From NCBI RefSeq assembly GCF_901538355.1, contig NZ_LR593887.1, forward strand, positions 5,680,920-5,744,919: DNA of 64,000 bases. The letters are read 5' to 3'. This DNA is from Tuwongella immobilis. GTDB lineage: Bacteria > Planctomycetota > Planctomycetia > Gemmatales > Gemmataceae. Under the pieces are notes generated by a model. It saw nothing but the letters and a program-made list of their open reading frames with translations. It made no database searches and was not told where the DNA came from. Position 1 is the first letter of the stretch. Each line of letters begins with the position of its first letter. Made by a program: the position numbers and the translations under genes. This document shows, piece by piece, positions 1-64,000 of this stretch.

Positions 1-53
1 CCCAGCACCAATAACGCAATCCCCAACACAATTAGCCCGATCGCAACAATCAT
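1..53 (-). CDS. 5' end of a membrane protein gene (partial)
   Basis: Only the first 17 complete codons lie in the window; the gene continues beyond base 1. The reverse strand reads an ATG at 51-53 followed by a purely hydrophobic stretch (MIVAIGLIVLGIALLVLG), which is a transmembrane segment or signal anchor. A strong Shine-Dalgarno GGAGG lies about six bases upstream of the ATG, which supports the start. It follows the hypothetical gene at 120-551 on the same strand with a 66-bp gap, so the two may be co-transcribed. The product cannot be named from so little sequence. Confidence 0.55.
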   Translation of the reverse strand, partial: MIVAIGLIVLGIALLVL

Positions 54-119
54 ATTGGCCTCCGGAATCCCCGAATTTCGCCGAATCACCGGCAAATCGG
101 TGATGATGCTGGGAATGGA

Positions 120-551
120 TTACTGCGGTTCGATGACACCGTCGATGGGCAACTCATCCACAGCCACCGCGGGCCAGGGAATTGGCAGCGTGATTTTGCC
201 CAACGGCGGATCGCAAAACAACATCGGCCGCCGTGCGAAGAAGAACGGTTCCGCCTGTGCCACCAACTGCCCATCATGCGTGCGGAGCAACACCGCCCGC
301 AATTCCAGGTAATAGAATCCGTCGGGCCGTTCCACCTCAATGGGGAATTCGTATTCCGACTGCGATGATTCGCGGCTCAGATCCACCTGATGATGCACCG
401 AGTGCGAATCGCGGGCAATCTCCGGCGGGGGATCGCCATCATACGGCACCGGATCATCCGGCGAATTTACCGGGAAAAAGCTCAAACTCACCATCAACCC
501 CCGATGCGGCGGCACCCCCGTCAGCGCAATCGTTCCTTCCAACTTGCCCAT
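120..551 (-). CDS. hypothetical protein, 143 aa
   Basis: I do not recognise this family. The protein has no signal peptide or membrane segment. Its composition is that of a folded, beta-rich cytoplasmic domain: a start such as MGKLEGTIALTG, then charged and aromatic strands (SEYEFPIEVERPDGFYYLEL) and a Pro-rich C-terminus. The ATG at 551 has AGGAA about nine bases upstream. It lies upstream of the membrane-protein start at 1-53 on the same strand. The antisense frames over the same DNA look like shadows. Confidence concerns being a gene, not a function. Confidence 0.65.
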   Translation of the reverse strand: MGKLEGTIALTGVPPHRGLMVSLSFFPVNSPDDPVPYDGDPPPEIARDSHSVHHQVDLSRESSQSEYEFPIEVERPDGFYYLELRAVLLRTHDGQLVAQAEPFFFARRPMLFCDPPLGKITLPIPWPAVAVDELPIDGVIEPQ

Positions 552-730
552 GTCATCGATTCCTGAACTTGGCGTGAATGGAGCGATTCACGACCCACTT
601 CCGATTGATTGGCAAACCGTTATTTTGCCGGGGAACACCGCAGGAAACCACCCGATTCCCGCAACCGGTGCCTGAAACCCCTTCGGATTCGCGGTCCCGA
701 TGCAACGTCCCACGCGAAATTCGCCGGAAA

Positions 731-1228
731 TCAAGCCTCCGACACAGGTTCCGAATCGGACTCCATCGCGGGCGATTCGGGCCACACGTCGAAGTGAAAC
801 ACCGATTCCGGCGGGCCGAATTTGCGATACAACGCCACCGCCGGGGCATCGACGCGATCCGCTTGCACATAGATGACGGAAATTCCAGAAGTCGCCGCGA
901 TGTCCTGAAGCTGACGAATCATCGCCGTCGCCACCCCACGCCGCCGAAATGATTCCGCGACGGCAAGATCGTAGATGTAGCATTCCGAGCGTTCCTGCTC
1001 GAATTTCGGCAGCACATACGCGGCCAATCCGCCGGCCAACTCCGGCCCCACATACCCACCGATGGCCACAAAGTGCGATTGCGCCAGCAGTTGCCGCAAA
1101 TAGTCATCCGATGGGGGGTTGCCCAAATAGGTCTCCGGCTCCTCGAACGCGGCCGCAAACACGGCGAGCATGCGCCGCATCTCGGGGAGATCCTCACAAC
1201 CGAGTCGCCGTGTGGTGATTTCTGCCAT
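731..1228 (-). CDS. GNAT acetyltransferase of the AAC(3)-I (aminoglycoside 3-N-acetyltransferase) type
   Basis: This 165-residue protein is a single GNAT domain. The segment LAAYVLPKFEQERSECYIYD, followed by LAV and RRRGVATAMI (acetyl-CoA pyrophosphate loop), and later VIYVQADRVDAPAVALYRKF and a terminal FHFDV, matches from memory the core of the plasmid gentamicin acetyltransferases AAC(3)-Ia almost motif for motif. Those enzymes acetylate the 3-amino group of gentamicin-type drugs. I chose the internal ATG at 1228 rather than the longer frame from 1276 because AGGGG sits about seven bases upstream and the family starts near there. No integron, transposon or other resistance gene is nearby, so this looks like a chromosomal homologue. 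Actual aminoglycoside activity is inferred only. Confidence 0.8.
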   Translation of the reverse strand: MAEITTRRLGCEDLPEMRRMLAVFAAAFEEPETYLGNPPSDDYLRQLLAQSHFVAIGGYVGPELAGGLAAYVLPKFEQERSECYIYDLAVAESFRRRGVATAMIRQLQDIAATSGISVIYVQADRVDAPAVALYRKFGPPESVFHFDVWPESPAMESDSEPVSEA

Positions 1229-1330
1229 GATTTGCCCCTGAAAATGGCCACATGCCGCACGAACAATCGGCGGCATGTGGGAGATGGTTCAATCGATCCG
1301 AATCGGGCCAACACGGGATCAATCAACGAA

Positions 1331-3610
1331 TCAATAATCGGTCGGAATCCGCGCCCCAGGCGGGAGTCGCAGTCGGGTGCCACCGGGAATACGCTCGGAT
1401 GGATTAAAATTCCGATTCAGTTCCCAAATGCGTCGCCACTCGGCCGTGGTGCCCAATGTCCGCCGCGCAATTTCCGACAGCGTTTCACCGCGATCGGGCA
1501 CCGTGTAATCGGGATAGAAACGATCGCTGGCACTCGGTTTCGGACGACCAATGCTGGCCAGATTCACGCTGCGAGTCGGATCGACCGCCGCGCCATTGGC
1601 CCCATTCGCGGGCGTGGTGGCATTGCCGGACGGCGCATTCCCCGGCGGCGCATTGCCCGCCAACATCCCCGCGCCCCCCACCGGCGGACGTTGCGGCACC
1701 AGCGACGGGTATTTCTTCTCCAGAATCCGAATCGGTGGAATTCGCACATACGTCCCCGGTTGCAGCGATACCGGATTGCCATCGCCCACGGGCATCTCTC
1801 GATTGTACGATTCCAGTGCCCGAGAATAGCCATCATCCAAATAATAGCGTTTGCTGATGGCCGCGTAGGAATCCGTCACCTGACAAGGGTGCAGATCTTC
1901 ATCGTAACTATCGACCCGCGAATCGGTTGCGGCATTCGCCCCTGCATTTGGCTTCGGCGGTGTGGGCGGTTTCGCCATCGGCATCGGCGAGGCACTCCCG
2001 ACATTCGCCATCGGCGTCGGCATCGGGGTTGGCGCGGGGTTGGCCACCGGTGTCGCCATCGGAGTCACGACCGCCATCGGATTCGCCATCGGCACGGGAT
2101 TCGGAACTGGCTCGAACGCGTTGCCTGTCATCGGTTTCGGAGTCATCGGCACTGCGGCCGGATTCCCGACTGGAGTTCCGACGGGACTTCCGACAGGAGT
2201 TCCCACGGGCCCACCGGGAATCGCCAGCGGCGGCGATGCGGGATTCGGCTTGGAATTGTCCAATTTCGGCGGATCGGGCGGCAGCATCAAATCGCCCGCG
2301 CCACCCGGAGTCCCCATCGGTTTGGGCGTATCCAACGGCGGCAGCGGGGCCAACGGCGCAGCCGCACCACCAGGCGCATCGGGCTTCGGCGCGGCGAGAT
2401 CCGGCAACGCGATTGGCGTGGGAGCATTCCCCATCGGCGGATTCATCGGCTTCGGAGCATCCAGCGGGGCAAGCTCCATCATTCCGGCAGGCGAGACGGG
2501 ATTTCCCGACCCCATCGGCGGATTCGTCGGTTTTGCTGCATCTCCCGGCGCGGGATTCGGCGATGGATTTGGCGCAGGCGGCGGCTTGGGCGCATCCAAC
2601 GGTTTGGTCGCATCGCCGGGCAATTGCAGATCCAACGGCGGCAGCGGAGCCAACGGTTCACCGCCGGGCTTGGCCATCGGATTCGCAGACGGCGTCGCCA
2701 TCGGCGCGGGGGCGGGTGCCGGGGCGGACGGCGTCGCCATCGGCGCGGGTGCCGGAGCAGGCGGCGCGTTCAAATCGAGCTTCAAATCCGGCGGCGGTTT
2801 CGGCAGATCCGCGGCGGGCGTGCCCATCGGCTTGGGTGTATCCAATGGCGGCAGCGGGGCCAACGGCGCAACGGGAGCCGGTGCCCCACCGGGCGTCCCA
2901 CCCGGAGCAGGCGGCGTGGCCAAATCGGGTAGCACCAAATCCAACGGTGGCTGTCCCATCGGAGCCGCAGGCGGCATGGGTGCCATCGGAGCGGGTTCGG
3001 CGGCGGCGGCTTGCATCACTTCATTGCTGGGGGCAGCGGCGGGTGGCGGCGGCGCAGTCGGTCCACGCGAAATCGACAATTTCGGCGATTTCTCAGGATT
3101 CGCATTCGGAACTGGGGCCGGATTCGCGCTCGGCTCCGATGGCAGATCCAACGCCAAATTCGGCGGCAGTTCCAGCTTGGCCGGTTCGTCCGGATTCCCG
3201 GCCGACTTCGATTTCGGCACGGGCGTGGGTGTTGGCGTCGATTCGGGGGCCGGTTTCTGTGGAATCAGTTGATCGAGATTCAATTCACCGCTCATCGGCG
3301 CATTCGGCGCTGTGGGCGGCGCTGCTGCTGGCGATGCTGTTGGGGTCGCGCTGGGCGGTGATGTCGAGGCAGGCGCAGGATTTCCGGCAGACGGAATCGG
3401 CTCGGGCGATGTGGCCGGCGAAGCCGAGGGAGTCGGCGGGGCTGCGGGTGGCGGTGGAGCGGCATCGGTGCTGCCCGTGCTTGCCAACGCCAGCACAGGA
3501 GTCTCGTTGCTGGGGATGTTGGCGATCACCAGCTTGGCGGTGACGACGCCCCCGACAAGGCTGAGGAAGCATCCCCCCATCAGCAGGCCGAACTTGGTCT
3601 CGCGGGTCAT
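1331..3610 (-). CDS. membrane-anchored, Pro/Ala-rich protein with C-terminal LysM domains, 759 aa
   Basis: Residues ~8-30 form one transmembrane segment or uncleaved signal (FGLLMGGCFLSLVGGVVTAK). About 500 residues of low-complexity Pro/Ala/Gly/Met sequence follow, with near-repeats such as PLAPLPPLDTPKPMGTP. The last ~190 residues hold two LysM-like units: one around HPCQVTDSYAAISKRYY with PGTYVRIPP, the other around YTVPDRGETLSEIARRTLG with GTRLRLPPG at the C-terminus. LysM binds peptidoglycan or chitin-type glycans, so a long disordered tether from the inner membrane to the wall is likely. The ATG at 3610 has GGGAGG eight bases upstream and is preferred to the GTG at 3619. It starts 18 bp after rsmH ends, so they probably form one operon. 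Confidence 0.8.
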   Translation of the reverse strand: MTRETKFGLLMGGCFLSLVGGVVTAKLVIANIPSNETPVLALASTGSTDAAPPPPAAPPTPSASPATSPEPIPSAGNPAPASTSPPSATPTASPAAAPPTAPNAPMSGELNLDQLIPQKPAPESTPTPTPVPKSKSAGNPDEPAKLELPPNLALDLPSEPSANPAPVPNANPEKSPKLSISRGPTAPPPPAAAPSNEVMQAAAAEPAPMAPMPPAAPMGQPPLDLVLPDLATPPAPGGTPGGAPAPVAPLAPLPPLDTPKPMGTPAADLPKPPPDLKLDLNAPPAPAPAPMATPSAPAPAPAPMATPSANPMAKPGGEPLAPLPPLDLQLPGDATKPLDAPKPPPAPNPSPNPAPGDAAKPTNPPMGSGNPVSPAGMMELAPLDAPKPMNPPMGNAPTPIALPDLAAPKPDAPGGAAAPLAPLPPLDTPKPMGTPGGAGDLMLPPDPPKLDNSKPNPASPPLAIPGGPVGTPVGSPVGTPVGNPAAVPMTPKPMTGNAFEPVPNPVPMANPMAVVTPMATPVANPAPTPMPTPMANVGSASPMPMAKPPTPPKPNAGANAATDSRVDSYDEDLHPCQVTDSYAAISKRYYLDDGYSRALESYNREMPVGDGNPVSLQPGTYVRIPPIRILEKKYPSLVPQRPPVGGAGMLAGNAPPGNAPSGNATTPANGANGAAVDPTRSVNLASIGRPKPSASDRFYPDYTVPDRGETLSEIARRTLGTTAEWRRIWELNRNFNPSERIPGGTRLRLPPGARIPTDY

Positions 3611-3628
3611 CCTGACCACCTCCCGAAA

Positions 3629-4594
3629 TCATCCTGGAGAGTCTGCGGGCTGCCGCATGGCAACTCGCAATTTTGCACTGCGGGAACGGCTGTTCTGCCG
3701 CATCTCGGCGTCATCCGCCTGGATCGGCTTGCGGGTCCGTTCCTGCCAAATTTCCCCATTCCGAAACGCCTGCTTCACGCGGCGATCTTCCAACGAATGA
3801 AAGCTAATGATTCCCACCCGTCCGCCCGGTTTCACCCAGCGGGGCAACTCGGCGAGCAGTCGTTCGAGTGCGCCCAACTCATCGTTGACGGCAATTCGCA
3901 ATGCTTGAAACACGCGGGTGGCGGGGTCCAAGCCGGCTCCGCCGCGGCCGTGATCCCGTCGTTCGCGGGGAACGCAGGATCGCACCAAGTCGGCCAGTGC
4001 GGATGTCGTCCGAATCGGCGTCGTCGTGCGGCGTTCGACAATGCGTCGGGCGATGCGTCGGCTATGACGTTCCTCGCCGTATTCCCAGAATAAATCCGCC
4101 AATGCTCGCTCATCCAAGCGGGCCACAAGATCGGCGGCGGTTTCGCCCAATTCCGCGGAGAGTCGCATATCCAACGGGCCATCCTGCCGAAAACTCAACC
4201 CCCGCTCGGCGGAATCGAGTTGATCCGAACAGAATCCCAAATCGGCGAGAACGCCATCGACCGCCGATACCCCAGCGCGTTCCAGCACGGCGGGGAACTG
4301 GTCGAAATTGGCGATGTACAGGCTGACCGGCAACCCGGCCAATCGCGGTTTGGCACCGGCGAGCATCCGTTCGTCTTGATCGATCCCAATCAGGCGGCCC
4401 GTGGGAGCAATCGCTTGAGCAATTCGCAGCGAATGCCCGCCCGCGCCAACGGTGGCATCCAGCCAAATTTCGCCCGGCTGCGGATCCAACCCCGCCAGCG
4501 TCGCTTCCATCAGAACCGAGACATGCCGCAGCGGAGTCACTCCCGAAGACGACTCGCCGACCGTTGGAGTTTCTGCTTCGCCGCGTTCGTTCAT
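3629..4594 (-). CDS. rsmH: 16S rRNA (cytosine(1402)-N(4))-methyltransferase
   Basis: RsmH (MraW) N4-methylates C1402 of 16S rRNA using SAM. The 321-residue protein opens with the family signature RHVSVLMEATLAGLDPQPGE, has the SAM motif DATVGAGGHS, then GIDQDERML, DGVLADLGFCSDQLDS and RGLSFRQDGPLDMRL. The C-terminal part has VFQALRIAVNDEL, PGGRVGIISFHSLEDRRVK. Length is normal. The ATG at 4594 is chosen over the upstream 4639 because the family begins shortly before the RHVSVL motif; the ribosome site there is weak. In most bacteria rsmH heads the division/cell-wall cluster and is followed by ftsL and ftsI. Here the next gene is the LysM protein. Confidence 0.95.
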   Translation of the reverse strand: MNERGEAETPTVGESSSGVTPLRHVSVLMEATLAGLDPQPGEIWLDATVGAGGHSLRIAQAIAPTGRLIGIDQDERMLAGAKPRLAGLPVSLYIANFDQFPAVLERAGVSAVDGVLADLGFCSDQLDSAERGLSFRQDGPLDMRLSAELGETAADLVARLDERALADLFWEYGEERHSRRIARRIVERRTTTPIRTTSALADLVRSCVPRERRDHGRGGAGLDPATRVFQALRIAVNDELGALERLLAELPRWVKPGGRVGIISFHSLEDRRVKQAFRNGEIWQERTRKPIQADDAEMRQNSRSRSAKLRVAMRQPADSPG

Positions 4595-4837
4595 GACGCA
4601 CTCGATTCTGTTCGCTGGGGAATACCCCATTTCACCCATCGGATCAATCCCGCCTGGATGATAGCAGATTCCATTTCGTCGGGTTTATCGATTTCGACCG
4701 GGTTGGTGGCGGGGAACTGGCCGCATTGCGGGAATCTACCCGCTTCTGCGAATCTGGGCGATTTCGGAAATTGGGCAATTCGCGGTCCCCTGTCGGTGAT
4801 CCCTTGCCAGGCACTTAGGTTTTCGGATAATTCGGGC

Positions 4838-6649
4838 ATGAATGCACCCACGCTACCCCCGATGCCCGCCGCGGATTCGGTTTATGCCGAGCGGCTGGCA
4901 GAACGTCAGACCGAATCCGCCCAACTCGCGGCCCAACTCGACCGCTTGGGACAAGCACGCGTCGGCCTGTTCCTGCTGGCGGGACTCATCGGCATCCTCG
5001 CACTGGGACCGAAATGGCTTTCCGGCTGGTGGCTGTTGCCGCTCTTGGCCGGATTCCTGGTGTTGTTGATCCGCTACGATCGCATCGAACAACGCTTATA
5101 TCGGGCCAAGCGAGCCGTGCGCTATTATACGCTGGGACGGGAACGACTCGCGGGTCGGTGGGCCGGTCAGGGGAACACCGGCGAACGGCATTTGGATGAT
5201 GGGCATTTGTTTGCCGCCGATCTCGACTTGTTCGGGAAAAATTCGCTATTCGAACGAATCTGTGCCGCTCGCACTCGGCCTGGCGAAACCCGACTCGCCG
5301 AATGGCTGAAATCCCCTGCCCCGCGCGAGGAAATTCTCGCCCGCCAGCATGCCGTCGCCGATCTCGCCCCGCGTGTCGAATTGCGCGAACGGTTGGCGAT
5401 GCTGGGCGGCGAAATCCCCGGCAGCGTCGATACCGCCGGGCTGGTCAGTTGGGGCCAATCGCCGCCGGTGCCAGTGCCAATTCCCTGGCGTGCCTCGATT
5501 CGCACCCTGGGGGCCGCGAATCTGCTGGCCGCCGTCGCCATGCTCACCATGGGGCTACCGGGGGTGATTCTCGGTGGCGTTACCTTGGTCATTTCGGTGA
5601 TCGTGATTTTGCCGCTGAGCCAGCGCATTGAGACGATTCTCACGCCGGTCGAATCGCGGGTCGGCGATCTCAACTTGCTGGCGCATGTGCTGGCCACGTT
5701 GGAGCAGCAAGCCTTTCATGCCCCCCGCTTGCAGGAACTGCACGCGCGGCTGATGGTCGCCGGAATGCCCCCCTCCCGGCAAATTGCCGAACTCACAGCG
5801 CTCGTGGAATGGCTGAACGCCCGGCGAAACGCCTTGTTTGCCCCCATCGCCGTGCTGCTTCTCTGGCGGACTCAGGCCGCGCTCTCCATCGAACGCTGGC
5901 GGCGCATCTCCGGCCCGGCCATCGCCGATTGGCTGGAAGCCGTCGCCAGCATGGAGGCACTCAGCTCGTTGGCTGGGTTCGCCTTCGAGGAGCCGAGCCA
6001 CACCTTCCCGGAAATCCTCGACGCCGCCCCGACATTGGAAGCCGAGGAACTCGGGCACCCATTGTTGCCGCGGAATCGCTGCATTTGCAACGATGTCGCC
6101 ATCACGCCGCCGCTGCAATTGCTGATGATTTCCGGGTCGAATATGTCGGGGAAATCGACGCTGCTGCGGAGCATGGGGACCAACTTGGTGCTGGCGTTGG
6201 CGGGTGGCACCGTGCGGGCGACCCGCATGCGCGTCACGCCGCTGGCGATTGGTGCCACGCTGCGGGTGCAAGATTCGCTGGCGGAAGGTCGCTCCCGATT
6301 TTTCGCGGAAATCACCCGCGTTCGCGCGGTGTTGGATCTGCTGCAAGGTCCGCTGCCAGTGCTGTTTCTGCTCGACGAAGTCTTTCATGGCACGAATTCG
6401 CACGATCGCGTCATTGGTGCCAGCGCCGTGATTCGCACCTTGCTCGCCGGTGGTGCCATTGGTTGCGTGACGACACACGATCTGTCGCTGACACAAACAA
6501 CGGAGACGCTGGGCGACACGGCCAAGAATGTTCACTTTGCCGATCATTTTGCCGATGGGCAAATGTGCTTCGATTACACCATGCGGCCCGGTGTCGTGCC
6601 CAAATCGAATGCCCTGGCGTTGATGCGTGCCGTCGGCTTGGAAGTGTGA
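4838..6649 (+). CDS. membrane-anchored MutS-family ATPase, 603 aa
   Basis: The N-terminal third carries hydrophobic segments (VGLFLLAGLIGILALG, WWLLPLLAGFLVLLI) and another pair mid-protein (LLAAVAMLTMGLPGVILGGV, then VISVIVILPL). The C-terminal ~220 residues are a MutS domain V ATPase: Walker A SGSNMSGKSTLLRSMG, the loop LRVQDSLAEGRSRFFAEI, Walker B VLFLLDEVFHGTNSHDR and CVTTHDLSL. The mismatch-recognition, connector and clamp domains of true MutS are missing. It belongs to the poorly characterised membrane MutS-like proteins, not to canonical mismatch repair. The frame is open from 4220, but the ATG at 4838 is the sensible start since the upstream part overlaps rsmH on the other strand. Function in the cell is unknown. 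Confidence 0.82.
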   Translation: MNAPTLPPMPAADSVYAERLAERQTESAQLAAQLDRLGQARVGLFLLAGLIGILALGPKWLSGWWLLPLLAGFLVLLIRYDRIEQRLYRAKRAVRYYTLGRERLAGRWAGQGNTGERHLDDGHLFAADLDLFGKNSLFERICAARTRPGETRLAEWLKSPAPREEILARQHAVADLAPRVELRERLAMLGGEIPGSVDTAGLVSWGQSPPVPVPIPWRASIRTLGAANLLAAVAMLTMGLPGVILGGVTLVISVIVILPLSQRIETILTPVESRVGDLNLLAHVLATLEQQAFHAPRLQELHARLMVAGMPPSRQIAELTALVEWLNARRNALFAPIAVLLLWRTQAALSIERWRRISGPAIADWLEAVASMEALSSLAGFAFEEPSHTFPEILDAAPTLEAEELGHPLLPRNRCICNDVAITPPLQLLMISGSNMSGKSTLLRSMGTNLVLALAGGTVRATRMRVTPLAIGATLRVQDSLAEGRSRFFAEITRVRAVLDLLQGPLPVLFLLDEVFHGTNSHDRVIGASAVIRTLLAGGAIGCVTTHDLSLTQTTETLGDTAKNVHFADHFADGQMCFDYTMRPGVVPKSNALALMRAVGLEV

Positions 6650-6725
6650 CCCGCTCGCTCATTCCACGACGAACCGCCATCGATTCGCCGTGGGATGAGC
6701 GGCCCGACTCACCCCGGAAATGGGG

Positions 6726-8183
6726 TCACTGGCGCCGCGCTTGCACCTGATCCAACAGGCGGAACAGCACGGCGGTGATCTTCGGCGATGCCCCGGTTTC
6801 GAGGTAACTCGACCGAGCCCGCCAAGTCTCGTAGCCGCCCAGCGCATGATGTTCCGGCGTGGGCAGATAGCCGTTGTAGCCATTGGCCAGCGACACCGTA
6901 AACGATGGCTTCAGCGGGCTTTTCGCCTTGATTTCCAGGCCAATTTCGACAAACACCTCGCAGGGAATCGCCGTGATCCCCACGTCGCCAATTCGCATGG
7001 CTTGCAGCACCATCGGCACCGTGTCGGGATATTGATCCAGCAGCACAGTTTCGCGGGCGTAAATCGCGGGCAGTCCCTGAAGCACCGGCGTCTTCGAGGC
7101 AGCGATCAATTCGCGGGCCCGCTGCAATTCTTCGGCGCTGCCCTTGCGAACGCTCAGCGAAATTTCTTCCGTCGCCGCCGCAAGTGTCGTTTCCGAACGA
7201 TATTGCATCGTCTTCAGCACACCCACCACCGTTTGGGCCACGCTATCGGCTACAATGCGCGCCTGCTCGCCGGGCCGCTTCGCCATCGGCGCGGGTGCCC
7301 CGTAATTGATATTGTTGATGTTGCCACTGGTGCCATTGGACATGATTCCGACAAAATTCGGATCATTTTCCGGGACATTCAGCAACGCCTTGAGCCGCTC
7401 CGCAAACATGCCGTAATAATCTGCCGACAATGCCGACACGCCCCCGACATAATGCAGCGAATAGTTCGCATACACGGCCAACGGCTTGCCATCCCGCGTG
7501 CGAACCGCCAGCACACTCACGCCCGGATCGACCGGCCCCGCCGACTTGGTCACACTCGGATTCTGATAGCCGGGATTCATCCGCACCCGGTCGCGCACCA
7601 CGCCGAACGGATCGGCCACCGGCAGTTCCCCCTTGATGAACCACCGGCGATTGAACACTTGATCGGCATTCGTGCCTACGCCCCAACCGATCTCCGCCGC
7701 GATGCGCTTGCCATGGGCGGCAATCACACCGGCGGCAATTTTCTCGGCCAGAAATCCGGGATAATCCGGGTCTGCATCCGTCTGGAATAGCCCAATCGAA
7801 GCCGGTGCCGTGTGCGTATGCGTCGCGGAAATCAGCACATGCGACGCCGGGATGCCGATGCGCTCGGTGATGATTTTCTTCGCTCGATCCATGACTTCTC
7901 GGGGCACCATGCAGCTATCCACCGTCACCAGCGCCAGCGTGGTCTTGCCATCGTCCAGCACCAAGCAGCGCGCATGCAGCCGATCGGTCACCCCTTTGGC
8001 CAACGTGTTGGTCATGTTGCCATTGACGTTGATGGGGAATTTCGTCGGGGTAATGTCCTGAGCCACCGCCCCGGCACGGAGTTCCGCCGCCGTCGCCCCG
8101 CTGGGCAAGCCAAGCATCCCCGCCAGGCATAGCCCCAGGAGCGTCCGCATCCTCCGCCACCATGTTCCCGGTCGATTTGTCAT
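6726..8183 (-). CDS. secreted neutral/alkaline ceramidase-like hydrolase, 485 aa
   Basis: Residues ~1-33 are a signal peptide (MRTLLGLCLAGMLGLPSGATAAE). The mature part begins with GAVAQDITP, then the metal-site region SHVLISATHTHTAPASIGLF, NFVGIMSNGTSGNINNINYG and IPCEVFVEIGLEIKAKSP, which resembles the neutral ceramidase N-terminal domain family. These Zn enzymes hydrolyse ceramide; planctomycetes carry many paralogues whose real substrates are unknown. At 485 residues it is shorter than classical ~650-residue ceramidases and lacks the C-terminal Ig-like domain. The ATG at 8183 has AGAGGGG about six bases upstream. The gene stands alone, convergent with the MutS-like gene. Confidence 0.8.
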   Translation of the reverse strand: MTNRPGTWWRRMRTLLGLCLAGMLGLPSGATAAELRAGAVAQDITPTKFPINVNGNMTNTLAKGVTDRLHARCLVLDDGKTTLALVTVDSCMVPREVMDRAKKIITERIGIPASHVLISATHTHTAPASIGLFQTDADPDYPGFLAEKIAAGVIAAHGKRIAAEIGWGVGTNADQVFNRRWFIKGELPVADPFGVVRDRVRMNPGYQNPSVTKSAGPVDPGVSVLAVRTRDGKPLAVYANYSLHYVGGVSALSADYYGMFAERLKALLNVPENDPNFVGIMSNGTSGNINNINYGAPAPMAKRPGEQARIVADSVAQTVVGVLKTMQYRSETTLAAATEEISLSVRKGSAEELQRARELIAASKTPVLQGLPAIYARETVLLDQYPDTVPMVLQAMRIGDVGITAIPCEVFVEIGLEIKAKSPLKPSFTVSLANGYNGYLPTPEHHALGGYETWRARSSYLETGASPKITAVLFRLLDQVQARRQ

Positions 8184-8413
8184 GATGCCCCTCTCCCGAA
8201 TCCGTCAATGACCTACCCAATCGGCAGCCTCCAGAGATACCCGATTCCCCGCCCGCTGGCAACGATCCACCCGCCGAAAATTCCGAATAGCGGAACGCAT
8301 CTCGATTCCCCGCCGCCACGATTTTCCACTTCCGCCCGTGTCAGTGGGCAAACGCCTCGCCATGCGGTCTATACTGAGAGTGACCCGACTAACACGCGAA
8401 GGATGCGGACCGG

Positions 8414-10255
8414 ATGCGCGCGTTTGCCGAACTCTACGCCAACCTCGACGCCACCACCAAAACCAATGTCAAAGTGGCGGCGATGGTTGAATATTTCTCC
8501 CAGACTCCCCCCGCCGAGGCGGCATGGGCCATCTACGTCCTCACCGGGCGCAAGTTGCGGCAACTCGTGCCCAATCGCAAACTCCGCGAATGGGCGATGG
8601 CCCGCGCCGGCATCAGCGAATGGTTATTTGAGGAATGCTACTCGGCCGTCGGCGATTCCGCAGAGACGATCGCATTGATTCTGCCCCAGACGGGCCGCAG
8701 CGTCACCGGCACACTGGATGAATGGATCGAACAGCGATTGTTGCCCCTGCGAACCATGAGCGAATCCGCCCAACAGACGGCGATTCTCTCTGCATGGGAC
8801 GAAATGTCGCCCGCACAGGCATTCATTTACAACAAATTGATCACCGGCGCACTTCGAGTTGGCGTCTCGCAATTGCTCGTCGTGCGGGCCTTGGCCCAAG
8901 TCGCGGGCATTCCGGCGAATGTGATGAGCCACCGATTGATGGGCGACTGGTCGCCCACGCCGCGATTTTACGAGCAATTGCGAGACGCCACCACGACCGA
9001 CGCCGACGCCAGCCGCCCCTATCCATTCTGTCTGGCCCACCCGTTGGAAGCGGAACCCGAGACATTGGGCGATGTTCACGAATGGATCGCAGAATGGAAA
9101 TGGGACGGCATCCGCTCGCAATTGATTCGCCGTCAGGGGGCCGTATATTTGTGGAGCCGCGGCGAAGAACTCGTCACCGATCGCTACCCGGAACTGCGGG
9201 AGTTGGCCGAACAGTTGCCCGATGGAACGGTCATCGACGGCGAAATTCTCCCGTGGCGCGGCGAGCAGATGTTGCCGTTCGGCGAATTGCAACGCCGCAT
9301 CGGCCGCAAATCCGTCAGCAAATCGCTGCTGGCCGAGGTGCCCGTGGTGCTGATGGCCTATGATTTACTCGAATTCGCGGGGCGCGATCTCCGAGAATCC
9401 CCGCTCATCGACCGTCGTCAAGCCTTGCAGCAACTCCATGCCCAATTGCAGGCCGGTTCCGCGTTGGCCAACGGACCGCATCCCGCCGCCGCCCGATTGC
9501 GACTTTCCCCGACCGTCGCCGCCGAATCCTGGGCGGAATTGCATCACATCCGCGGCGAAAGCCGATCCCGGCAAGTCGAAGGACTGATGCTCAAACGGCG
9601 CGATTCCGCTTACCGCGTTGGCCGAGTCCGCGGCGATTGGTGGAAGTGGAAGATTCAGCCATTCAGCGTCGATGCCGTGCTGATGTACGCGCAACGAGGC
9701 AGCGGCAAACGCGCAAGTCTTTACACCGATTACACGTTCGGCGTCTGGGACGGCGGAATGCTCGTGCCGTTCGCCAAGGCCTACAGCGGCCTGACCGATG
9801 CCGAAATCGCCCAAGTGGATGCGTTCATTCGGGCGAACACCGTCGAAAAATTCGGCCCTGTTCGCACGGTGAAGCCGGAATTGGTATTTGAACTCGGCTT
9901 TGAAGGCATTCAACGCTCAACTCGGCACAAATCCGGTGTCGCGGTGCGGTTCCCACGCATGCTTCGCCAGCGGTTCGATAAGCCCGCCGCCGAAGCCGAC
10001 TCGTTGGATGCGGTCAAAGCCCTGATCGCCCTGTCGCCGGAAGCCACCGATGCGGATTTCGACACCGACTCCGCCGCCGATTCTCAAGCCGATGCCGCAC
10101 CATCGACTGCGCTGACGCCGGATGCGCCCAAACGCCGATCCACTGCGGATCGCAAGCGTGCAACGAAACCGACAACGCAGCGTTCCGGATCCGATGCATC
10201 TTTGGATCGCCCGATGACAACTGGCGATCTCTTTGGATCGGTGGATTCCGAATGA
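8414..10255 (+). CDS. ATP-dependent DNA ligase, 613 aa
   Basis: The nucleotidyltransferase lysine motif is WKWDGIR, with the adenylated Lys at about residue 229. Other ligase motifs follow: LWSRGEELVTDRYPEL, PDGTVIDGEILPW, VVLMAYDLLEFAGRDLRESPL, RQVEGLMLKRRDSAYRVG and RGDWWKWKIQP. An N-terminal DNA-binding domain (~1-200) and a C-terminal OB fold flank the catalytic core. The last ~75 residues are a charged Ala/Asp/Arg-rich tail of unknown use. Bacterial enzymes of this type are nick-sealing ligases that accompany the essential NAD-dependent LigA. The stop overlaps the helicase start by 4 bp (ATGA), so this is the first gene of a ligase-helicase-nuclease repair operon. A TATACT hexamer near 8370 is a possible -10 element but lacks a clear -35. 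Confidence 0.92.
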   Translation: MRAFAELYANLDATTKTNVKVAAMVEYFSQTPPAEAAWAIYVLTGRKLRQLVPNRKLREWAMARAGISEWLFEECYSAVGDSAETIALILPQTGRSVTGTLDEWIEQRLLPLRTMSESAQQTAILSAWDEMSPAQAFIYNKLITGALRVGVSQLLVVRALAQVAGIPANVMSHRLMGDWSPTPRFYEQLRDATTTDADASRPYPFCLAHPLEAEPETLGDVHEWIAEWKWDGIRSQLIRRQGAVYLWSRGEELVTDRYPELRELAEQLPDGTVIDGEILPWRGEQMLPFGELQRRIGRKSVSKSLLAEVPVVLMAYDLLEFAGRDLRESPLIDRRQALQQLHAQLQAGSALANGPHPAAARLRLSPTVAAESWAELHHIRGESRSRQVEGLMLKRRDSAYRVGRVRGDWWKWKIQPFSVDAVLMYAQRGSGKRASLYTDYTFGVWDGGMLVPFAKAYSGLTDAEIAQVDAFIRANTVEKFGPVRTVKPELVFELGFEGIQRSTRHKSGVAVRFPRMLRQRFDKPAAEADSLDAVKALIALSPEATDADFDTDSAADSQADAAPSTALTPDAPKRRSTADRKRATKPTTQRSGSDASLDRPMTTGDLFGSVDSE

Positions 10256-12852
10256 GCGACGCCGCGTCCGCAACCGCCATCGGCTGGATGGAGGCCTGGT
10301 TTGCCCGCCACGGCTGGTCGCCCTTCCCGTTTCAGCGGGAAGTCTGGGCCGCCTTCGGCGCGGGCGAAAGCGGGCTGATTCACTCCGCCACCGGCACAGG
10401 CAAAACCTACGCCGCCTTCCTGGGGCCGGTGTTGGAATCGCTCGCGGAACTGGCTGCGACCGGATTCCAACCTCGCTCGCCGGAAGATCCGGAATCGACC
10501 GAATCCGCACCACGAAAACGATCCCGCCGCAAATCCACCGCATCCGCCGAACCGCTGCGCGTCGTGTGGCTGACGCCGCTGCGTGCATTGGCCGCCGACA
10601 CCCAGCAGGCATTGGAAGCGCCCATTGCCGGGCTGGGCATGCCGTGGACAATCGGCGCTCGGACTGGCGACACCAGCAGCAGCCTCAAAAGCCGCCAACT
10701 GGAACGCCTGCCCACGGTGTTGGTGACGACGCCGGAAAGCCTCTGTTTGTTGCTCACCCGTCCGGAAGCCCGGCAATGGTTTGCCTCACTGCGGGCCGTG
10801 ATTTGCGATGAATGGCACGAATTACTCGCCTCGAAACGCGGCGTGCAAGCGGAACTCGCACTCGCACGATTGCGTCAATTTTCCCCGCAATTGCGCACCT
10901 GGGGCGTATCCGCCACGCTGGGCAATCTGGAAACGGCGATGCACACGCTGCTGGGCCGCATCATCGATGCCACCACCGGCGAAGAGGTGCCCCGTCCCGG
11001 TCGCATGGTCCGTGGCGCCGCCGACAAAATCACCCGCATCGATAGCATTTTGCCCAAAACCATCGAGCGATTCCCCTGGTCCGGGCATATCGGCCTGACG
11101 CTGCTCAAGCCGGTGGTGGAAACCATCGAACAGGGCCAATCCGCCTTGGTATTCACGAATACTCGGGCGCAAACGGAAATCTGGTATCAGGCGATTTTGG
11201 ATACCCGTCCGGACTGGGCGGGGCAGATTGCGCTGCATCATGGTTCGCTGGATCGCAAGGTGCGCGATTGGGTCGAAAATGGCCTGCGGGATGGTTCGCT
11301 GCGGTGTGTCGTCTGCACCTCGTCGCTGGATTTGGGGGTCGATTTTTCCCCGGTGGATCAAGTCGTGCAGATCGGTTCGCCCAAGGGGGTGGCCCGATTG
11401 TTGCAGCGTGCCGGGCGAAGCGGCCACCAGCCCGGCGCGGTCAGCCGCATCACCTTTGTCCCCACCAACGCTCTGGAATGCCTGGAAATCGCGGCCACTC
11501 GTCAAGCGGCGGCGGCGGGCAAAATCGAAGGCCGCATTCCCTTCGATCAACCGCTCGATGTCTTGGCCCAGCATTTGGTTACGGTGGCATGCGGCGAGGG
11601 ATTCTTCGCCCCGGAATTCTTCGCGGAAATCCGCAGCACCCATGCCTACCGCGATCTCAGCGCCGACGAATTCGAGTGGGTCTTGGATTTCGCCATGCGC
11701 GGCGGCGAACCGCTGCGAGCGTACCCGGAATTTCAGCGAATCACCCGTGATTCCGAGGGGCGATACACCGTCGCCAGCGATGGAGTCCGTCGCCGACATC
11801 GACTCAGTTTGGGCACCATTGTCGGCGATTCCGCCATCTTGGTGCGCTACCTCACCGGCGGCAAACTGGGCAGCATCGAAGAGAGCTTCATCTCCCGGCT
11901 GAAAGTCGGCGATCGCTTCATTTTTGCCGGCAAACCGCTGGAATTGGCCAAATTGCAAGACGCGACCGCATTCGTCCGCAAGGCCAAAAAATCCGACGGG
12001 GCGATTCCCCGCTGGACCGGCAGCCGCATGCCGTTGTCCACCGAGTTGGCCGACGCCGTCCGCGATCAACTTCAGCAAGCCAAACTGGGGAAATGGAGCA
12101 GTTCCGTGGAATTGCAGGCCATGCGGCCAATTCTCGATGTCCAATCACGCTGGTCGAGCATCCCCAGCGAGGGGGAATTTCTCATCGAACGCCTGCGCAA
12201 CCGCGAAGGGTGGCACCTGTTCGCCTACCCGTTTGCCGGGCGATTGGTCCACGAGGGGCTGGCATCGCTGCTGGCGTACCGATTATCGCAGTTGCAGCCC
12301 ATCAGTTTCACCATCGCCATCAACGATTACGGCATGGAATTGCTCGCGCCGCAAGCCTTCGATTGGCGATTGGAAACTCTCCAACAGATGCTCCAGCCGG
12401 TGCGATTGGCCGATGATATTCTCGCCAGTTTGAACGCGGGCGAAATGGCCAAACGCGCCTTTCGGGAAATCGCGCGGGTGGCCGGGCTGATTGTCCCCGG
12501 CATGCCCGGTTCGCCAAAATCGACCAAACAATTGCAGGCATCCAGTTCGTTATTTTTCCAGGTATTCGTCGAACACGACCCGGAAAATCTGCTGTTGCAC
12601 CAGGCGCGGCGCGAAGTGCTGGAACGGCAATTGGAATTCGTGCGATTACGCGATACCCTGCAACGGCTGCAATCCAGCGAGTGGACGATTCGGGATGTCG
12701 AACGCCCCACGCCGCTGGCGTTTCCGCTGCTGGTTGACCGCATCCGCGAAGGGATTTCTTCGGAGAAACTCGCCGATCGGGTCCGCCGCATGACCTTGGA
12801 ATTGGAGCGGGCCGCCGACAACGTCCCAACGAACGCCTTGCGAAGATCGTAA
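10252..12852 (+). CDS. ligase-associated Lhr-like DEXH helicase, 866 aa
   Basis: This is an SF2 helicase of the Lhr type. Near the N-terminus comes PFPFQREVWAAFGAGESGLI and Walker A SATGTGKTYAAFLGP; the DEXH box reads CDEWHELL. The second RecA domain has LVFTNTRAQTEIWYQ, LHHGSLDRKVRDWVE, VVCTSSLDLGVDFSPVDQVV and motif VI LLQRAGRSGHQPG. The winged-helix and C-terminal Lhr regions follow to residue 866, a normal length for the ligase-associated subfamily rather than the ~1,500-residue full Lhr. Such helicases translocate 3'-5' on DNA and are genetically linked to ATP-dependent ligase. It overlaps the ligase by 4 bp, and the pdeM-type gene begins 2 bp after its stop. Confidence 0.93.
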   Translation: MSDAASATAIGWMEAWFARHGWSPFPFQREVWAAFGAGESGLIHSATGTGKTYAAFLGPVLESLAELAATGFQPRSPEDPESTESAPRKRSRRKSTASAEPLRVVWLTPLRALAADTQQALEAPIAGLGMPWTIGARTGDTSSSLKSRQLERLPTVLVTTPESLCLLLTRPEARQWFASLRAVICDEWHELLASKRGVQAELALARLRQFSPQLRTWGVSATLGNLETAMHTLLGRIIDATTGEEVPRPGRMVRGAADKITRIDSILPKTIERFPWSGHIGLTLLKPVVETIEQGQSALVFTNTRAQTEIWYQAILDTRPDWAGQIALHHGSLDRKVRDWVENGLRDGSLRCVVCTSSLDLGVDFSPVDQVVQIGSPKGVARLLQRAGRSGHQPGAVSRITFVPTNALECLEIAATRQAAAAGKIEGRIPFDQPLDVLAQHLVTVACGEGFFAPEFFAEIRSTHAYRDLSADEFEWVLDFAMRGGEPLRAYPEFQRITRDSEGRYTVASDGVRRRHRLSLGTIVGDSAILVRYLTGGKLGSIEESFISRLKVGDRFIFAGKPLELAKLQDATAFVRKAKKSDGAIPRWTGSRMPLSTELADAVRDQLQQAKLGKWSSSVELQAMRPILDVQSRWSSIPSEGEFLIERLRNREGWHLFAYPFAGRLVHEGLASLLAYRLSQLQPISFTIAINDYGMELLAPQAFDWRLETLQQMLQPVRLADDILASLNAGEMAKRAFREIARVAGLIVPGMPGSPKSTKQLQASSSLFFQVFVEHDPENLLLHQARREVLERQLEFVRLRDTLQRLQSSEWTIRDVERPTPLAFPLLVDRIREGISSEKLADRVRRMTLELERAADNVPTNALRRS

Positions 12853-12854
12853 TC

Positions 12855-13511
12855 ATGCCAACCGATGTCACCATTCCGCTTGCAGGCGAAATTGTCTGGC
12901 TTCTGCCCGAGCGTGCGCTGTTTTGGCCCCGCACCGAGACGCTGATGATCGCCGACTTGCACCTGGGCAAGGCCGCCACCTTCCGCCAGGCCGCCATTGC
13001 TGTGCCCGAAGGCATCACCGAGGCCGACTTGGACCGACTCTCCGCAGCAATCACACGCACCGGAAGTCGGCGGCTGGTGATTCTGGGCGATCTGATTCAT
13101 GCCAAAGCGGGCCGTTCGCCGACTCTGCTGCAATCGGTAGCGACTTGGCGCGACCAGCATCCGACTTTGGAAATGCTTCTCGTCCGGGGAAATCACGATC
13201 GCGGTGCGGGCGATCCCCCCGCCGCCTGGAACATTCGCTGTGTGGATGATCCCACCTTGGAGGCACCGTTCTGGCTCTGTCACATCCCGCAGGCGCACGA
13301 CGGTGGCTATGCGCTGGCCGGTCACTGGCATCCATCGGTTCGACTGCGTGGCGCGGGAGGCGATCGGCTGACGCTGCCGTGCTTCTACTTCGCAGCCGAT
13401 CACGGCGTGCTCCCCGCATTCACGCGGTTTTCCGGCAAAGGCATCATCGAGCCCGCGGTCAATAGTCGCGTGTTTGTCATCGCCGACGACGAAGTTTTGG
13501 CCGTGCAGTAA
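12855..13511 (+). CDS. pdeM: ligase-associated PdeM-type metallophosphoesterase/endonuclease, 218 aa
   Basis: The calcineurin-like metal ligands are all visible: MIADLHLGKAATFR (D, H), LVILGDLIHAKAG (GD), LLVRGNHDRGAG (GNHD), LCHIPQ and YALAGHWHPSVRL (GHxH). This is the single-domain family known as ligase-associated DNA damage response endonuclease PdeM, almost always found with the ATP-dependent ligase and Lhr-like helicase, as here. The start codon lies 2 bp after the helicase stop, so translation is probably coupled. The usual fourth member, a metallo-beta-lactamase-fold exonuclease, is not in the window. Confidence 0.88.
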   Translation: MPTDVTIPLAGEIVWLLPERALFWPRTETLMIADLHLGKAATFRQAAIAVPEGITEADLDRLSAAITRTGSRRLVILGDLIHAKAGRSPTLLQSVATWRDQHPTLEMLLVRGNHDRGAGDPPAAWNIRCVDDPTLEAPFWLCHIPQAHDGGYALAGHWHPSVRLRGAGGDRLTLPCFYFAADHGVLPAFTRFSGKGIIEPAVNSRVFVIADDEVLAVQ

Positions 13512-13671
13512 ATCTTCCACTCGGCACTCCCGGCAAACGGGTTGGATTCTTGGAATTTTCTCGTCCACCTGACGGGTCGGGCCGGGTATGCTAACCAATC
13601 GGGCAGAATCTGCGGTCCCGCGATTCGAGCGTTGCCGTGGGAGCCGGTTGCATCGGGTGGGGAGAATTCGG

Positions 13672-16149
13672 ATGCGTCGTCTGCTGACATTCTGCGGGGT
13701 GCTGTTCGGTTGCTTGCTGTCGTTGCCGCTGCATGCGGCGGAACTGGCGATTGTGCCGCCGAAAGTCACCCTGACCGGGCCAACTGCACAGCAACAACTA
13801 CTCGCCGTCGAACAGGATGCGACCGCAGTCGCGTTGGCCGATCGCACCGCAACCGTCACCTGGACCAGTTCCGATCCCGGCATCGTTCGGGTGGACGCCT
13901 CCGGCATGCTGACGCCGGTGCGTGATGGAATTGCCCAGATTACCGCACAATTCGAAGGCCGACGCACACAAATTCCAGTCACCGTTGAGCAATCGACCAC
14001 GCCCCAGCGTTGGAGTTTCACGCAGCATGTGCAGCCGATTTTGACGCGACTGGGCTGCAACTCGGGGGCGTGTCACGGGGCGCTGGCTGGAAAAGGCGGG
14101 CTGAAATTATCTCTGCGGGGGTATGATTCGGAATCCGATCATTTCGTCATCACCCGGCAAGCACAATCCCGACGCATCAACGGGTTGGAGCCGGCCAAAA
14201 GTTTGCTCCTGCTCAAAGGTGCACGCCGAATCCCGCACGGTGGCGGAACCCGACTCGAAGCCGAGAGCCGCGAAGACCGCATCCTCACCGAATGGATCGC
14301 CCAAGGTGCCCCCGCCGCTCGCCCCAACGAGGCCACCGTCGCCAAATTGGACGTATTCCCCAAGGCGATGCGTGGCAAACCTGGCGACAAATTCCGCGTC
14401 ATCGTTCAAGCACGGATGAGCGATGGGCATACCGAGGATGTCACCGGCTGGGTCCGCTTTGGCTCCAGCGAAGACCAAGTCGCCACCGTCGATGAAGACG
14501 GGCAAGTCACCGTCGCCGGGAATGGAGAAGCAGCCATCACCGTGGTTTACGGCAGTTTTGTGGCCACGGTGCCGATGGTCTCGCCGTTCCCGAATGCGAT
14601 TGCGGCAGACGTGTTTCGCAATGCGGAACGTCGCAATGCCATCGACCCGCTGATTCTGACCAAATTGCAGGAATTGAACCTGCCCCCCTCGCCGCCGTGC
14701 GATGACGCCACGTTCATTCGCCGCGTATTTCTCGATGTCGCAGGGATTCTGCCGACTCCCAGCGAAGTGCAGCAGTTTCTCGCCGATTCCCGCCCCGACA
14801 AGCGCGCCAAGCTAATCGATGCCCTGCTGGAACGACCCGAATACGTCGATTATTGGACGTACAAATGGTGCGATCTGCTGCTGGTGTCCACCCGCAAATT
14901 GCAGCCGCCCGCGATGTGGGCATATTACCGCAAAGTTCGTTCCAGCGTGGAAGCGAATCAACCCTGGGACCGCTTTGCCCGCGACATTCTCACCGCCACC
15001 GGAAGCAATTTGGAACAAGGTGGTGGGAACTTCTATCTGCTGCATACCGATGTCGCCGAACTCACCGAATCGATGGCGGTCACCTTCTTGGGGATGTCGA
15101 TCACCTGTGCCCGCTGTCACAATCATCCGCTGGAACGCTGGACGCAGGATCAATATTGGAGCCTGGCCAATTTGTTCTCACGGGTGACGATGAAAAATGG
15201 CCAGCAACCTGGAGAGGTGCATCTGAGCGCAGCGGATTCCGGGGATGTGCTGCACCCGCGACTCAATCGGGCCATGCCGCCCACGCCGCTGGATGGCAAG
15301 CCGCTGCCGCTGAATGCCGAGAGCGATCGGCGAGCGTACTTTGTCGATTGGCTCACCGCCAAAGACAATCCGTATTTTGCCAAGGCGATCGTCAACCGCG
15401 TTTGGCGGGCGATGATGGGGCGCGGTTTGGTCGAGGCCGAGGACGATCTCCGGGAAACCAACCCGCCTAGCAACCCAGCGCTGTTTCAGGCGTTGAGTGC
15501 CGATTTCGTCGCGTCGCAATTCGATGTCAAGCAGTTGATTCGCACCATCGCCAACTCAGCGGCGTATCAGCGCAGTTCGATTCCGCTGCCTGGAAATGCC
15601 GCCGATGATCGCTTCTATTCGCGGTACTTGGTGCGTCGGCTCTCGGCGGAAGTCACGCTCGATGCCTTCGCAGCGGTCACGAATGTGCCCACACCGTTTA
15701 CCCATGTATACAACGGGGTTGAGAATCAACTCGCCGCCACGGGCAATTATCCGCTGGGATTGCGGGCGTTGCAGCTGCCCGATTCGCGGGTCGCATCGCC
15801 GTTCTTGGAAACCTTCGGGCGACCATTGCGGGAACAGACCTGCTCTTGCGAACGCGAAGCCGATTCCAGCGTTGGCCAGGCATTGCATTTGAACAACAAT
15901 CAATCGCTGAATCAAAAATTGCGTGCCCCGAATTCCCGGCTGAATCGCTGGCTGGCCGACAATCGCCCACCTGCGGAGATCGTGCGGGAGTTATTCGCCT
16001 GGACGCTGCACCGGGCACCCACCGAGCGCGAACGCCGCGAATTCGAGGCCGAACTCACCGCCGCCACCACCCCACAAGCCCGCCGTGAGGCACTCGAAGA
16101 CCTCACCTGGGCCATTCTGACGAGCAAGGAATTCTTGTTCAACCATTGA
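13672..16149 (+). CDS. secreted DUF1549/DUF1553 (planctomycete cytochrome-like) protein with Ig-like domain, 825 aa
   Basis: A signal peptide (RRLLTFCGVLFGCLLSLPLHA) precedes a bacterial Ig-like domain (VTWTSSDPGIVRVDASGMLT). Next is a PSCyt1-like segment with a haem-type motif, TRLGCNSGACHGALAGKGG (spacing CX4CH), a second Ig-like stretch, then DUF1549 (DDATFIRRVFLDVAGILPTP) and DUF1553 (IVNRVWRAMMGRGLVEAEDD; later LFAWTLHRAPTERERREFEA). Within DUF1549 the motif TCARCHNHPLERWTQDQYW is a canonical CXXCH. This modular class is massively expanded in planctomycetes; the biochemical role is still undefined. The ATG at 13672 has GGGGAG upstream and directly begins the signal peptide, so I preferred it to the longer frame from 13588. 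Confidence 0.9.
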   Translation: MRRLLTFCGVLFGCLLSLPLHAAELAIVPPKVTLTGPTAQQQLLAVEQDATAVALADRTATVTWTSSDPGIVRVDASGMLTPVRDGIAQITAQFEGRRTQIPVTVEQSTTPQRWSFTQHVQPILTRLGCNSGACHGALAGKGGLKLSLRGYDSESDHFVITRQAQSRRINGLEPAKSLLLLKGARRIPHGGGTRLEAESREDRILTEWIAQGAPAARPNEATVAKLDVFPKAMRGKPGDKFRVIVQARMSDGHTEDVTGWVRFGSSEDQVATVDEDGQVTVAGNGEAAITVVYGSFVATVPMVSPFPNAIAADVFRNAERRNAIDPLILTKLQELNLPPSPPCDDATFIRRVFLDVAGILPTPSEVQQFLADSRPDKRAKLIDALLERPEYVDYWTYKWCDLLLVSTRKLQPPAMWAYYRKVRSSVEANQPWDRFARDILTATGSNLEQGGGNFYLLHTDVAELTESMAVTFLGMSITCARCHNHPLERWTQDQYWSLANLFSRVTMKNGQQPGEVHLSAADSGDVLHPRLNRAMPPTPLDGKPLPLNAESDRRAYFVDWLTAKDNPYFAKAIVNRVWRAMMGRGLVEAEDDLRETNPPSNPALFQALSADFVASQFDVKQLIRTIANSAAYQRSSIPLPGNAADDRFYSRYLVRRLSAEVTLDAFAAVTNVPTPFTHVYNGVENQLAATGNYPLGLRALQLPDSRVASPFLETFGRPLREQTCSCEREADSSVGQALHLNNNQSLNQKLRAPNSRLNRWLADNRPPAEIVRELFAWTLHRAPTERERREFEAELTAATTPQARREALEDLTWAILTSKEFLFNH

Positions 16150-16255
16150 TTCATCCACGCGGAAATCGGCTCCGGTTCGAGGGATTGTGACGAAATGGTC
16201 TCTCGGATGTCGGGAACCGCTTCCCCGGAGCGAAACCGATCGCTAAACTGAGAAT

Positions 16256-17398
16256 ATGACGCCATCGCCGCTCTCCATCCCGGTTGTTGCCTCGGAATCC
16301 ACCCCCGTGAAGCGGGCCTGGTTGGATCAATCCGATGAATCGCTCCGCGCCTGGTTCGCCGAACGCGGCGAAAAGCCCATGCGCATCCGCCAAGTTCGCC
16401 AGTGGTTGTTCCAACAACGAGCCGAATCATTTGCCGGCATGACCGATTTGCCGCAGAAACTCCGCGAGCAACTCGACGCCGAATTCACCATATTCGGCAG
16501 CGTCATCGATCGCCACATGATCGCCACCGATGGCACGCAAAAGCTGGTGCTGCGCTGGCAAGATGGCCGCCGCATTGAGTGCGTGATGATTCCCGAAGGC
16601 GAGCGCCGCACAGCCTGCATCAGCACGCAAGTCGGCTGCGCGATGGGCTGTGTCTTTTGTGCCAGCGGGCTCAACGGCGTGGAACGCAACCTAACCCGAG
16701 GCGAAATTCTCGAAGAACTCATCCGCATCCGCAACGTCACCGCCCCTGGCGAACGACTCACCAACGTCGTCGTCATGGGCATGGGCGAACCGATGGCCAA
16801 CCTGGATAACCTGCTGGCCGCACTCGATACCGCCGGGCGGAAAGATGGCCTGGATCTGGGCGCTCGGCATGTGACAATCTCCACGGTGGGGCTGCCGGTG
16901 AAGATGCGTCGGCTGGCGGAACACGGCAAAGCCTATCATTTAGCCGTGTCGCTGCATGCGCCCAATGACGAATTGCGATCGCAAATCGTTCCCACCAATC
17001 AACATACGGGAATTGAGCCGATTTTGGCGGCCGCCGATGCGTACTTCGAACAAACCGGCCGACAAGTGACCTATGAATATGTCGTGCTCGGTGGCATCAA
17101 CGATCAGCCGATCCACGCGACGCAGTTGGCCAATCTGCTGCGAGGCCGCAAAGCGTATGTGAATCTGATTCCGTTCAACGCGGTGGAAGGGCTGCCGTAT
17201 CGCGATCCGAAACCGCGTGATCTTCGGCATCTGATTGACACCTTGCGTTCCGCGGGGGTTGCGGTCAATATTCGCAAACGAAAGGGGGCGGACATCGACG
17301 CCGCCTGTGGTCAACTGCGCCGGAAAGTGGAAGCCGAGGCCCAAGCGAACGCCGCCCAAGCCACGGCCGATGCCCGCGCGGCGCTCGCCACCAACTAA
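16256..17398 (+). CDS. rlmN: 23S rRNA (adenine(2503)-C(2))-methyltransferase
   Basis: RlmN is a radical-SAM enzyme that methylates C2 of A2503 in 23S rRNA and A37 of some tRNAs. The radical-SAM cluster motif is GCAMGCVFCASG (CX3CX2C), preceded by ACISTQVG. Other family blocks are KPMRIRQVRQWLFQQ, VVVMGMGEPMANLDNLLAAL, HVTISTVGLPVKMRRLAEHG, VSLHAPNDELRSQIVP and NLIPFNAVEGLPYRDP, with the catalytic Cys expected in the C-terminal AGVAVNIRKRKGADIDAACG. Length 380 aa is typical plus a short Ala-rich tail. The gene is preceded by a 106-bp gap after the DUF1553 gene and followed closely by the sigma factor. Confidence 0.95.
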   Translation: MTPSPLSIPVVASESTPVKRAWLDQSDESLRAWFAERGEKPMRIRQVRQWLFQQRAESFAGMTDLPQKLREQLDAEFTIFGSVIDRHMIATDGTQKLVLRWQDGRRIECVMIPEGERRTACISTQVGCAMGCVFCASGLNGVERNLTRGEILEELIRIRNVTAPGERLTNVVVMGMGEPMANLDNLLAALDTAGRKDGLDLGARHVTISTVGLPVKMRRLAEHGKAYHLAVSLHAPNDELRSQIVPTNQHTGIEPILAAADAYFEQTGRQVTYEYVVLGGINDQPIHATQLANLLRGRKAYVNLIPFNAVEGLPYRDPKPRDLRHLIDTLRSAGVAVNIRKRKGADIDAACGQLRRKVEAEAQANAAQATADARAALATN

Positions 17399-17486
17399 TG
17401 CTCACCGGGGAGGCCACCTCCCCACACGATCGGCCATGCAAGGGGCAGGCCGCGGCTTCTTTTCCGACCCCAGGCAGGGGGCAGCC

Positions 17487-18188
17487 ATGGCGATTGGTCA
17501 GACCAGCGCACAAATGGCGCTCCGCGACCCCGACATTCGCTTGATGCTGCGCGTCCGCGACGACGATGCCTCGGCATTTGCGGAATTGGTCGAACGCTTT
17601 CAACATCGTTTGGTTTCGGTGCTGACCCACCTGCTGGGAACTTCCGAAGAAGCCGAAGATTTGGCCCAAGAAGTCTTTCTGCGGATTTATCGCATCCGCA
17701 AAAAATATCGCCCCAAGGCGAAATTCTCCACCTGGCTGTTCACCATCGCCAACAATCTCGCATCCAATTCCCGTCGGGACCGTTACCGGCGACAAATGGT
17801 GCAACTGCCGCCGCAAGACTCCGGCCCGCTCGGCCCACGTCCCGAAGAACAACTGCTGCATGATCGCCAACATCAACCATCGCAAGCATTGGCGGCACAA
17901 GAACTTGCGATTATTGTGCGGCAGGCCATTGATGCGCTCAACGACCGCCAACGCACCGCGGTCATTCTGAATAAATTCGAAGAAATGCCGTATGCCGAAA
18001 TTGGCGAGGTCATGGGATTAACCACCAAAGCGGTCAAATCGCTGCTCAGCCGAGCGCGATGCCGACTGAAGGAACTCCTGGAACCGTACATTTGCATGGA
18101 TGGCGAAGCGTTTGGGCTGGCGGATGGCGACGATGATCTGAATGAGCCTGCTGAGGAACCGATCGATCCGGCGGAGGATGAGTCATGA
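17487..18188 (+). CDS. RNA polymerase sigma-70 (ECF-type) factor, 233 aa
   Basis: Region 2 is clear: DDDASAFAELVERFQHRLVS and EEAEDLAQEVFLRIYRIRKK, then FSTWLFTIANNLASN. Region 4 follows: AIDALNDRQRTAVILNKFEE with the helix-turn-helix MPYAEIGEVMGLTTKAVKSL. The frame is open from inside rlmN, but the ATG at 17487 has AGGGGG just upstream and begins at the normal distance from region 2; ATG 17436 is an alternative. The acidic C-terminal tail (DDDLNEPAEEPIDPAEDES) is an unusual extra. The stop overlaps the next gene by 4 bp, the standard arrangement for a sigma factor and its regulator. Confidence 0.9.
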   Translation: MAIGQTSAQMALRDPDIRLMLRVRDDDASAFAELVERFQHRLVSVLTHLLGTSEEAEDLAQEVFLRIYRIRKKYRPKAKFSTWLFTIANNLASNSRRDRYRRQMVQLPPQDSGPLGPRPEEQLLHDRQHQPSQALAAQELAIIVRQAIDALNDRQRTAVILNKFEEMPYAEIGEVMGLTTKAVKSLLSRARCRLKELLEPYICMDGEAFGLADGDDDLNEPAEEPIDPAEDES

Positions 18189-18922
18189 CCATGAATCCAA
18201 CAGACTCGCCGACCCCAGATTCGGATGATCCCGCGAATCCCTCCGCGAAGGATGCCAACCCGATCATCCCATCGCAACCCCCTTCTGAAGAAGAGGTTGC
18301 GGCAGATCCCATGGGGGAATTGGTCGCCTATCTGGATGGCGAAGTCGATGCCAAGACGCGCCAAGAGGTGGAGGCGACCCTGCAACGCGATGCCACCGCC
18401 CGCGATGAGGCCAGCAAGCTCAAGCGGACATGGGATCTTCTCGACTATTTGCCCAAAACGGAAGCATCGCCGGACTTTACGCAACGAACGATTAGCAAAT
18501 TGCTGCCAGTTCCGACTGCGGAGAAACCGCCGCGTGGCCCGGATCGCCCCTCCACGGGGAGTCTGCCGACGCCCGCAATGACGCCGATGCCCGGCCCAAC
18601 GGCCCCGCTCACGCCCAGCGCAGCACTGGCGACGGCCCCACCGGCGACGAGCAGCCCTGCAATGCCCCCGCAATCGGGTGGGACGGGGTGGATTCGGTCG
18701 GTGGCGATGCTACTTTTGGTCGGCGTAAGTTCTTATTTCATCAGTAGTTGGGTACGCACACCGTCGGGAAATTCCGATTCAGGCATCACTGCCCCCAATC
18801 CCGACTGGTTACCATTGCCCGATCTGCGAATCATCGAAAACCTGCCCCGATATTGGGGTGTCGAGGATTTGGAATTTGCGAAAGCATTGGAGCAATCCGA
18901 ACTCTTCGCGGAGGATGAATAA
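18185..18922 (+). CDS. putative membrane anti-sigma factor, 245 aa
   Basis: A Pro-rich leader of ~40 residues precedes MGELVAYLDGEVDAKTRQEV and LQRDATARDEASKLKRTWDL, which resemble an anti-sigma N-terminal domain: short acidic helix, then a DGE motif. The zinc ligands HX3CX2C of ZAS anti-sigma factors are absent. A Pro/Ala/Thr-rich linker leads to one transmembrane helix (RSVAMLLLVGVSSYFISSW) and a short extracytoplasmic end. The gene overlaps the sigma factor (ATGA) and is itself coupled to the next gene by TAATG. Position and architecture suggest it holds the sigma factor at the membrane until a signal arrives. That role is inferred. Confidence 0.7.
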   Translation: MTMNPTDSPTPDSDDPANPSAKDANPIIPSQPPSEEEVAADPMGELVAYLDGEVDAKTRQEVEATLQRDATARDEASKLKRTWDLLDYLPKTEASPDFTQRTISKLLPVPTAEKPPRGPDRPSTGSLPTPAMTPMPGPTAPLTPSAALATAPPATSSPAMPPQSGGTGWIRSVAMLLLVGVSSYFISSWVRTPSGNSDSGITAPNPDWLPLPDLRIIENLPRYWGVEDLEFAKALEQSELFAEDE

Positions 18923-20046
18923 TGCTCCGATCCTTGTGGTGGCATCGCATGTTCGGCGCGGGGCTGCTGGGGCTGGCGATGTTGGGAGTTGCGACTCAGT
19001 TGGTGAGCGCAGATGGTTCGGATATCGAGGAACTCCGTCGAAACAAAGCCTTGTTTGATCGCCTGAGTGCATCCCGACAGCAACAGATCCGCAAGCTCGA
19101 TGCCGATCTCCACGAATTGCCGCAACCCGAGCTGGATTCGCTGAATACGCTCCTGGATCGTTATGCAGTTTGGCTCTCGCGGTTGGACGAAGCCGATCGT
19201 CAACGGGTGATGAGTCAGACGGGGAATGCACGGCTTGCGGTCATTCAGGAATTGCGGGAAAAGCAATGGGAACAAGGACTTCCGGCTGCTTGGCGAGCGG
19301 AGTTGGCCAAAAATCCGCACCAGCGAGCCGAGAAGTTGGCGGCCTACCGACGCATGCAGCAACAATTCAATGACGATTGGGCCATGGTCATCCGCAACTG
19401 GGATGATCTCCGTCAGAATCGCATGCCGTTACCGATTCTTACCGAAGAATTTCGGCGAGATCTGGTGGCCCATCTGGAACTGCTGCGACCGCAATTGTCC
19501 GCAAACGAACTGGCGCGGTTGACCACCGCAGAGCAGCGATTGCAAGCCGGCGATTGGATCGTCGGCGCGCGAATGATCGTCGATTTAAGCGACCGACACC
19601 CGTTGATTCCGGGACCGCTCACCGGGCCGAAACAGTATTCGGAACTCCCCAAGGATGTGCAGCAATTCTTGGATCAGAAAGGACTTACGGCAGCAAGGGA
19701 ACCGAACTTTCCGGGTGTGGGTCGTTGGCCCGATTATGCCGTTGCCGTGAGTGAGTTGGTCGCTCGAAAGAATTTGCGATTGCCGACCGAATTGGGGCCA
19801 TGCCGCCCGAACCAATTCTCCCCCCCAATCAACGCCTGGATCGACCGATTGGAGCGCGTCACGCTCAAGGGCAAGACCAAAGATCGCGAACGCCTTCAAC
19901 AGGCGGAAGGACATTGGCCTGATTATCCCCGCGTTGTGCTACAACTAGCGAAACAGCATCAGATTGTTTTTCCCGGTTGGACACTCCCCGGACCGTTGGA
20001 AAAATGGGAACGATTCCGCACGGGGAAGAAAAAGAAGAAATCGTAA
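18922..20046 (+). CDS. secreted hypothetical protein of the sigma operon, 374 aa
   Basis: The N-terminus is a signal peptide (FGAGLLGLAMLGVATQLVSA). The mature protein is mostly charged alpha helix, with repeated Leu/Arg/Glu patterns (LFDRLSASRQQQIRKLDADL, SRLDEADRQRVMSQTGN), somewhat like DUF3106-type planctomycete proteins in the DEADRQRV-like segment. It ends in a Lys-rich KKKKS tail. The start codon overlaps the stop of the anti-sigma gene by one base (TAATG), so the three genes form one translational unit. It may be the envelope-side sensor or a co-regulator of the sigma/anti-sigma pair, but nothing in the sequence proves that. Confidence 0.75.
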   Translation: MLRSLWWHRMFGAGLLGLAMLGVATQLVSADGSDIEELRRNKALFDRLSASRQQQIRKLDADLHELPQPELDSLNTLLDRYAVWLSRLDEADRQRVMSQTGNARLAVIQELREKQWEQGLPAAWRAELAKNPHQRAEKLAAYRRMQQQFNDDWAMVIRNWDDLRQNRMPLPILTEEFRRDLVAHLELLRPQLSANELARLTTAEQRLQAGDWIVGARMIVDLSDRHPLIPGPLTGPKQYSELPKDVQQFLDQKGLTAAREPNFPGVGRWPDYAVAVSELVARKNLRLPTELGPCRPNQFSPPINAWIDRLERVTLKGKTKDRERLQQAEGHWPDYPRVVLQLAKQHQIVFPGWTLPGPLEKWERFRTGKKKKKS

Positions 20047-20079
20047 CTCGTGATTGGATCATGAATTGCGACGATTCGC

Positions 20080-21603
20080 ATGTTGCCGAGAATGCTCTCC
20101 ATGTCCGAAGAAGCTGAGCCGTTGTTGCGATTGCAAGGTGTGACGATTGCCCGATTGGGGACCCCCGTGGGGCTGCCACGGCTCGATTGGACGGTACATC
20201 GCGGAGAAGTCTGGGCCATCACCGGCCCGACGGGCAGCGGTAAATCGACCTTGCTCGAAGGGCTCCTGGGGCGACAGCGCATTCTCGAAGGAACACTCGA
20301 ACGTGGCTTCATCGATCGATTGCGGGCTGCCGGGCGAGCGATTGGCCTTTCCAGCGAGGTGATGACGCTCGTCTCATTCAAAGAGGAATCCTGGCTGTTT
20401 TCGTATCAGCGACACTATTATCAGCAGCGATTCCATTGGGTGGAACCGCACGATGAACTTCTGCTGGGGCAATTTCTTCGCAGCGGCACCAAAGCGGATG
20501 CGGCGGCAGTTGAAGCGGCGGCGGAGCGGGTCGGACTGGCGGGGCGGCTTGAGCAATCGCTGATTACGCTTTCCAATGGCCAGATTCGACGGGCCCGACT
20601 CGCGCGGGCGCTGCTCACCAAGCCGGAAATGCTGCTGTTGGATGACCCGTTTATGGGGTTGGATGCGTCTGGTCGCGCGGAAATTGGCGGACTGCTGCAA
20701 GGATTATTGGCGGATGGTCTGCCGATGATTCTTGTTCTGCGCCCCGAGCAGATTCCCGACTGGGTGACGCATGTGCTGTGGTTGGAGCATCCGGTTCGCA
20801 CGTCGGCACATCGACCGCCACCAACACAAACCGAGATTTCATCACATGTTGCGTGGCAAACTGGGGTGCCGGAATCGCATGCCACGCCGGTTGTCGAATT
20901 AACGAATGTCTCAGTGACGACAGCGGGGAAGCCGATTTTGCGGGACATCACCTGGACCGCACGCGAAGGCGAACGCTGGACGATTCTCGGATCGAATGGA
21001 TCGGGAAAATCGACCCTGCTCAGTCTGCTGTACGCGGATCATCCGGCGGCGTATGGCAATTCCATTCGCTTGTTTGGTCGGCAACGTGGCACGGGTGAAA
21101 GCATTTGGCAGGTGAAGGCGAAGATCGGTTTTGTCTCGCCAGAATTGCATCTCTATTTCCACGAACCACTTACGGCGGCGGAAACGGTTGCGACTGGCTT
21201 TTTCGATGTGCTGGTCTATCGCCCGACCAATGAGTCGCAACGGGCCGAGATGCGACACCTGTTTGAACAATTCGGCTGTTTGGACTTATGGGATCGGCGG
21301 TTTTCGCAGTTGGCCACCGGAGAACAGCGACTGGTGCTGCTGATGCGGGCATTGGTGAAACGGCCACCGCTGGTGATTTTGGATGAGCCGTTTCAGGGGT
21401 TGGATGGCACCAGCATCGAGCGCGTGCGGAACTGGCTGGACCGCGACTTGCGGCCCAACCAGACGCTGCTCTTTACCAGTCACTATGCCCAGGAAATGCC
21501 GACGAGCATCGATCGGATGCTGCGATTGGATCAGGGGCGGGTGGTGGAAGTCTCATCGGTGGGTACCGGTGCGACGACGGGCTTGGCCGGCTCGGCGGGG
21601 TAG
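20080..21603 (+). CDS. ABC-type protein with two fused ATPase domains (ModF/PhrA-like), 507 aa
   Basis: Two complete nucleotide-binding domains are fused. Domain 1 has Walker A ITGPTGSGKSTLLEGLLG, signature LSNGQIRRARLARAL and Walker B EMLLLDDPFMGLD. Domain 2 has Walker A LGSNGSGKSTLLSLLY, signature LATGEQRLVLLMRALV and Walker B LVILDEPFQGLDG. No membrane domain is fused or adjacent. This arrangement fits the ModF/photorepair-protein PhrA group, whose function is poorly defined, rather than a standard importer. Both ATG 20080 and ATG 20101 are possible starts; neither has a clear ribosome site. The last 73 bp overlap the 3' end of the antiporter gene on the opposite strand. Confidence 0.85.
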   Translation: MLPRMLSMSEEAEPLLRLQGVTIARLGTPVGLPRLDWTVHRGEVWAITGPTGSGKSTLLEGLLGRQRILEGTLERGFIDRLRAAGRAIGLSSEVMTLVSFKEESWLFSYQRHYYQQRFHWVEPHDELLLGQFLRSGTKADAAAVEAAAERVGLAGRLEQSLITLSNGQIRRARLARALLTKPEMLLLDDPFMGLDASGRAEIGGLLQGLLADGLPMILVLRPEQIPDWVTHVLWLEHPVRTSAHRPPPTQTEISSHVAWQTGVPESHATPVVELTNVSVTTAGKPILRDITWTAREGERWTILGSNGSGKSTLLSLLYADHPAAYGNSIRLFGRQRGTGESIWQVKAKIGFVSPELHLYFHEPLTAAETVATGFFDVLVYRPTNESQRAEMRHLFEQFGCLDLWDRRFSQLATGEQRLVLLMRALVKRPPLVILDEPFQGLDGTSIERVRNWLDRDLRPNQTLLFTSHYAQEMPTSIDRMLRLDQGRVVEVSSVGTGATTGLAGSAG

Positions 21604-23354
21604 ATGTGTCCCAGTAAATCGGTACGGACCCGATCGCGCTCCCGATCAATCTGCTCGGCGGTCGCGCCTAAATCGCGCAGTATCGCTTCGGTGAGCGCGA
21701 GCGCGACTTCACTTTCGCCAGCGAAGACTTGATCCGCGCCGGCTTGATGCAAGACGTTGAGTTCTCGCAGATAGGCCGATCGTGCCAAGACGCGGACATC
21801 CGGGTTGAGTTCCCGCGCAATGCGGACAATCTCCTGAGCGTGTCCCACTCCAGATGCCGAGATAATCAAACTACCGGCATAGCGTACCCCGGCTTGCTCC
21901 AGCGTGGCGGCTTGGTTGGCGTCGCCGTAAATCGCGGCGATGCCGTCTTGCTGCAATTGCCGCACGGTATCCACGTTCATCTCAACAATCGTCGGTTGAA
22001 TGCCGTTCTCTTGCAGCAGTCGGGTCACAGTGCGCCCCACGGGGCCATATCCGATGACCACAGCGCGATAATTTTCGGATAGCGGATCGTCAGAACTGCC
22101 GTGCGTGGCTGCATTTCCGGGCAGATCGGGTTGACGCACGCGTGCGTTGAGCAATCGCCATAACTTCTCTTGTTTGCGGAGGATGCGCTCGATTCGCGGG
22201 ATCAACTGGTAGAGAATCGGGTTCAGCGAAATGGAAAGAATCCCCACGGCAATCAGTGTGCCCGCTGCGGATTCGGGCAGCACATGCAACTCGGTTCCCA
22301 GGGCGGCGAGAATGAATGAGAATTCGCCGATTTGCGCCAATGCAATGGCGACACCGAGCGCGACTTTCACCGGGTGGCCCAACAGCAGAACGATCAGCAG
22401 CGCGGCAAGTGGTTTGCCAATGAGCACCACCGCCAGGGTGATCAGGATGGTGCCCGGTTCGCGGATGAGCAGGCTGGGATCGAACAACATGCCGACCGAG
22501 ACGAAGAAGAGCACCGCGAAGGCATCCCGCATCGGGAGCGCATCCGTGGCGGCTCGCAAGCTATATTCGGATCGCCCCACGATCATGCCCGCCAAGAATG
22601 CCCCCAACGCCATCGATACTTCAAAATAATGCACCGACAGATAGGCAAATCCCAATGCGACGGCCAATACCGTGAGGGTGAACAATTCCCGAGATTTCGT
22701 GCGGGAAACCAGTTCCAGCAGCCAGGGAACCACTCGCCCGCCAAGCACGAAGATGATGAACACCAGCGCGATGATTTTTCCGCTGGCCCAAAGTAGTTCG
22801 ATGGCCAGTGGGGTGGCCTCGGTGCCTGCTGGGGGCGTTTCAAAAAAGGCGGGCATCAGCACCAACACTACGACGGTGAATAAATCCTCGACCACCAGCC
22901 AACCAATGGCGATGTGACCGGTGGGCGTGTGCAGCGAATGCGAGTCGGAAAGCACGCGCGTCAGCACGACTGTACTGGCGACAGAAAGTGCGAGTCCGAA
23001 GACCATCCCGGCGGACCATCCCCAGCCGAATAGCCAGCCGGCAACAGCCCCAAGTCCGGTTGCCACCAGACTTTGGAACAATGCGCCGGGAATGGCAATG
23101 CGTTTGACCGCGAGGAGTTCATCGAGATGGAAATGCATGCCGACGCCGAACATGAGCAAGACGACGCCCATTTCGGCGGCTTCTCGGGCGAACTGCGGAT
23201 CGGCGGTGAATCCCGGGGTGTAGGGTCCCACGATGATGCCCGCTAGCAAGTAGCCGACAATCGGGGAAAGCCCCATGCGAATCGCCAGGTAGCCCATGAC
23301 GAGGGCAGCAAATAGCCCCCCCGCCAGGGTGCGGATCATTTCGACATCGTGCAT
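21531..23354 (-). CDS. Kef-type cation:proton antiporter (CPA2) with NAD-binding RCK domain, 607 aa
   Basis: Residues ~1-385 form about 12 membrane helices of the Na+/H+ exchanger fold, with characteristic blocks MGLSPIVGYLLAGIIVGPYT, MGVVLLMFGVGMHFHLDELL and ALGAFLAGMIVGRSEYSLRA. After a basic linker comes an RCK/TrkA-N domain with a Rossmann motif, AVVIGYGPVGRTVTRLLQEN, followed by IYGDANQAATLEQAGV. The closest named relatives by memory are YbaL and KefB, which exchange K+ or other cations for protons under nucleotide control. No KefF/KefG partner is nearby. The ATG at 23354 is preceded by GGGACGG. Its 3' end overlaps the ABC gene tail-to-tail by 73 bp. Confidence 0.9.
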   Translation of the reverse strand: MHDVEMIRTLAGGLFAALVMGYLAIRMGLSPIVGYLLAGIIVGPYTPGFTADPQFAREAAEMGVVLLMFGVGMHFHLDELLAVKRIAIPGALFQSLVATGLGAVAGWLFGWGWSAGMVFGLALSVASTVVLTRVLSDSHSLHTPTGHIAIGWLVVEDLFTVVVLVLMPAFFETPPAGTEATPLAIELLWASGKIIALVFIIFVLGGRVVPWLLELVSRTKSRELFTLTVLAVALGFAYLSVHYFEVSMALGAFLAGMIVGRSEYSLRAATDALPMRDAFAVLFFVSVGMLFDPSLLIREPGTILITLAVVLIGKPLAALLIVLLLGHPVKVALGVAIALAQIGEFSFILAALGTELHVLPESAAGTLIAVGILSISLNPILYQLIPRIERILRKQEKLWRLLNARVRQPDLPGNAATHGSSDDPLSENYRAVVIGYGPVGRTVTRLLQENGIQPTIVEMNVDTVRQLQQDGIAAIYGDANQAATLEQAGVRYAGSLIISASGVGHAQEIVRIARELNPDVRVLARSAYLRELNVLHQAGADQVFAGESEVALALTEAILRDLGATAEQIDRERDRVRTDLLGHIYPAEPAKPVVAPVPTDETSTTRP

Positions 23355-23402
23355 CCGACCGTCCCGATAGGAGTTCCAGAGAAGCGGATTGGCCGAGAGA
23401 GA

Positions 23403-24713
23403 TTAGCCGCGAACCGCGACTCGGCCCCGAGTGCGTTGGCCGGTGTGGGTGGCATCCATGATGCGGCCCCGCTCGTCCAACGCCAGATGATATCGCGTCT
23501 CGCCTTGCAGCCGATGCACCGTCAGGTGGTAATCCATGCTGCTGGCGGCGAGATAGGAGAGTTTTTCGGGCGGTTGCAGCGCCCGCAGTCGGCCCCAGGA
23601 ACCATCCCCCAGATAGACCACGCCTTCGGAATGCGCCAAGCCATCCAAAAGCGGCTTAGTCCGTTTGAAGGTATGATCGTGATGTTCTAACACGACTGGC
23701 ACACGATATTTCTGATAGAGCGGCACCCAATGCTTGCGATTGGCATCGCCGGTGACTTCGAACTTTCGCGCCGAGGGATACGCCGGAACATGGTTTACCA
23801 CCATGACATGCGGATGCTCGATGCGGTCTCGGAGTCGCTGTTCCAGCCAAGCGGTTTGCTCTCCGGCAATGGGCGATGTGTGGCCGGTATCGAGCAAAAT
23901 CAAACTGAGGTAGTCGCCGAAATCGAGGGTATTGTATCCCGTTTCGGGGAACAAGCCATCAAAGATTGCATAGAAAAACGGGGCTTTCTCACGCGGCTTA
24001 TTGTATCCGCCATCGACTTCGTGATTGCCAATGCACGGAATCAGCGGGATCAGTCGCCCGGTGCGGGTGACCATATGCTTGCTGTAATTGCGCAAAAACG
24101 CGAGGCTGACCTCCACATGGCGGCCATTGTCGTAGCCGAGATCCCCGCCGATGATCGCGAACGAAGGATCTTGATTGGCGGCGGAGATATTGTTGGCAAT
24201 GGCATGGCCATTCACGCCGCAATCGCCGCCGGAGATGAACGAAATGGTGTCAGTCGCTTTGGCGGGCATGGTCCGAAATCGATAATTCGGCGAATATTTA
24301 CTCACGCGGAATTCGTATTCGGTATCGGGCTGCAAGCCAGTGAGTTCGACGCGGAAGATGGTCAAATCGGTCTTGGGATATGGCTTGGTGATGGCCTTCT
24401 GGCCAAACCAAGTCAGCGGGGCGAATCCGCCGCCGTTGCCCAAAAGCAGCGACAGACCGGAACTGGCGTGTGGGGTCGCTTGGCGATAGTACAGGGTGGG
24501 GTCGCTGATTTCGCCCTTGCTGGCCACCCATTGAATCACCATGGTGGTGGTGGGGTCGCGGTGCCAGGTGAGGAAGAGAATGCTCGGCTGCACCGGCATA
24601 TCTTCGCCGATGATGGTGGGCAGCACAAACGATTCGGCAGCGGTCAATTGGGGCAACGCGGCCACCGAGGCGAACGACGCCGCAAAAAAGGAACGACGAT
24701 TCAACTGTGTCAT
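23403..24713 (-). CDS. exported metallophosphoesterase, purple acid phosphatase-like, 436 aa
   Basis: The N-terminus has a twin-arginine-like signal (NRRSFFAASFASVAALP), suggesting Tat export of a folded metalloenzyme. Residues ~45-150 are a fibronectin/purple-acid-phosphatase N-terminal domain (TMVIQWVASKGEISDPTLYY, LTGLQPDTEYEFRVS). The catalytic domain has FISGGDCG, IIGGDLGYDNGRHVE, LIPCIGNHEVDGGY, VVNHVPAYPS and VVLEHHDHTFKRTKPL, i.e. the metal-binding D, GD, GNH and HDH ligands. The last part of the chain resembles a C-terminal PAP region. The ATG at 24713 has GGGAGTG upstream. It lies 36 bp downstream of the diguanylate cyclase gene on the same strand. Confidence 0.85.
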   Translation of the reverse strand: MTQLNRRSFFAASFASVAALPQLTAAESFVLPTIIGEDMPVQPSILFLTWHRDPTTTMVIQWVASKGEISDPTLYYRQATPHASSGLSLLLGNGGGFAPLTWFGQKAITKPYPKTDLTIFRVELTGLQPDTEYEFRVSKYSPNYRFRTMPAKATDTISFISGGDCGVNGHAIANNISAANQDPSFAIIGGDLGYDNGRHVEVSLAFLRNYSKHMVTRTGRLIPLIPCIGNHEVDGGYNKPREKAPFFYAIFDGLFPETGYNTLDFGDYLSLILLDTGHTSPIAGEQTAWLEQRLRDRIEHPHVMVVNHVPAYPSARKFEVTGDANRKHWVPLYQKYRVPVVLEHHDHTFKRTKPLLDGLAHSEGVVYLGDGSWGRLRALQPPEKLSYLAASSMDYHLTVHRLQGETRYHLALDERGRIMDATHTGQRTRGRVAVRG

Positions 24714-24749
24714 CCGGACACACTCCCAACGTGGCAGCAGGTGGGGGAT

Positions 24750-25637
24750 TTACGAAACGACTCGATTGCGGCCGGCTCGTTTCGCTTGGTACAAGCGCTC
24801 GTCGGCGGCCTTAATGAGTTCGGAGGCGGTCAGCGCGGTGGGACCGGAGCAATCGGCGACGCCCAGGCTGATGGTGAGTCGGATGAGTTGCTGATCGAAG
24901 GTGAATTTGTGCTGTTCGACGGATGCGCGGATGCGTTCGGCAACTTCCAGGGCTTGCTGCTTGTCGGTTTCGACGAGCACGAGCGCGAATTCTTCACCGC
25001 CGTAGCGAGCGAACAGGTCTTCGCGGCGGACGCTGTGCCGCACCACGTTGGCGAGTTCTCGCAGGGCAAAATCGCCGCCCAAATGCCCGAATTCATCGTT
25101 GATTTTCTTGAACCAATCAATGTCGAACATGACCAATGAGAGCGGGCGATCGTGGCGATTGCTGCGAACGACTTCGCGGTCCAGAAATTCGAGCAGATAG
25201 CGTTGATTGTGCGTCTGCGTGAGCGCATCGATGATGGTGAGTCGGTAGATTTCTTCGTGGTATTCGGCCTCGACATTTCCCCCGGCCAGATAGCGATAAA
25301 TGCAATTCCCGATCCGCAGATAATCGCCATCGTGCAGCGATCGCGGGCCGTTGGTGGGGGTGTCGTTGACGAAGGTGCCGTTGGTGCTGCCCAGATCTTT
25401 GACCGTGAATCCATCCGCGCTCGGTTCGATGAGGGCGTGCTTGCGGGAGACGGAATTTTCCGGGATGCGAATATCGCTTTCTTCGCCGCGGCCCATCAGC
25501 AGTGGCTTATCGCTGAGTGTGTAGCGGGCCCCAATCGCCATACCAGTCGGGTAGATGTGCACCAAGCAGGTTTGGCGACTCGACGACGACGTCGGGCGTT
25601 TCGGGGGAGCTACCCAAGTTTCAGCGACTTTTTCCAT
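24750..25637 (-). CDS. FHA-GGDEF diguanylate cyclase, 295 aa
   Basis: An N-terminal FHA domain (~30-125) shows PLLMGRGEESDIRIPENSVS, RKHALI and VKDLGSTNGTFVND, the usual phosphothreonine-binding residues. The C-terminal GGDEF domain (~135-295) has DALTQTHNQRYLLEF, VMFDIDWFKKINDEFGHLGG and the active-site loop RYGGEEFALVLV. An RRED (RXXD) inhibitory site stands exactly five residues before GGEEF, so product inhibition by c-di-GMP is expected. It is therefore an active-looking cyclase making c-di-GMP, probably switched by FHA binding to a phosphorylated partner. No kinase gene is adjacent. The start at 25637 is the only ATG before the FHA domain; the ribosome site is weak. Confidence 0.92.
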   Translation of the reverse strand: MEKVAETWVAPPKRPTSSSSRQTCLVHIYPTGMAIGARYTLSDKPLLMGRGEESDIRIPENSVSRKHALIEPSADGFTVKDLGSTNGTFVNDTPTNGPRSLHDGDYLRIGNCIYRYLAGGNVEAEYHEEIYRLTIIDALTQTHNQRYLLEFLDREVVRSNRHDRPLSLVMFDIDWFKKINDEFGHLGGDFALRELANVVRHSVRREDLFARYGGEEFALVLVETDKQQALEVAERIRASVEQHKFTFDQQLIRLTISLGVADCSGPTALTASELIKAADERLYQAKRAGRNRVVS

Positions 25638-25798
25638 AATTCGCTCAATCTCTACCCGGCTTCGGTTGCACGCCAGAGGCAGTACAATCTAGTTTAGCGT
25701 ATCTTGCGTCCAAGTGGCAATGATTCTCGCCACGCGGTCCGAGAAATTTCGCGAATTGCAACGCTTCAGTCCTCGAACTTCGGTCGCCATCAGCCACC

Positions 25799-27670
25799 TC
25801 AGCGTCGTGGGGCCGAGATTTGCAGAATCCCTTGGATTTTCGCCACGGGCTTGTTCAAATCGACCTGAATCGGCTGCGGGGTGCGGGCTTCGGCCACATT
25901 CCCCGCCAGATCATGCGCCGTGATTCGCAGATACACCCGATGCGTGGGCATATTCATCGGCAATCGCCAGGGGTAACTACCCGTGTTGGCGATGCGCTGC
26001 GGAGTGCCGATGGGCAGCGGGGTGGAGATGCCCACCGTGTTGCGATCGGTCGCCACCGGTGCTGCGCTCACCATCGGCCGCCAGGGGCCATCCGGGCCTT
26101 CGCTCCATTCCAGCGTGATCGGATCTTGGGCCAAGTTGCTGTCCAGCGCTTCCCAGCGAATCACCAGCACATCGCGCTGTTTGGGGTCGGGAATCGGCTG
26201 ATAGATCTTCACCACTGGCGAGGTGAGATCGACCTCCACCCGCATATCCGGCGCATCTCCCGCCGCTGGCGCACCACGACTCAGCCCCGCACCACTTTGC
26301 AGCACAATCTTGAAGCCATAAACCCCTTCGATTTTCGGATTATTCCGTGCAGTCAGATCGACCGTAATCGGCGACGTCTTATCGTCATCGGTCGCCCACA
26401 GCACCCACGTCCGCCCATCATCGCGGGTGAGATACAAATCGACTCGGCCCAACCCGGACGGACCTTGTTCTTCCACGGAATAGTTCAGATCAAACCGCGT
26501 GATATTGATCGTTTCCACGCGGGGCAGTTGCGGTTGCGGCGGAGTCGCTTCGGGCGGATTGCTCACCGCCAGCGGCGCATTCGCTTGATTGGACGATTGC
26601 GTCACAGCGGGATCGCTCATTGGCGGATTCGCGGACGGCTTCGGCGTCACCGGCACTTGCGAACTCCCAATCGGCGATTCCACTTGTGTGGAGGCCGACG
26701 GCTGTTGCGGCGGATTCGACCGGGCAATCGTGTTGGTCGCGGCGGGAATCACCGGCGACATCGGTGTCATCGGTCGAGTCGCAACCATCGGATTGGGTTG
26801 GACTTGCGGCGGATTTGGAGCCGACAGATCCGGCAGCGTCAACCCCGGTGTCGGGGCGTCCGGCATCGCAGGTGCCAACGGCGGAGTCGCCGCCAACGAC
26901 GGCGGCGCGGGCGGCAGAATCAGATTACTTCCCGCGGGATTCCCACCCCCCAGCGCGGTCAGATTCGCACTCGGCGAAACCGCCATCGGCGATTCCGCGA
27001 GCGGCCGATTCGGCATCGCGTTCGCACCAGTGGCACCATTCGCAACCGTTGCCCCGCCCTGCCCGGCCACTTCCCGGACGGCTTCGCCCACATTCTGCGC
27101 GTAATCCGACAATTTCAGCCGCACGCGCACCGGGGCATCGGCCCGAAACTTGGTCTCGCCTTTCAGCGTGGGCTTCACGGAAATCGGCTGCCATTGCAGC
27201 GTCCCCTGCGGCGTGACGGTCGCATATTCCAGTTGGAAGGTGGACAAATCCGCGAGCGTCTCGGTAATGTCCCAGACGATGCGAATGTCGCTGCCGATGC
27301 GTTCGGCGGTCGTCAGTCGCACTCCCGGCCGCTGGGTATCGATCACCAGCTTCTGTGCGGGTGGCACACTGTATAAATCGACCGGATCGCGGCGGCCGTT
27401 TTTGTCAATAATCATGATCGAAAACCAGTACATGCCATCTTCCGGCGCTTCGTAGATGAACTCGGTTTTCGTAGGGGGATTGACGGCGACTTGGTCCCAA
27501 TTGGTGCCTTTGCCCCGCGAGACAAACAGCACCACTTCGCGGATGTCATCCACTTTGGTGTTGAATTGCATGGGGATCTGAATCTTGCGGAAGTTGATCG
27601 CCGTCACGTCCTTCGGCAACTCAGCGGGAGCGAGCAGCGCCATCGCCAAGGTGAGGTGAGCGAGACTCAT
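25799..27670 (-). CDS. Pro-rich secreted hypothetical protein, 623 aa
   Basis: A short signal peptide (SLAHLTLAMALLAPAELP) is followed by ~190 residues of beta-rich domain (FRKIQIPMQFNTKVDDIREV, VNPPTKTEFIYEAPEDGMYW), then ~190 residues of low-complexity Pro/Ala/Asn/Ser, then a second beta-rich region (ITRFDLNYSVEEQGPSGLGR, VRITAHDLAGNVAEARTPQP at the end). The folded parts resemble Ig-like/fibronectin modules. I do not recognise a named family. The frame is open 1,083 bp further upstream, but that part lies over the divergent MFS gene; the ATG at 27670 has AGGAGGG in the right place. It is the only gene in its unit and likely an envelope structural protein. Confidence 0.8.
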   Translation of the reverse strand: MSLAHLTLAMALLAPAELPKDVTAINFRKIQIPMQFNTKVDDIREVVLFVSRGKGTNWDQVAVNPPTKTEFIYEAPEDGMYWFSIMIIDKNGRRDPVDLYSVPPAQKLVIDTQRPGVRLTTAERIGSDIRIVWDITETLADLSTFQLEYATVTPQGTLQWQPISVKPTLKGETKFRADAPVRVRLKLSDYAQNVGEAVREVAGQGGATVANGATGANAMPNRPLAESPMAVSPSANLTALGGGNPAGSNLILPPAPPSLAATPPLAPAMPDAPTPGLTLPDLSAPNPPQVQPNPMVATRPMTPMSPVIPAATNTIARSNPPQQPSASTQVESPIGSSQVPVTPKPSANPPMSDPAVTQSSNQANAPLAVSNPPEATPPQPQLPRVETINITRFDLNYSVEEQGPSGLGRVDLYLTRDDGRTWVLWATDDDKTSPITVDLTARNNPKIEGVYGFKIVLQSGAGLSRGAPAAGDAPDMRVEVDLTSPVVKIYQPIPDPKQRDVLVIRWEALDSNLAQDPITLEWSEGPDGPWRPMVSAAPVATDRNTVGISTPLPIGTPQRIANTGSYPWRLPMNMPTHRVYLRITAHDLAGNVAEARTPQPIQVDLNKPVAKIQGILQISAPRR

Positions 27671-27874
27671 GACCGACCCTCCTTCCGATCCCCAAAATCG
27701 AGTCCGCAATTGGCGACACGCACCAAATTGCAGGGTTGTATCGGTTGAATCGGCAACATCCGGACGAAACTTGAGGATTCCGAACAAAATTTCCGATTTT
27801 TTCTCAAGTCGATTCGGCGGAATGGCGAAGCGGCGCAGGGTGGGCTTGTCGGGGAGTCCGCGAATCGCTACAAG

Positions 27875-29302
27875 ATGCCAAAGCAGGTGTTCCCAGTCCC
27901 CGAGAACCCGCTCATGCCAGATGCAGAAGATCACCCCCCGACTGCGAATGCTCTCCCCATTCCGCCTGACGGTATCGATCCACTGACCCGCCATAATATG
28001 ATTGCCGAGACATTGTTCTCCGCATTCAACGGCATTTTCATGGGCTTGGCGATTCTCGCGGCCCCGGTGATGGCGGTGGTCGGCTATCAGGCCAATCCGT
28101 TGGAACTCACCATTCTCGTCGCGGCGTTCCCCGTGGGTGTCTTTTTTGGGCCATTGTGGGCGGGATTCGGCCGCCGAGTGGGGATGCAGCGGCTGGTCAC
28201 ACAAATGGCAATCTGGGCGAATCTGCCGCTCTTTGCCATTTTTTGGGTCGAGCAAGCCTGGCTGTTCACCCTGTTGGTTTCCATCAGCCAGATCCTCAAC
28301 TCTGGTATGCGGATGGGTCAATCCAGTCTGTATCCACTGCTGTACCCCAAAGCCATTCGCGGACGCGTGCTGGGACGGCTGACTTTTTGGACCTTTTTGA
28401 CCATGGTGCCTACCATTCTCATGAGTGGCTGGCTGCTCGATTGCAGCCGGGAGATGGTGCGAGTGCTGTATCCCCTCGCCGGGATGTGCGGATTGATCGG
28501 AGCCGTATACTACCACACAATCGTTGTACCGGGTGAAGACGTGCTGGTGCAGCGCGATCGATCCTGGATGGCCGGCCTGAACGGAGTGCGCCGGGTGCTG
28601 CAAGACGATCAAGCGCATTTGCTGTATCAGGGGGCGTTCTTTCTCTCGGGGTCGGCGTTCTTTCTCTCCAGCCATATTGTGCTGTTGCTGGTGTGCGACC
28701 GATTCGATTTCTCCGCATTTGAGTTGGCACTCTGGATGACCGTGATGCCACAATTGCTGCTCGCGGTCTCATCGCCCATCTGGGGGCGGATTTACGATCG
28801 GGTGGGGCTGGTCAATTGTCGGCTGCTGATTAGCGCGGTCATGACAACGTATCTGATGAGTTACTGGCTGGGAATCGTTCTGGGTTGGCCGGTGTTGATT
28901 GTTTTGGGTAGCATTCTCATGGGGCTATCCAACGGCGGCGGGCAAGTGACCTGGGCATTGACCCCCAGCCACTTTGCCAAACAACCGGCCGATGTGCCCA
29001 TCTATAATGGCATTCACTTTGTGCTCAACGGCACACGCGGGTTGGTGATGCCCTGGATTGGCTCGGTGATGTGGGTGCTGACCGGCCCGGCTGCGGTGCT
29101 GGTCGCCGTCGCCAGTTCGGTGGCCAGTGCCCCGTTGCTGCTGCGAGTCCGCCAGATGGAACGAGCGCAAGCCCCCAGTACGGAATTGGTTCCGACCAGT
29201 CCCGCAGGCTGGACCGAGCCACCGGAGATGCGCGGAGCACCGCGAAGTGGCCCACGAGAGGCCCGGCCACAACCGACCAACAAGCCCGTGCAAGCGTGTT
29301 AA
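27875..29302 (+). CDS. major facilitator superfamily transporter, 475 aa
   Basis: The protein has about 12 hydrophobic helices. The first is at ~45-65 (AFNGIFMGLAILAAPVMAVV). The loop after helix 2 reads FFGPLWAGFGRRVGMQRLV, an MFS motif-A-like GXXXDRXGRR relative, and the symmetric position after helix 8 reads SPIWGRIYDRVGLVNCRLL. The C-terminus is Pro/Arg-rich and cytoplasmic. The substrate cannot be read from sequence. ATG 27875 gives the longest form; ATG 27914 is equally likely since neither has a ribosome site. It is divergent from the Pro-rich protein gene and followed by the GNAT-like gene 63 bp later. Confidence 0.82.
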   Translation: MPKQVFPVPENPLMPDAEDHPPTANALPIPPDGIDPLTRHNMIAETLFSAFNGIFMGLAILAAPVMAVVGYQANPLELTILVAAFPVGVFFGPLWAGFGRRVGMQRLVTQMAIWANLPLFAIFWVEQAWLFTLLVSISQILNSGMRMGQSSLYPLLYPKAIRGRVLGRLTFWTFLTMVPTILMSGWLLDCSREMVRVLYPLAGMCGLIGAVYYHTIVVPGEDVLVQRDRSWMAGLNGVRRVLQDDQAHLLYQGAFFLSGSAFFLSSHIVLLLVCDRFDFSAFELALWMTVMPQLLLAVSSPIWGRIYDRVGLVNCRLLISAVMTTYLMSYWLGIVLGWPVLIVLGSILMGLSNGGGQVTWALTPSHFAKQPADVPIYNGIHFVLNGTRGLVMPWIGSVMWVLTGPAAVLVAVASSVASAPLLLRVRQMERAQAPSTELVPTSPAGWTEPPEMRGAPRSGPREARPQPTNKPVQAC

Positions 29303-29365
29303 TTGCGAGTCAGAATCCGGTATCGGCATGGATCGATTTGCGATCGGTTTCAGGATGTGTAGGTG

Positions 29366-30313
29366 ATGATTCGAGCGTACCAACTGGGTGATGCCGCCAT
29401 CGAGGCCGCGATTACCAACCATGCCGCCGCTCATTTGCCGGGTTTCGTGCCGCTACGGCCCGAAGACATCGAATGGGAATCACGCAACCCGCGAGATTTC
29501 GCGCCCCACCTTCGATTTATTGCCGAACATGATGGGCACCCGGTGGGAATCTGCCAAGCACACCCCTGCGGACGCATCTCGCTGCCATGGTGTCTGCCCG
29601 GATACGAAGGCTATGCCTCGCCGCTGTTCCAGCATACGCTGCATGCGCTGTATCATTCCGGTGTCCGTCGGATCTTCGCCGCTTGTCATGCAGAATGGAC
29701 CGATCAACACGCCTACCTGGAAGCATTTGGGCTGCCCAAAGTCCGCGACATGATTAACTATCTGTTGCCGATTCGGGATGTGCCAACGCTGGTAGGCTCC
29801 AAGGCGAATCGCCCCATCCGCCTGCTCGAACGCAGCGACCTGCCCGAAGTGGAGCGAATGCTGCCGCAAGCCCTTCGCCTGTCGGGAAATGCGCTCGAAC
29901 GCTATCTGTTTCTCAATCCGATGTTCCCGGCCGAATCGCTGTTTGCGCTCTGTGCCCGTCAGGGGAGTTTGCTGGGGGTGGGAATTTTCCTGCAAGATGA
30001 GCAGTGGCCACTCCCCCGCCAGACCGATCCGAATCAGGCCCACTTTCGGCTTGGATCGTTTGGCACCGAGGGGATTCCGTCCACCGGCGTCAACGGGCTG
30101 TTTAGCTGCCTGATTCGCACCGACCGGGACGCGGTTCCAATCGGGCTGGATTTGATTGCCCAAGCGTTGGAACGTCTCGACGGGGAAGAAGACGAAGCGC
30201 CGCAAGAATTGGCCGCGCAAGTTCCTTCCGATGTGCCGCATTTGGCGCAATTTTACGAACGATATTTTCAGCGTCAGGGCCACTTCCCGGTCTTTGAACG
30301 CATCCTCTCTTGA
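29366..30313 (+). CDS. GNAT-like N-acetyltransferase domain protein, 315 aa
   Basis: Residues ~1-140 and ~145-300 look like two related acetyltransferase-type halves: MIRAYQLGDAAIEAAITNHA at the start and RPIRLLERSDLPEVERMLPQ in the middle are both typical beta1-alpha1 GNAT openings. The classical R/QXXGXG/A acetyl-CoA loop is not clear, so one or both halves may be degenerate. The second ATG of the ATG-ATG pair, 29366, is the likely start. The stop overlaps the upstream region of the FIST gene, so the two are probably one operon. Substrate unknown. Confidence 0.6.
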   Translation: MIRAYQLGDAAIEAAITNHAAAHLPGFVPLRPEDIEWESRNPRDFAPHLRFIAEHDGHPVGICQAHPCGRISLPWCLPGYEGYASPLFQHTLHALYHSGVRRIFAACHAEWTDQHAYLEAFGLPKVRDMINYLLPIRDVPTLVGSKANRPIRLLERSDLPEVERMLPQALRLSGNALERYLFLNPMFPAESLFALCARQGSLLGVGIFLQDEQWPLPRQTDPNQAHFRLGSFGTEGIPSTGVNGLFSCLIRTDRDAVPIGLDLIAQALERLDGEEDEAPQELAAQVPSDVPHLAQFYERYFQRQGHFPVFERILS

Positions 30314-30330
30314 TTGTCAAGGATTCCGCG

Positions 30331-31653
30331 ATGCCCTTTGCTGCTGCTTTGTCAACGCTGCCGGATACCGCCCAAGCGATCACCGAAGTTTGCGACTTCG
30401 CCTTGGGACAACTCGGAGGCGTGGCACCGGAATTAGCGATTGTCTTTTTCTCGCCCCATCATGTTGGCGAAGAGACCGATTTGGCCGCCCTGTTTGCACA
30501 ACGCCTGGGCGATGCCTGCATCATCGGTTGCATGGGCGAATCGATCGTTGGCACCGGCCGCGAAATCGAGAACGCCCCTGCCATCAGCCTCTGGTTGGGT
30601 AACTGGGGCGGCAAACTCCGAATCGATGGCTTCCATCTGCAATTGATGCGAACCCCCGATGGCCCCAGCTTTTTGGGCTGGCCCGATGCCCTGTTCGATG
30701 TCGAACCCGATTCCGCGGCCCTGCTCGTGTTGGGCGATCCGTTCAGTTTCCCCATTGGCGAGCAATTTTTGCCCCGCGTCAACGACGACTATCCCGGCAT
30801 GCCGCTGCTCGGTGGCATGGCTAGTGGCTCGTCCGGGCCAGGCGAGAATGTGCTCCTCTTCGCCAACGAATTGCGAAGCGAAGGCGCTGTCGGCGTGCTG
30901 CTGCGCGGGCCACGCTGCTGGCGGCAAATCGTCTCGCAGGGGTGCCGCCCCATCGGTTCGCCGCTCATCGTCACCCGCAGCGAAGAAAATATCGTCTTTG
31001 AATTGAATGGCACCACGCCACTGACATTACTTCAGCGATTGTACCCGACGTTGGATGCCAACGATCAAGCACTGCTCGAACGCGGATTGCATCTGGGTAT
31101 CGCCGTCAAACCGATGGAATCAACCGCCAGAGCCACCCCCAATCCAGAGGCGGATGTGGAATCGGAAGCCGCCCCCTTCCCACAATCGGAATCGGCGTCG
31201 GAATCGGAAGCAGACGTGACATCACCCGCGGCCGAATCGCCCGATTTGCCCGATGAGGGGGATTCGACATCGGCCAAGCCGTTGCCGTATGTCATCCGCA
31301 ATGTTTACGGTTTTGATCGATCCAGTGGCGCAATGGTGGTGACGGATCGGGTCGAAGTGGGCCAGGTGGTGCAATTCCATCTGCGGGATCAAGCCTCCGC
31401 CAGCGCCGATCTTCAAACGCTGCTGCAAGCCGATCGGGCCAGCCACCCCCAAGCCGCCGCCGCCCTGCTATTCACCTGCAACGGCCGAGGCTCGCGGATG
31501 TTCACGCAGACCAGCCACGACGCGGGGAAAATCGCGCAAGCCTATGGCAACATTCCCCTTGCGGGATTATTTGCCGCCGGGGAACTCGGCCCCATCGGCA
31601 GCACGAACTTCATTCACGGCTTTACCGCGAGTGTGCTTGTGTTCGATGCCTGA
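30331..31653 (+). CDS. FIST-domain sensory protein, 440 aa
   Basis: The N-terminal half matches the FIST N domain: LAIVFFSPHHVGEETDLAAL, GCMGESIVGTGREIENAPAI, and PGMPLLGGMASGSSGPGENV. The C-terminal part matches FIST C, with AAALLFTCNGRGSRMF and the ending IPLAGLFAAGELGPIGSTNF. FIST domains bind small ligands, possibly amino acids, and are often linked to signalling proteins. A ~55-residue acidic Ser/Glu/Ala insertion (~residues 260-320) interrupts the C domain. I chose ATG 30331 with AAGGA upstream over the TTG at 30310. The last 40 bp overlap the convergent methyltransferase gene. Confidence 0.8.
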   Translation: MPFAAALSTLPDTAQAITEVCDFALGQLGGVAPELAIVFFSPHHVGEETDLAALFAQRLGDACIIGCMGESIVGTGREIENAPAISLWLGNWGGKLRIDGFHLQLMRTPDGPSFLGWPDALFDVEPDSAALLVLGDPFSFPIGEQFLPRVNDDYPGMPLLGGMASGSSGPGENVLLFANELRSEGAVGVLLRGPRCWRQIVSQGCRPIGSPLIVTRSEENIVFELNGTTPLTLLQRLYPTLDANDQALLERGLHLGIAVKPMESTARATPNPEADVESEAAPFPQSESASESEADVTSPAAESPDLPDEGDSTSAKPLPYVIRNVYGFDRSSGAMVVTDRVEVGQVVQFHLRDQASASADLQTLLQADRASHPQAAAALLFTCNGRGSRMFTQTSHDAGKIAQAYGNIPLAGLFAAGELGPIGSTNFIHGFTASVLVFDA

Positions 31654-32603
31654 GCCGGGGCCGGCAGCATCCCGCCCGGAGCGGATGCCGTGCATAACGG
31701 CGTCGCTTCGGCGGAATCCGAGTCCGAATCCACCACCGGAACGGCTGCCGAGGTCACCCCCACAGCCATCGGACAGCCCCCCAATTGCAGTCGAGTCAGC
31801 GTGTAGCTGCGCGACACCTGCGGGGCGAGCAATTTCAGCATCAGCCCCATCAATTTCATGCCCAACGGCATGCGGCGATGATACCGTTGGCCGATGATCT
31901 GCATATCCGCAACATCCACGACCGTCAGCCCTTCCGCCCAATCGCTCATCTCCCGAGCCGATTCCAACCCCCACGCCAATCGCGCTTGGGTATGTTTGAG
32001 CGCATCATGCCGATGCTGATCGCGCACCACATCGGGATGCACAAAATCGCACAGCATCCACGAACCAGGGAATTCGGCCGCAAGTTGGCCCATGAGTTGC
32101 TGCACGGCCGGCAGCGGCAGATAGACCAGCACCGCTTCGCTGACAAAGCAAACCGGGCCGGGACACTCCCGCACCACCGCTTGCCAATCGACGTTCGTGA
32201 TCGAATCCGCAACCCATTTGCGACGCGGATGCGGATCAAAGAATTGTCGTCGCAAGGCCATCGAATCGGGCAAATCAACATCCACCCAGTGCGCCTGGCC
32301 ATTATCCAGCCGCTCAAAGCGCGTATTCAGCCCCGCCCCCAATTCGACAATGGTTCCGGTCGGATGTTCCGCCAGAAACGCACGCACCCAATCATCAAAT
32401 TGTAGCCCGCGCATCAAACAGCCAATCCGACTCCGTCGCGCGGCCCGAAAATTCCGAAAATCGTATTCCAACGCCTCGGCAATCTCCAGCGATTTGGGAT
32501 CATGGACCATCGGTCGCTTGGAGCGCATCTCCACCGCTCGCGCAATCAACGGCAACAACATCGTCTCCTGCACCGCTCCCAACTCGACCGTCACACGTCC
32601 CAT
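31614..32603 (-). CDS. class I SAM-dependent methyltransferase of the leucine carboxyl methyltransferase type, 329 aa
   Basis: The SAM-binding motif is TIVELGAGLNTRFERLDNG, followed by WVDVDLPDSMALRRQFF and CFVSEAVLVYLPLPAVQQLM. These blocks are the hallmarks of the LCM (Tcmp/Omt-like) O-methyltransferase family, which methylates carboxylates or hydroxyls of small molecules or protein C-termini. The C-terminal ~40 residues are an Ala/Ser/Pro-rich extension beyond the core, and their coding sequence overlaps the FIST gene tail-to-tail. ATG 32603 has GGGAGGG seven bases upstream and is preferred to 32633. Substrate unknown. Confidence 0.8.
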   Translation of the reverse strand: MGRVTVELGAVQETMLLPLIARAVEMRSKRPMVHDPKSLEIAEALEYDFRNFRAARRSRIGCLMRGLQFDDWVRAFLAEHPTGTIVELGAGLNTRFERLDNGQAHWVDVDLPDSMALRRQFFDPHPRRKWVADSITNVDWQAVVRECPGPVCFVSEAVLVYLPLPAVQQLMGQLAAEFPGSWMLCDFVHPDVVRDQHRHDALKHTQARLAWGLESAREMSDWAEGLTVVDVADMQIIGQRYHRRMPLGMKLMGLMLKLLAPQVSRSYTLTRLQLGGCPMAVGVTSAAVPVVDSDSDSAEATPLCTASAPGGMLPAPAQASNTSTLAVKP

Positions 32604-33167
32604 CACCACCCTCCCCATCCCGTTCCCACCCAATCACTTCCCTTCATTCATAGTCTACCACTCCGTTCCCTGACCACGCCCGCATTCCCGCAGCCGCCAA
32701 TCCTCCAGACACACGTCCAGGATTCTCACAACGCACAATCCACATCCCCGCACCAGCCCACCCACACGCCAATCCAGAAAACCTCAAACTTGTACACTCG
32801 TAGCAGCACATTTCGGACAGTCGCCCGCAATTTTGCCAGTGAGACATTGGGCGCAAAGGACGGACGAATCCGCGCGGAGAATCAACGCTCCAACCGTGGA
32901 ATGAGAAACAAATTCAGGACAGGATTGCAGCGATGATGAATTCTTGCACAACGGTCTTTACAACAATTCATCTGGATTTTCCAACAGGATCCAGCGACAA
33001 GACATGAGATGGATGGATTGGAAGCGTTGGTGCCCCATCCAAGGGAGTCGAGACAACTCCCCGGACAACGACCACGAAGATGGTGTGATGCATGGTTATT
33101 GACGATCCATTTTCGGGGAAGATGGGCCATCCTATTTCGGAAGTGATCGTCTTGCACGGAGGCTCCA
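32604..33167. other. 564-bp intergenic stretch without a supported gene
   Basis: Short frames exist on both strands but none has a recognisable domain, a good ribosome site or gene-like composition. The left part (to about 32,800) is C-rich and non-coding in look; the right part is closer to coding composition and could hold remnants of a decayed gene. It separates the methyltransferase from the orphan gene at 33168 and must contain both promoters, though none is clear. Confidence 0.4.
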
Positions 33168-33737
33168 ATGGCCGCATTCGCTTTCGTTTTATTAGAATGG
33201 GCAATCGCACCGGTTGACATTTTAAGAGCACAATATCTGTTAAAGACAGCGATTTCTGTCGAATATCAGGATATCCAATTTTTAATTCCAGAGGGCGTCC
33301 CGTTTACTCTTGAATTCGATCAGGGCTGCCAATTACGGTGGCTGAATCTCAAACCATCCGTATGGAAAGCATTCGATTCGGATCACATGAATCCACTTAT
33401 CGGAGAATGGGAACTCTATTTCAGTTATGAGTCCCAAACATCAGGCCGCAAAATGAAGATTCATCAAGAGATCCTGACAATCACCCCAGACGTTTTCGAT
33501 ATCAACGTTGGTCCTGGTGGGTTTCGATGGCTTTACACCGTGGAGTCTGAGTTCATATTCACTCGATTTCGTGTTTACCATCCAGTTGCGAGCGCGAAAA
33601 AGGAGCTATCTCAAAACAATATCGGCGGGATCGTAGATGATTTTCGTGCCATTCGCGTTGGCAATACGCTCCTTGGATGGCATCCGGATCGTAGTAATCA
33701 AAGCGGCACTTGCGTGGTTGGATTCTTGAAGCGTTGA
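33168..33737 (+). CDS. orphan hypothetical protein, 189 aa
   Basis: The start ATG has a strong GGAGG six bases upstream, which supports a real gene. No family is recognised. The protein has a hydrophobic N-terminus (AAFAFVLLEWAIAPVDIL), then mixed beta sequence rich in aromatic residues (GEWELYFSYESQTSGRKMKI, GPGGFRWLYTVESEFIFTRF) and a C-terminal GWHPDRSNQSGTCVVGFLKR. Base composition is clearly more AT-rich than the neighbours, and it stands alone between two unrelated units, so lateral acquisition is plausible. Confidence 0.6.
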   Translation: MAAFAFVLLEWAIAPVDILRAQYLLKTAISVEYQDIQFLIPEGVPFTLEFDQGCQLRWLNLKPSVWKAFDSDHMNPLIGEWELYFSYESQTSGRKMKIHQEILTITPDVFDINVGPGGFRWLYTVESEFIFTRFRVYHPVASAKKELSQNNIGGIVDDFRAIRVGNTLLGWHPDRSNQSGTCVVGFLKR

Positions 33738-33745
33738 GAATGCCA

Positions 33746-33806
33746 CCCCGGAATTCCAGACCGGGGGACACCTCGGCAACGAGGATCACCATCTGAGCGT
33801 GATCTG
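33746..33806 (+). terminator. run of three short hairpins after the orphan gene
   Basis: Three inverted repeats follow in quick succession: CCCCGG/CCGGGG at 33746-33766, CCTCG/CGAGG at 33771-33784 and ATCAC/GTGAT near 33786-33806. No T-run follows, so a classical Rho-independent terminator is doubtful. They may terminate the orphan gene and the convergent cobalamin operon, or be a small structured remnant. Confidence 0.3.
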
Positions 33807-33903
33807 AGACGATTCCGGGAACGTGCCTCCGCTGTTCTGAGGGTCGCTCAGCTCATCCCGATGCTTGCCACCGGATCTCTGCGATACGCGATCTCGTTTC
33901 GGA

Positions 33904-34542
33904 TTATTTGGCGGATTCAGGGATGTCGGTATCGTCTTCGTCCTCGTCATCGAGCGGCGGCAGGGGTTCGGGTGGCTCGATGGAGACGATGGAGCCGTGG
34001 GCGGGGATCAGGGCGAGCCATTGATGGACGGTCCAACCCGCGAGGGCTCCACGCAGGGCGGCGATGGGGCCGCCGTGGGTGATGGCGACGATGGTTCCGG
34101 TAGTCGGAAGGCTGGCATGCCAATCGAGCATGCGATCGCGCATGGCGTGGATCGTCTCGCCGCCTTCGGGTGCGAAGGTATCCGGCTCATCGACCAATCG
34201 GACCATGGAATCGCCGGTTTGGGCGTGGATTTCGTCCCACGGTTTGAGCTCCCAATTCCCGAAATTCAATTCGCGGATGCGGGGATCTTCCGTGAGTGGC
34301 AGTCCGACTTGCTGGGCGAGAATTTCCGCGAGAAATCGCGTGCGGCTCAGGCCGGAATGCAGCAGCAGAATCGGCTGCGGAACGGTGGCCAATTCGGCGG
34401 CGAGTTGGTTGGCGATTTCACGGCTGTGGGTTTGGCCCGCTTCGCTGAGGGGGACATCGCTTGCGCCGTAGCAGCGTGTTTTGTACGATTCTTCGATCGC
34501 CGCATGACGCACGAGAATCATCCGACGGGGTTGTGGAGTCAT
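33904..34542 (-). CDS. cobC: histidine phosphatase, probable alpha-ribazole phosphatase
   Basis: The 212-residue protein shows the phosphoglycerate-mutase fold: catalytic LVRHAAIEE (RHA where most relatives have RHG), SDVPLSEAGQTHSREIANQL, SGLSRTRFLAEILA, a Glu-rich RELNFGNWELKPWDEI and the second histidine in VAITHGGPIAALRG. Assignment to CobC, which removes the phosphate from alpha-ribazole 5'-phosphate in B12 assembly, rests on its place one base behind cobS under a cobalamin riboswitch. The last ~20 residues are acidic and family-atypical. The start is a clear ATG. Confidence 0.82.
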   Translation of the reverse strand: MTPQPRRMILVRHAAIEESYKTRCYGASDVPLSEAGQTHSREIANQLAAELATVPQPILLLHSGLSRTRFLAEILAQQVGLPLTEDPRIRELNFGNWELKPWDEIHAQTGDSMVRLVDEPDTFAPEGGETIHAMRDRMLDWHASLPTTGTIVAITHGGPIAALRGALAGWTVHQWLALIPAHGSIVSIEPPEPLPPLDDEDEDDTDIPESAK

Positions 34543-34543
34543 G

Positions 34544-35356
34544 TTATTTCATCCCCAGCATGGCAACGACAGCGAGCAAGACGAGCAATTGACCGACATA
34601 GGTGGCGAAGCCCAGACAGTCGCCGGTGACACCGCCAATTCGGCGTCGCAAATATCCACACAGCCACAGCACCCAGCCCGCGCTGGCGAACAGGGCCAAC
34701 AGCACGGCCAAGGGGGAGAGGAGCAGGAGCGGCACCATTGTAACGGCGGTGAAGATCATGCCTAGTCCGACTTCGCGCCACGCCAATTGTTGGGCAAGAT
34801 CTTTCGCCAATCCTTCACGATCCGTAACCGGAGGAAGCATCACCATCATCACCAATCCCAGGCTGCGGCCCAACGCCCCGGCGGCGATGCAACTGGCGAT
34901 GATCCAAAGCGTTGTGGGCAATGTGGTGAGCAGGCTGACTCGCAGGGCAAGGGCAAGTCCCAGGCCGACGGTGCCGAAACTGCCAATTCGGCTATCGCGG
35001 AGGATGGTGAGAATCGATTCGCGGGTCCAGCCGCCGCCGAACGCATCGCAGAAATCGGCGACGGCATCTTCGTGGAACGCACCCGTCATCCAGGCTTCGA
35101 TGACGAGCGCCAGCAGCACAGCGACGAGAATCGGCCAAATGCTGCTGGCCAATGCCAGGGTAATGCCGGTGATGGTCCCGACGATCAACCCCACGAGCGG
35201 AAAGTAAATCACTCCCCGACGGAGCGCGGCCTTGGCCTCATCGGCATTGGCCGCATAGGCGGGCACGGGAATGCGAGTGAGAAATTGAACGGCTGCAAGA
35301 AACGCCGCGCGTTCGGTTCGCCATCCGCGCCAACCACCCATCGGAGCCTGCGTCAT
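34544..35356 (-). CDS. cobS: adenosylcobinamide-GDP ribazoletransferase (cobalamin synthase)
   Basis: CobS joins adenosylcobinamide-GDP with alpha-ribazole in the membrane, the last assembly step of cobalamin. Family signatures are AAVQFLTRIPVP at the N-terminus, GVIYFPLVGLIVGTITG, MTGAFHEDAVADFCDAFGGG, ILRDSRIGSFGTVGLGLALA and the C-terminal RRIGGVTGDCLGFATYVGQL. About six membrane helices are visible in 270 residues, the normal length. Its ATG overlaps the stop of the DUF1559 gene by one base (TAATG), so the three genes form one unit. Confidence 0.95.
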   Translation of the reverse strand: MTQAPMGGWRGWRTERAAFLAAVQFLTRIPVPAYAANADEAKAALRRGVIYFPLVGLIVGTITGITLALASSIWPILVAVLLALVIEAWMTGAFHEDAVADFCDAFGGGWTRESILTILRDSRIGSFGTVGLGLALALRVSLLTTLPTTLWIIASCIAAGALGRSLGLVMMVMLPPVTDREGLAKDLAQQLAWREVGLGMIFTAVTMVPLLLLSPLAVLLALFASAGWVLWLCGYLRRRIGGVTGDCLGFATYVGQLLVLLAVVAMLGMK

Positions 35357-36165
35357 TATTCCCGTCCGAATTCGATATCATTGCTGCCGATGTCCCAAAC
35401 TTGTTCCCGTTTCCGGAGTTCGGTAGCGACAGTCGATTCCCAGCTTGGGGCACCGTTGATGGTCGGCGTGCGGGTTTCCACGTGCCCATCCGCGAAGCAG
35501 ACATTGGCGATGCCCGCGTGCCGGAAATGCACGTTGGGGAAACTCTGCGACGGGGCCGACAGATACCAGTTCTCGGTCAATTTATCGAACGGCGCGGCAA
35601 ACGGCACATTCGCGCTATCCGCAAAGGCAATCGTCGCGCTCGTGCCCCGACGATTGCTCACCGAGACGATCGATTCCCCGGCCACATCCCACGTCGAAAA
35701 GTTATCGTTGTAGGCATAGCTGGCAACCGGAATATCGAATCGCAGCGTGAAGCGTTCCGACAGGAACAACGGGCATTGCACAATCGCGCGGTTCCCTTCC
35801 AGATACGGCCCCAGAATCCCTCGGCTGGGATCCATTTTGCGCGGTGCCGACGTGTTATCCGTAATCAGCCCAAACCAATACAAATCGGTAAACGTCACCG
35901 TGGGACTCGATCGCATGCTCGAGACGGTGAAGCGGCCGCCGTTGACATCGGCGTGATTGTGCAATGCCAAGCCCAACTGCTTGAGGCTATTTTGGCACTT
36001 GGCCCGCGCGGCAGCCTCGCGGACTTTCTGAACCGCGGGCAACAACAGGCCGATCAGAATGGCGATGATGGCAATCACCACCAGCAATTCAATGAGCGTA
36101 AAGGCTGGACGAGAAAGCGGTTGCGATGAGCGATTGGTGGAACGAACTGACTGTGTCATATGCAT
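35356..36165 (-). CDS. DUF1559 prepilin-like protein in the cobalamin operon, 269 aa
   Basis: The N-terminus has a type IV prepilin signal: a basic leader ending in [20 protein letters not shown], then [20 protein letters not shown]. The rest is the DUF1559 domain with [12 protein letters not shown]-like ending ([19 protein letters not shown]). Planctomycetes have dozens of such type II pseudopilin-like secreted proteins, and their functions are unknown. The start is ATG 36165 or ATG 36159, two codons apart; neither has a strong ribosome site. It is the first gene after the cobalamin riboswitch, and its stop overlaps cobS (TAATG), so it is co-regulated with cobalamin synthesis. Confidence 0.88.
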
Positions 36166-36296
36166 TGACCACACTTTCTGCCGGTCCGGGCAGACGGTCA
36201 GTGCGTCGGTGGCGAAATCGCGAGCGGTGCCTGCGCGCGCAGACAGAAGTTCAACCACTCGCATGCCTTGGTCCGAGGCACCGAGGAAACTCCTCA

Positions 36297-36480
36297 CGCG
36301 GCAGGTCTTCTGGCTCTCAGCTACAAGCGATTGGGGACCACCTTCCCAACATGTCGAAGGCATGTCAGTGGTATCAATCTGTCCCGCAATCTCACTGATT
36401 ACAGCAGCGGCCCTGCGCCGGATTTGCACCGGCTTCCCTTTTCATTTCTCGCCCTGCATCGACGGGTGAGAAAACCGCCT
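36297..36480 (-). promoter_or_regulatory. cobalamin (adenosylcobalamin) riboswitch
   Basis: Read on the reverse strand, the 5' part has GGGAAGCCGGTGCAAATCCG followed by GCGCAGGGCCGCTGCTGTAA, and the 3' end has the canonical B12 box AGCCAGAAGACCTGC at 36301-36317. Between them ACCACTG (GCCACTG-type) and GGGAAGGTGG occur in the correct order. This is the complete cobalamin aptamer. It ends ~135 bp before the DUF1559 start. A GAGGA/TCCTC hairpin at about 36284-36296 may belong to the expression platform. It should shut off DUF1559-cobS-cobC when adenosylcobalamin is abundant. Confidence 0.93.
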
Positions 36481-36752
36481 GAGTCACCCTTTTCTTAAAC
36501 GATGGCGATGGAATTGACCAGAGCGAGCCGAAAAATTCTTCACTCGCAATCGCCCCGAATGTCCGCATCTTCCGCAATTCGCATCGGCGAATGATCCCGA
36601 TTTCGTGTCGTGGAGCGCATGGCGTAATTCTGCGGATCGGAATCGCCGGAATCGGGACCGTCAGCGAATGCTTGACGCTTCAGCGGCAACGTGCGATCGT
36701 ACATCCCAGACTAATCACGCCGTGCCTCTCCCACCCAGAAAGGATCGCCTGG

Positions 36753-38207
36753 ATGATTCGTGGATTTCGCAACGAAGATGGTGCCGCCGTGCTGGTCGGC
36801 TTGCTCCTTTCGGGGCTGGGGATGCTCAGTCTCGCGGGGATCGACCCGTTCGGCTGGGTGATTGCCGCCAAAACATGGACCGATCCCAGCTTGGCCTTGC
36901 AGCCAGCGAATCCGAAATCCTATGCGATTTCGGCCCCGATCTCACTCGGCCTGACGTTCGTCTTTTTGCTGGGTTTGTTCATCGCCGCCACGAAATGGGC
37001 CGGTGAATCCGCACGCAGTTTCGCGCTACGGTTTCCCGTCGTTTTCGCCCTGACTTACGGTGCCTGGACGCTGGGCCAATGGGCCTATCTCGCCGCCACA
37101 CCGGATAAGTTGCCCAAAGGCGTCACCTGGACCATGGGATTGACCGGGGAGGCGGGCTATCTGTTGGCTCTGTTATTGGGACTGCTGATCGGGAACTTTC
37201 TGCCCGGATTCACCCGCTGGCTCGCCCCGGCATCGCGTTCGGAACTGTTCATCAAGACAGCCGTGGTGCTGTATGGCGCAGTCTTGGGCGTGAAGGCCGC
37301 CACCGAGACGGGCCGCGCCTCGGCGATTCTCTTCCGCGGAATCGCCGCCATCATCGAAGCCTACCTGATTTATTGGGCATTGGTCTATTGGATCGCCCGC
37401 AGTTGGTTCAAATTCAGCCGCGAATGGGCGGCTCCGCTGGCGTCGGGCATCTCGATTTGCGGCGTCTCGGCGGCAATCACCACTGGAGCGGCGATTCGAG
37501 CGCGGCCCGTGGTGCCGGTGATGGTGTCATCGCTGGTGGTGGTGTTTGCCGTGGTGGAAATGCTGCTGCTGCCGTGGATGGCCCGCGTGATGCTGCCGGA
37601 TCAGCCGATGGTTGCCGCCGCCTGGATGGGACTGGCCGTCAAAACCGACGGTGCCGCCATTGCCAGCGGCAGTATCACCGAGGGATTCTTCCTTGCCGAT
37701 GCGGCCAGCAAGGGCATCCATTACGAAGCCGATTGGATGAAGAACACCACCACCACCGTGAAAGTGTTCATCGATGTCTTCATTGGCATTTGGGCGCTGG
37801 TGCTGGCATTCGTGTGGTCCCGATTCATCGATCGAAAAGACGATGGCAGCGGCCCAACGAAACTCCCCTGGGCCGAAATGTGGGCCCGATTCCCGAAATT
37901 TGTGCTGGGCTACTTCCTCACCTTCGGCGTGGTGCTAACGCTGGGCTTGCTACTGCCGGAATTGCGCGCGGACCTCAACAAAGCGACCGGCGAATCGACC
38001 GACCAGTTTCGACGCATCCTGTTCAGTCTGACATTCTTCTCCATCGGCCTGGCCGCGAATTTCCGTCGGCTTTGGGCGGAGGGGCTGGGCAAGCTAGCGT
38101 TGGTGTATGTCGTTTGCCTGTTTGGATTTATCATCTGGATTGGCTTGGCAATCTCGTGGCTATTCTTCGCGGGAATGCTCCCGCCGATCACACAACCCGG
38201 AGCCTGA
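36753..38207 (+). CDS. YeiH-family putative sulfate exporter, 484 aa
   Basis: The protein has about 11 membrane helices. The central block LASGISICGVSAAITTGAAI followed by RARP matches the YeiH/PF03601 signature (SICGXSA), and EAGYLLALLLGLLIGNFLPG and IGLAANFRRLWAEGLGKLAL are typical. Members are annotated as putative sulfate exporters; the evidence for substrate is thin. It is considerably longer than the ~340 residues of E. coli YeiH, with an N-terminal extension holding two or three additional helices and longer loops. ATG 36753 has AAGGA about eight bases upstream. It is divergent from the cobalamin operon and followed after 3 bp by a small membrane protein gene. Confidence 0.78.
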   Translation: MIRGFRNEDGAAVLVGLLLSGLGMLSLAGIDPFGWVIAAKTWTDPSLALQPANPKSYAISAPISLGLTFVFLLGLFIAATKWAGESARSFALRFPVVFALTYGAWTLGQWAYLAATPDKLPKGVTWTMGLTGEAGYLLALLLGLLIGNFLPGFTRWLAPASRSELFIKTAVVLYGAVLGVKAATETGRASAILFRGIAAIIEAYLIYWALVYWIARSWFKFSREWAAPLASGISICGVSAAITTGAAIRARPVVPVMVSSLVVVFAVVEMLLLPWMARVMLPDQPMVAAAWMGLAVKTDGAAIASGSITEGFFLADAASKGIHYEADWMKNTTTTVKVFIDVFIGIWALVLAFVWSRFIDRKDDGSGPTKLPWAEMWARFPKFVLGYFLTFGVVLTLGLLLPELRADLNKATGESTDQFRRILFSLTFFSIGLAANFRRLWAEGLGKLALVYVVCLFGFIIWIGLAISWLFFAGMLPPITQPGA

Positions 38208-38210
38208 CCC

Positions 38211-38402
38211 ATGAGCGACCCGATTCCGCAAAAGCCGATTCGCCCCAGCAACGAAGAAATCGCCCAGGCCATGGCCGAGCAACCCGTTGAACCGCTGTTG
38301 CCCGCCGAGAAGTGGCTCATCGGCGGCAGCCTCACACTGGGGATTGTGCTGTTAGCCCTACTCGGCTGGCTCACGAAAACCTATTTCCCCATTCCAACAT
38401 AA
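38211..38402 (+). CDS. small single-helix membrane protein, 63 aa
   Basis: The start codon is 3 bp after the YeiH-like stop, so it is almost certainly translated with it. The protein has a soluble N-terminal half (PIRPSNEEIAQAMAEQPVEP) and one transmembrane helix (WLIGGSLTLGIVLLALLGWL), ending KTYFPIPT. No family is recognised. Small proteins coupled to transporters often act as accessory subunits; here that is only a position-based guess. Confidence 0.65.
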   Translation: MSDPIPQKPIRPSNEEIAQAMAEQPVEPLLPAEKWLIGGSLTLGIVLLALLGWLTKTYFPIPT

Positions 38403-38434
38403 TTTCCGATCCCCCTTCCACCGGATCAACAGAA

Positions 38435-38479
38435 TTCGGGCGAGATGCCCCAGCTTCAACTGGAACCATCTCGCCCGAA
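38435..38479 (+). terminator. terminator hairpin after the exporter operon
   Basis: A 13-bp perfect inverted repeat, TTCGGGCGAGATG at 38435-38447 and CATCTCGCCCGAA at 38467-38479, with an inner CCAG/CTGG pair. Only a weak T-rich stretch follows. Position right after the small membrane gene supports transcription termination. It lies 18 bp before the first 318-bp element. Confidence 0.65.
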
Positions 38480-38496
38480 ATTGATTGACACGATTT

Positions 38497-38814
38497 TAGT
38501 CCGACAGCCGTAGTTGTTCAGTCGGGTGGTTTGGCTCTCCGTTTCCGGTAATGGCATTGCCGCGAGCGGTGCTGGTGTCGGCGTCGCCACATCGACCAGG
38601 CCACGACTTGCTCGGATGCTGGCAGGAACGACCACACCACCTTCAGCAGCAACTTTCGCACCTCGGGGACGCTCAGACCGAAATGCGTTGGCTGACCGCG
38701 TCGACCTCCGCCGCCCACCCTTGCACCTGTTCCACCAGAGGCCAACCTGACTTGACTCACCCTCGCCACAAGTCTTGATCCAGACGATTGTAGCAGATAC
38801 GGCTGGAGGACTAG
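38497..38814 (-). mobile_element. 318-bp IS701-derived MITE-like element, copy 1
   Basis: The copy runs from TAGTCCGACAGCCGTA on the left to TACGGCTGGAGGACTA (plus G) on the right; the ends are inverted repeats with two mismatches. The reverse strand holds a frame (38518-38769) with SVPEVRKLLLKVVWSFL and VAWSMWRRRHQHRSRQCHYR, which resembles from memory the C-terminal tail of IS701-type transposases; the rest of the transposase is absent. The left flank reads TTAG, the right CTAG. Its right end supplies the TAG stop codon of the gene at 38811-39356. Near the right part it reads ACTCACCCTC where copies 2-4 read AATGCCCCTC. Confidence 0.8.
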
Positions 38815-39356
38815 AAGTCTTCTCTAGCTGGGAGTCGAAGGTCCCGATCAGGTGATGCCGCCACGCTGTCAGTAAGTCGGGATCCGCCCTGCCACTTCTC
38901 ATAAGCATCAGGGCCGATGTAGCAGTCCGCAATTTTATGGAACATCAGACGCATGTCTCGTCGGTATAGCTTCAATAATTTCACAGCGGCATCGCTGGAA
39001 TTTTTGGCCAAAAAGGCACCTTGAATAATGCAACCATCACCGTAAGTGCCACCAGGGAGGATAACAACCGCAGAAGGATTGTAGTCGTGATCAACGAAAA
39101 GCTGATCTGTGACATATTTATTCTTTCTTAGTATCAAATGGGTTTCTGGTGAGAGGATGAGATAGCGAGGGTCGGTGTCGTCCGTGCCACTGGGAGAAAC
39201 ACCCAGTGAGGGGATTTGCGAGGCCGAAGCGTATTTGGGGACAGACGGATCCGGGAACCGTCCGAATGGGTAATAAATAAGGGAATAATTACGCTCTATC
39301 TGTTCGAGTAGAGTAATAATGTCTCCGCGAGTCGCAAAAAACATTGTCCTTAGCAT
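38811..39356 (-). CDS. hypothetical protein A between repeat copies, 181 aa
   Basis: No domain is recognised with confidence. The protein starts MLRTMFFATRGDIITLLEQI and has a mixed alpha/beta character (HLILRKNKYVTDQLFVDHDY, CIIQGAFLAKNSSDAAVKLL); it looks like a small cytoplasmic globular protein. ATG 39356 has GAGGT seven bases upstream. The TAG stop lies inside the terminal CTAG of element copy 1, so the reading frame ends exactly where the repeat begins. Composition is more AT-rich than the surrounding chromosome. Confidence 0.7.
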   Translation of the reverse strand: MLRTMFFATRGDIITLLEQIERNYSLIYYPFGRFPDPSVPKYASASQIPSLGVSPSGTDDTDPRYLILSPETHLILRKNKYVTDQLFVDHDYNPSAVVILPGGTYGDGCIIQGAFLAKNSSDAAVKLLKLYRRDMRLMFHKIADCYIGPDAYEKWQGGSRLTDSVAASPDRDLRLPAREDF

Positions 39357-39463
39357 TAGCGGTACCTCGGAAAAGAAGTTACATTCCGTTCCTGTTGGTC
39401 ACGATCAATAACCTACAGCTTCAGAAAAGTATACTCTTCGAATTGCCTTTAGATTCCCTGTGC

Positions 39464-39781
39464 TAGTCCTACAGCCGTAGTTGTTCAGTCGGGTGGTTTG
39501 GCTCTTCGTTTCTGGTAGTGGCATTGCCGCGAGCGGTGCTGGTGGCGGCGTCGCCACATCGACCAGGCCAGGACGTGCTCGGCTGCTGGTAGGAACGACC
39601 ATACCACCTTCCGCAGCAACTTTCGCACCTCGGGGACGCTCAGACCGAAATGCGTTGGCTGACCGCGTCGACCTCCGCCGCCCACCCTTGCACCTGTTCC
39701 ACCAGAGGCCAACCTGACTTGAATGCCCCTCGCCACAAGTCTTGATCCAGACGATTGTAGCAGATACGGCTGGAGGACTAG
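39464..39781 (-). mobile_element. 318-bp IS701-derived MITE-like element, copy 2
   Basis: Left end TAGTCCTACAGCCGTA, right end TACGGCTGGAGGACTA(G), one mismatch between the inverted ends. CTAG is present on both sides, consistent with a 4-bp target duplication. The transposase-tail frame on the reverse strand (39485-39736) reads SVPEVRKLLRKVVWSFLPAA and EHVLAWSMWRRRHQHRSRQC. Length is identical to the other copies with only substitutions. The right end overlaps the stop codon of gene B. Confidence 0.8.
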
Positions 39782-41079
39782 CGATCCATCAACTTAAGAA
39801 TTTGGATATATGTTAATTCAGCTTTACAAACTCTCAGTATTTGATTGAGCCAATTTCGCCAGTAAGTTTGACCGCGGTCGGTTTGTACAATCTCTAAACC
39901 AACAAACTCACCAATTGCGATCATTTCCGCCCAAATCGATGCGTCCCAGTGATCCCACGACCCACCTTTTTCATTCACTTCTCGTTCAAAGTTATCCAGC
40001 CAAATGCGTTTCATGAATACTTTTCGCCGATAAGCGTCAGACACACCAGTGATCGTCTGGTAAACCGCATGGCAAGCAACAGGGACTAAAGCGCCGATTC
40101 CTACAGAATTCACGTATGCAAAGCAACCTTCAATGTGTCGTTCAAGCTGCCATGTGATTTCAATCGATGATACGGTTTGACCTCGAAGGAGACGATAACA
40201 GATTCTTAAAATCTGATCGGGTAGCCCATGAAGGAACTCTGGCATTTGCGATTCGATCCGTCGCCATTCATGCATGGTGTCAGAGGCAACCAGATACGCA
40301 AGCACGGATCGCCTGAGCACCGAGGTGTCAGGATAGCAGCGATCCATCAGAAACCATAATCGAACTCGCCAGGAGGAATCCAAACGTCCGGTTTCTTCAA
40401 TTGAAACCGATAAGGTTTCGATCAGTTCATCAATCGATGGATACAAGATCGAAGGTGGTGTAACGCCCCCATACCATCCCTCATGATCATATCCCAGTTG
40501 AAAGCGAATGGGGGGGATTGTCGGAAATCCGTCTTTTGGGAATCTCAGCCCTTCGCTTACTCCTTTCCACAACTGATCTCGGATAAATTCGACAGGAAAG
40601 TTGTTTGGCGTCATCGATAGAATGTCTTCTGCGTTTCCCGCAATCGTACTGATACCAACTTGAGAATGCTGAAACACATATTCAGACAATCTGAATATGT
40701 GGAGGTGCATTTTCTCGTAATCATCTTGAAGAGCTTCAGGTAACCCATCGAGTTCCTCCCCAGCAAGTTGATATGCCGTGCTAGTGGTGTACAATAACGA
40801 AGTAAGTAAGACTCCCCAAGCTGCCAGTCGCCAATCAGGAGAATAAATACTTAATCGTTGTATTGAATACTTCGGATGGGCTATTGTTATCTTGTAAAGC
40901 TCATCGGCGGATATTGACTCATCCTGAATCCATTTCCATGCTTGAGCGAACGCATTATCGATATGACGTTTAAAATTAGGCAGAGGCGTCATCGTCATTG
41001 CCGCAGCTTCGCCGAAAACGAGAAGTGTTCCGACACGAAGTTTGGCGGGCCAACTCAGGAAATTATCAAAAGGATTCAT
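39778..41079 (-). CDS. hypothetical protein B between repeat copies, 433 aa
   Basis: I recognise no family. The protein is largely alpha-helical with many aromatic and Leu positions (GVLLTSLLYTTSTAYQLAGE, FVFQHSQ-like and LRICYRLLRGQTVSSIEITW) and no signal peptide. It fills the space between copies 2 and 3 exactly: its TAG stop is in the terminal CTAG of copy 2, and its ATG is three bases from the left end of copy 3. No Shine-Dalgarno is seen, so expression would have to start within the element, or the true start lies downstream (for example Met28, MTMTPLPNFKRHIDN). Composition is AT-rich for this genome. Confidence 0.65.
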   Translation of the reverse strand: MNPFDNFLSWPAKLRVGTLLVFGEAAAMTMTPLPNFKRHIDNAFAQAWKWIQDESISADELYKITIAHPKYSIQRLSIYSPDWRLAAWGVLLTSLLYTTSTAYQLAGEELDGLPEALQDDYEKMHLHIFRLSEYVFQHSQVGISTIAGNAEDILSMTPNNFPVEFIRDQLWKGVSEGLRFPKDGFPTIPPIRFQLGYDHEGWYGGVTPPSILYPSIDELIETLSVSIEETGRLDSSWRVRLWFLMDRCYPDTSVLRRSVLAYLVASDTMHEWRRIESQMPEFLHGLPDQILRICYRLLRGQTVSSIEITWQLERHIEGCFAYVNSVGIGALVPVACHAVYQTITGVSDAYRRKVFMKRIWLDNFEREVNEKGGSWDHWDASIWAEMIAIGEFVGLEIVQTDRGQTYWRNWLNQILRVCKAELTYIQILKLMDR

Positions 41080-41082
41080 GAT

Positions 41083-41400
41083 TAGTCCGACAGCCGTAGT
41101 TGTTCAGTCGGGTGGTTTGGCTCTCCGTTTCCGGTAATGGCATTGCCGCGAGCGGTGCTGTTGGCGGCGTCGCCACATCGACCAGGCCACGACTTGCTCG
41201 GATGCTGGTAGGAACGACCACACCACCTTCAGCAGCAACTTTCGCACCTCGGGGACGCTCAGACCGAAATGCGTTGGCTGACCGCGTCGACCTCCGCCGC
41301 CCACCCTTGCACCTGTTCCACCAGAGGCCAACCTGACTTGAATGCCCCTCGCCACAAGTCTTGATCCAGACGATTATACCCGATACGGCTGTAGGACTAG
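41083..41400 (-). mobile_element. 318-bp IS701-derived MITE-like element, copy 3
   Basis: Left end TAGTCCGACAGCCGTA (as in copy 1), right end TACGGCTGTAGGACTA(G) (as in copy 4), one mismatch between ends. Left flank TTAG, right CTAG. The reverse-strand frame 41104-41355 again encodes the transposase-like tail. Its right end overlaps the TAG stop of the WD40-like gene, and its left end directly abuts the start of gene B. Confidence 0.8.
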
Positions 41401-42404
41401 CAACTTGATACGATGGCAAGAAGATGAACCTTCCCAAAAGAATCGCCAACGGCAATTGTTTTGCCATCAGGACTTATCGCTAAAGCATCAACTGATACCC
41501 CTGAGATGTCCTCCTCCTGAGCAACGTTGTTTTCAACATTGATAACGGTTTGTGTCAAACCTTCTGGATTGTATGACGCCACAATCTGACCAGTGAGTGA
41601 ATCCCATAAGATAACGTTGCCACGATCGTCGCCAGATGCCAAAATCCCCCCATCAGACAGTAGTAATAATACATTCACTTTACATTCTTGAGCGAATGAT
41701 ACTTCTGGCGTGAAATCTGGCACCACAAAGGCTTGGAGATATGGAGGTTGAGTCATTGCAGCGTAAAGGATTGACTCGTTTGAGGACAGAGCTAGAGACT
41801 TAACTGCCGGGAATCCTCGATTTCCTTGACTCTGGTTGACTTGGTATTGAGCTATCGGAACCCAACGAGTGATGTCCCATAGTTGAATCAAGCCTTCCCA
41901 TCCACCGACTGCAAGTTTGCCCGCTGAAACCGAACTAAAGGAACGAACGGATTGAGGAAATCCACTTAGCGAAGTGGAAGTGTAATCGCTTGTGTCCCAT
42001 CGAACGACAGGATTAATTTCATTCCCTCCCCAGATTAGCCAATGTCCATCTGGAGTATATTGCAAACAATTTGGCCCATGCCTTCCAAGACGAAGTCGTT
42101 CGCTCCTGGTCAATCTATCTGAAGCAAAACTGTATATTGTGCATTGTTCAAAGCCAGTGCAAGCAAATTCAGCCTTAACTGGATGAAATGCAGTAAAAGC
42201 TGTTGCAGATGCTCTCCTCCGAGTTTTAGCGATCTGGATTCCTTCAGTGCTTACAAGACGCACTTCCCCGACCACATCATCATCCTCGTGTGACCAGTAT
42301 TGTCCAGACACAAGCAGTCTATCCGGTCCCACGAACCAAAGAGAGTTAATCGCTTTTGGCATAATCTGAAGAACCGAAATCGGACTTAATTGATGATCGA
42401 GCAT
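41397..42404 (-). CDS. WD40-repeat-like beta-propeller protein, 335 aa
   Basis: Repeated blades are visible: NCLQYTPDGHWLIWGG ending VVRWD, AGKLAVGGWEGLIQLWDITR, DGGILASGDDRGNVILWDSL and DALAISPDGKTIAVGDSFGK. These are typical WD/GH-type repeats forming a propeller, used for protein-protein contacts. No catalytic domain or signal peptide is present. ATG 42404 lies 12 bp after the stop of the truncated frame at 42417-42704 and has AGG about eight bases upstream. The TAG stop lies in the terminal CTAG of element copy 3. Partner and role unknown. Confidence 0.75.
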   Translation of the reverse strand: MLDHQLSPISVLQIMPKAINSLWFVGPDRLLVSGQYWSHEDDDVVGEVRLVSTEGIQIAKTRRRASATAFTAFHPVKAEFACTGFEQCTIYSFASDRLTRSERLRLGRHGPNCLQYTPDGHWLIWGGNEINPVVRWDTSDYTSTSLSGFPQSVRSFSSVSAGKLAVGGWEGLIQLWDITRWVPIAQYQVNQSQGNRGFPAVKSLALSSNESILYAAMTQPPYLQAFVVPDFTPEVSFAQECKVNVLLLLSDGGILASGDDRGNVILWDSLTGQIVASYNPEGLTQTVINVENNVAQEEDISGVSVDALAISPDGKTIAVGDSFGKVHLLAIVSSC

Positions 42405-42416
42405 TTGTGCAACCTG

Positions 42417-42704
42417 TTACGGGGCAAAAAGTTTGAATTTCCTGATTTCAAATATTTTTCCGTATTGCTTTTCCAGTGTCTCGAACATCGTTTTAACTGC
42501 CCCCGGTGGCAATGTTCCGTCGTCGTTGAGTCGCATCGCTGCTGCTGCAATCTCATCTCCAGCGAGCACAATTTTTGTTGTGCCGGTCGGGGCATGCCCA
42601 TTTTGTATGGAATCTCCAGCGACCCGAAGCCAATCTTCCAATACGGTTCTTGGGACTGAATATTGACCTGTTTTAATTTGCCAAATTTCTGTCCCACGAC
42701 AATG
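42417..42704 (-). pseudogene. truncated/frameshifted gene remnant D next to element copy 4
   Basis: The reverse strand has a gene-like frame, TEIWQIKTGQYSVPRTVLED followed by WLRVAGDSIQNGHAPTG, IVLAGDEIAAAAMRL and the ending KQYGKIFEIRKFKLFAP, open for 95 codons from after a TGA at 42705-42707. No ATG with a ribosome site begins it; the first annotated start is a TTG at 42641. Just upstream a different frame (ADIVVGQ) looks coding, so a single-base frameshift near the ACAGAAATTTGG stretch is likely. Copy 4 of the element begins 19 bp beyond. It is followed after 12 bp by the WD40 gene. Family unknown. Confidence 0.5.
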
Positions 42705-42723
42705 TCAGCATCGATTGTGGTAC

Positions 42724-43041
42724 TAGTCCTACAGCCGTAGTTGTTCAGTCGTGTGGTTTGGCTCTCCGTTTCCGGTCGTGGCATTGCCGCGCGCGGTGCT
42801 GGTGGCGGCGTCGCCACATCGACCAGGCCACGACTTGCTCGGATGCTGGCAGGAACGACCACACCACTTTCCGCAGCAACTTTCGCACCTCGGGGACGCT
42901 CAGACCGAAATGCGTTGGCTGACCGCGTCGACCTCCGCCGCCCCCCCTTGCACCTGTTCCACCAGAGGCCAACCTGACTTGAATGCCCCTCGCCACAAGT
43001 CTTGATCCAGACGATTATACCCGATACGGCTGTAGGACTAG
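42724..43041 (-). mobile_element. 318-bp IS701-derived MITE-like element, copy 4
   Basis: This copy has perfect 16-nt inverted ends, TAGTCCTACAGCCGTA and its complement, with CTAG on both sides. The transposase-like tail is in frame 42745-42996 on the reverse strand. Unlike the other three copies, its right end does not form a stop codon; gene E ends 24 bp further on. It is inserted between gene E and the truncated gene D. Confidence 0.8.
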
Positions 43042-43064
43042 TAACGAAGAAGCTGATTAATGAG

Positions 43065-43496
43065 TTAATCGTTTTTTTCGTTCTTGTCGTCAGGCTTTTC
43101 GTGAAGGATCGCGTCAATCATTTCCTCGGAAAGCTGATCGACGAATTTCCCTGCAAGTAAATGTCCGAGGCTTTGAATCTCGATACCATTCCTGAAGAAT
43201 ATGATGTCAAAGAGCGTACCATCACGATGATAAAATCGCCATTCGCCTTCTTGATGTCCAAATCGATACGCTCCTTCTGTCATCAATTGGCCACTTTTTG
43301 AGTAATCACAATATTTGCCATGAGCCATTCCGTTAGAATAACTAATGATCACCCTTATTTCACCTGTATTATCTATGCCTGCATAACAGCCGTCTGGAAT
43401 CCGACTCACGTTACCAAATTCCTGGAAATTAGTCCGAATCTGTTGTGGTCCTTTGAGAAGCTGTCGAATATCGATTCTGATAAGTTCAGTTGACAT
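43065..43496 (-). CDS. MORN/YwqK-like repeat protein E, 143 aa
   Basis: The middle has MORN-type repeats: GMAHGKYCDYSKSGQLMTEG followed by AYRFGHQEGEWRFYHRDGTL, as in YwqK-type proteins sometimes annotated as antitoxin or immunity components. The N-terminus (TELIRIDIRQLLKGPQQI) and the acidic Lys/Asp-rich C-terminus are not recognised. ATG 43496 is chosen; the TTG at 43523 would add nine residues. It is the most upstream gene of the repeat-separated block and lies ~50 bp from the IS5-type insertion sequence. Any link to toxin neutralisation is guesswork, as no toxin gene is seen. Confidence 0.65.
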   Translation of the reverse strand: MSTELIRIDIRQLLKGPQQIRTNFQEFGNVSRIPDGCYAGIDNTGEIRVIISYSNGMAHGKYCDYSKSGQLMTEGAYRFGHQEGEWRFYHRDGTLFDIIFFRNGIEIQSLGHLLAGKFVDQLSEEMIDAILHEKPDDKNEKND

Positions 43497-43549
43497 ATAT
43501 CCCCATTCCGAAAGAATGACCAATCATATCTCGTCCTATAGTTTGCTTA

Positions 43550-44462
43550 GGTCCGTGTGTTTCTATTGTCTAAATTCGATAAAGGAAATATCTTTTTGAT
43601 TAGCGTTTATTGACGATCGATAGTCGTCGTAATCGGAGAAAGCCGAAGATCAGATACGCGACGCCGAGGAACATCGACTTGCGTTTTTCGTAGCGGGTTG
43701 CGAAGCGACGGAACTGCTTGGCTTTGGCAAACAGCCGCTCCACTTTGTTCCGATCCCGGTAGCCTTCTGCGTCGAATGGAGCTGCTTCCACGCGATTGCT
43801 CCGGCTCGGGATATTCGGGTTGATATCACGGTTCACGCACGCTTCTCGTTGGGAATCACCGTCGAAGCCCTTATCGCCAACGATTTCGTCGACCTCAGGC
43901 ACCCGATTCAGTGTGGCCTCCAGCAACGGTTTCAGGCGTGGGGCATCGTGATCCTGGCCTGGACGGACCTCGATCACGATCGCCGTATCCTCATCGGCTG
44001 CCGTGAGAATCACTTTGGTCGAGAGGCCACCCCGGCTGCGGCCAAGACCTTCACGGCGAGCACTTCGTGCGGCACCGATTTTTTTTTCTTGCGACGTGCT
44101 CCAGCCGCATGCTGATGGGCGCGAATGACGGTCGAGTCGATGAGAATGCGCCGCAGTTCGCCCAGGTCCGGATTGGCGTTCAGGAGCTCAAACAGCTTCT
44201 GTAAACTGCCGGATCAGACCCATCGACCGAAGCGGTTATAGACGGCATCCCATCGGCCAAATTCGCTGGGCAGATCGCGCCAGGGGATTCCGGTCCGCGC
44301 CCAGTAGAGAATCGCCTCGAAGAACATCCGATCAGGGAGTCGGGGAGGCACTCCGCCAACAAAAAGTTTGGCCTTGGCAACGAGCGGTTCGAGGATCGTC
44401 CAGTGATCGTCGGTTAGGATCGTCCGCATCGAATCGCCCCTTTTGATGATCAGTATTGGCCT
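43550..44462 (-). mobile_element. degenerate IS5-family insertion sequence (about 0.9 kb)
   Basis: The coding body is an IS5-type transposase. Possible ends are marked by CTTAGGTC near 43546-43553 on the forward strand and CTTAGGCC near 44457-44464 on the reverse strand, an 8-bp inverted match with one difference; beyond that the ends diverge, so the exact borders are uncertain. Size would be ~913 bp, normal for this family. It lies at the right edge of the repeat array and just outside the PhoD gene. Confidence 0.55.
43600..44429 (-). pseudogene. IS5-family transposase in two frames with an internal stop
   Basis: The N-terminal frame (44429 to 44214) starts MRTILTDDHWTILEPLVAKA and has GIPWRDLPSEFGRWDAVYNR, then a TGA at 44214-44216 where the family should continue. 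The same frame resumes with SGSLQKLFELLNANPDLGEL and LIDSTVIRAHQHAAGARRKK, reaching a run of nine A. A shift of frame there leads to GLGRSRGGLSTKVILTAADE and the DDE part (VGDKGFDGDSQREACV, NKVERLFAKAKQFRRFATRY). The A9 run is a plausible programmed frameshift site as used by many IS5 elements. The TGA is a point lesion, so the copy is probably dead. Confidence 0.85.
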
Positions 44463-44525
44463 AAGATGTTACCAAAAAAGACTGATAGCTCGTCAACAAG
44501 GCCGAATTCATCTCATCACACCAAT

Positions 44526-45896
44526 TCACGGATTCACTTTTAAATCGTTAAGATCCCGAATGATGAGGCGCGGTCCGTTGTTGGACTGCGTTATCATCCC
44601 CGTGGCACGGATGGTTTTGTTGAGATACTTTTCCCCCGTGACGGTATCTTTGCCTTCGGGGAGATCGTCAAGCGCAATTGCGACGGTGAAATTGGTCTTC
44701 GTGCGGAACGATCGCTCGGAGTTGAGATAGAAGAACGGCCCACCTTTGCCGGTGGATTGCACTTTCATCTCGACGGTGGCGCGCACGTTGCGTTTCTCAA
44801 ACGCTTCGGCAGGAGTCAGCACACCGGGCAGCGTTTCGGTGGGGGTGCGCGGGGCTCGTGCGGTGCTTCGGGGCTGTAAGGTGCTGAGCGAAATTTTCTG
44901 CTGGACCGTCACTTCCCCCTGATCGTCGCGGATCTGCAGCCGAATGATCGGATCGGCGACCGACCAATCGATATCGATCATGCCGAAATGATCACCGTAT
45001 GGCATGCCACCCACTCGATAGCGATTCTTCTCCGGCGCGCGCCACGTCTTCGACGCCTGATTCAGTCCGCTGGCCGTCAGATCATACAGCGGATAGCCCA
45101 CCGCATCGCTGGAAACCGACAGTTCCGCCAGGTGGCGATCGCCCGAAAGCAGAATCACGCCTTTGGCTTGCGTATCCTTGATGAGCTGGAACAGCCGCTT
45201 GCGCTCCGCAGGAATCGTCGCCCATTTTTCATACGGATGATCTTCGGAAAGCACTTGAATGCCTGAGCCAATCAGCCGCACTTCCGCCGGTTGCTTCAGT
45301 TGTTCTTCCAGCCATTTCCATTGCGCTTCGCCCAAAAAGGTCGCATCCGGGTCGGTATTCGGCAGATAGCCGTTTTCCGGGCCGCCCTTCTGGATCGGAC
45401 TGCGATGATAGCGACCATCCAGCAGAATCACTTGGACGCGTTTTCCTTCCGGCCCATACATTTTCGCATTGTAGATCCCTTCTTGCTTGCGAAGCGGATC
45501 GTTCGCGGGCAGGTCGAGGAAGTCGCAGAAGAGTTGCTGCGCGCCCTTTTTGCCTTCAAATTCTACACCCGCATCATTGCGGCCATAATCGTGATCATCC
45601 CAAGTTGCTTGGATCTTGCAATCTCGGAATAATTTCGCATAGCCGGGCACTTCTTTGGCCTTTTGATATTTCTTGCGGATCACTTCCATGTCGGAAGAAT
45701 CGCCGTAGATGTTATCGCCCAGCAGCAAAAAGACTTCGGGCTTCGCGGCGTGGATCGCATCCCAAATTGGCTGGGGCTTTTCTTGATGAATACACGACCC
45801 AAGCCCAATTCGGCGAACGGGTCCGGATTCCGATTGGGCCAACGCTCCAAGTGGAGCCAGCAGCATGGCGAGGGTGCCAAGAAGAAGGGATCGCAT
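44526..45896 (-). CDS. secreted PhoD-like alkaline phosphatase/phosphodiesterase, 456 aa
   Basis: A signal peptide (RSLLLGTLAMLLAPLGALAQ) precedes a PhoD-like metallophosphatase domain: IGLGSCIHQEKPQPIWDAI, PEVFLLLGDNIYGDSSDM, CKIQATWDDHDYGRNDAGVE, then VILLDGRYHRSP and GVILLSGDRHLAELS. These carry the D, GDN, DDHD and GDRH metal ligands. The final ~110 residues (VRATVEMKVQSTGKGGPFFY, ATGMITQSNNGPRLIIRDL) are a separate OB-like domain also seen in planctomycete secreted proteins. ATG 45896 has AGGAA seven bases upstream and begins the signal peptide. It is monocistronic, downstream of the lipoprotein/DUF1559 pair. Confidence 0.88.
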   Translation of the reverse strand: MRSLLLGTLAMLLAPLGALAQSESGPVRRIGLGSCIHQEKPQPIWDAIHAAKPEVFLLLGDNIYGDSSDMEVIRKKYQKAKEVPGYAKLFRDCKIQATWDDHDYGRNDAGVEFEGKKGAQQLFCDFLDLPANDPLRKQEGIYNAKMYGPEGKRVQVILLDGRYHRSPIQKGGPENGYLPNTDPDATFLGEAQWKWLEEQLKQPAEVRLIGSGIQVLSEDHPYEKWATIPAERKRLFQLIKDTQAKGVILLSGDRHLAELSVSSDAVGYPLYDLTASGLNQASKTWRAPEKNRYRVGGMPYGDHFGMIDIDWSVADPIIRLQIRDDQGEVTVQQKISLSTLQPRSTARAPRTPTETLPGVLTPAEAFEKRNVRATVEMKVQSTGKGGPFFYLNSERSFRTKTNFTVAIALDDLPEGKDTVTGEKYLNKTIRATGMITQSNNGPRLIIRDLNDLKVNP

Positions 45897-46017
45897 GGGA
45901 TGAGTTCCTCGAACACAGCGTTGCAACACTGGTTCGAGGATAATCAGTCCCGAACGACTTGGAAAGCCGTCAGTGGCAGGATGAGCAAAACTTCACATGA
46001 CTTACCGAATTATTCGA

Positions 46018-46497
46018 TCACGTTCCCGGCGGTTTCTTCCCGGCCGGCTTCCCAGGGGGATACTTGCTCAAATCAATGTCAATCGATTCGCCCCCCTGAA
46101 TTTCGACGGTGATGGGCGAATTCTCACGCGTGTAGCCCCCCTTGAGCAGATCCTTTTGCGGGTACGGATCCCACAATTGCACCGCAAGTCGATATTTTCC
46201 AGGGGGTAACGGCTGATCCAACGTAAACGTCCCATCTTTGGAATTGTACAAAGCCGCGTATGGTTCGACGATCTTCCCTTTTTCTTCGGTATACGGGTAG
46301 AAGGTCGCATCGATTCGGCCAATCTTGCTGGCCTCGCTGGCCGGGCTAATCGTCAGCGGTTGACCATCCTTGGTGATCTTTCCGGTGATGCTGACCGTCT
46401 TCGGGCCTTCGGGGGCATTGGAGCAACCGAGCAGGCCGAACATCGCGCCGCAGAGCATGGCGACGCTGGTGAGCCGTGGCAGCAGGTGAGTGCGCAT
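46018..46497 (-). CDS. lipoprotein of unknown function, 159 aa
   Basis: The N-terminus is a lipoprotein signal with lipobox GLLGCSN, so the mature protein starts at the Cys. The remainder is a single beta-sandwich-like domain (KTVSITGKITKDGQPLTISP, GTFTLDQPLPPGKYRLAVQL) of the kind seen in planctomycete carboxypeptidase-regulatory-like lipoproteins. It ends in a Pro/Lys-rich tail. ATG 46497 has AAAGGA upstream and is preferred to the longer frame to 46602. It lies 115 bp downstream of a DUF1559 gene, a pairing common in planctomycetes. Confidence 0.8.
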   Translation of the reverse strand: MRTHLLPRLTSVAMLCGAMFGLLGCSNAPEGPKTVSITGKITKDGQPLTISPASEASKIGRIDATFYPYTEEKGKIVEPYAALYNSKDGTFTLDQPLPPGKYRLAVQLWDPYPQKDLLKGGYTRENSPITVEIQGGESIDIDLSKYPPGKPAGKKPPGT

Positions 46498-46612
46498 GCG
46501 GCAAATCCTTTCACAGGGGAGAGAAATGAACGCAATCACCCCACCGGGACAGCGCCGAACCGTTGGCCGGATGCGATGCCCAAGCGGGGTGACGAGAGTC
46601 ACAGACTATCAA

Positions 46613-47509
46613 TTAGTAATTCGAAACCACTTCGCCGTCGTTGCGATGCCCCAGGCGATAAAACGTCGTCAGATCGATGCTGTATTGAATTCCACGCACC
46701 GAACCATCCACAAACACCGCTTGGAATGCGCCGGTGTGCGACGAACCAAAGCGTTGGTTGCCATCCCCCGAAGCGGCATTGAGATCCGGCAGCGGAGCGC
46801 GATCGGTAAACCGCACCGTGTCATGATCCCAACCGCAGGTGTAGCCTTCGTTGTCGTCGCTTTGATATTGGCCGATGAAGCGGATATTCAGTCGCTTGTC
46901 ACCAATCATCAGCGTGTTCGAGGTTCCATCGGTGATTGCCGTCATCGCCCAGGCATTGTCATACGGAATCGCGCCCGAGTCACCGGGGCCAGCAGAAGCA
47001 CACGCATAGTCCGTGGGGGCATGCGAATAATTGCCCGACGGTCCATACCACGACCCGGTCACCGGCAGAACACTGGAGGCACGCCGAGACGGACAGAAGA
47101 ACGTCTTCACGGGAGAGCTGATCGCCCGGCGTTGCGCATCTTCAATCGTGGTCAAGCCGCTCCCAGTCCACAGCGCCGACTGTTCCAGGTACGGAAGAAT
47201 CGCAAAGCCCCACCCGGCATTCTGTTGCGCGCCGGTACGAGGCGAGCCAACGGAGACATATTCCGGGGCAACAGTCCACCCGGTGCCCGCGCTGGGGAGC
47301 ACGCCAAGGGTGTCGTGGTGATTTTGGCAGGCGAGACCAATTTGCTTCAAATTATTTTGGCAGCTCATGCGAGCGGCGGCTTCTCGAACCTTTTGCACGG
47401 CCGGAAGCAACAAACCAATCAGAATGGCAATAATGGCGATGACGACGAGCAGTTCAATGAGGGTGAACCCACGTCGGCGACCCATACGGGAGAGAGCGAA
47501 TGGAGTCAT
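46613..47509 (-). CDS. DUF1559 prepilin-like protein, 298 aa
   Basis: A short basic leader ([20 protein letters not shown]) gives a type IV prepilin cleavage site before FTLIELL, followed by [20 protein letters not shown] and the DUF1559 domain, ending [20 protein letters not shown]. The variant at the end, [10 protein letters not shown], replaces the usual FADGHV motif. ATG 47509 has AAGGA five bases upstream. It is a paralogue of the gene at 35356-36165; here it is followed by a lipoprotein gene rather than cobalamin genes. Confidence 0.9.
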
Positions 47510-47747
47510 GAATCCTTCTCCGAACAAACCAATGAGATAAGAATGGCGGTCGTTCGCGCACTAGCTGCTGGGCAATGACTGGAATCAGATTATTCATTCA
47601 GCAAGTGCGAATCAGTCGAAGTCGGTGAGTTTCAGATGGGCTCTCACACGATCTTCATCATCTATAATGTCGAATCTTCGATCCGTTGGCTAGAGAAAAA
47701 AAACAGGATTTTTCCGACTTTCGGGAACTTTTCCACCAGAGGAAGCA

Positions 47748-48398
47748 GTGGCAGTTCATTACCCGATATTACTCTGTCGTACCGACTTACGTGCGGTGGT
47801 CATCGGCGGCGGGCCGGTGGGCCAACGCAAGGCGGCAGGTCTGCGCGATGCAGGCATTCCATTTCGCCTGGTGAGCCTCACGCCCGCGCCGGAAGATTGG
47901 TCGGATTCGCCGCAGTCCCAATGGGTGCAAGACGCCTACCGGCCCGACCATCTGGATGCGTCGCAACTCGTGTTTGCCGCAGCAGTTCCGACGGTGAATG
48001 CCCAGGTGCTTGCCGATGCGCATGCTCGCGGATTGTGGGTCAATTCCGCCGACAATCCCGAAGCGGGGGACTTCGTGCTGCCTGCGGTCATTCGCCAGGG
48101 GGATCTGCTGTTGGCGGTCCATACCGGCGGCGCGGCTCCATCGCTGGCCAAACGAATCCGCGAACGATTATCTCAAGATTTCGATTCTCAATTCGGAGAA
48201 TGGGTCGCCCTGCTCGCCGAGGTGCGACCGCAGATTCTCGCGCGCATTCCCGATTCCGCTGCCCGCCGAGGGTTGCTGCAATCGATTACCGAATGGCATT
48301 GGTTGGATCGATTTCGCCAAGAAGGGCGTGATTCTGTGGCACAATCGATCGAAGAATCCATCCGGCGACTAGAAGCATCGGGGCCCACTTCGCTATAA
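47748..48398 (+). CDS. precorrin-2 dehydrogenase/sirohydrochlorin ferrochelatase (CysG N-domain/Met8p type), 216 aa
   Basis: The NAD-binding motif is VVIGGGPVGQRKAAGLRDAG. The catalytic region reads NSADNPEAGDFVLPAVIRQG followed by LAVHTGGAAPSLAKRIRERL, aligning with the CysG segment where the conserved Asp acts in both oxidation and iron chelation. It turns precorrin-2 into sirohydrochlorin and probably sirohaem. The start is a GTG with AGAGGAA immediately upstream. It leads a cluster with the HemX-like gene (51 bp away) and hemA, so it is tetrapyrrole-committed. Confidence 0.88.
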   Translation: MAVHYPILLCRTDLRAVVIGGGPVGQRKAAGLRDAGIPFRLVSLTPAPEDWSDSPQSQWVQDAYRPDHLDASQLVFAAAVPTVNAQVLADAHARGLWVNSADNPEAGDFVLPAVIRQGDLLLAVHTGGAAPSLAKRIRERLSQDFDSQFGEWVALLAEVRPQILARIPDSAARRGLLQSITEWHWLDRFRQEGRDSVAQSIEESIRRLEASGPTSL

Positions 48399-48449
48399 TG
48401 GGCGAATCGGCTTGCGTCCCACCCACCGAACTCGACGACGTACCAAGCT

Positions 48450-49274
48450 ATGCTACTGGAAGGGATCACCCGCTTTTGCTTTGCGGCCAGCTATTCCGTG
48501 GCGCTGTTGCTGGAGGTGGCTCAATTGATCCGCCCAGCAGGGGTCAGCCGCTGGTTGGTTCGCATCTTCTCCGGGGCGGGATTATTCGCCCACACGTTCT
48601 ACCTGATCTGGAATCTCCCCTCCCCGGCCAGCCCATCGGGATCGATGCTGCTGCTGTCGTGGGTGTTGGCCGTCTTTCAGCTCTACGGAATGCTGAATCA
48701 TCGCCGCGTCGCCTGGTCAGTCTTTGTATTACCGGTAGTCTTGGCGCTGATTGTCCTCAGCGAACTACTGCTGCGCTATGGGCCGAGTGATCCGGTGCTT
48801 CAAGGTGTGGCGCTGCTCTCGGGAGAGCGGTTCTGGGGAGGGCTGCACGGCGTGATGGTCATGTTTGCCGCCGTGGGCATCACCGTCGCCGGAGTCGCCA
48901 GCGTCATGTACCTGATTCAAGCCGAGCGGTTGCGACGCAAGCAGAATCCCATTGCCGGGTTACGACTGCTCAGCCTGGAACGGTTGGAGTCGATGAACCG
49001 TCACGCCGTGGTTTGGGCATTCCCCTTGCTGACGGTCGGATTGTTGATCGGAATGATCCGAATGGTGACATTGGATTCGCATATCGCCGATTGGGCTGCC
49101 TTGAAAGTGCTGAGCACGTCGGCACTTTGGCTGACGTTCTTGCTGTTGTTGGTGCTGCGATTTCGGGTGCATCTCCCCGGACGACGCTTGGCCGCCTGGA
49201 CGCTTCTGGCGTTTGGCCTGATGCTTCTGGCGCTGGCGTCCTCCCACCCGTGGCTCGCGGAGGATTGGCGATGA
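48450..49274 (+). CDS. HemX/CcsA-like cytochrome c assembly membrane protein, 274 aa
   Basis: About eight transmembrane helices are visible, e.g. LLLEVAQLIRPAG at the start, SMLLLSWVLAVFQLYGML, GGLHGVMVMFAAVGITVAGV, TVGLLIGMIRMVTLDSHIAD. The DAD-type and tryptophan-rich WXWD signature of true CcsA is missing, so it matches the HemX subgroup that accompanies hemA in many bacteria. HemX is thought to influence glutamyl-tRNA reductase level or haem handling; mechanism is unclear. Its last 4 bp overlap hemA (ATGA). Confidence 0.8.
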   Translation: MLLEGITRFCFAASYSVALLLEVAQLIRPAGVSRWLVRIFSGAGLFAHTFYLIWNLPSPASPSGSMLLLSWVLAVFQLYGMLNHRRVAWSVFVLPVVLALIVLSELLLRYGPSDPVLQGVALLSGERFWGGLHGVMVMFAAVGITVAGVASVMYLIQAERLRRKQNPIAGLRLLSLERLESMNRHAVVWAFPLLTVGLLIGMIRMVTLDSHIADWAALKVLSTSALWLTFLLLLVLRFRVHLPGRRLAAWTLLAFGLMLLALASSHPWLAEDWR

Positions 49275-50542
49275 ATCTCAGTGCAATCGGCTGTTCCTTC
49301 CGCACCGCTCCGGTCGAGATTCGGGAGAAATTCGCCTTCGAGCCGTCCCACCGCGAACGGGCACTCACCGATCTCACGACTCGACATAACTGCGAGGCGG
49401 TGATTCTCTCCACCTGCAATCGCGTCGAGCTGTATCTCGCGCCGAATCATGACTTTGCGCCAATTGACGCGGAAGCAATCGCCGCATATCTGGGCGAACT
49501 GTTTCAACAGCCCGCGGAACTCATTCGCCCACATTTGTACGCCTATCGCAATTCGGCGGCGGTGACGCACATTTTTCGCGTCATTTCCAGCCTGGATAGT
49601 CTGATCATCGGCGAAGGTCAAATTGCCGGCCAAATGCGCGAAGCGTTCGAGTTCGCCCAGCAGATCGGCACCACCGGGGCCATGCTCAACACGCTGTATC
49701 AGCACGCCGTCCGGACCAGCAAGCGCGTCCGCACGGAAACCGGCATCGCCGCCGGGCACGCCTCGGTCTCCAGCGTCGCCGTCGACTTCGTTCGACAAGT
49801 GTTCGATCATTTCGACGACAAAACGGTGTTGGTCATCGGTGCCGGCAAAATGGGCCGACTCACCCTGCGACACCTGCGCGACTTCCGCCCCCAGCAAATC
49901 TGGGTCACCAACCGCAGCCCCGAGCGCGCGGCCCAGGTCGCCGCCGATTGCAACGGCAAAGCCATCCCCTGGGAACAACTCGACGATGCGCTCGCCAAGG
50001 CGGATATTGTGCTATCCACCACCGGCTCGCCCGAATTGATTGTCACCCAAGAACGCTGGAACCGCATTCGCGCCAAACGAACCGGCGGCCCGATCGTGAT
50101 CCTCGATATCGCCATCCCCCGCGATTTCGACCCGGCCATTCACGACGGCGACCAGACCTGTTTGTTCAATATCGACGACCTCAAATCGATCCAAGAACAA
50201 ACACTCGCCAAACGGCAGAAGCATATTGCCCCTGCCGAGGCCATTGTCGAACACGAACAACGCAAATTCGTCGAAGATTGGTCCCGACGTCGGAATGGAC
50301 CAGTGATCGCCAAATTGCGCGCCGAATTCGACGCCAAGCGCGAAGCAGTCGTGCAACAACTCTTTGGCCGACTCAACGGAAAGCTCACAGACGCAGACAA
50401 GGAATCCATCAAAGGCGCATTCCAACTGCTACAAAACAAGTTGCTCCACACCCCCATGCAGGCACTCAACGAATCCGCCCGAGAAGGTGGGAACGTCGCC
50501 CTGGCCGATGCGCTGCGGAAGCTGTTCCGACTCGCCGATTGA
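49271..50542 (+). CDS. hemA: glutamyl-tRNA reductase
   Basis: HemA reduces glutamyl-tRNA to glutamate-1-semialdehyde, the first step of C5 tetrapyrrole synthesis. The catalytic Cys is in AVILSTCNRVELYLAP (Cys49), then SSLDSLIIGEGQIAGQMREA and the NADPH motif VLVIGAGKMGRLTLRHLRDF. The dimerisation domain follows. Length, 423 residues, is normal. The open frame extends back to 49013 inside the HemX gene, but ATG 49271 is the start by homology and overlaps the HemX stop, implying translational coupling. Confidence 0.95.
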   Translation: MNLSAIGCSFRTAPVEIREKFAFEPSHRERALTDLTTRHNCEAVILSTCNRVELYLAPNHDFAPIDAEAIAAYLGELFQQPAELIRPHLYAYRNSAAVTHIFRVISSLDSLIIGEGQIAGQMREAFEFAQQIGTTGAMLNTLYQHAVRTSKRVRTETGIAAGHASVSSVAVDFVRQVFDHFDDKTVLVIGAGKMGRLTLRHLRDFRPQQIWVTNRSPERAAQVAADCNGKAIPWEQLDDALAKADIVLSTTGSPELIVTQERWNRIRAKRTGGPIVILDIAIPRDFDPAIHDGDQTCLFNIDDLKSIQEQTLAKRQKHIAPAEAIVEHEQRKFVEDWSRRRNGPVIAKLRAEFDAKREAVVQQLFGRLNGKLTDADKESIKGAFQLLQNKLLHTPMQALNESAREGGNVALADALRKLFRLAD

Positions 50543-50689
50543 TACGTTCGTTTCGTTCGGCAGCACTTACCCAGATTGCCAGGCATTCGTCGATGACGGC
50601 ATCGAATTCGGTCGTCCCGACTTGCCAATACTGCCGATCTTTCCGGTGGAAACGATGGTAACTCCGTCCCTCCACCGGGAAGATTCGCC

Positions 50690-51526
50690 ATGAAGCGACG
50701 TCATGTTGCATTGTTGCTTTGCCTTTGTGTGGGATGTCGTGCCTTGCAATCGGAGCGTGCATCTCCGGATGGGCCCGACTTACCCCCTCCCGCACCGGCG
50801 CACGCAACAGATGAGCCGCCCCTGGCTCGGAGTTCCCAGCCGTCCTCGGCCTTGGTGCCGGTTCGTCATGATGCCGTGAGCGAGGAGACTTCCCCCCTTC
50901 TCGCTCCGGCATCACTGGTCGATGATCTCACTCGGGCGACTCGCGCCATCGAAGCCGGCGACCAAGCTGCCGCCGTTCCCTACCTGCGATCGTACCTGGA
51001 TTTGCACCCCGATCAGGTCATGATTCGCGCGTATCTGGCGGAATTGCTGTGGAAGATGAAACGGCTTGGCGAATCCCAACAATCATTCGAGCAATTCATC
51101 GCCGATGCCCAAGAACGCAGCGGCCCCGCCCGCACGCATCTCATCCACTGTCATACCCGACTGATGGAGATTGCCCGAAATCAGAATGATGCGTACTCCG
51201 AACATTTGCATCGTGGAATCGGATTGTATCTGCTCACCGAATTGCAGAATTCCCACCCCGAAGCCCGCGACACGGTGTTTACCGAACAATTGCTGTGTCG
51301 CGCACTGGGTGAATTGAAGAAGGCCAACGAAGCCAAACCGAATCAAGCACGCCCAAACTGGTATCTGTACGAAGTATGGACGAAGCTTGCCCAAAGCCAA
51401 CCCGCTGCGATCGCCCTGCGAAATGCTCGCGATGCCGTGGAACTCTCCGGCGCGGCCTCCGCACTCACCCCCGCCGAACAACGCCGATTACTCTTTGCAT
51501 CCGCAACGCAACGTCATCCCCTGTAA
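50690..51526 (+). CDS. TPR-like lipoprotein, 278 aa
   Basis: The signal RRHVALLLCLCVGCRAL has a lipobox (LCVGC). After a Pro/Ser-rich linker comes helical repeat sequence: DDLTRATRAIEAGDQAAAVP, YLRSYLDLHPDQVMIRAYLA and ELLWKMKRLGESQQSFEQFI, which resemble tetratricopeptide repeats. C-terminal helices (PNWYLYEVWTKLAQSQPAAI) continue the solenoid. ATG 50690 has GGGAAG seven bases upstream. The gene follows hemA by 147 bp and is convergent with the phosphofructokinase; a hairpin lies between. Likely an envelope scaffold; partner unknown. Confidence 0.78.
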   Translation: MKRRHVALLLCLCVGCRALQSERASPDGPDLPPPAPAHATDEPPLARSSQPSSALVPVRHDAVSEETSPLLAPASLVDDLTRATRAIEAGDQAAAVPYLRSYLDLHPDQVMIRAYLAELLWKMKRLGESQQSFEQFIADAQERSGPARTHLIHCHTRLMEIARNQNDAYSEHLHRGIGLYLLTELQNSHPEARDTVFTEQLLCRALGELKKANEAKPNQARPNWYLYEVWTKLAQSQPAAIALRNARDAVELSGAASALTPAEQRRLLFASATQRHPL

Positions 51527-51558
51527 TCGGTTGCGTTGGTTTCCTCCCTGGAACGCAG

Positions 51559-51601
51559 ATCCCCTGCACGCGGCTCGCCCATCGAGCCACCGGCAGGGGA
51601 T
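51559..51601 (+). terminator. bidirectional terminator-like hairpin between convergent genes
   Basis: Nested stem: ATCCCCTGC at 51559-51567 pairs with GCAGGGGAT at 51593-51601, and inside GGCTCG pairs with CGAGCC around 51572-51588. TTTG follows. It lies between the TPR-like lipoprotein (ends 51526) and the phosphofructokinase (ends 51691), so it can stop transcription from either side. Confidence 0.65.
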
Positions 51602-51690
51602 TTGTCGTTGAAGGCCAGCCCGGCCCAGCAAGGAATCACCGAATCACCGAATCGTCATCCAGATTCGACGATCATTTCCCGAAACCCTTC

Positions 51691-53019
51691 TCAGGAAACG
51701 AGATACGCAAAGCGATCACGGAATTGTTCCGGGGTCAACTTCGCGAAGGCCGCGAGTTGGGCCAACTTGCTGGGATCGCTGAAATCGTTTGCTTCCAACC
51801 GAATCATGTAGCGACGAGCCACTTCGTAGGTTTCGGCATCCACATCGACTTTGCGGGTGCGCATCCGCGAAGTCGCCGGATTGATCATTTCTTCAAACGG
51901 ACGCGGCACCAATCGGCCACCAACCATGCTGATGACCGCGCCGAACTCGGCGGCTTGCGGCGATCGCAAGAACTTCGCCGCACCATAGCCAAGGTCGCGG
52001 GTGTATTCGTTATCGAACGGGATCGGGTCTGCGCATCGCAATTCGTAGCCCAAATCCTTGTCCATCACCGTCGTCTTGATGCCGAGTTGGCCCAGCCGTT
52101 GGGTCAAATAATCCTTCACCATGCGGCCAAATTCGATTTCGCCCAGTCGCAGGTGGCCGTGCGGATCGCGTTCCAAGTGGCCATAGCGCGAGAGTTTTTC
52201 TTCGCCCAAGGCGGAGAGCAATCCCTTTTCGCCGATCGATTCCAACAGCCCTTCGGCCAGCACGGCCACGCCGTAGCCCTTGCCTTGCACCTGACGCTTA
52301 ATCATCGAACCGATAATCAGATCGGCGACGGATTCCAACGTCACTTCCTTGTCGCGGTATTCTTCCGGAATCACCGTGATGGTCGCTGCCGCGGCCTTGC
52401 CAATACCCAACGCCAGGTGCCCCGCCGCCCGGCCCATGCTGACGATCAAATACCAGCGGCCCGTCGTCTTGGCATCTTCGTGCAGCGAGCGAACAATGCC
52501 CACCCCATAATGCCGAGCGGTTTCGTATCCAAACGTCGGCGTGCCAGCGGGTAACGGCAAATCGTTGTCAATCGTCTTGGGGACGTGGGCGACGCGAATT
52601 TTGCGATTGTTGCGTTTGTAAACTTGGCTGGCCGAGAACGCCGTGTCATCGCCGCCAATCGTCACCAAATCGGTAATTCCCAACTTGGTCAGCGTTTCCA
52701 ACACTTTGGCCATATCCGCTTCGTTCTTGGCCGGGTTGGTCCGCGATGTACCCAGCATCGAGCCGCCACGCAGCTGATTGATGCTGACATCCGGGATGCT
52801 CAGCTTGCGATAATGCTCGGTCGAACCTTGAACCAGATACTTAAACCCATCGCGGAAGCCGTAGACTTCGAAGCCCTGATTGATCGCTTCGATGGTCACG
52901 GCGGAAATCACACCGTTAATGCCCGGAGCCGGGCCACCACCCACGATAATCCCCAAACGCCCCGGCGCGGCAGATTCTGCCATATCCGTGTCCCCAAAGA
53001 TTGTCAACAATTCACTCAT
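51691..53019 (-). CDS. phosphofructokinase, probably pyrophosphate-dependent, 442 aa
   Basis: The PFK fold is evident from GIIVGGGPAPGINGVISAVT, LGTSRTNPAKNE, DLVTIGGDDTAFSAS, VAHVPKTIDNDLPLPAGTPT and SMGRAAGHLALGIGKAAAA. The phosphoryl-donor site has GGDD (Asp where ATP enzymes have Gly) and PKTIDND (Lys after Pro), the two residues that mark PPi-dependent enzymes (PFP). It phosphorylates fructose 6-phosphate reversibly with PPi in glycolysis/gluconeogenesis. Length is longer than the 320-residue E. coli type and agrees with the PPi/clade-X group. ATG 53019 with GGGAAGC ahead is used; ATG 52983 with GGGGA upstream is an equally good start. Confidence 0.88.
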   Translation of the reverse strand: MSELLTIFGDTDMAESAAPGRLGIIVGGGPAPGINGVISAVTIEAINQGFEVYGFRDGFKYLVQGSTEHYRKLSIPDVSINQLRGGSMLGTSRTNPAKNEADMAKVLETLTKLGITDLVTIGGDDTAFSASQVYKRNNRKIRVAHVPKTIDNDLPLPAGTPTFGYETARHYGVGIVRSLHEDAKTTGRWYLIVSMGRAAGHLALGIGKAAAATITVIPEEYRDKEVTLESVADLIIGSMIKRQVQGKGYGVAVLAEGLLESIGEKGLLSALGEEKLSRYGHLERDPHGHLRLGEIEFGRMVKDYLTQRLGQLGIKTTVMDKDLGYELRCADPIPFDNEYTRDLGYGAAKFLRSPQAAEFGAVISMVGGRLVPRPFEEMINPATSRMRTRKVDVDAETYEVARRYMIRLEANDFSDPSKLAQLAAFAKLTPEQFRDRFAYLVS

Positions 53020-53238
53020 GCTTCCCATTCGCACGCCCTGAACCCGCGTGCGGAATCCAATCTCTCAGGATGATAGGAACTGGTCCCTCAATTTACAGGG
53101 GGCAACTCGGTTCCAAACGCAACCAGTCTTGGCTGGATCACCGGCAAAGATTTGCTACAGTAACTGGCACGGCAAACGGAGTACCCGCTGTCGGGGTACG
53201 ATTCCGGGCTTGCCGGTCCTTCGCAAGGATGTCACTTC

Positions 53239-55497
53239 ATGGCCACCTTAAAATTGCCAGATGGCTCAACCCGCGAGCTCGCTCCCGGAACCCGCTCTCG
53301 AGATGTCGCCGAGAGCATCGGAAAGCGACTCGCCCAGGCCGCCATTGCTGCCAAGGTCAACGGTACCATTGTCGATCTCGAACGGGAAATCCCCACCGAT
53401 TTGCCCGAAGTCGAATTAAAATTATTAACCGATAAAGATCCGGAATCGTTAGATGTGCTCCGTCACTCCTGTGCCCATATTATGGCACGTGCCGTGATGC
53501 GCCTCTTCCCCGGAACCCAACTCGCCTTCGGCCCGACGATCGAAAACGGCTATTACTACGACATCGATTCCCCCACCCCGATTACCGAAGCCGATTTCCC
53601 CCGAATCGAAGCCGAGATGAAGAAAATCATCGACGCCGCCGAACCGTTTGAGCGTTTTGAACGCCCAACCGATGAGGGTAAATCACTCTGCGCCGACTTA
53701 AAACAAGAATTCAAAGTCGAGCATATCTCCGGCGAACTCTCCAAATTTCCCACGGTGAGTTTCTACCGCCAGGGGGAATTTATCGACCTCTGCCGCGGTC
53801 CTCACATTCCGCATGCCGGAAAAGTGGGTGCCTTTAAGATTCTCAGCATTGCCGGAGCTTATTGGAAGGGTGATTCTTCCAAAAAACAACTCCAACGCTT
53901 ATATGGCACCGCCTTCTTCAGCAAAAAAGAACTCGATGCCTATCTTAATCTTGTTGAAGAAGCCAAAAAACGCGATCACCGCGTTCTCGGCAAACAACTC
54001 AAATTGTTCACCATCAGCCAACAAGCCGGCTCCGGACTCATTCTCTGGATGCCCAAGGGGGCGATGGTCCGCAATTTGTTAGAAACCTTCATCAAAGATG
54101 AACTCTTAAAGCGGGGCTATTCCCCGGTTTACACCCCGCATATTGGCCGACTCGACCTCTATCGAACCTCGGGCCACTTCCCATATTATCGGGATTCTCA
54201 ATATCCCCCGCTCTATTTTAATCCATTGGGCCAAGCCGTTGATACTTGGCTGACCATGCTCGAAAAAGGCGGCCTCAGCAGCGATGCCGAACACGCCTTT
54301 GTCGAACTCATGGAAGCCGTTACCAAAGACGCCACCGACGCCCAAAAATGCGAATCCGGAGACCATCATCACAGCGATGATGAACTCTCCATCTCGCCCG
54401 ATAGCATCGGCGGATTAGTCACGGCATACAAACAAGCGGGTGATGCTGCCGCGAAGCAAACCGCGTTGCGAGAATGGCTTGCGTCGCAAGAAGGCTATTT
54501 GCTCAAGCCGATGAATTGCCCGCATCACATTCAAATTTACAAAGCGCAACCCCGCAGTTACCGCGATCTGCCAGTCCGTCTCGCGGAATTCGGCACCGTC
54601 TACCGCTTCGAGCAATCCGGTGAACTCAGCGGCATGACCCGCGTTCGCGGATTCACCCAAGACGATGCGCACCTGTTCGTGACCCCCGAACAAGTCGAAG
54701 CCGAATTAAATGCCAATCTCGATTTGGTGTTATACGTTTTGGATTCGTTAGGTCTCACCGATTTCCGCGTTCGTGTGAGTCTCCGCGATCCCGAATCCAA
54801 TAAATATGTTGGCTCCGATGAGTTGTGGAATAACGCCGAAGAAACCCTGAAACGTGTCGTTACCGAACGCAAGCTGAACTACGTCATCGGCCTGGGCGAA
54901 GCCGCCTTCTACGGGCCCAAAATTGACTTCATCGTCCGCGATTGTATCGGACGCGAATGGCAATTGGGCACCGTGCAGTTGGATTATAACCTGCCCAACC
55001 GCTTCGACTTAGAGTACATCGGTGCCGACAACCAACGCCATCGCCCGGTGATGATCCACCGCGCCCCGTTCGGCTCCATGGAACGCTTCTGCGGCATCTT
55101 GATCGAACATTTCGCCGGCTCATTCCCACTCTGGCTCGCCCCCGAGCAAGCCCGTGTGATTCCCCTGCGAGATACGTTTAATGATTATGCCAAAAAGGTC
55201 GAAAGTGAACTCCGAAACGCTGGCTTCCGCGTTTCCGGAGATTATCGACACGAAGATATGCGCGCGAAAATTCGTGATGCATCCCAAGAAAAAGTCCCAT
55301 ATATGATCGTCCTCGGCGGGAAAGAGCAAGAGGCCAACACCGTGGCTCTCCGCGACCGTCTCACCGATAAAACAACGGTCATGGCACTGCCGGAATTAAT
55401 CGCGTTATTCCATCAAGAAGTCAACGAAAAACGCATCCGTCAGGTCAGCACCGCAACCGCTTCCATGGGCGATGATACCGAGAAATTCTCCGGCTAA
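53239..55497 (+). CDS. thrS: threonyl-tRNA synthetase with an extra insertion
   Basis: Domains in order: TGS (1-~65), editing domain with [11 protein letters not shown], catalytic class II core and anticodon-binding domain. Motif regions include [20 protein letters not shown], the zinc Cys in [14 protein letters not shown], motif 2 [20 protein letters not shown] with DDAHLF, and motif 3 [20 protein letters not shown]. At 752 residues it is about 110 longer than E. coli ThrS. An insertion of ~89 residues (about 328-416) with an Asp/His-rich stretch [15 protein letters not shown] lies between [11 protein letters not shown] and [11 protein letters not shown] good hairpin terminator follows at 55529-55576. 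Start has no strong ribosome site, but is 5 residues ahead of the TGS. Confidence 0.97.
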
Positions 55498-55528
55498 CAT
55501 CGATAACAGGTGCGTGATCATTCCAATC

Positions 55529-55576
55529 AACGTCGTCTCACGATTTTTCTCACCAGAATCATCATGAGACGACGTT
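55529..55576 (+). terminator. Rho-independent terminator of thrS
   Basis: A perfect 12-bp stem, AACGTCGTCTCA at 55529-55540 and TGAGACGACGTT at 55565-55576, is followed by TCTTCATTTTT. The loop is 24 bases. It lies 31 bp after the thrS stop. Confidence 0.8.
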
Positions 55577-55672
55577 TCTTCATTTTTCCTCGAAGATTCT
55601 TTCCCCCTCCACCAATTCACGGTAGCATACGCCAAAGTCACTCTCCACAAAACTCGTTGCCCTGAGTTGGCC

Positions 55673-56425
55673 ATGCCCAATTACCCGATTGTCTCCGCCG
55701 CCGTACTGGAAAAACTTCGCCGATATGACACACCTACGGTCTGCAATGTCATCGAACTATTCGGCATCCGCCCCCGCACCAGCGGCTACCTCGACGGCCG
55801 CATCCTGCCAGCGTATCCCAAACTCCCGCCAATGGTTGGGTACGCCAGCACTGCCACATTCCGAGCAGGCTCGCCGCCCCGCTCCGGGGATGTCTACGCC
55901 GGCCTCTCCACCCAAGTGCAACTCTTAGCCGACTCCCCTGGCCCGACGATCGTGGTCTTCCAAGACTTAGACGATCCCGCAGTCGCCGCCACTTTCGGCG
56001 AAGTCATGTGTACCACCTATCAAGCATTTGGTGCCGTTGGCCTCATCACCAGCGGTGCGGGTCGTGATTTAGACCAAGTCGAAGCCTTAAACTTTCCCGT
56101 ATTCACCAATGGAACCATCTGCTCTCACGGAGATTGTCAAATTGTCCAACTCGATATTCCAGTGAGAGTCGGCGGAATCACCATTTATCCCGGCGATCTG
56201 CTTCACGGTGACCGCAACGGCGTCACCACCATCCCGACCGAGATTGCTGAAGCCGTCGCCGATGCCTGCGGCGAACTCATGGCCGCCGAGCAAATCGTGT
56301 TAGATTACCTGAAATCCGGCTCCGTCACCCCCGCCGGCTACGATGATGCCCGGAAACAGTGCCACGCTCGAATGCAGGATTTGGCCCAGAAATGTCGTGC
56401 AAGCCTCGAAAATTCACTGAAATAA
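55673..56425 (+). CDS. RraA-like family protein, 250 aa
   Basis: The fold is that of RraA/HMG-aldolase proteins: RRYDTPTVCNVIELFGIRPR near the N-terminus, then PTIVVFQDLDDPAVAATFGE, GLITSGAGRDLDQVEALNFP, and VRVGGITIYPGDLLHGDRNG. The G-G-X20-R-D/D loop of the family is represented by GEVMCTTYQAFGAVGLITSG with AGRDLDQ. In the family, metal-dependent retro-aldolases and an RNase E regulator are known; which applies here is uncertain, since no aromatic catabolism or RNase E gene is adjacent. The ATG at 55673 is preferred to the in-frame TTG at 55667. Confidence 0.82.
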   Translation: MPNYPIVSAAVLEKLRRYDTPTVCNVIELFGIRPRTSGYLDGRILPAYPKLPPMVGYASTATFRAGSPPRSGDVYAGLSTQVQLLADSPGPTIVVFQDLDDPAVAATFGEVMCTTYQAFGAVGLITSGAGRDLDQVEALNFPVFTNGTICSHGDCQIVQLDIPVRVGGITIYPGDLLHGDRNGVTTIPTEIAEAVADACGELMAAEQIVLDYLKSGSVTPAGYDDARKQCHARMQDLAQKCRASLENSLK

Positions 56426-56520
56426 CCGAGCAAATCGCCGCGACGCTCCCTAAAATGCTGGCAACTTGATCCCAGGGGTTGCCGCGATTCGTCACCCCGA
56501 CCATTCGATGGAATCCTGTT

Positions 56521-58164
56521 ATGCGATTTATCATTGCCCCGGAATTTCATCAACAAATGCTCGAGATGGATTATCACATGCCGGACTGTTATGTCCGGCC
56601 CGGTGAATACCTCCATCACATGTATATTGATGGGGTCAAATATGTCATTGTCCCGGCAATGTTAGAATGTCTCCAAGAAGCCATCGAACGCAACGATGAG
56701 GATGCCATTCGGCATCTCACGCTTCACAAGCAACAATATGATCTTCTGCTTCAAGATGCGCTCCGTCGCGGCGGGCTGGAAGGAGTCACGCTCCTGGGCG
56801 ATCCCCCGCCCGATGATGATGAGGCGGTTCCAGTTACGAACAATCCGTACTTCCCACAAAGCCCCAGTCGTTGGGAAGATACCGGCCTCAATCTGCCGTT
56901 TCTATTTGATATGATTATGCGAGCAATCTATAATCGTGGTCGAATCACTGGGAATGACCTATCGCTCGATCTCAAATTACCCTTTCGATGTATCGAACCG
57001 ATCATGCCCCTCATGCGAAAGCAAGGGCTGATTGATATCGTGGGTCAAAAAGGCTCCGGTGGCGATGCCGCTTATGAATATGAATTAAAGCCGCCCAAAG
57101 GGCCAATGGCCGTTCAAGATGCGCTCGACAAAACCAATTATAGTGGCCCAACCCCTGTTCCATATGATGATTATATCGAATCGGTTCTCGCACAGACGGT
57201 GCGAAAATTAGTCGTCACTCGCCGCAGTATCCGCCGAGCTTTCGAAGACTTAATCATCACCGATACCGTCTTTAACGAAATCGGCCCCGCGATTAACTCC
57301 GCCTCCTCGATTTTCTTCTTCGGCTTCCCCGGAAATGGAAAAACGAGCGTCGCCGAGCGCATCACCCGACTCATGGGCGATGAAATTTTCATTCCCTATG
57401 CGGTCGAAGCGAACGGGCAAATCATTAAAGTTTTTGACCCGATTCTCCACCAGCCAGTTAAAGAAGACAGCGAACCCGAAGCAGTAGATAGCTTCCTGAA
57501 GAAGGGGCCAACCTACGACCAACGCTATATTAAAATCAAACGCCCCACCATCGTCGTTGGCGGCGAACTCACCATGCCGATGCTCGATCTGAAATATAAT
57601 CCGATCGGAAAATTCTACGAAGCGCCGCTCCAGATGAAAGCAAATGGCGGCATTTTCATGATCGACGACTTTGGCCGACAGCAACTCCGCCCCATGGATT
57701 TGCTGAACCGTTGGATCGTGCCACTCGAAAAGCGATACGACTACCTCACGACCATCACCGGGAATAAACTCGAAATTCCATTCGATGAACTCCTGATTTT
57801 CTCAACCAATTTAGACCCGACCCAATTAGCGGATGAGGCGTTCCTCCGCCGAATTAAGTTTAAGATCGAAATTCGTGATCCAGACGAACAGCAATTCCGA
57901 CAGATCTGGCGACTCGTCTGTAAATCGCGTCGAGTTGAATATGATGAAGCGGGAATTGATTACCTCATCGAAAAATGGTATCGCCCAACGAAACGACCAT
58001 TCCGAATGTGCCAACCACGGGACATTCTGGATCAAATGATTTCGATTTCGAAATATAATATGGAACGCCCGAGTTTCACCCCCGATTTAATTGATGCGGG
58101 GTGCTCTACCTACTTTATCAACGATGCGAAACGTGATTTCGGCGCCAAGGTGCGGTTAGATTAA
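56521..58164 (+). CDS. AAA-type ATPase of unknown role, 547 aa
   Basis: Residues ~1-110 are a unique N-terminal region (RFIIAPEFHQQMLEMDYHMP). Residues ~130-200 look like a winged-helix segment (DMIMRAIYNRGRITGNDLSL). The ATPase core starts with Walker A SIFFFGFPGNGKTSVAERIT (about residue 267), Walker B GGIFMIDDFGRQQLRPMDLL and a sensor FDELLIFSTNLDPTQLADEA followed by FLRRIKFKIEI. The C-terminal lid ends near YFINDAKRDFGAKVRLD. It resembles MoxR/RavA-like or transposition-helper ATPases, but no partner VWA gene is adjacent. The stop overlaps queG by one base (TAATG). Confidence 0.8.
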   Translation: MRFIIAPEFHQQMLEMDYHMPDCYVRPGEYLHHMYIDGVKYVIVPAMLECLQEAIERNDEDAIRHLTLHKQQYDLLLQDALRRGGLEGVTLLGDPPPDDDEAVPVTNNPYFPQSPSRWEDTGLNLPFLFDMIMRAIYNRGRITGNDLSLDLKLPFRCIEPIMPLMRKQGLIDIVGQKGSGGDAAYEYELKPPKGPMAVQDALDKTNYSGPTPVPYDDYIESVLAQTVRKLVVTRRSIRRAFEDLIITDTVFNEIGPAINSASSIFFFGFPGNGKTSVAERITRLMGDEIFIPYAVEANGQIIKVFDPILHQPVKEDSEPEAVDSFLKKGPTYDQRYIKIKRPTIVVGGELTMPMLDLKYNPIGKFYEAPLQMKANGGIFMIDDFGRQQLRPMDLLNRWIVPLEKRYDYLTTITGNKLEIPFDELLIFSTNLDPTQLADEAFLRRIKFKIEIRDPDEQQFRQIWRLVCKSRRVEYDEAGIDYLIEKWYRPTKRPFRMCQPRDILDQMISISKYNMERPSFTPDLIDAGCSTYFINDAKRDFGAKVRLD

Positions 58165-59243
58165 TGGATTATGACATCGATTTTGCCCAAGCCGCAAAGC
58201 AAGAAGCCCAACGGCTTGGATTTGATCTCATGGGCTTTGCCCCCGCGACAGAAGCCGACGGTTTCGCTCATTTCCAGACTTGGTTGGCCAACGGTTACGC
58301 CGGAGAAATGACCTACCTGCATCAGCATGCGGATGCCCGTCGGCACCCGCAATCCGTTCTCCCTGAAGTAGTTACGGTGATGATGTTGGGCAAAAACTAC
58401 GCCAACACTCCCCCCTCCCCCTCTCCTTCCGAGTCCCCAACTGGGCGCGTTGCCCGATACGCTCAGGGGCAAGATTATCACGATTGGATCCGAGCGAAAT
58501 TAAATGAACTATTAGCGTGGTTTCAACGTCAGGATTCCCAGATTATTGGGCGGGGAATTGTCGACACTGCACCGCTTTTGGAGCGGGATTTCGCTCGTCG
58601 AGCTGGACTTGGTTGGATCGGCAAAAATACGATGTTAATTTCGAGACATCGGGGGAGTTATCTCTTTCTCTCGGCACTGCTCTTAAATTGTGCGATTCCA
58701 CCCGATCCCGTGCATGAAGTTCAATATTGTGGAAATTGCACCGCTTGTCTGAACGCATGCCCAACGCAAGCGTTCCCCGCACCTCGCGTCCTCGATGCCA
58801 CCAAATGCATCAGCTATCTCACAATCGAACTAAAATCAGCAATCCCTCAAGAATTGAGCCCAAAACTCTCAGGTTGGCTATTTGGATGTGATATTTGTCA
58901 GGAAGTCTGTCCCTGGAATCGGAAACCACTTCAGCCAGCCCCCAATGTCCCGCACGATGAATCGCTGGAGCAAATTTCGCTATTTGAACTTCTCGAATTG
59001 TCGGAAGCTCAATTCCGGCAACGCTTTCGGGGAACGCCCTTATTTCGGACGAAACGCCGCGGAGTCGTTCGAACGGCCATTCATCTCCTGGTGAACGCCC
59101 GCGAATTGCGAGTCATTCCACTCCTCGAACGACTCTGTAGCGACCCCGAACCGTTGCTTCAAGAGACGGCACACTGGGCGATTCAGCAACTTCGCACACC
59201 ACAAACAAGCGAACCGCCCCAGACAATCCCCCCTCCCAACTGA
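58164..59243 (+). CDS. queG: epoxyqueuosine reductase
   Basis: QueG reduces epoxyqueuosine to queuosine in tRNA, using cobalamin and two 4Fe-4S clusters. The N-terminal domain shows GFDLMGFAPATEADGFAHFQ and PLLERDFARRAGLGWIGKNT. The ferredoxin-like clusters are YCGNCTACLNACPTQAFPAP and FGCDICQEVCPWN. The C-terminal HEAT-like tail (RTAIHLLVNARELRVIPLLE) is present, ending in a Pro-rich stretch. Length 359 is normal. It starts on the stop codon of the ATPase gene. Confidence 0.95.
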   Translation: MDYDIDFAQAAKQEAQRLGFDLMGFAPATEADGFAHFQTWLANGYAGEMTYLHQHADARRHPQSVLPEVVTVMMLGKNYANTPPSPSPSESPTGRVARYAQGQDYHDWIRAKLNELLAWFQRQDSQIIGRGIVDTAPLLERDFARRAGLGWIGKNTMLISRHRGSYLFLSALLLNCAIPPDPVHEVQYCGNCTACLNACPTQAFPAPRVLDATKCISYLTIELKSAIPQELSPKLSGWLFGCDICQEVCPWNRKPLQPAPNVPHDESLEQISLFELLELSEAQFRQRFRGTPLFRTKRRGVVRTAIHLLVNARELRVIPLLERLCSDPEPLLQETAHWAIQQLRTPQTSEPPQTIPPPN

Positions 59244-59343
59244 TGACAATCCATTTTTTGCGAACTAATTTTTCAAGATTCCCTCGCTTCGGGCGAATGA
59301 TTCTGCATCGGAGATTTTGAAACTCATGTCCACAGGAGCAGTC

Positions 59344-59799
59344 ATGCGTTATTTGCTGTTAGGTACCCTCGCCGCTGTGATCGTTTTCAGCAACTTTAGC
59401 ACCAGTTACGCGGGTGATCACACCCTCATTGCCAATTCCGCCACCATTCAGCCCAAGAAATCAAGCGGCGCGGATTGGGATGCCCTCAACAATCCACCTG
59501 ATCCCTTTGTGATCGCGTCGCTCATTGTTAAAACGCCAGATCCGAAGGTCAAAGCCGAAACGAGCGTTCAGAAAGATACGCTCACCCCCAAATGGACCGA
59601 GAAGCTGATGGATGTGAACGTTGGAGACGAAGTCCTGATTCAAGTTTGGGATAAAGATATTCTTCAACATGACCTCATCGGCGAAACGAAATTGGTTATC
59701 ACGAAAAAAACAATTGAAGATGGCGAACTCATGCTTTCGTTCGGCGATGTCAAAGAATTAAAGCTAACGATCCTGAAGAAAACCAAGCCAGTGAAGTAA
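59344..59799 (+). CDS. secreted C2-domain-like protein, 151 aa
   Basis: ATG 59344 with AGGAG five bases upstream begins a signal peptide (RYLLLGTLAAVIVFSNFSTS, cleavage near SYAGD). The mature domain has DPFVIASLIVKTPDPKVKAE, LTPKWTEKLMDVNVGDEVLI and QVWDKDILQHDLIGETKLVI, i.e. the beta-sandwich with D-X-D Ca-loop pattern of a C2 domain (VWDKD). C2 domains typically bind Ca2+ and phospholipid; being exported here it may act on the outer face. It stands alone between queG and the flavin oxidoreductase. Confidence 0.78.
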   Translation: MRYLLLGTLAAVIVFSNFSTSYAGDHTLIANSATIQPKKSSGADWDALNNPPDPFVIASLIVKTPDPKVKAETSVQKDTLTPKWTEKLMDVNVGDEVLIQVWDKDILQHDLIGETKLVITKKTIEDGELMLSFGDVKELKLTILKKTKPVK

Positions 59800-59952
59800 G
59801 CGTCGCGTCTGTGCTATACAAATTTTCTGGGATTTGCATTTTTCCGAGTTACCCGGCAGCAGAAATCACGGTATTGAAGTTGACGCCGAATAGTTGTCGA
59901 GACTAGAATCAGGTGTCGGCTTGAATTCAATTCCTGCTGCGGGAGGCATCGG

Positions 59953-61239
59953 ATGACAGCGAATCCAGAAGTTGTGGTGATCGGTGGCGGTCCTGCAGGA
60001 GCCAGCGCCGCAACGGTTCTTGCTCAAAACGGCCACCGGGTCAGACTTTACGAACGCGAGAAGTTCCCACGCTTCCATGTCGGCGAATCCCTCATGCCAG
60101 ACACCTACTGGGTGCTGCACCGATTGGGGATGCTGGATAAGATGAAGTCCAGCGATTTCGTCCGCAAATATTCGGTTCAGTTTGTTACCGATACCGGAAA
60201 AGAATCCCAGCCATTCTATTTTTTCGAAAACAACCCTCACGAATGCTCGCAGACCTGGCAGGTTGTGCGAAGCGAATTTGACCATCTGATGCTTCAAAAC
60301 GCAGCATCACATGGCGTTGATGTCCGCGAAGAGACCCGCGTTTTGGACGTGTATTTCGATGGTGAACGTGCCACCGGCTTGAAGGTCCAAAATCCTGATG
60401 GGACGACCGAAGAAGTCTTTCCAAAGGTGATTATTGATGGCTCCGGTCAATCATCGATTATCTCGAACCGATTAAAACTTCGACAGCCAGATGCGAAGCT
60501 GCGCAAAGCCTCCGTTTGGTCCTACTTCGAAGATGCACGCCGAGAACCCAATCATTTGGATGAAGGCTCCACATTGGTTCTTCAGACCAAAGGGAAAAAG
60601 GGTTGGTTTTGGTACATTCCACAACACAATAACATTGTGAGTGTTGGTGTGGTATCAGATCTAGAAAACCTGTTTCCCAAAGGTGAGCGGCGATCGTTAG
60701 AAGAAATTTTTGCAGAGGAAGTCGCAAACTGCCCGGCTGTTGCCCGCCGTATTGAAGGTAGTAAACGCGTCACAGACTTCTACACGACTAAAGACTTCTC
60801 GTATCGTTCTTCGCGTGTGGCTGGGCCTGGTTGGGTGCTCGTTGGAGATGCGTTTGGGTTCCTCGACCCCATCTATTCGTCAGGGCTGCAACTAGCTTTC
60901 CGCTCAGGACTTATGGCAGCCGATGCCGTTTCGGAAGGCCTCAAAAACGGCGACACTTCAGAAGCTCAGTTGGGATCCTGGGGGCCGGAGTTTCTCAAAG
61001 GAATGGATCGTCTGAAGCGATTGGTCTACTCCTTCTACGAGGGATTTAATTTCGGCACATTCGTGCGGAAATTCCCGCAGCACAAGCGCCATATCACCGA
61101 TCTTCTGATTGGGGATGTGTTCAAAGACTCACTGGATGAAGTTTGGGAACCAATGGAAATTGTCCAAGCTGAAATTCGTGAGAAAGAACTCATGATGGCC
61201 AACGAAGCTGCAGAAGAAAAGCCTGTTGCCCTCTGCTAA
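59953..61239 (+). CDS. FAD-dependent oxidoreductase, halogenase/geranylgeranyl reductase-like, 428 aa
   Basis: The FAD-binding N-terminus is VVVIGGGPAGASAATVLAQN, followed by REKFPRFHVGESLMPDTYWV, then the second FAD motif GPGWVLVGDAFGFLDPIYSS followed by GLQLAFRSG. These match the flavin-dependent halogenase-like branch of the PHBH superfamily; the WXWXIP halogenase motif appears only as GWFWYIPQHN. Substrate and halogenation activity are unknown. GGAGG stands six bases before the ATG, and a strong terminator follows at 61262-61307, so it is a single-gene unit. Confidence 0.83.
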   Translation: MTANPEVVVIGGGPAGASAATVLAQNGHRVRLYEREKFPRFHVGESLMPDTYWVLHRLGMLDKMKSSDFVRKYSVQFVTDTGKESQPFYFFENNPHECSQTWQVVRSEFDHLMLQNAASHGVDVREETRVLDVYFDGERATGLKVQNPDGTTEEVFPKVIIDGSGQSSIISNRLKLRQPDAKLRKASVWSYFEDARREPNHLDEGSTLVLQTKGKKGWFWYIPQHNNIVSVGVVSDLENLFPKGERRSLEEIFAEEVANCPAVARRIEGSKRVTDFYTTKDFSYRSSRVAGPGWVLVGDAFGFLDPIYSSGLQLAFRSGLMAADAVSEGLKNGDTSEAQLGSWGPEFLKGMDRLKRLVYSFYEGFNFGTFVRKFPQHKRHITDLLIGDVFKDSLDEVWEPMEIVQAEIREKELMMANEAAEEKPVALC

Positions 61240-61261
61240 AGTACCCATCACTTTGCCGAGG

Positions 61262-61307
61262 AATCCCCAGATCGCACTCGACATGGGTGCTGAATCTGGG
61301 GATTTTT
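61262..61307 (+). terminator. Rho-independent terminator of the flavin oxidoreductase
   Basis: An 11-bp stem, AATCCCCAGAT at 61262-61272 and ATCTGGGGATT at 61294-61304, runs into TTTTT at 61303-61307 and a further T-rich stretch. Ideal position 23 bp after the stop codon. Confidence 0.85.
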
Positions 61308-61383
61308 CGCTTTTTCGTAGCATTCCGACTGGCGAAATATTAGAAGAGAGACTCCGCCCACCAACGGTTCCAGGAGTCTCCAA

Positions 61384-62472
61384 ATGACTACTCTGCATCG
61401 CCTCATCGCTGTGACAGCGTTTCTCTGGCTTCCAATATCTTCTCGCGCGGATGAAACTGTCCCTGTTTATTCGGATCGATCTGAGGTAATGAACTTCCTC
61501 AATTCACAGGGAAAACTCCAACCCGTTCAATCAAAGGCGGATTGGCAAATTCGGCGCAATCACATTCTCTTCAACATGCAAAAAGTGATGGGGCCGCTCC
61601 CATCCCGAAAACAACTCGCGCCGTTGGATCCAAAAATCCTCGAGACAGTCGATTTCCCGAAATATCAACGAATCAAACTCACGATTCAAGTGGAAGCCAA
61701 TGATCGGCTACCAGCCTATCTGTTTGTTCCGAAAATGAAGGATAACGAAAAGCGAGCAGCAGTTTTATGTCTGCATCCGACCTCGATTCCGCTAGGGAAA
61801 GGGATTCCTGCCGGATTAGGCGATAATTATGATCGCCAATATGCGGTCCATCTTGTGGAACGTGGTTATGTGACACTGGCACCGGATTATGTCAACATGG
61901 GTGAGTATCGATTCAATCCCTATCAAAATGGCTATCAAAGTGCAACCATGAAAGCCATTTGGAATCATATGCGATGCATTGATTTTCTTGAACAACATCC
62001 CCGTGTGGATGGGAAACGGATCGGAGCAGTTGGCCATTCGTTAGGTGGACACAATTCAATTTTTCTCGGTGTATTTGATGAACGCATTCAATGTGTGATT
62101 TCCAGTTGTGGATTTTGTAGCTTTCCGAAATATATGAAGGGTAATCTCGCTGGTTGGGGCCATGACGGCTATATGCCCAAGATTCGCAACGAACTTGAAT
62201 CCAACCCCGCCAAGATGCCGTTCGATTTTACGGAAGTGATTGCCGCCCTTGCACCTCGGCCGTTTTTAGCAAGTGCCCCAGTTGGTGATGATAATTTTGA
62301 TGTCGAGGGCGTCAAGGACTGTATTCGTGCAGCGCGTCCGGTCTATCGGCTATTCGGTGCAGAATCGTCATTAATTGGTGACTATCCGGCTGGTGGACAC
62401 ACATTTGGTGGCCCTGCCCGCGCGATTGCTTATCCTTTTCTTGACAAATCACTCGCTCATCAGCCGCAGTAA
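61384..62472 (+). CDS. secreted alpha/beta hydrolase (acetyl-xylan-esterase/dienelactone-hydrolase-like), 362 aa
   Basis: A signal peptide ([16 protein letters not shown]) precedes ~90 residues of N-terminal helical region, then the hydrolase fold: [33 protein letters not shown], the nucleophile elbow [20 protein letters not shown] (Ser in GHSLG), later Asp in [10 protein letters not shown] and the C-terminal His in PAGGHTFG. It belongs to the large planctomycete group of esterases acting on complex sugars or unknown esters. AGGAG stands seven bases before ATG 61384. It is followed by glgX after 133 bp. Confidence 0.85.
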
Positions 62473-62605
62473 TGGTCACGAACCAGGCCAATCATGGAAC
62501 GAAACAGATATTTTTGAAGTTCGTATTGGCCTGGTAGCGACTCATTTCCTATCTTCAACATACGGCTCTCGAATCTTTTTTCATTTCACTCGATCGGAGT
62601 CAAAT

Positions 62606-64000
62606 ATGTTACGAGCTTGGCCGGGCAAGCCCTACCCTTTGGGTGCGACATGGGACGGGACCGGGGTCAACTTTGCTATTTTCTCGGCACATGCCACTTC
62701 GATTGAGTTGTGTTTATTTGAATCCGAAGATTCTCCAACCGAATCGACCAAAATTCCGTTAGTCGAAACTACGCATCAGGTTTGGCATGCATACCTTCCG
62801 GATGTCAAACCTGGTCAACTCTACGGTTATCGGGTCCATGGTCCTTGGGAACCTGAAAATGGACATCGATTTAATCCGAACAAAATCATATTAGATCCCT
62901 ACGCCAAGGCGATCGGTCGAACCACGCGCTGGGACGACTCCATGTTTGCGTATCAGGTTGGGAATGAAGCAGCTGATCTCTCGTTTGATGAGCGAGATAA
63001 TGCCGCATTCGCACCGTTGGCCGTCGTGGTGGATCCGGCGTACATCTGGGGTGACGACCGTCGGCCGAATATCCCATGGCATGAGACATTGATTTATGAG
63101 ACTCATGTCAAAGGTTTCACCAAATTAAATCAACTCATCCCCGAAGAATTACGGGGAACCTATGCTGGGTTAGCTACGGAGCCGGTAATTCGGTATCTAA
63201 AAGAATTGGGCGTGACCACAGTTGAGTTGTTACCAGTCCATCATCATTTAGAAGATCGCCATTTGGTAACCAAAGGTTTGGCGAATTATTGGGGCTATAA
63301 TACACTTGGCTTTTTCGCGCCCGAGCCAGACTACGCCGCGAATCCAAAGGGATACGAAGCTGTTCGTGAATTCAAAATGATGGTCCGAACCCTGCATGAA
63401 GCAGGTTTAGAAGTGCTCCTTGATGTTGTGTATAATCACACAGCCGAGGGGAATCACATGGGCCCAATGCTCTCCTTACGTGGAGCAGATAACGCGAGTT
63501 ATTATCGGCTTGTGAATGATGACCGTCGGTTTTACATGGATTATACCGGGTGTGGAAACACACTGAACATGTTAAGTCCCTTTGTATTGCAACTCATCAT
63601 GGATAGTTTGCGATACTGGGTTGTCGAAATGCACGTCGATGGCTTCCGATTTGATTTGGCGAGTGCATTGGCGCGGGAACTTCATGAAGTGGATAAGCTG
63701 GGATCATTCTTCGATATTATTCACCAAGATCCCATTTTATCTCGTGTCAAACTGATCGCAGAGCCATGGGATTTGGGTGAAGGTGGCTATCAAGTGGGGA
63801 ATTTCCCGTCGTTGTGGACAGAATGGAACGGGAAATATCGTGATTGTGTGCGAAGTTTCTGGAAAGGTGACGGCGGCACCTATGCAGAATTTGCGACCCG
63901 TCTCTGCGGATCGAGCGACTTATATGGTCATGGCGGTCGGGCTCCGACGGCCAGCATTAATTTTATCACCGCACACGATGGGTTCACATTGCATGATTTG
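62606..64000 (+). CDS. glgX: glycogen debranching enzyme (partial, continues past window)
   Basis: The frame is open from ATG 62606 to the end of the window: 465 codons without stop, so the C-terminus is missing. GGAG stands six bases upstream. The N-terminal CBM48-like part reads [20 protein letters not shown] and [16 protein letters not shown]. The GH13 domain follows: [40 protein letters not shown] with [40 protein letters not shown], nucleophile Asp in [17 protein letters not shown], acid/base Glu in [20 protein letters not shown] and the third Asp in [13 protein letters not shown]. GlgX cleaves alpha-1,6 branches of phosphorylase-limit glycogen. Confidence 0.95.

What the first reader, a model, noticed from the sequence alone, without database searches (positions are those of the whole stretch)
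38497..43041. Four identical-length 318-bp elements alternate with orphan genes, and three sit exactly on a gene's TAG stop codon
Copies at 38497-38814, 39464-39781, 41083-41400 and 42724-43041 all measure 318 bp with substitutions but no indels, all in the same orientation. In three cases the terminal CTAG of the element provides the TAG stop codon of the gene on its right (genes ending at 38811, 39778 and 41397), so insertion at an in-frame YTAG leaves the protein intact. The genes between are on one strand and AT-richer than the rest. I infer that a transposon targeting YTAG is tolerated at stop codons and may fix there. An integron-like cassette array is the competing view, since the repeats lie immediately 3' of each gene.
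Basis: partly seen in the sequence, partly recalled or inferred. Interest (0 to 1): 0.8.

Follow-up and report, generated by a model that had tools for sequence, protein, structure and literature searches.

The report
CTAG-loving mini-transposons among immunity genes
Four near-identical copies of a crippled mobile element sit between probable bacterial immunity genes; they land on stop codons mainly because the element inserts at CTAG and those were the harmless CTAG sites, though the copies seem to have exchanged sequence since and may help shuffle the genes.

Summary
Four same-strand, indel-free copies (311-bp core TCC…GGA plus 4-bp flanks) lie at 38496-43041, and three right-hand CTAGs supply the TAG stops of genes ending at 38811, 39778 and 41397. 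The repeats are a MITE: an IS701-family element that kept its inverted ends and the two edges of its transposase gene and lost the middle. Full-length ~1.4-kb relatives occur in other genomes; 32 of 36 of their insertions have identical 4-bp flanks, 24 of them CTAG, so the target is CTAG rather than a stop codon. The restored island has seven CTAGs; the four occupied are exactly those breaking no gene, three of them stops. Relatives show no significant stop excess in most tests. In this genome a fourth copy also sits on a stop, so a mild preference stays possible. An integron is unsupported. New member of a known kind in an unusual setting.

The parts
38500..38810 (+). MITE copy E1, 311-bp core, flanks TTAG / CTAG
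39467..39777 (+). MITE copy E2, flanks CTAG / CTAG
41086..41396 (+). MITE copy E3, flanks TTAG / CTAG; chimera of an E1-like left and an E4-like right
42727..43037 (+). MITE copy E4, flanks CTAG / CTAG, intergenic
38811..39356 (-). gene1, 181 aa, probable immunity protein; TAG stop lies in the right flank of E1
   Evidence: a paralog follows and overlaps a PT-HINT ORF by 4 bp
39778..41079 (-). gene2, 433 aa, Imm6 domain; TAG stop lies in the right flank of E2
   Evidence: (Imm6 E 2.8e-9, over cut-off)
41397..42404 (-). gene3, 335 aa, WD40 repeats; TAG stop lies in the right flank of E3
42417..42641 (-). gene4, short ORF of 74 aa, 5' end possibly decayed (by inspection)
   Evidence: no Pfam match over cut-off
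43065..43523 (-). gene5, 152 aa, MORN_2 repeat; stop 23 bp from the right flank of E4

Best explanation
The repeats are four copies of a non-autonomous IS701-derived MITE. An ancestral IS701-family element lost most of its transposase gene; a ~510-bp form survives at two places in the genome, and a further ~195-bp deletion gave the 311-bp form, found only here. While a transposase was available in trans, copies inserted by the family's 4-bp target duplication, mostly at CTAG. In a compact AT-rich operon of probable immunity genes only insertions that broke no gene survived: three CTAG stop codons and one intergenic CTAG. Insertion into an in-frame CTAG is silent because the duplicated target leaves TAG on the gene side. 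Afterwards the direct repeats exchanged sequence by recombination or conversion, leaving chimeric copies. Shown: element identity, target, site occupancy, mosaic structure. Inferred: movement in trans, selection against gene-breaking insertions, the immunity role of the operon, and recombination as the cause of unequal flanks (C-to-T decay explains those alone as well).
For: The ends and the edges match an IS701-family transposon: the relative's protein P0001 hits NF033540 (IS701) at 1.6e-130, over cut-off, and copy A encodes a fragment 69% identical to P0001 residues 1-89. 32 of 36 relative insertions have identical 4-bp flanks, 24 of them CTAG. Of seven CTAGs in the restored island the four occupied are exactly those breaking no gene (1 in 35 by chance, a test chosen after seeing the data). 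Eight 2:2 sites fall into three conflicting groupings (4, 3, 1); E1 and E3 differ at 3 of 178 left positions and 7 of 133 right ones, E3 and E4 at 9 left and 1 right.
Against: The 311-bp form occurs four times in 4.5 kb and nowhere else in 6.69 Mb, always in one orientation; random transposition does not predict this. Flanks are unequal in E1, E3, copy A and a 123-bp element at 1992706. Copy A, at another locus, also sits on a stop (TAA of a Glyoxalase gene), and these gene stops meet the right end in 4 of 4 cases. TAG is a rare stop here (4 of 83 called genes) and 0 of 41 other CTAGs are on called stops (3 of 4 against 0 of 41, p 0.0003). No full-length copy of the subgroup is now in the genome.
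Confidence: 0.8

Rival explanations
1. The element, or selection on it, truly favours stop codons (gene 3' ends) beyond its CTAG specificity, for example through coupling to transcription or translation.
For: 4 of 10 copies in this genome are on an ORF stop, against 19 of 259 local sites with an ORF of at least 140 aa (p 0.006) or 31 of 259 at 100 aa (p 0.03). These stops meet the right end in 4 of 4. 3 of 4 against 0 of 41 called-stop CTAGs. In relatives 6 of 65 ends against 49 of 1232 at 150 aa (p 0.05). Three relative stop sites have Pfam-supported genes.
Against: Three of the four are in one operon where the only harmless CTAGs were three stops and one intergenic site. Counted by locus, 2 of 7, p 0.10 at 140 aa and 0.21 at 100 aa. 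In relatives there is no significant excess at 60, 80 or 100 aa nor with the gene caller.
Confidence: 0.12
2. Gene plus element moves as a unit: a transporter-IS-like arrangement in which IS701 ends carry immunity genes between loci.
For: The three gene2 paralogs in this genome lie within 2.2 kb of other IS701 relics: 4023865-4025142 and 4025386-4026663 before 4027301, and 5925142-5926431 between 5924371 and 5926901. E3 is a chimera.
Against: The relics at 5924260 and 5926901 are internal fragments lacking ends, so they do not bound a transposable unit there. ORF lists differ around the paralogs. Both features may simply gather in the same toxin islands.
Confidence: 0.12
3. Integron-like cassette array with the repeats acting as attC sites.
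For: Repeats lie 3' of same-strand genes. The genome has an integron-integrase-like half gene at 5816100-5816564 (218 bits, below cut-off).
Against: No GTTRRRY or RYYYAAC in any of the 4 copies. The repeat derives from a transposon. Of 13 matches to the integrase model the nearest is about 92 kb away and partial.
Confidence: 0.02
4. The island was imported as a block, elements included, from another genome rich in the 311-bp form.
For: Low GC of the island; the 311-bp form is absent elsewhere in the genome.
Against: Resident copy A is 97% identical over the left 185 bp and the elements are GC-rich. In a sample of 60 other genomes of the family no match spans more than 182 of the 324 query bases (at most 12 candidates scored in many genomes).
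Confidence: 0.2

Closest known systems
IS701 family (NF033540, DDE_5 transposase)
   Same: Terminal inverted repeats, transposase edges, 4-bp target duplication in relatives
   Different: The window copies have no transposase, only its edges. The CTAG target of this subgroup contrasts with the absence of a consensus reported for Geobacillus IS701 members (PMC8024623, passages seen).
Bacterial MITEs in general (recalled)
   Same: Short, no transposase, inverted-repeat ends shared with a full IS, several copies
   Different: Confined to one 4.5-kb stretch, one orientation, mosaic copies
Orphan immunity genes of polymorphic toxin systems (recalled)
   Same: Imm6-type gene and a relative of a PT-HINT-linked gene, without a recognised toxin among the ORFs scanned
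   Different: Genes separated by direct-repeat MITEs that lie on their stop codons
Integron gene cassettes
   Same: Repeats 3' of same-strand genes
   Different: No attC core motif, no integrase near the array, repeats derive from a transposon

Membership tests
IS701-derived MITE | Ends match those of a full-length IS701 element | tested here: met
   Left 17 nt TCCTACAGCCGTAGTTG identical in E2/E4 and in the G031 IS
IS701-derived MITE | Interior derived from an IS701 element by deletion | tested here: met
   Copy A keeps a stretch matching P0001 residues 1-89 at 69%; DDE_5 there is below cut-off (22.4 of 27 bits); P0001 is IS701; the 311-bp form lacks ~195 bp more
IS701-derived MITE | 4-bp target duplication | tested here: inconclusive
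   Relatives 32 of 36 identical; window copies 2 of 4 identical, 2 differ at one base
IS701-derived MITE | Moved in trans by a full-length element's transposase | not testable with these tools
   No full-length subgroup copy in the genome; the divergent IS701 at 2128910 showed no matching ends within 3 mismatches (L047)
Integron cassette array | attC core sites GTTRRRY / RYYYAAC in the repeats | tested here: not met
   none in any of 4 copies; motif recalled
Integron cassette array | integrase gene at the array | tested here: not met
   Nearest of 13 TIGR02249 matches is a half gene about 92 kb away, below cut-off
Orphan immunity gene array | genes homologous to immunity proteins without an adjacent toxin | tested here: inconclusive
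   gene2 Imm6 over cut-off; gene1 paralog abuts a PT-HINT ORF; gene3 and gene5 only WD40 and MORN; function untested

The most novel reading that the evidence does not exclude
Stop-codon-docked MITEs act as recombination joints for an immunity-gene array: each element supplies the stop codon of the gene before it and a block of homology for swapping or deleting the genes between, so a dead transposon became an integrase-free cassette system for orphan immunity genes.
Probability: 0.15. Interest if true: 0.65.

Novelty: new member of a known kind. Interest (0 to 1): 0.35.

Why it matters
It shows how an apparent stop-codon preference can arise from a CTAG target plus loss of gene-breaking insertions, a trap for anyone reading insertion maps. 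It points to a CTAG-targeting IS701 subgroup found in Planctomycetes and alphaproteobacteria. It also gives a concrete case in which MITE copies among probable immunity genes have exchanged sequence, which bears on how such repertoires are reshuffled.

Tried and rejected
Stop-codon targeting by the IS was tested with a self-trained codon gene caller and, because that caller missed the AT-rich island genes, with an ORF-into-site test on 65 ends. Truncation as the source of the TAG stops: gene1 ends within a residue of three homologs, but gene2 is about 7 aa shorter than its three paralogs, and gene3's closest relative in the genome is a C-terminal fragment that reads on past the end, so mild shortening of gene2 is possible. 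A 2-bp TA duplication was considered for the unequal flanks; the 8 relatives with identical non-CTAG 4-mers reject it for the family. A promoter or terminator in the island: 7 promoter-like sites against 6.1 expected and 4 terminator-like against 4.6. Rfam over 36000-46000: only a riboswitch outside the island. Viral contigs, one left-end pattern: 0. Plasmids: 2 partial matches at 72%, one under a gene annotated transposase. Empty-site comparison: no same-genus genome appeared.

Rows dropped and limits. One search accepted only ends within one mismatch of a pattern; L057 and L078 (short flanks) and L121 (duplicate of L120) were dropped; L111, CTAG on both sides, was missed. The G050 copies have other ends and did not enter. 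One search counted the two tandem rows of L038 as one site, giving 35. One search used 22 of 760 where one search gives 22 of 761. Of 11 relative ends with an ORF of at least 60 aa I gave Pfam only the three that looked coding. Copy B's ends were too decayed to test and count as 'no' in the 4 of 10. Copy A's left flank also ends a 145-aa frame without Pfam match; I took it as chance.

Full report
What is there. The four repeats are real. Each has a core of exactly 311 bp from TCC to GGA, with terminal inverted repeats (left TCCKACAGCCGTAGTTG, right end reversed TCCTMCAGCCGTATCKG) and 4-bp flanks TTAG/CTAG, CTAG/CTAG, TTAG/CTAG and CTAG/CTAG for E1 to E4. Minus-strand ORFs of 181, 433 and 335 aa end in the right-hand CTAG of E1, E2 and E3. 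The fourth copy lies between genes.

What the repeat is. The genome (6,690,754 bp, one contig, 96% complete) holds the short form only here, a ~510-bp form at 304184-304700 (A) and a decayed one at 4027301-4027804 (B), plus fragments near 5879527, 5882581, 5920626, 5924260, 5926901 and 6178093. A separate element with a 123-bp core and similar inverted ends, seen by inspection, starts at 1992706. Copy A encodes the start of an IS701-type transposase (69% identical to residues 1-89 of P0001; DDE_5 below cut-off). P0001, from a ~1.4-kb relative in genome G031, matches the NCBI IS701 model at 1.6e-130; about 50 further conserved residues of that gene lie in another frame, so the G031 copy is full-length but may be frameshifted. 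The repeats are therefore an internally deleted IS701 element, a MITE. No full-length copy of the subgroup was found in this genome.

Target. Among 92 loci scanned (12 fetched stretches and the 80), 36 insertions had both ends and enough flank. 32 have identical 4-mers: 24 CTAG, 3 CTAA, 3 TTAG, 1 CTAC, 1 CTAT; 4 do not match. Two copies in G031 stand in tandem sharing one CTAG. The family duplicates 4 bp and prefers CTAG.

Stop codons. The island with elements removed has seven CTAGs: three stop codons, one intergenic, three inside genes. The four that break no gene are occupied and the three in genes are free. Given CTAG targeting and loss of gene-breaking insertions, no stop preference is needed. 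In relatives 2 of 35 sites are on called stops against 22 of 761 control sites (p 0.29). ORF-based tests give 11 of 65 against 179 of 1232 at 60 aa (p 0.59), 10 against 123 at 80 (p 0.20), 8 against 85 at 100 (p 0.13) and 6 against 49 at 150 (p 0.05). Three of the eleven candidate ends were given to Pfam and all three matched (DUF5615, glycosyltransferase 2, Sel1).

Against my reading. Copy A, at an unrelated locus, has its right flank on the TAA stop of a Glyoxalase gene. So 4 of 10 copies in this genome are on stops against 19 of 259 local sites at 140 aa (p 0.006; 2 of 7 loci, p 0.10) and 31 of 259 at 100 aa (p 0.03; by locus p 0.21). These stops meet the right end in all four cases; copy A's left flank also ends a 145-aa frame without Pfam match. 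TAG ends only 4 of 83 called genes and 0 of 41 other CTAGs are on called stops, so 3 of 4 in the array is an excess (p 0.0003), although the caller misses the island's own genes.

The genes. gene2 is an Imm6 protein over cut-off. Among 294 genomes of the phylum, relatives of gene2 were found only in this genome, as three paralogs within 2.2 kb of IS701 relics. Relatives of gene1 were found in 3 other genomes and once more here; that paralog overlaps by 4 bp the end of a PT-HINT ORF, the usual place of an immunity gene. gene3 is a WD40 protein, gene5 a MORN protein, gene4 short. By inspection, gene3 and gene2 were 2 bp apart before E3 inserted, if that junction is original. I read the island as an orphan immunity operon; that is inference.

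Recombination. Eight 2:2 sites split three ways: 4 group E1 with E2, 3 group E1 with E3, 1 groups E1 with E4. E3 is close to E1 on the left (3 of 178 differ) and to E4 on the right (1 of 133 differs), and shares the left flank TTAG with E1; all four right flanks are CTAG, so that side does not discriminate. A crossover or conversion between direct repeats explains the chimera. The unequal flanks of E1, E3, A and the 123-bp element are each a single transition, so C-to-T decay could explain them alone.

What remains odd. The short form is confined to 4.5 kb and to one orientation. With no second strain I cannot tell local spread from import of a ready-made array.

Literature. Library searches: IS701 with YTAG, 0 papers; with target site and TTAG, 0; with CTAG and transposase, 1 (PMC8024623, passages: no consensus target); IS701 family with target site duplication, 1 (PMC8944449, passages: no CTAG); MITE with IS701, 1 (PMC9208149, listing only). 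Searches on MITE, CTAG and stop codon, on IS701, direct repeats and Planctomycetes, on target site, overlap and stop codon and on orphan immunity with transposable elements were seen as listings, apart from PMC8024623. Tuwongella with transposase, 0. ISfinder was not searchable. That the genome resembles Tuwongella immobilis by size is recalled, not tested.

Noticed in passing
window 36283-36494 (-): Cobalamin riboswitch (RF00174, 103.7 bits) upstream of an ORF with a prepilin-like N-terminus by inspection (about 35356-36087), an unusual partner.
   Followed up: no
G000:C1:5816100-5816564, outside the window: Half of an integron-integrase-like gene (218 bits to TIGR02249, below cut-off), about 92 kb from the array.
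   Followed up: no
window 43600-44429 (-): IS5-family transposase in two separate ORFs beside the array (the half tested is below the NCBI cut-off, over Pfam's).
   Followed up: no
L038 1896-4687: Two full-length IS701 elements in tandem sharing a single CTAG, a possible dimer intermediate.
   Followed up: partly
L151 2207-2337: A second mini-element (123-bp core) with related ends, flanks CTAG/CTAA, just upstream of an apparent gene start not checked further.
   Followed up: partly
L139 and L141: PT-HINT ORFs near copies B (below cut-off) and A (over cut-off), with a SUKH-type ORF near B.
   Followed up: partly
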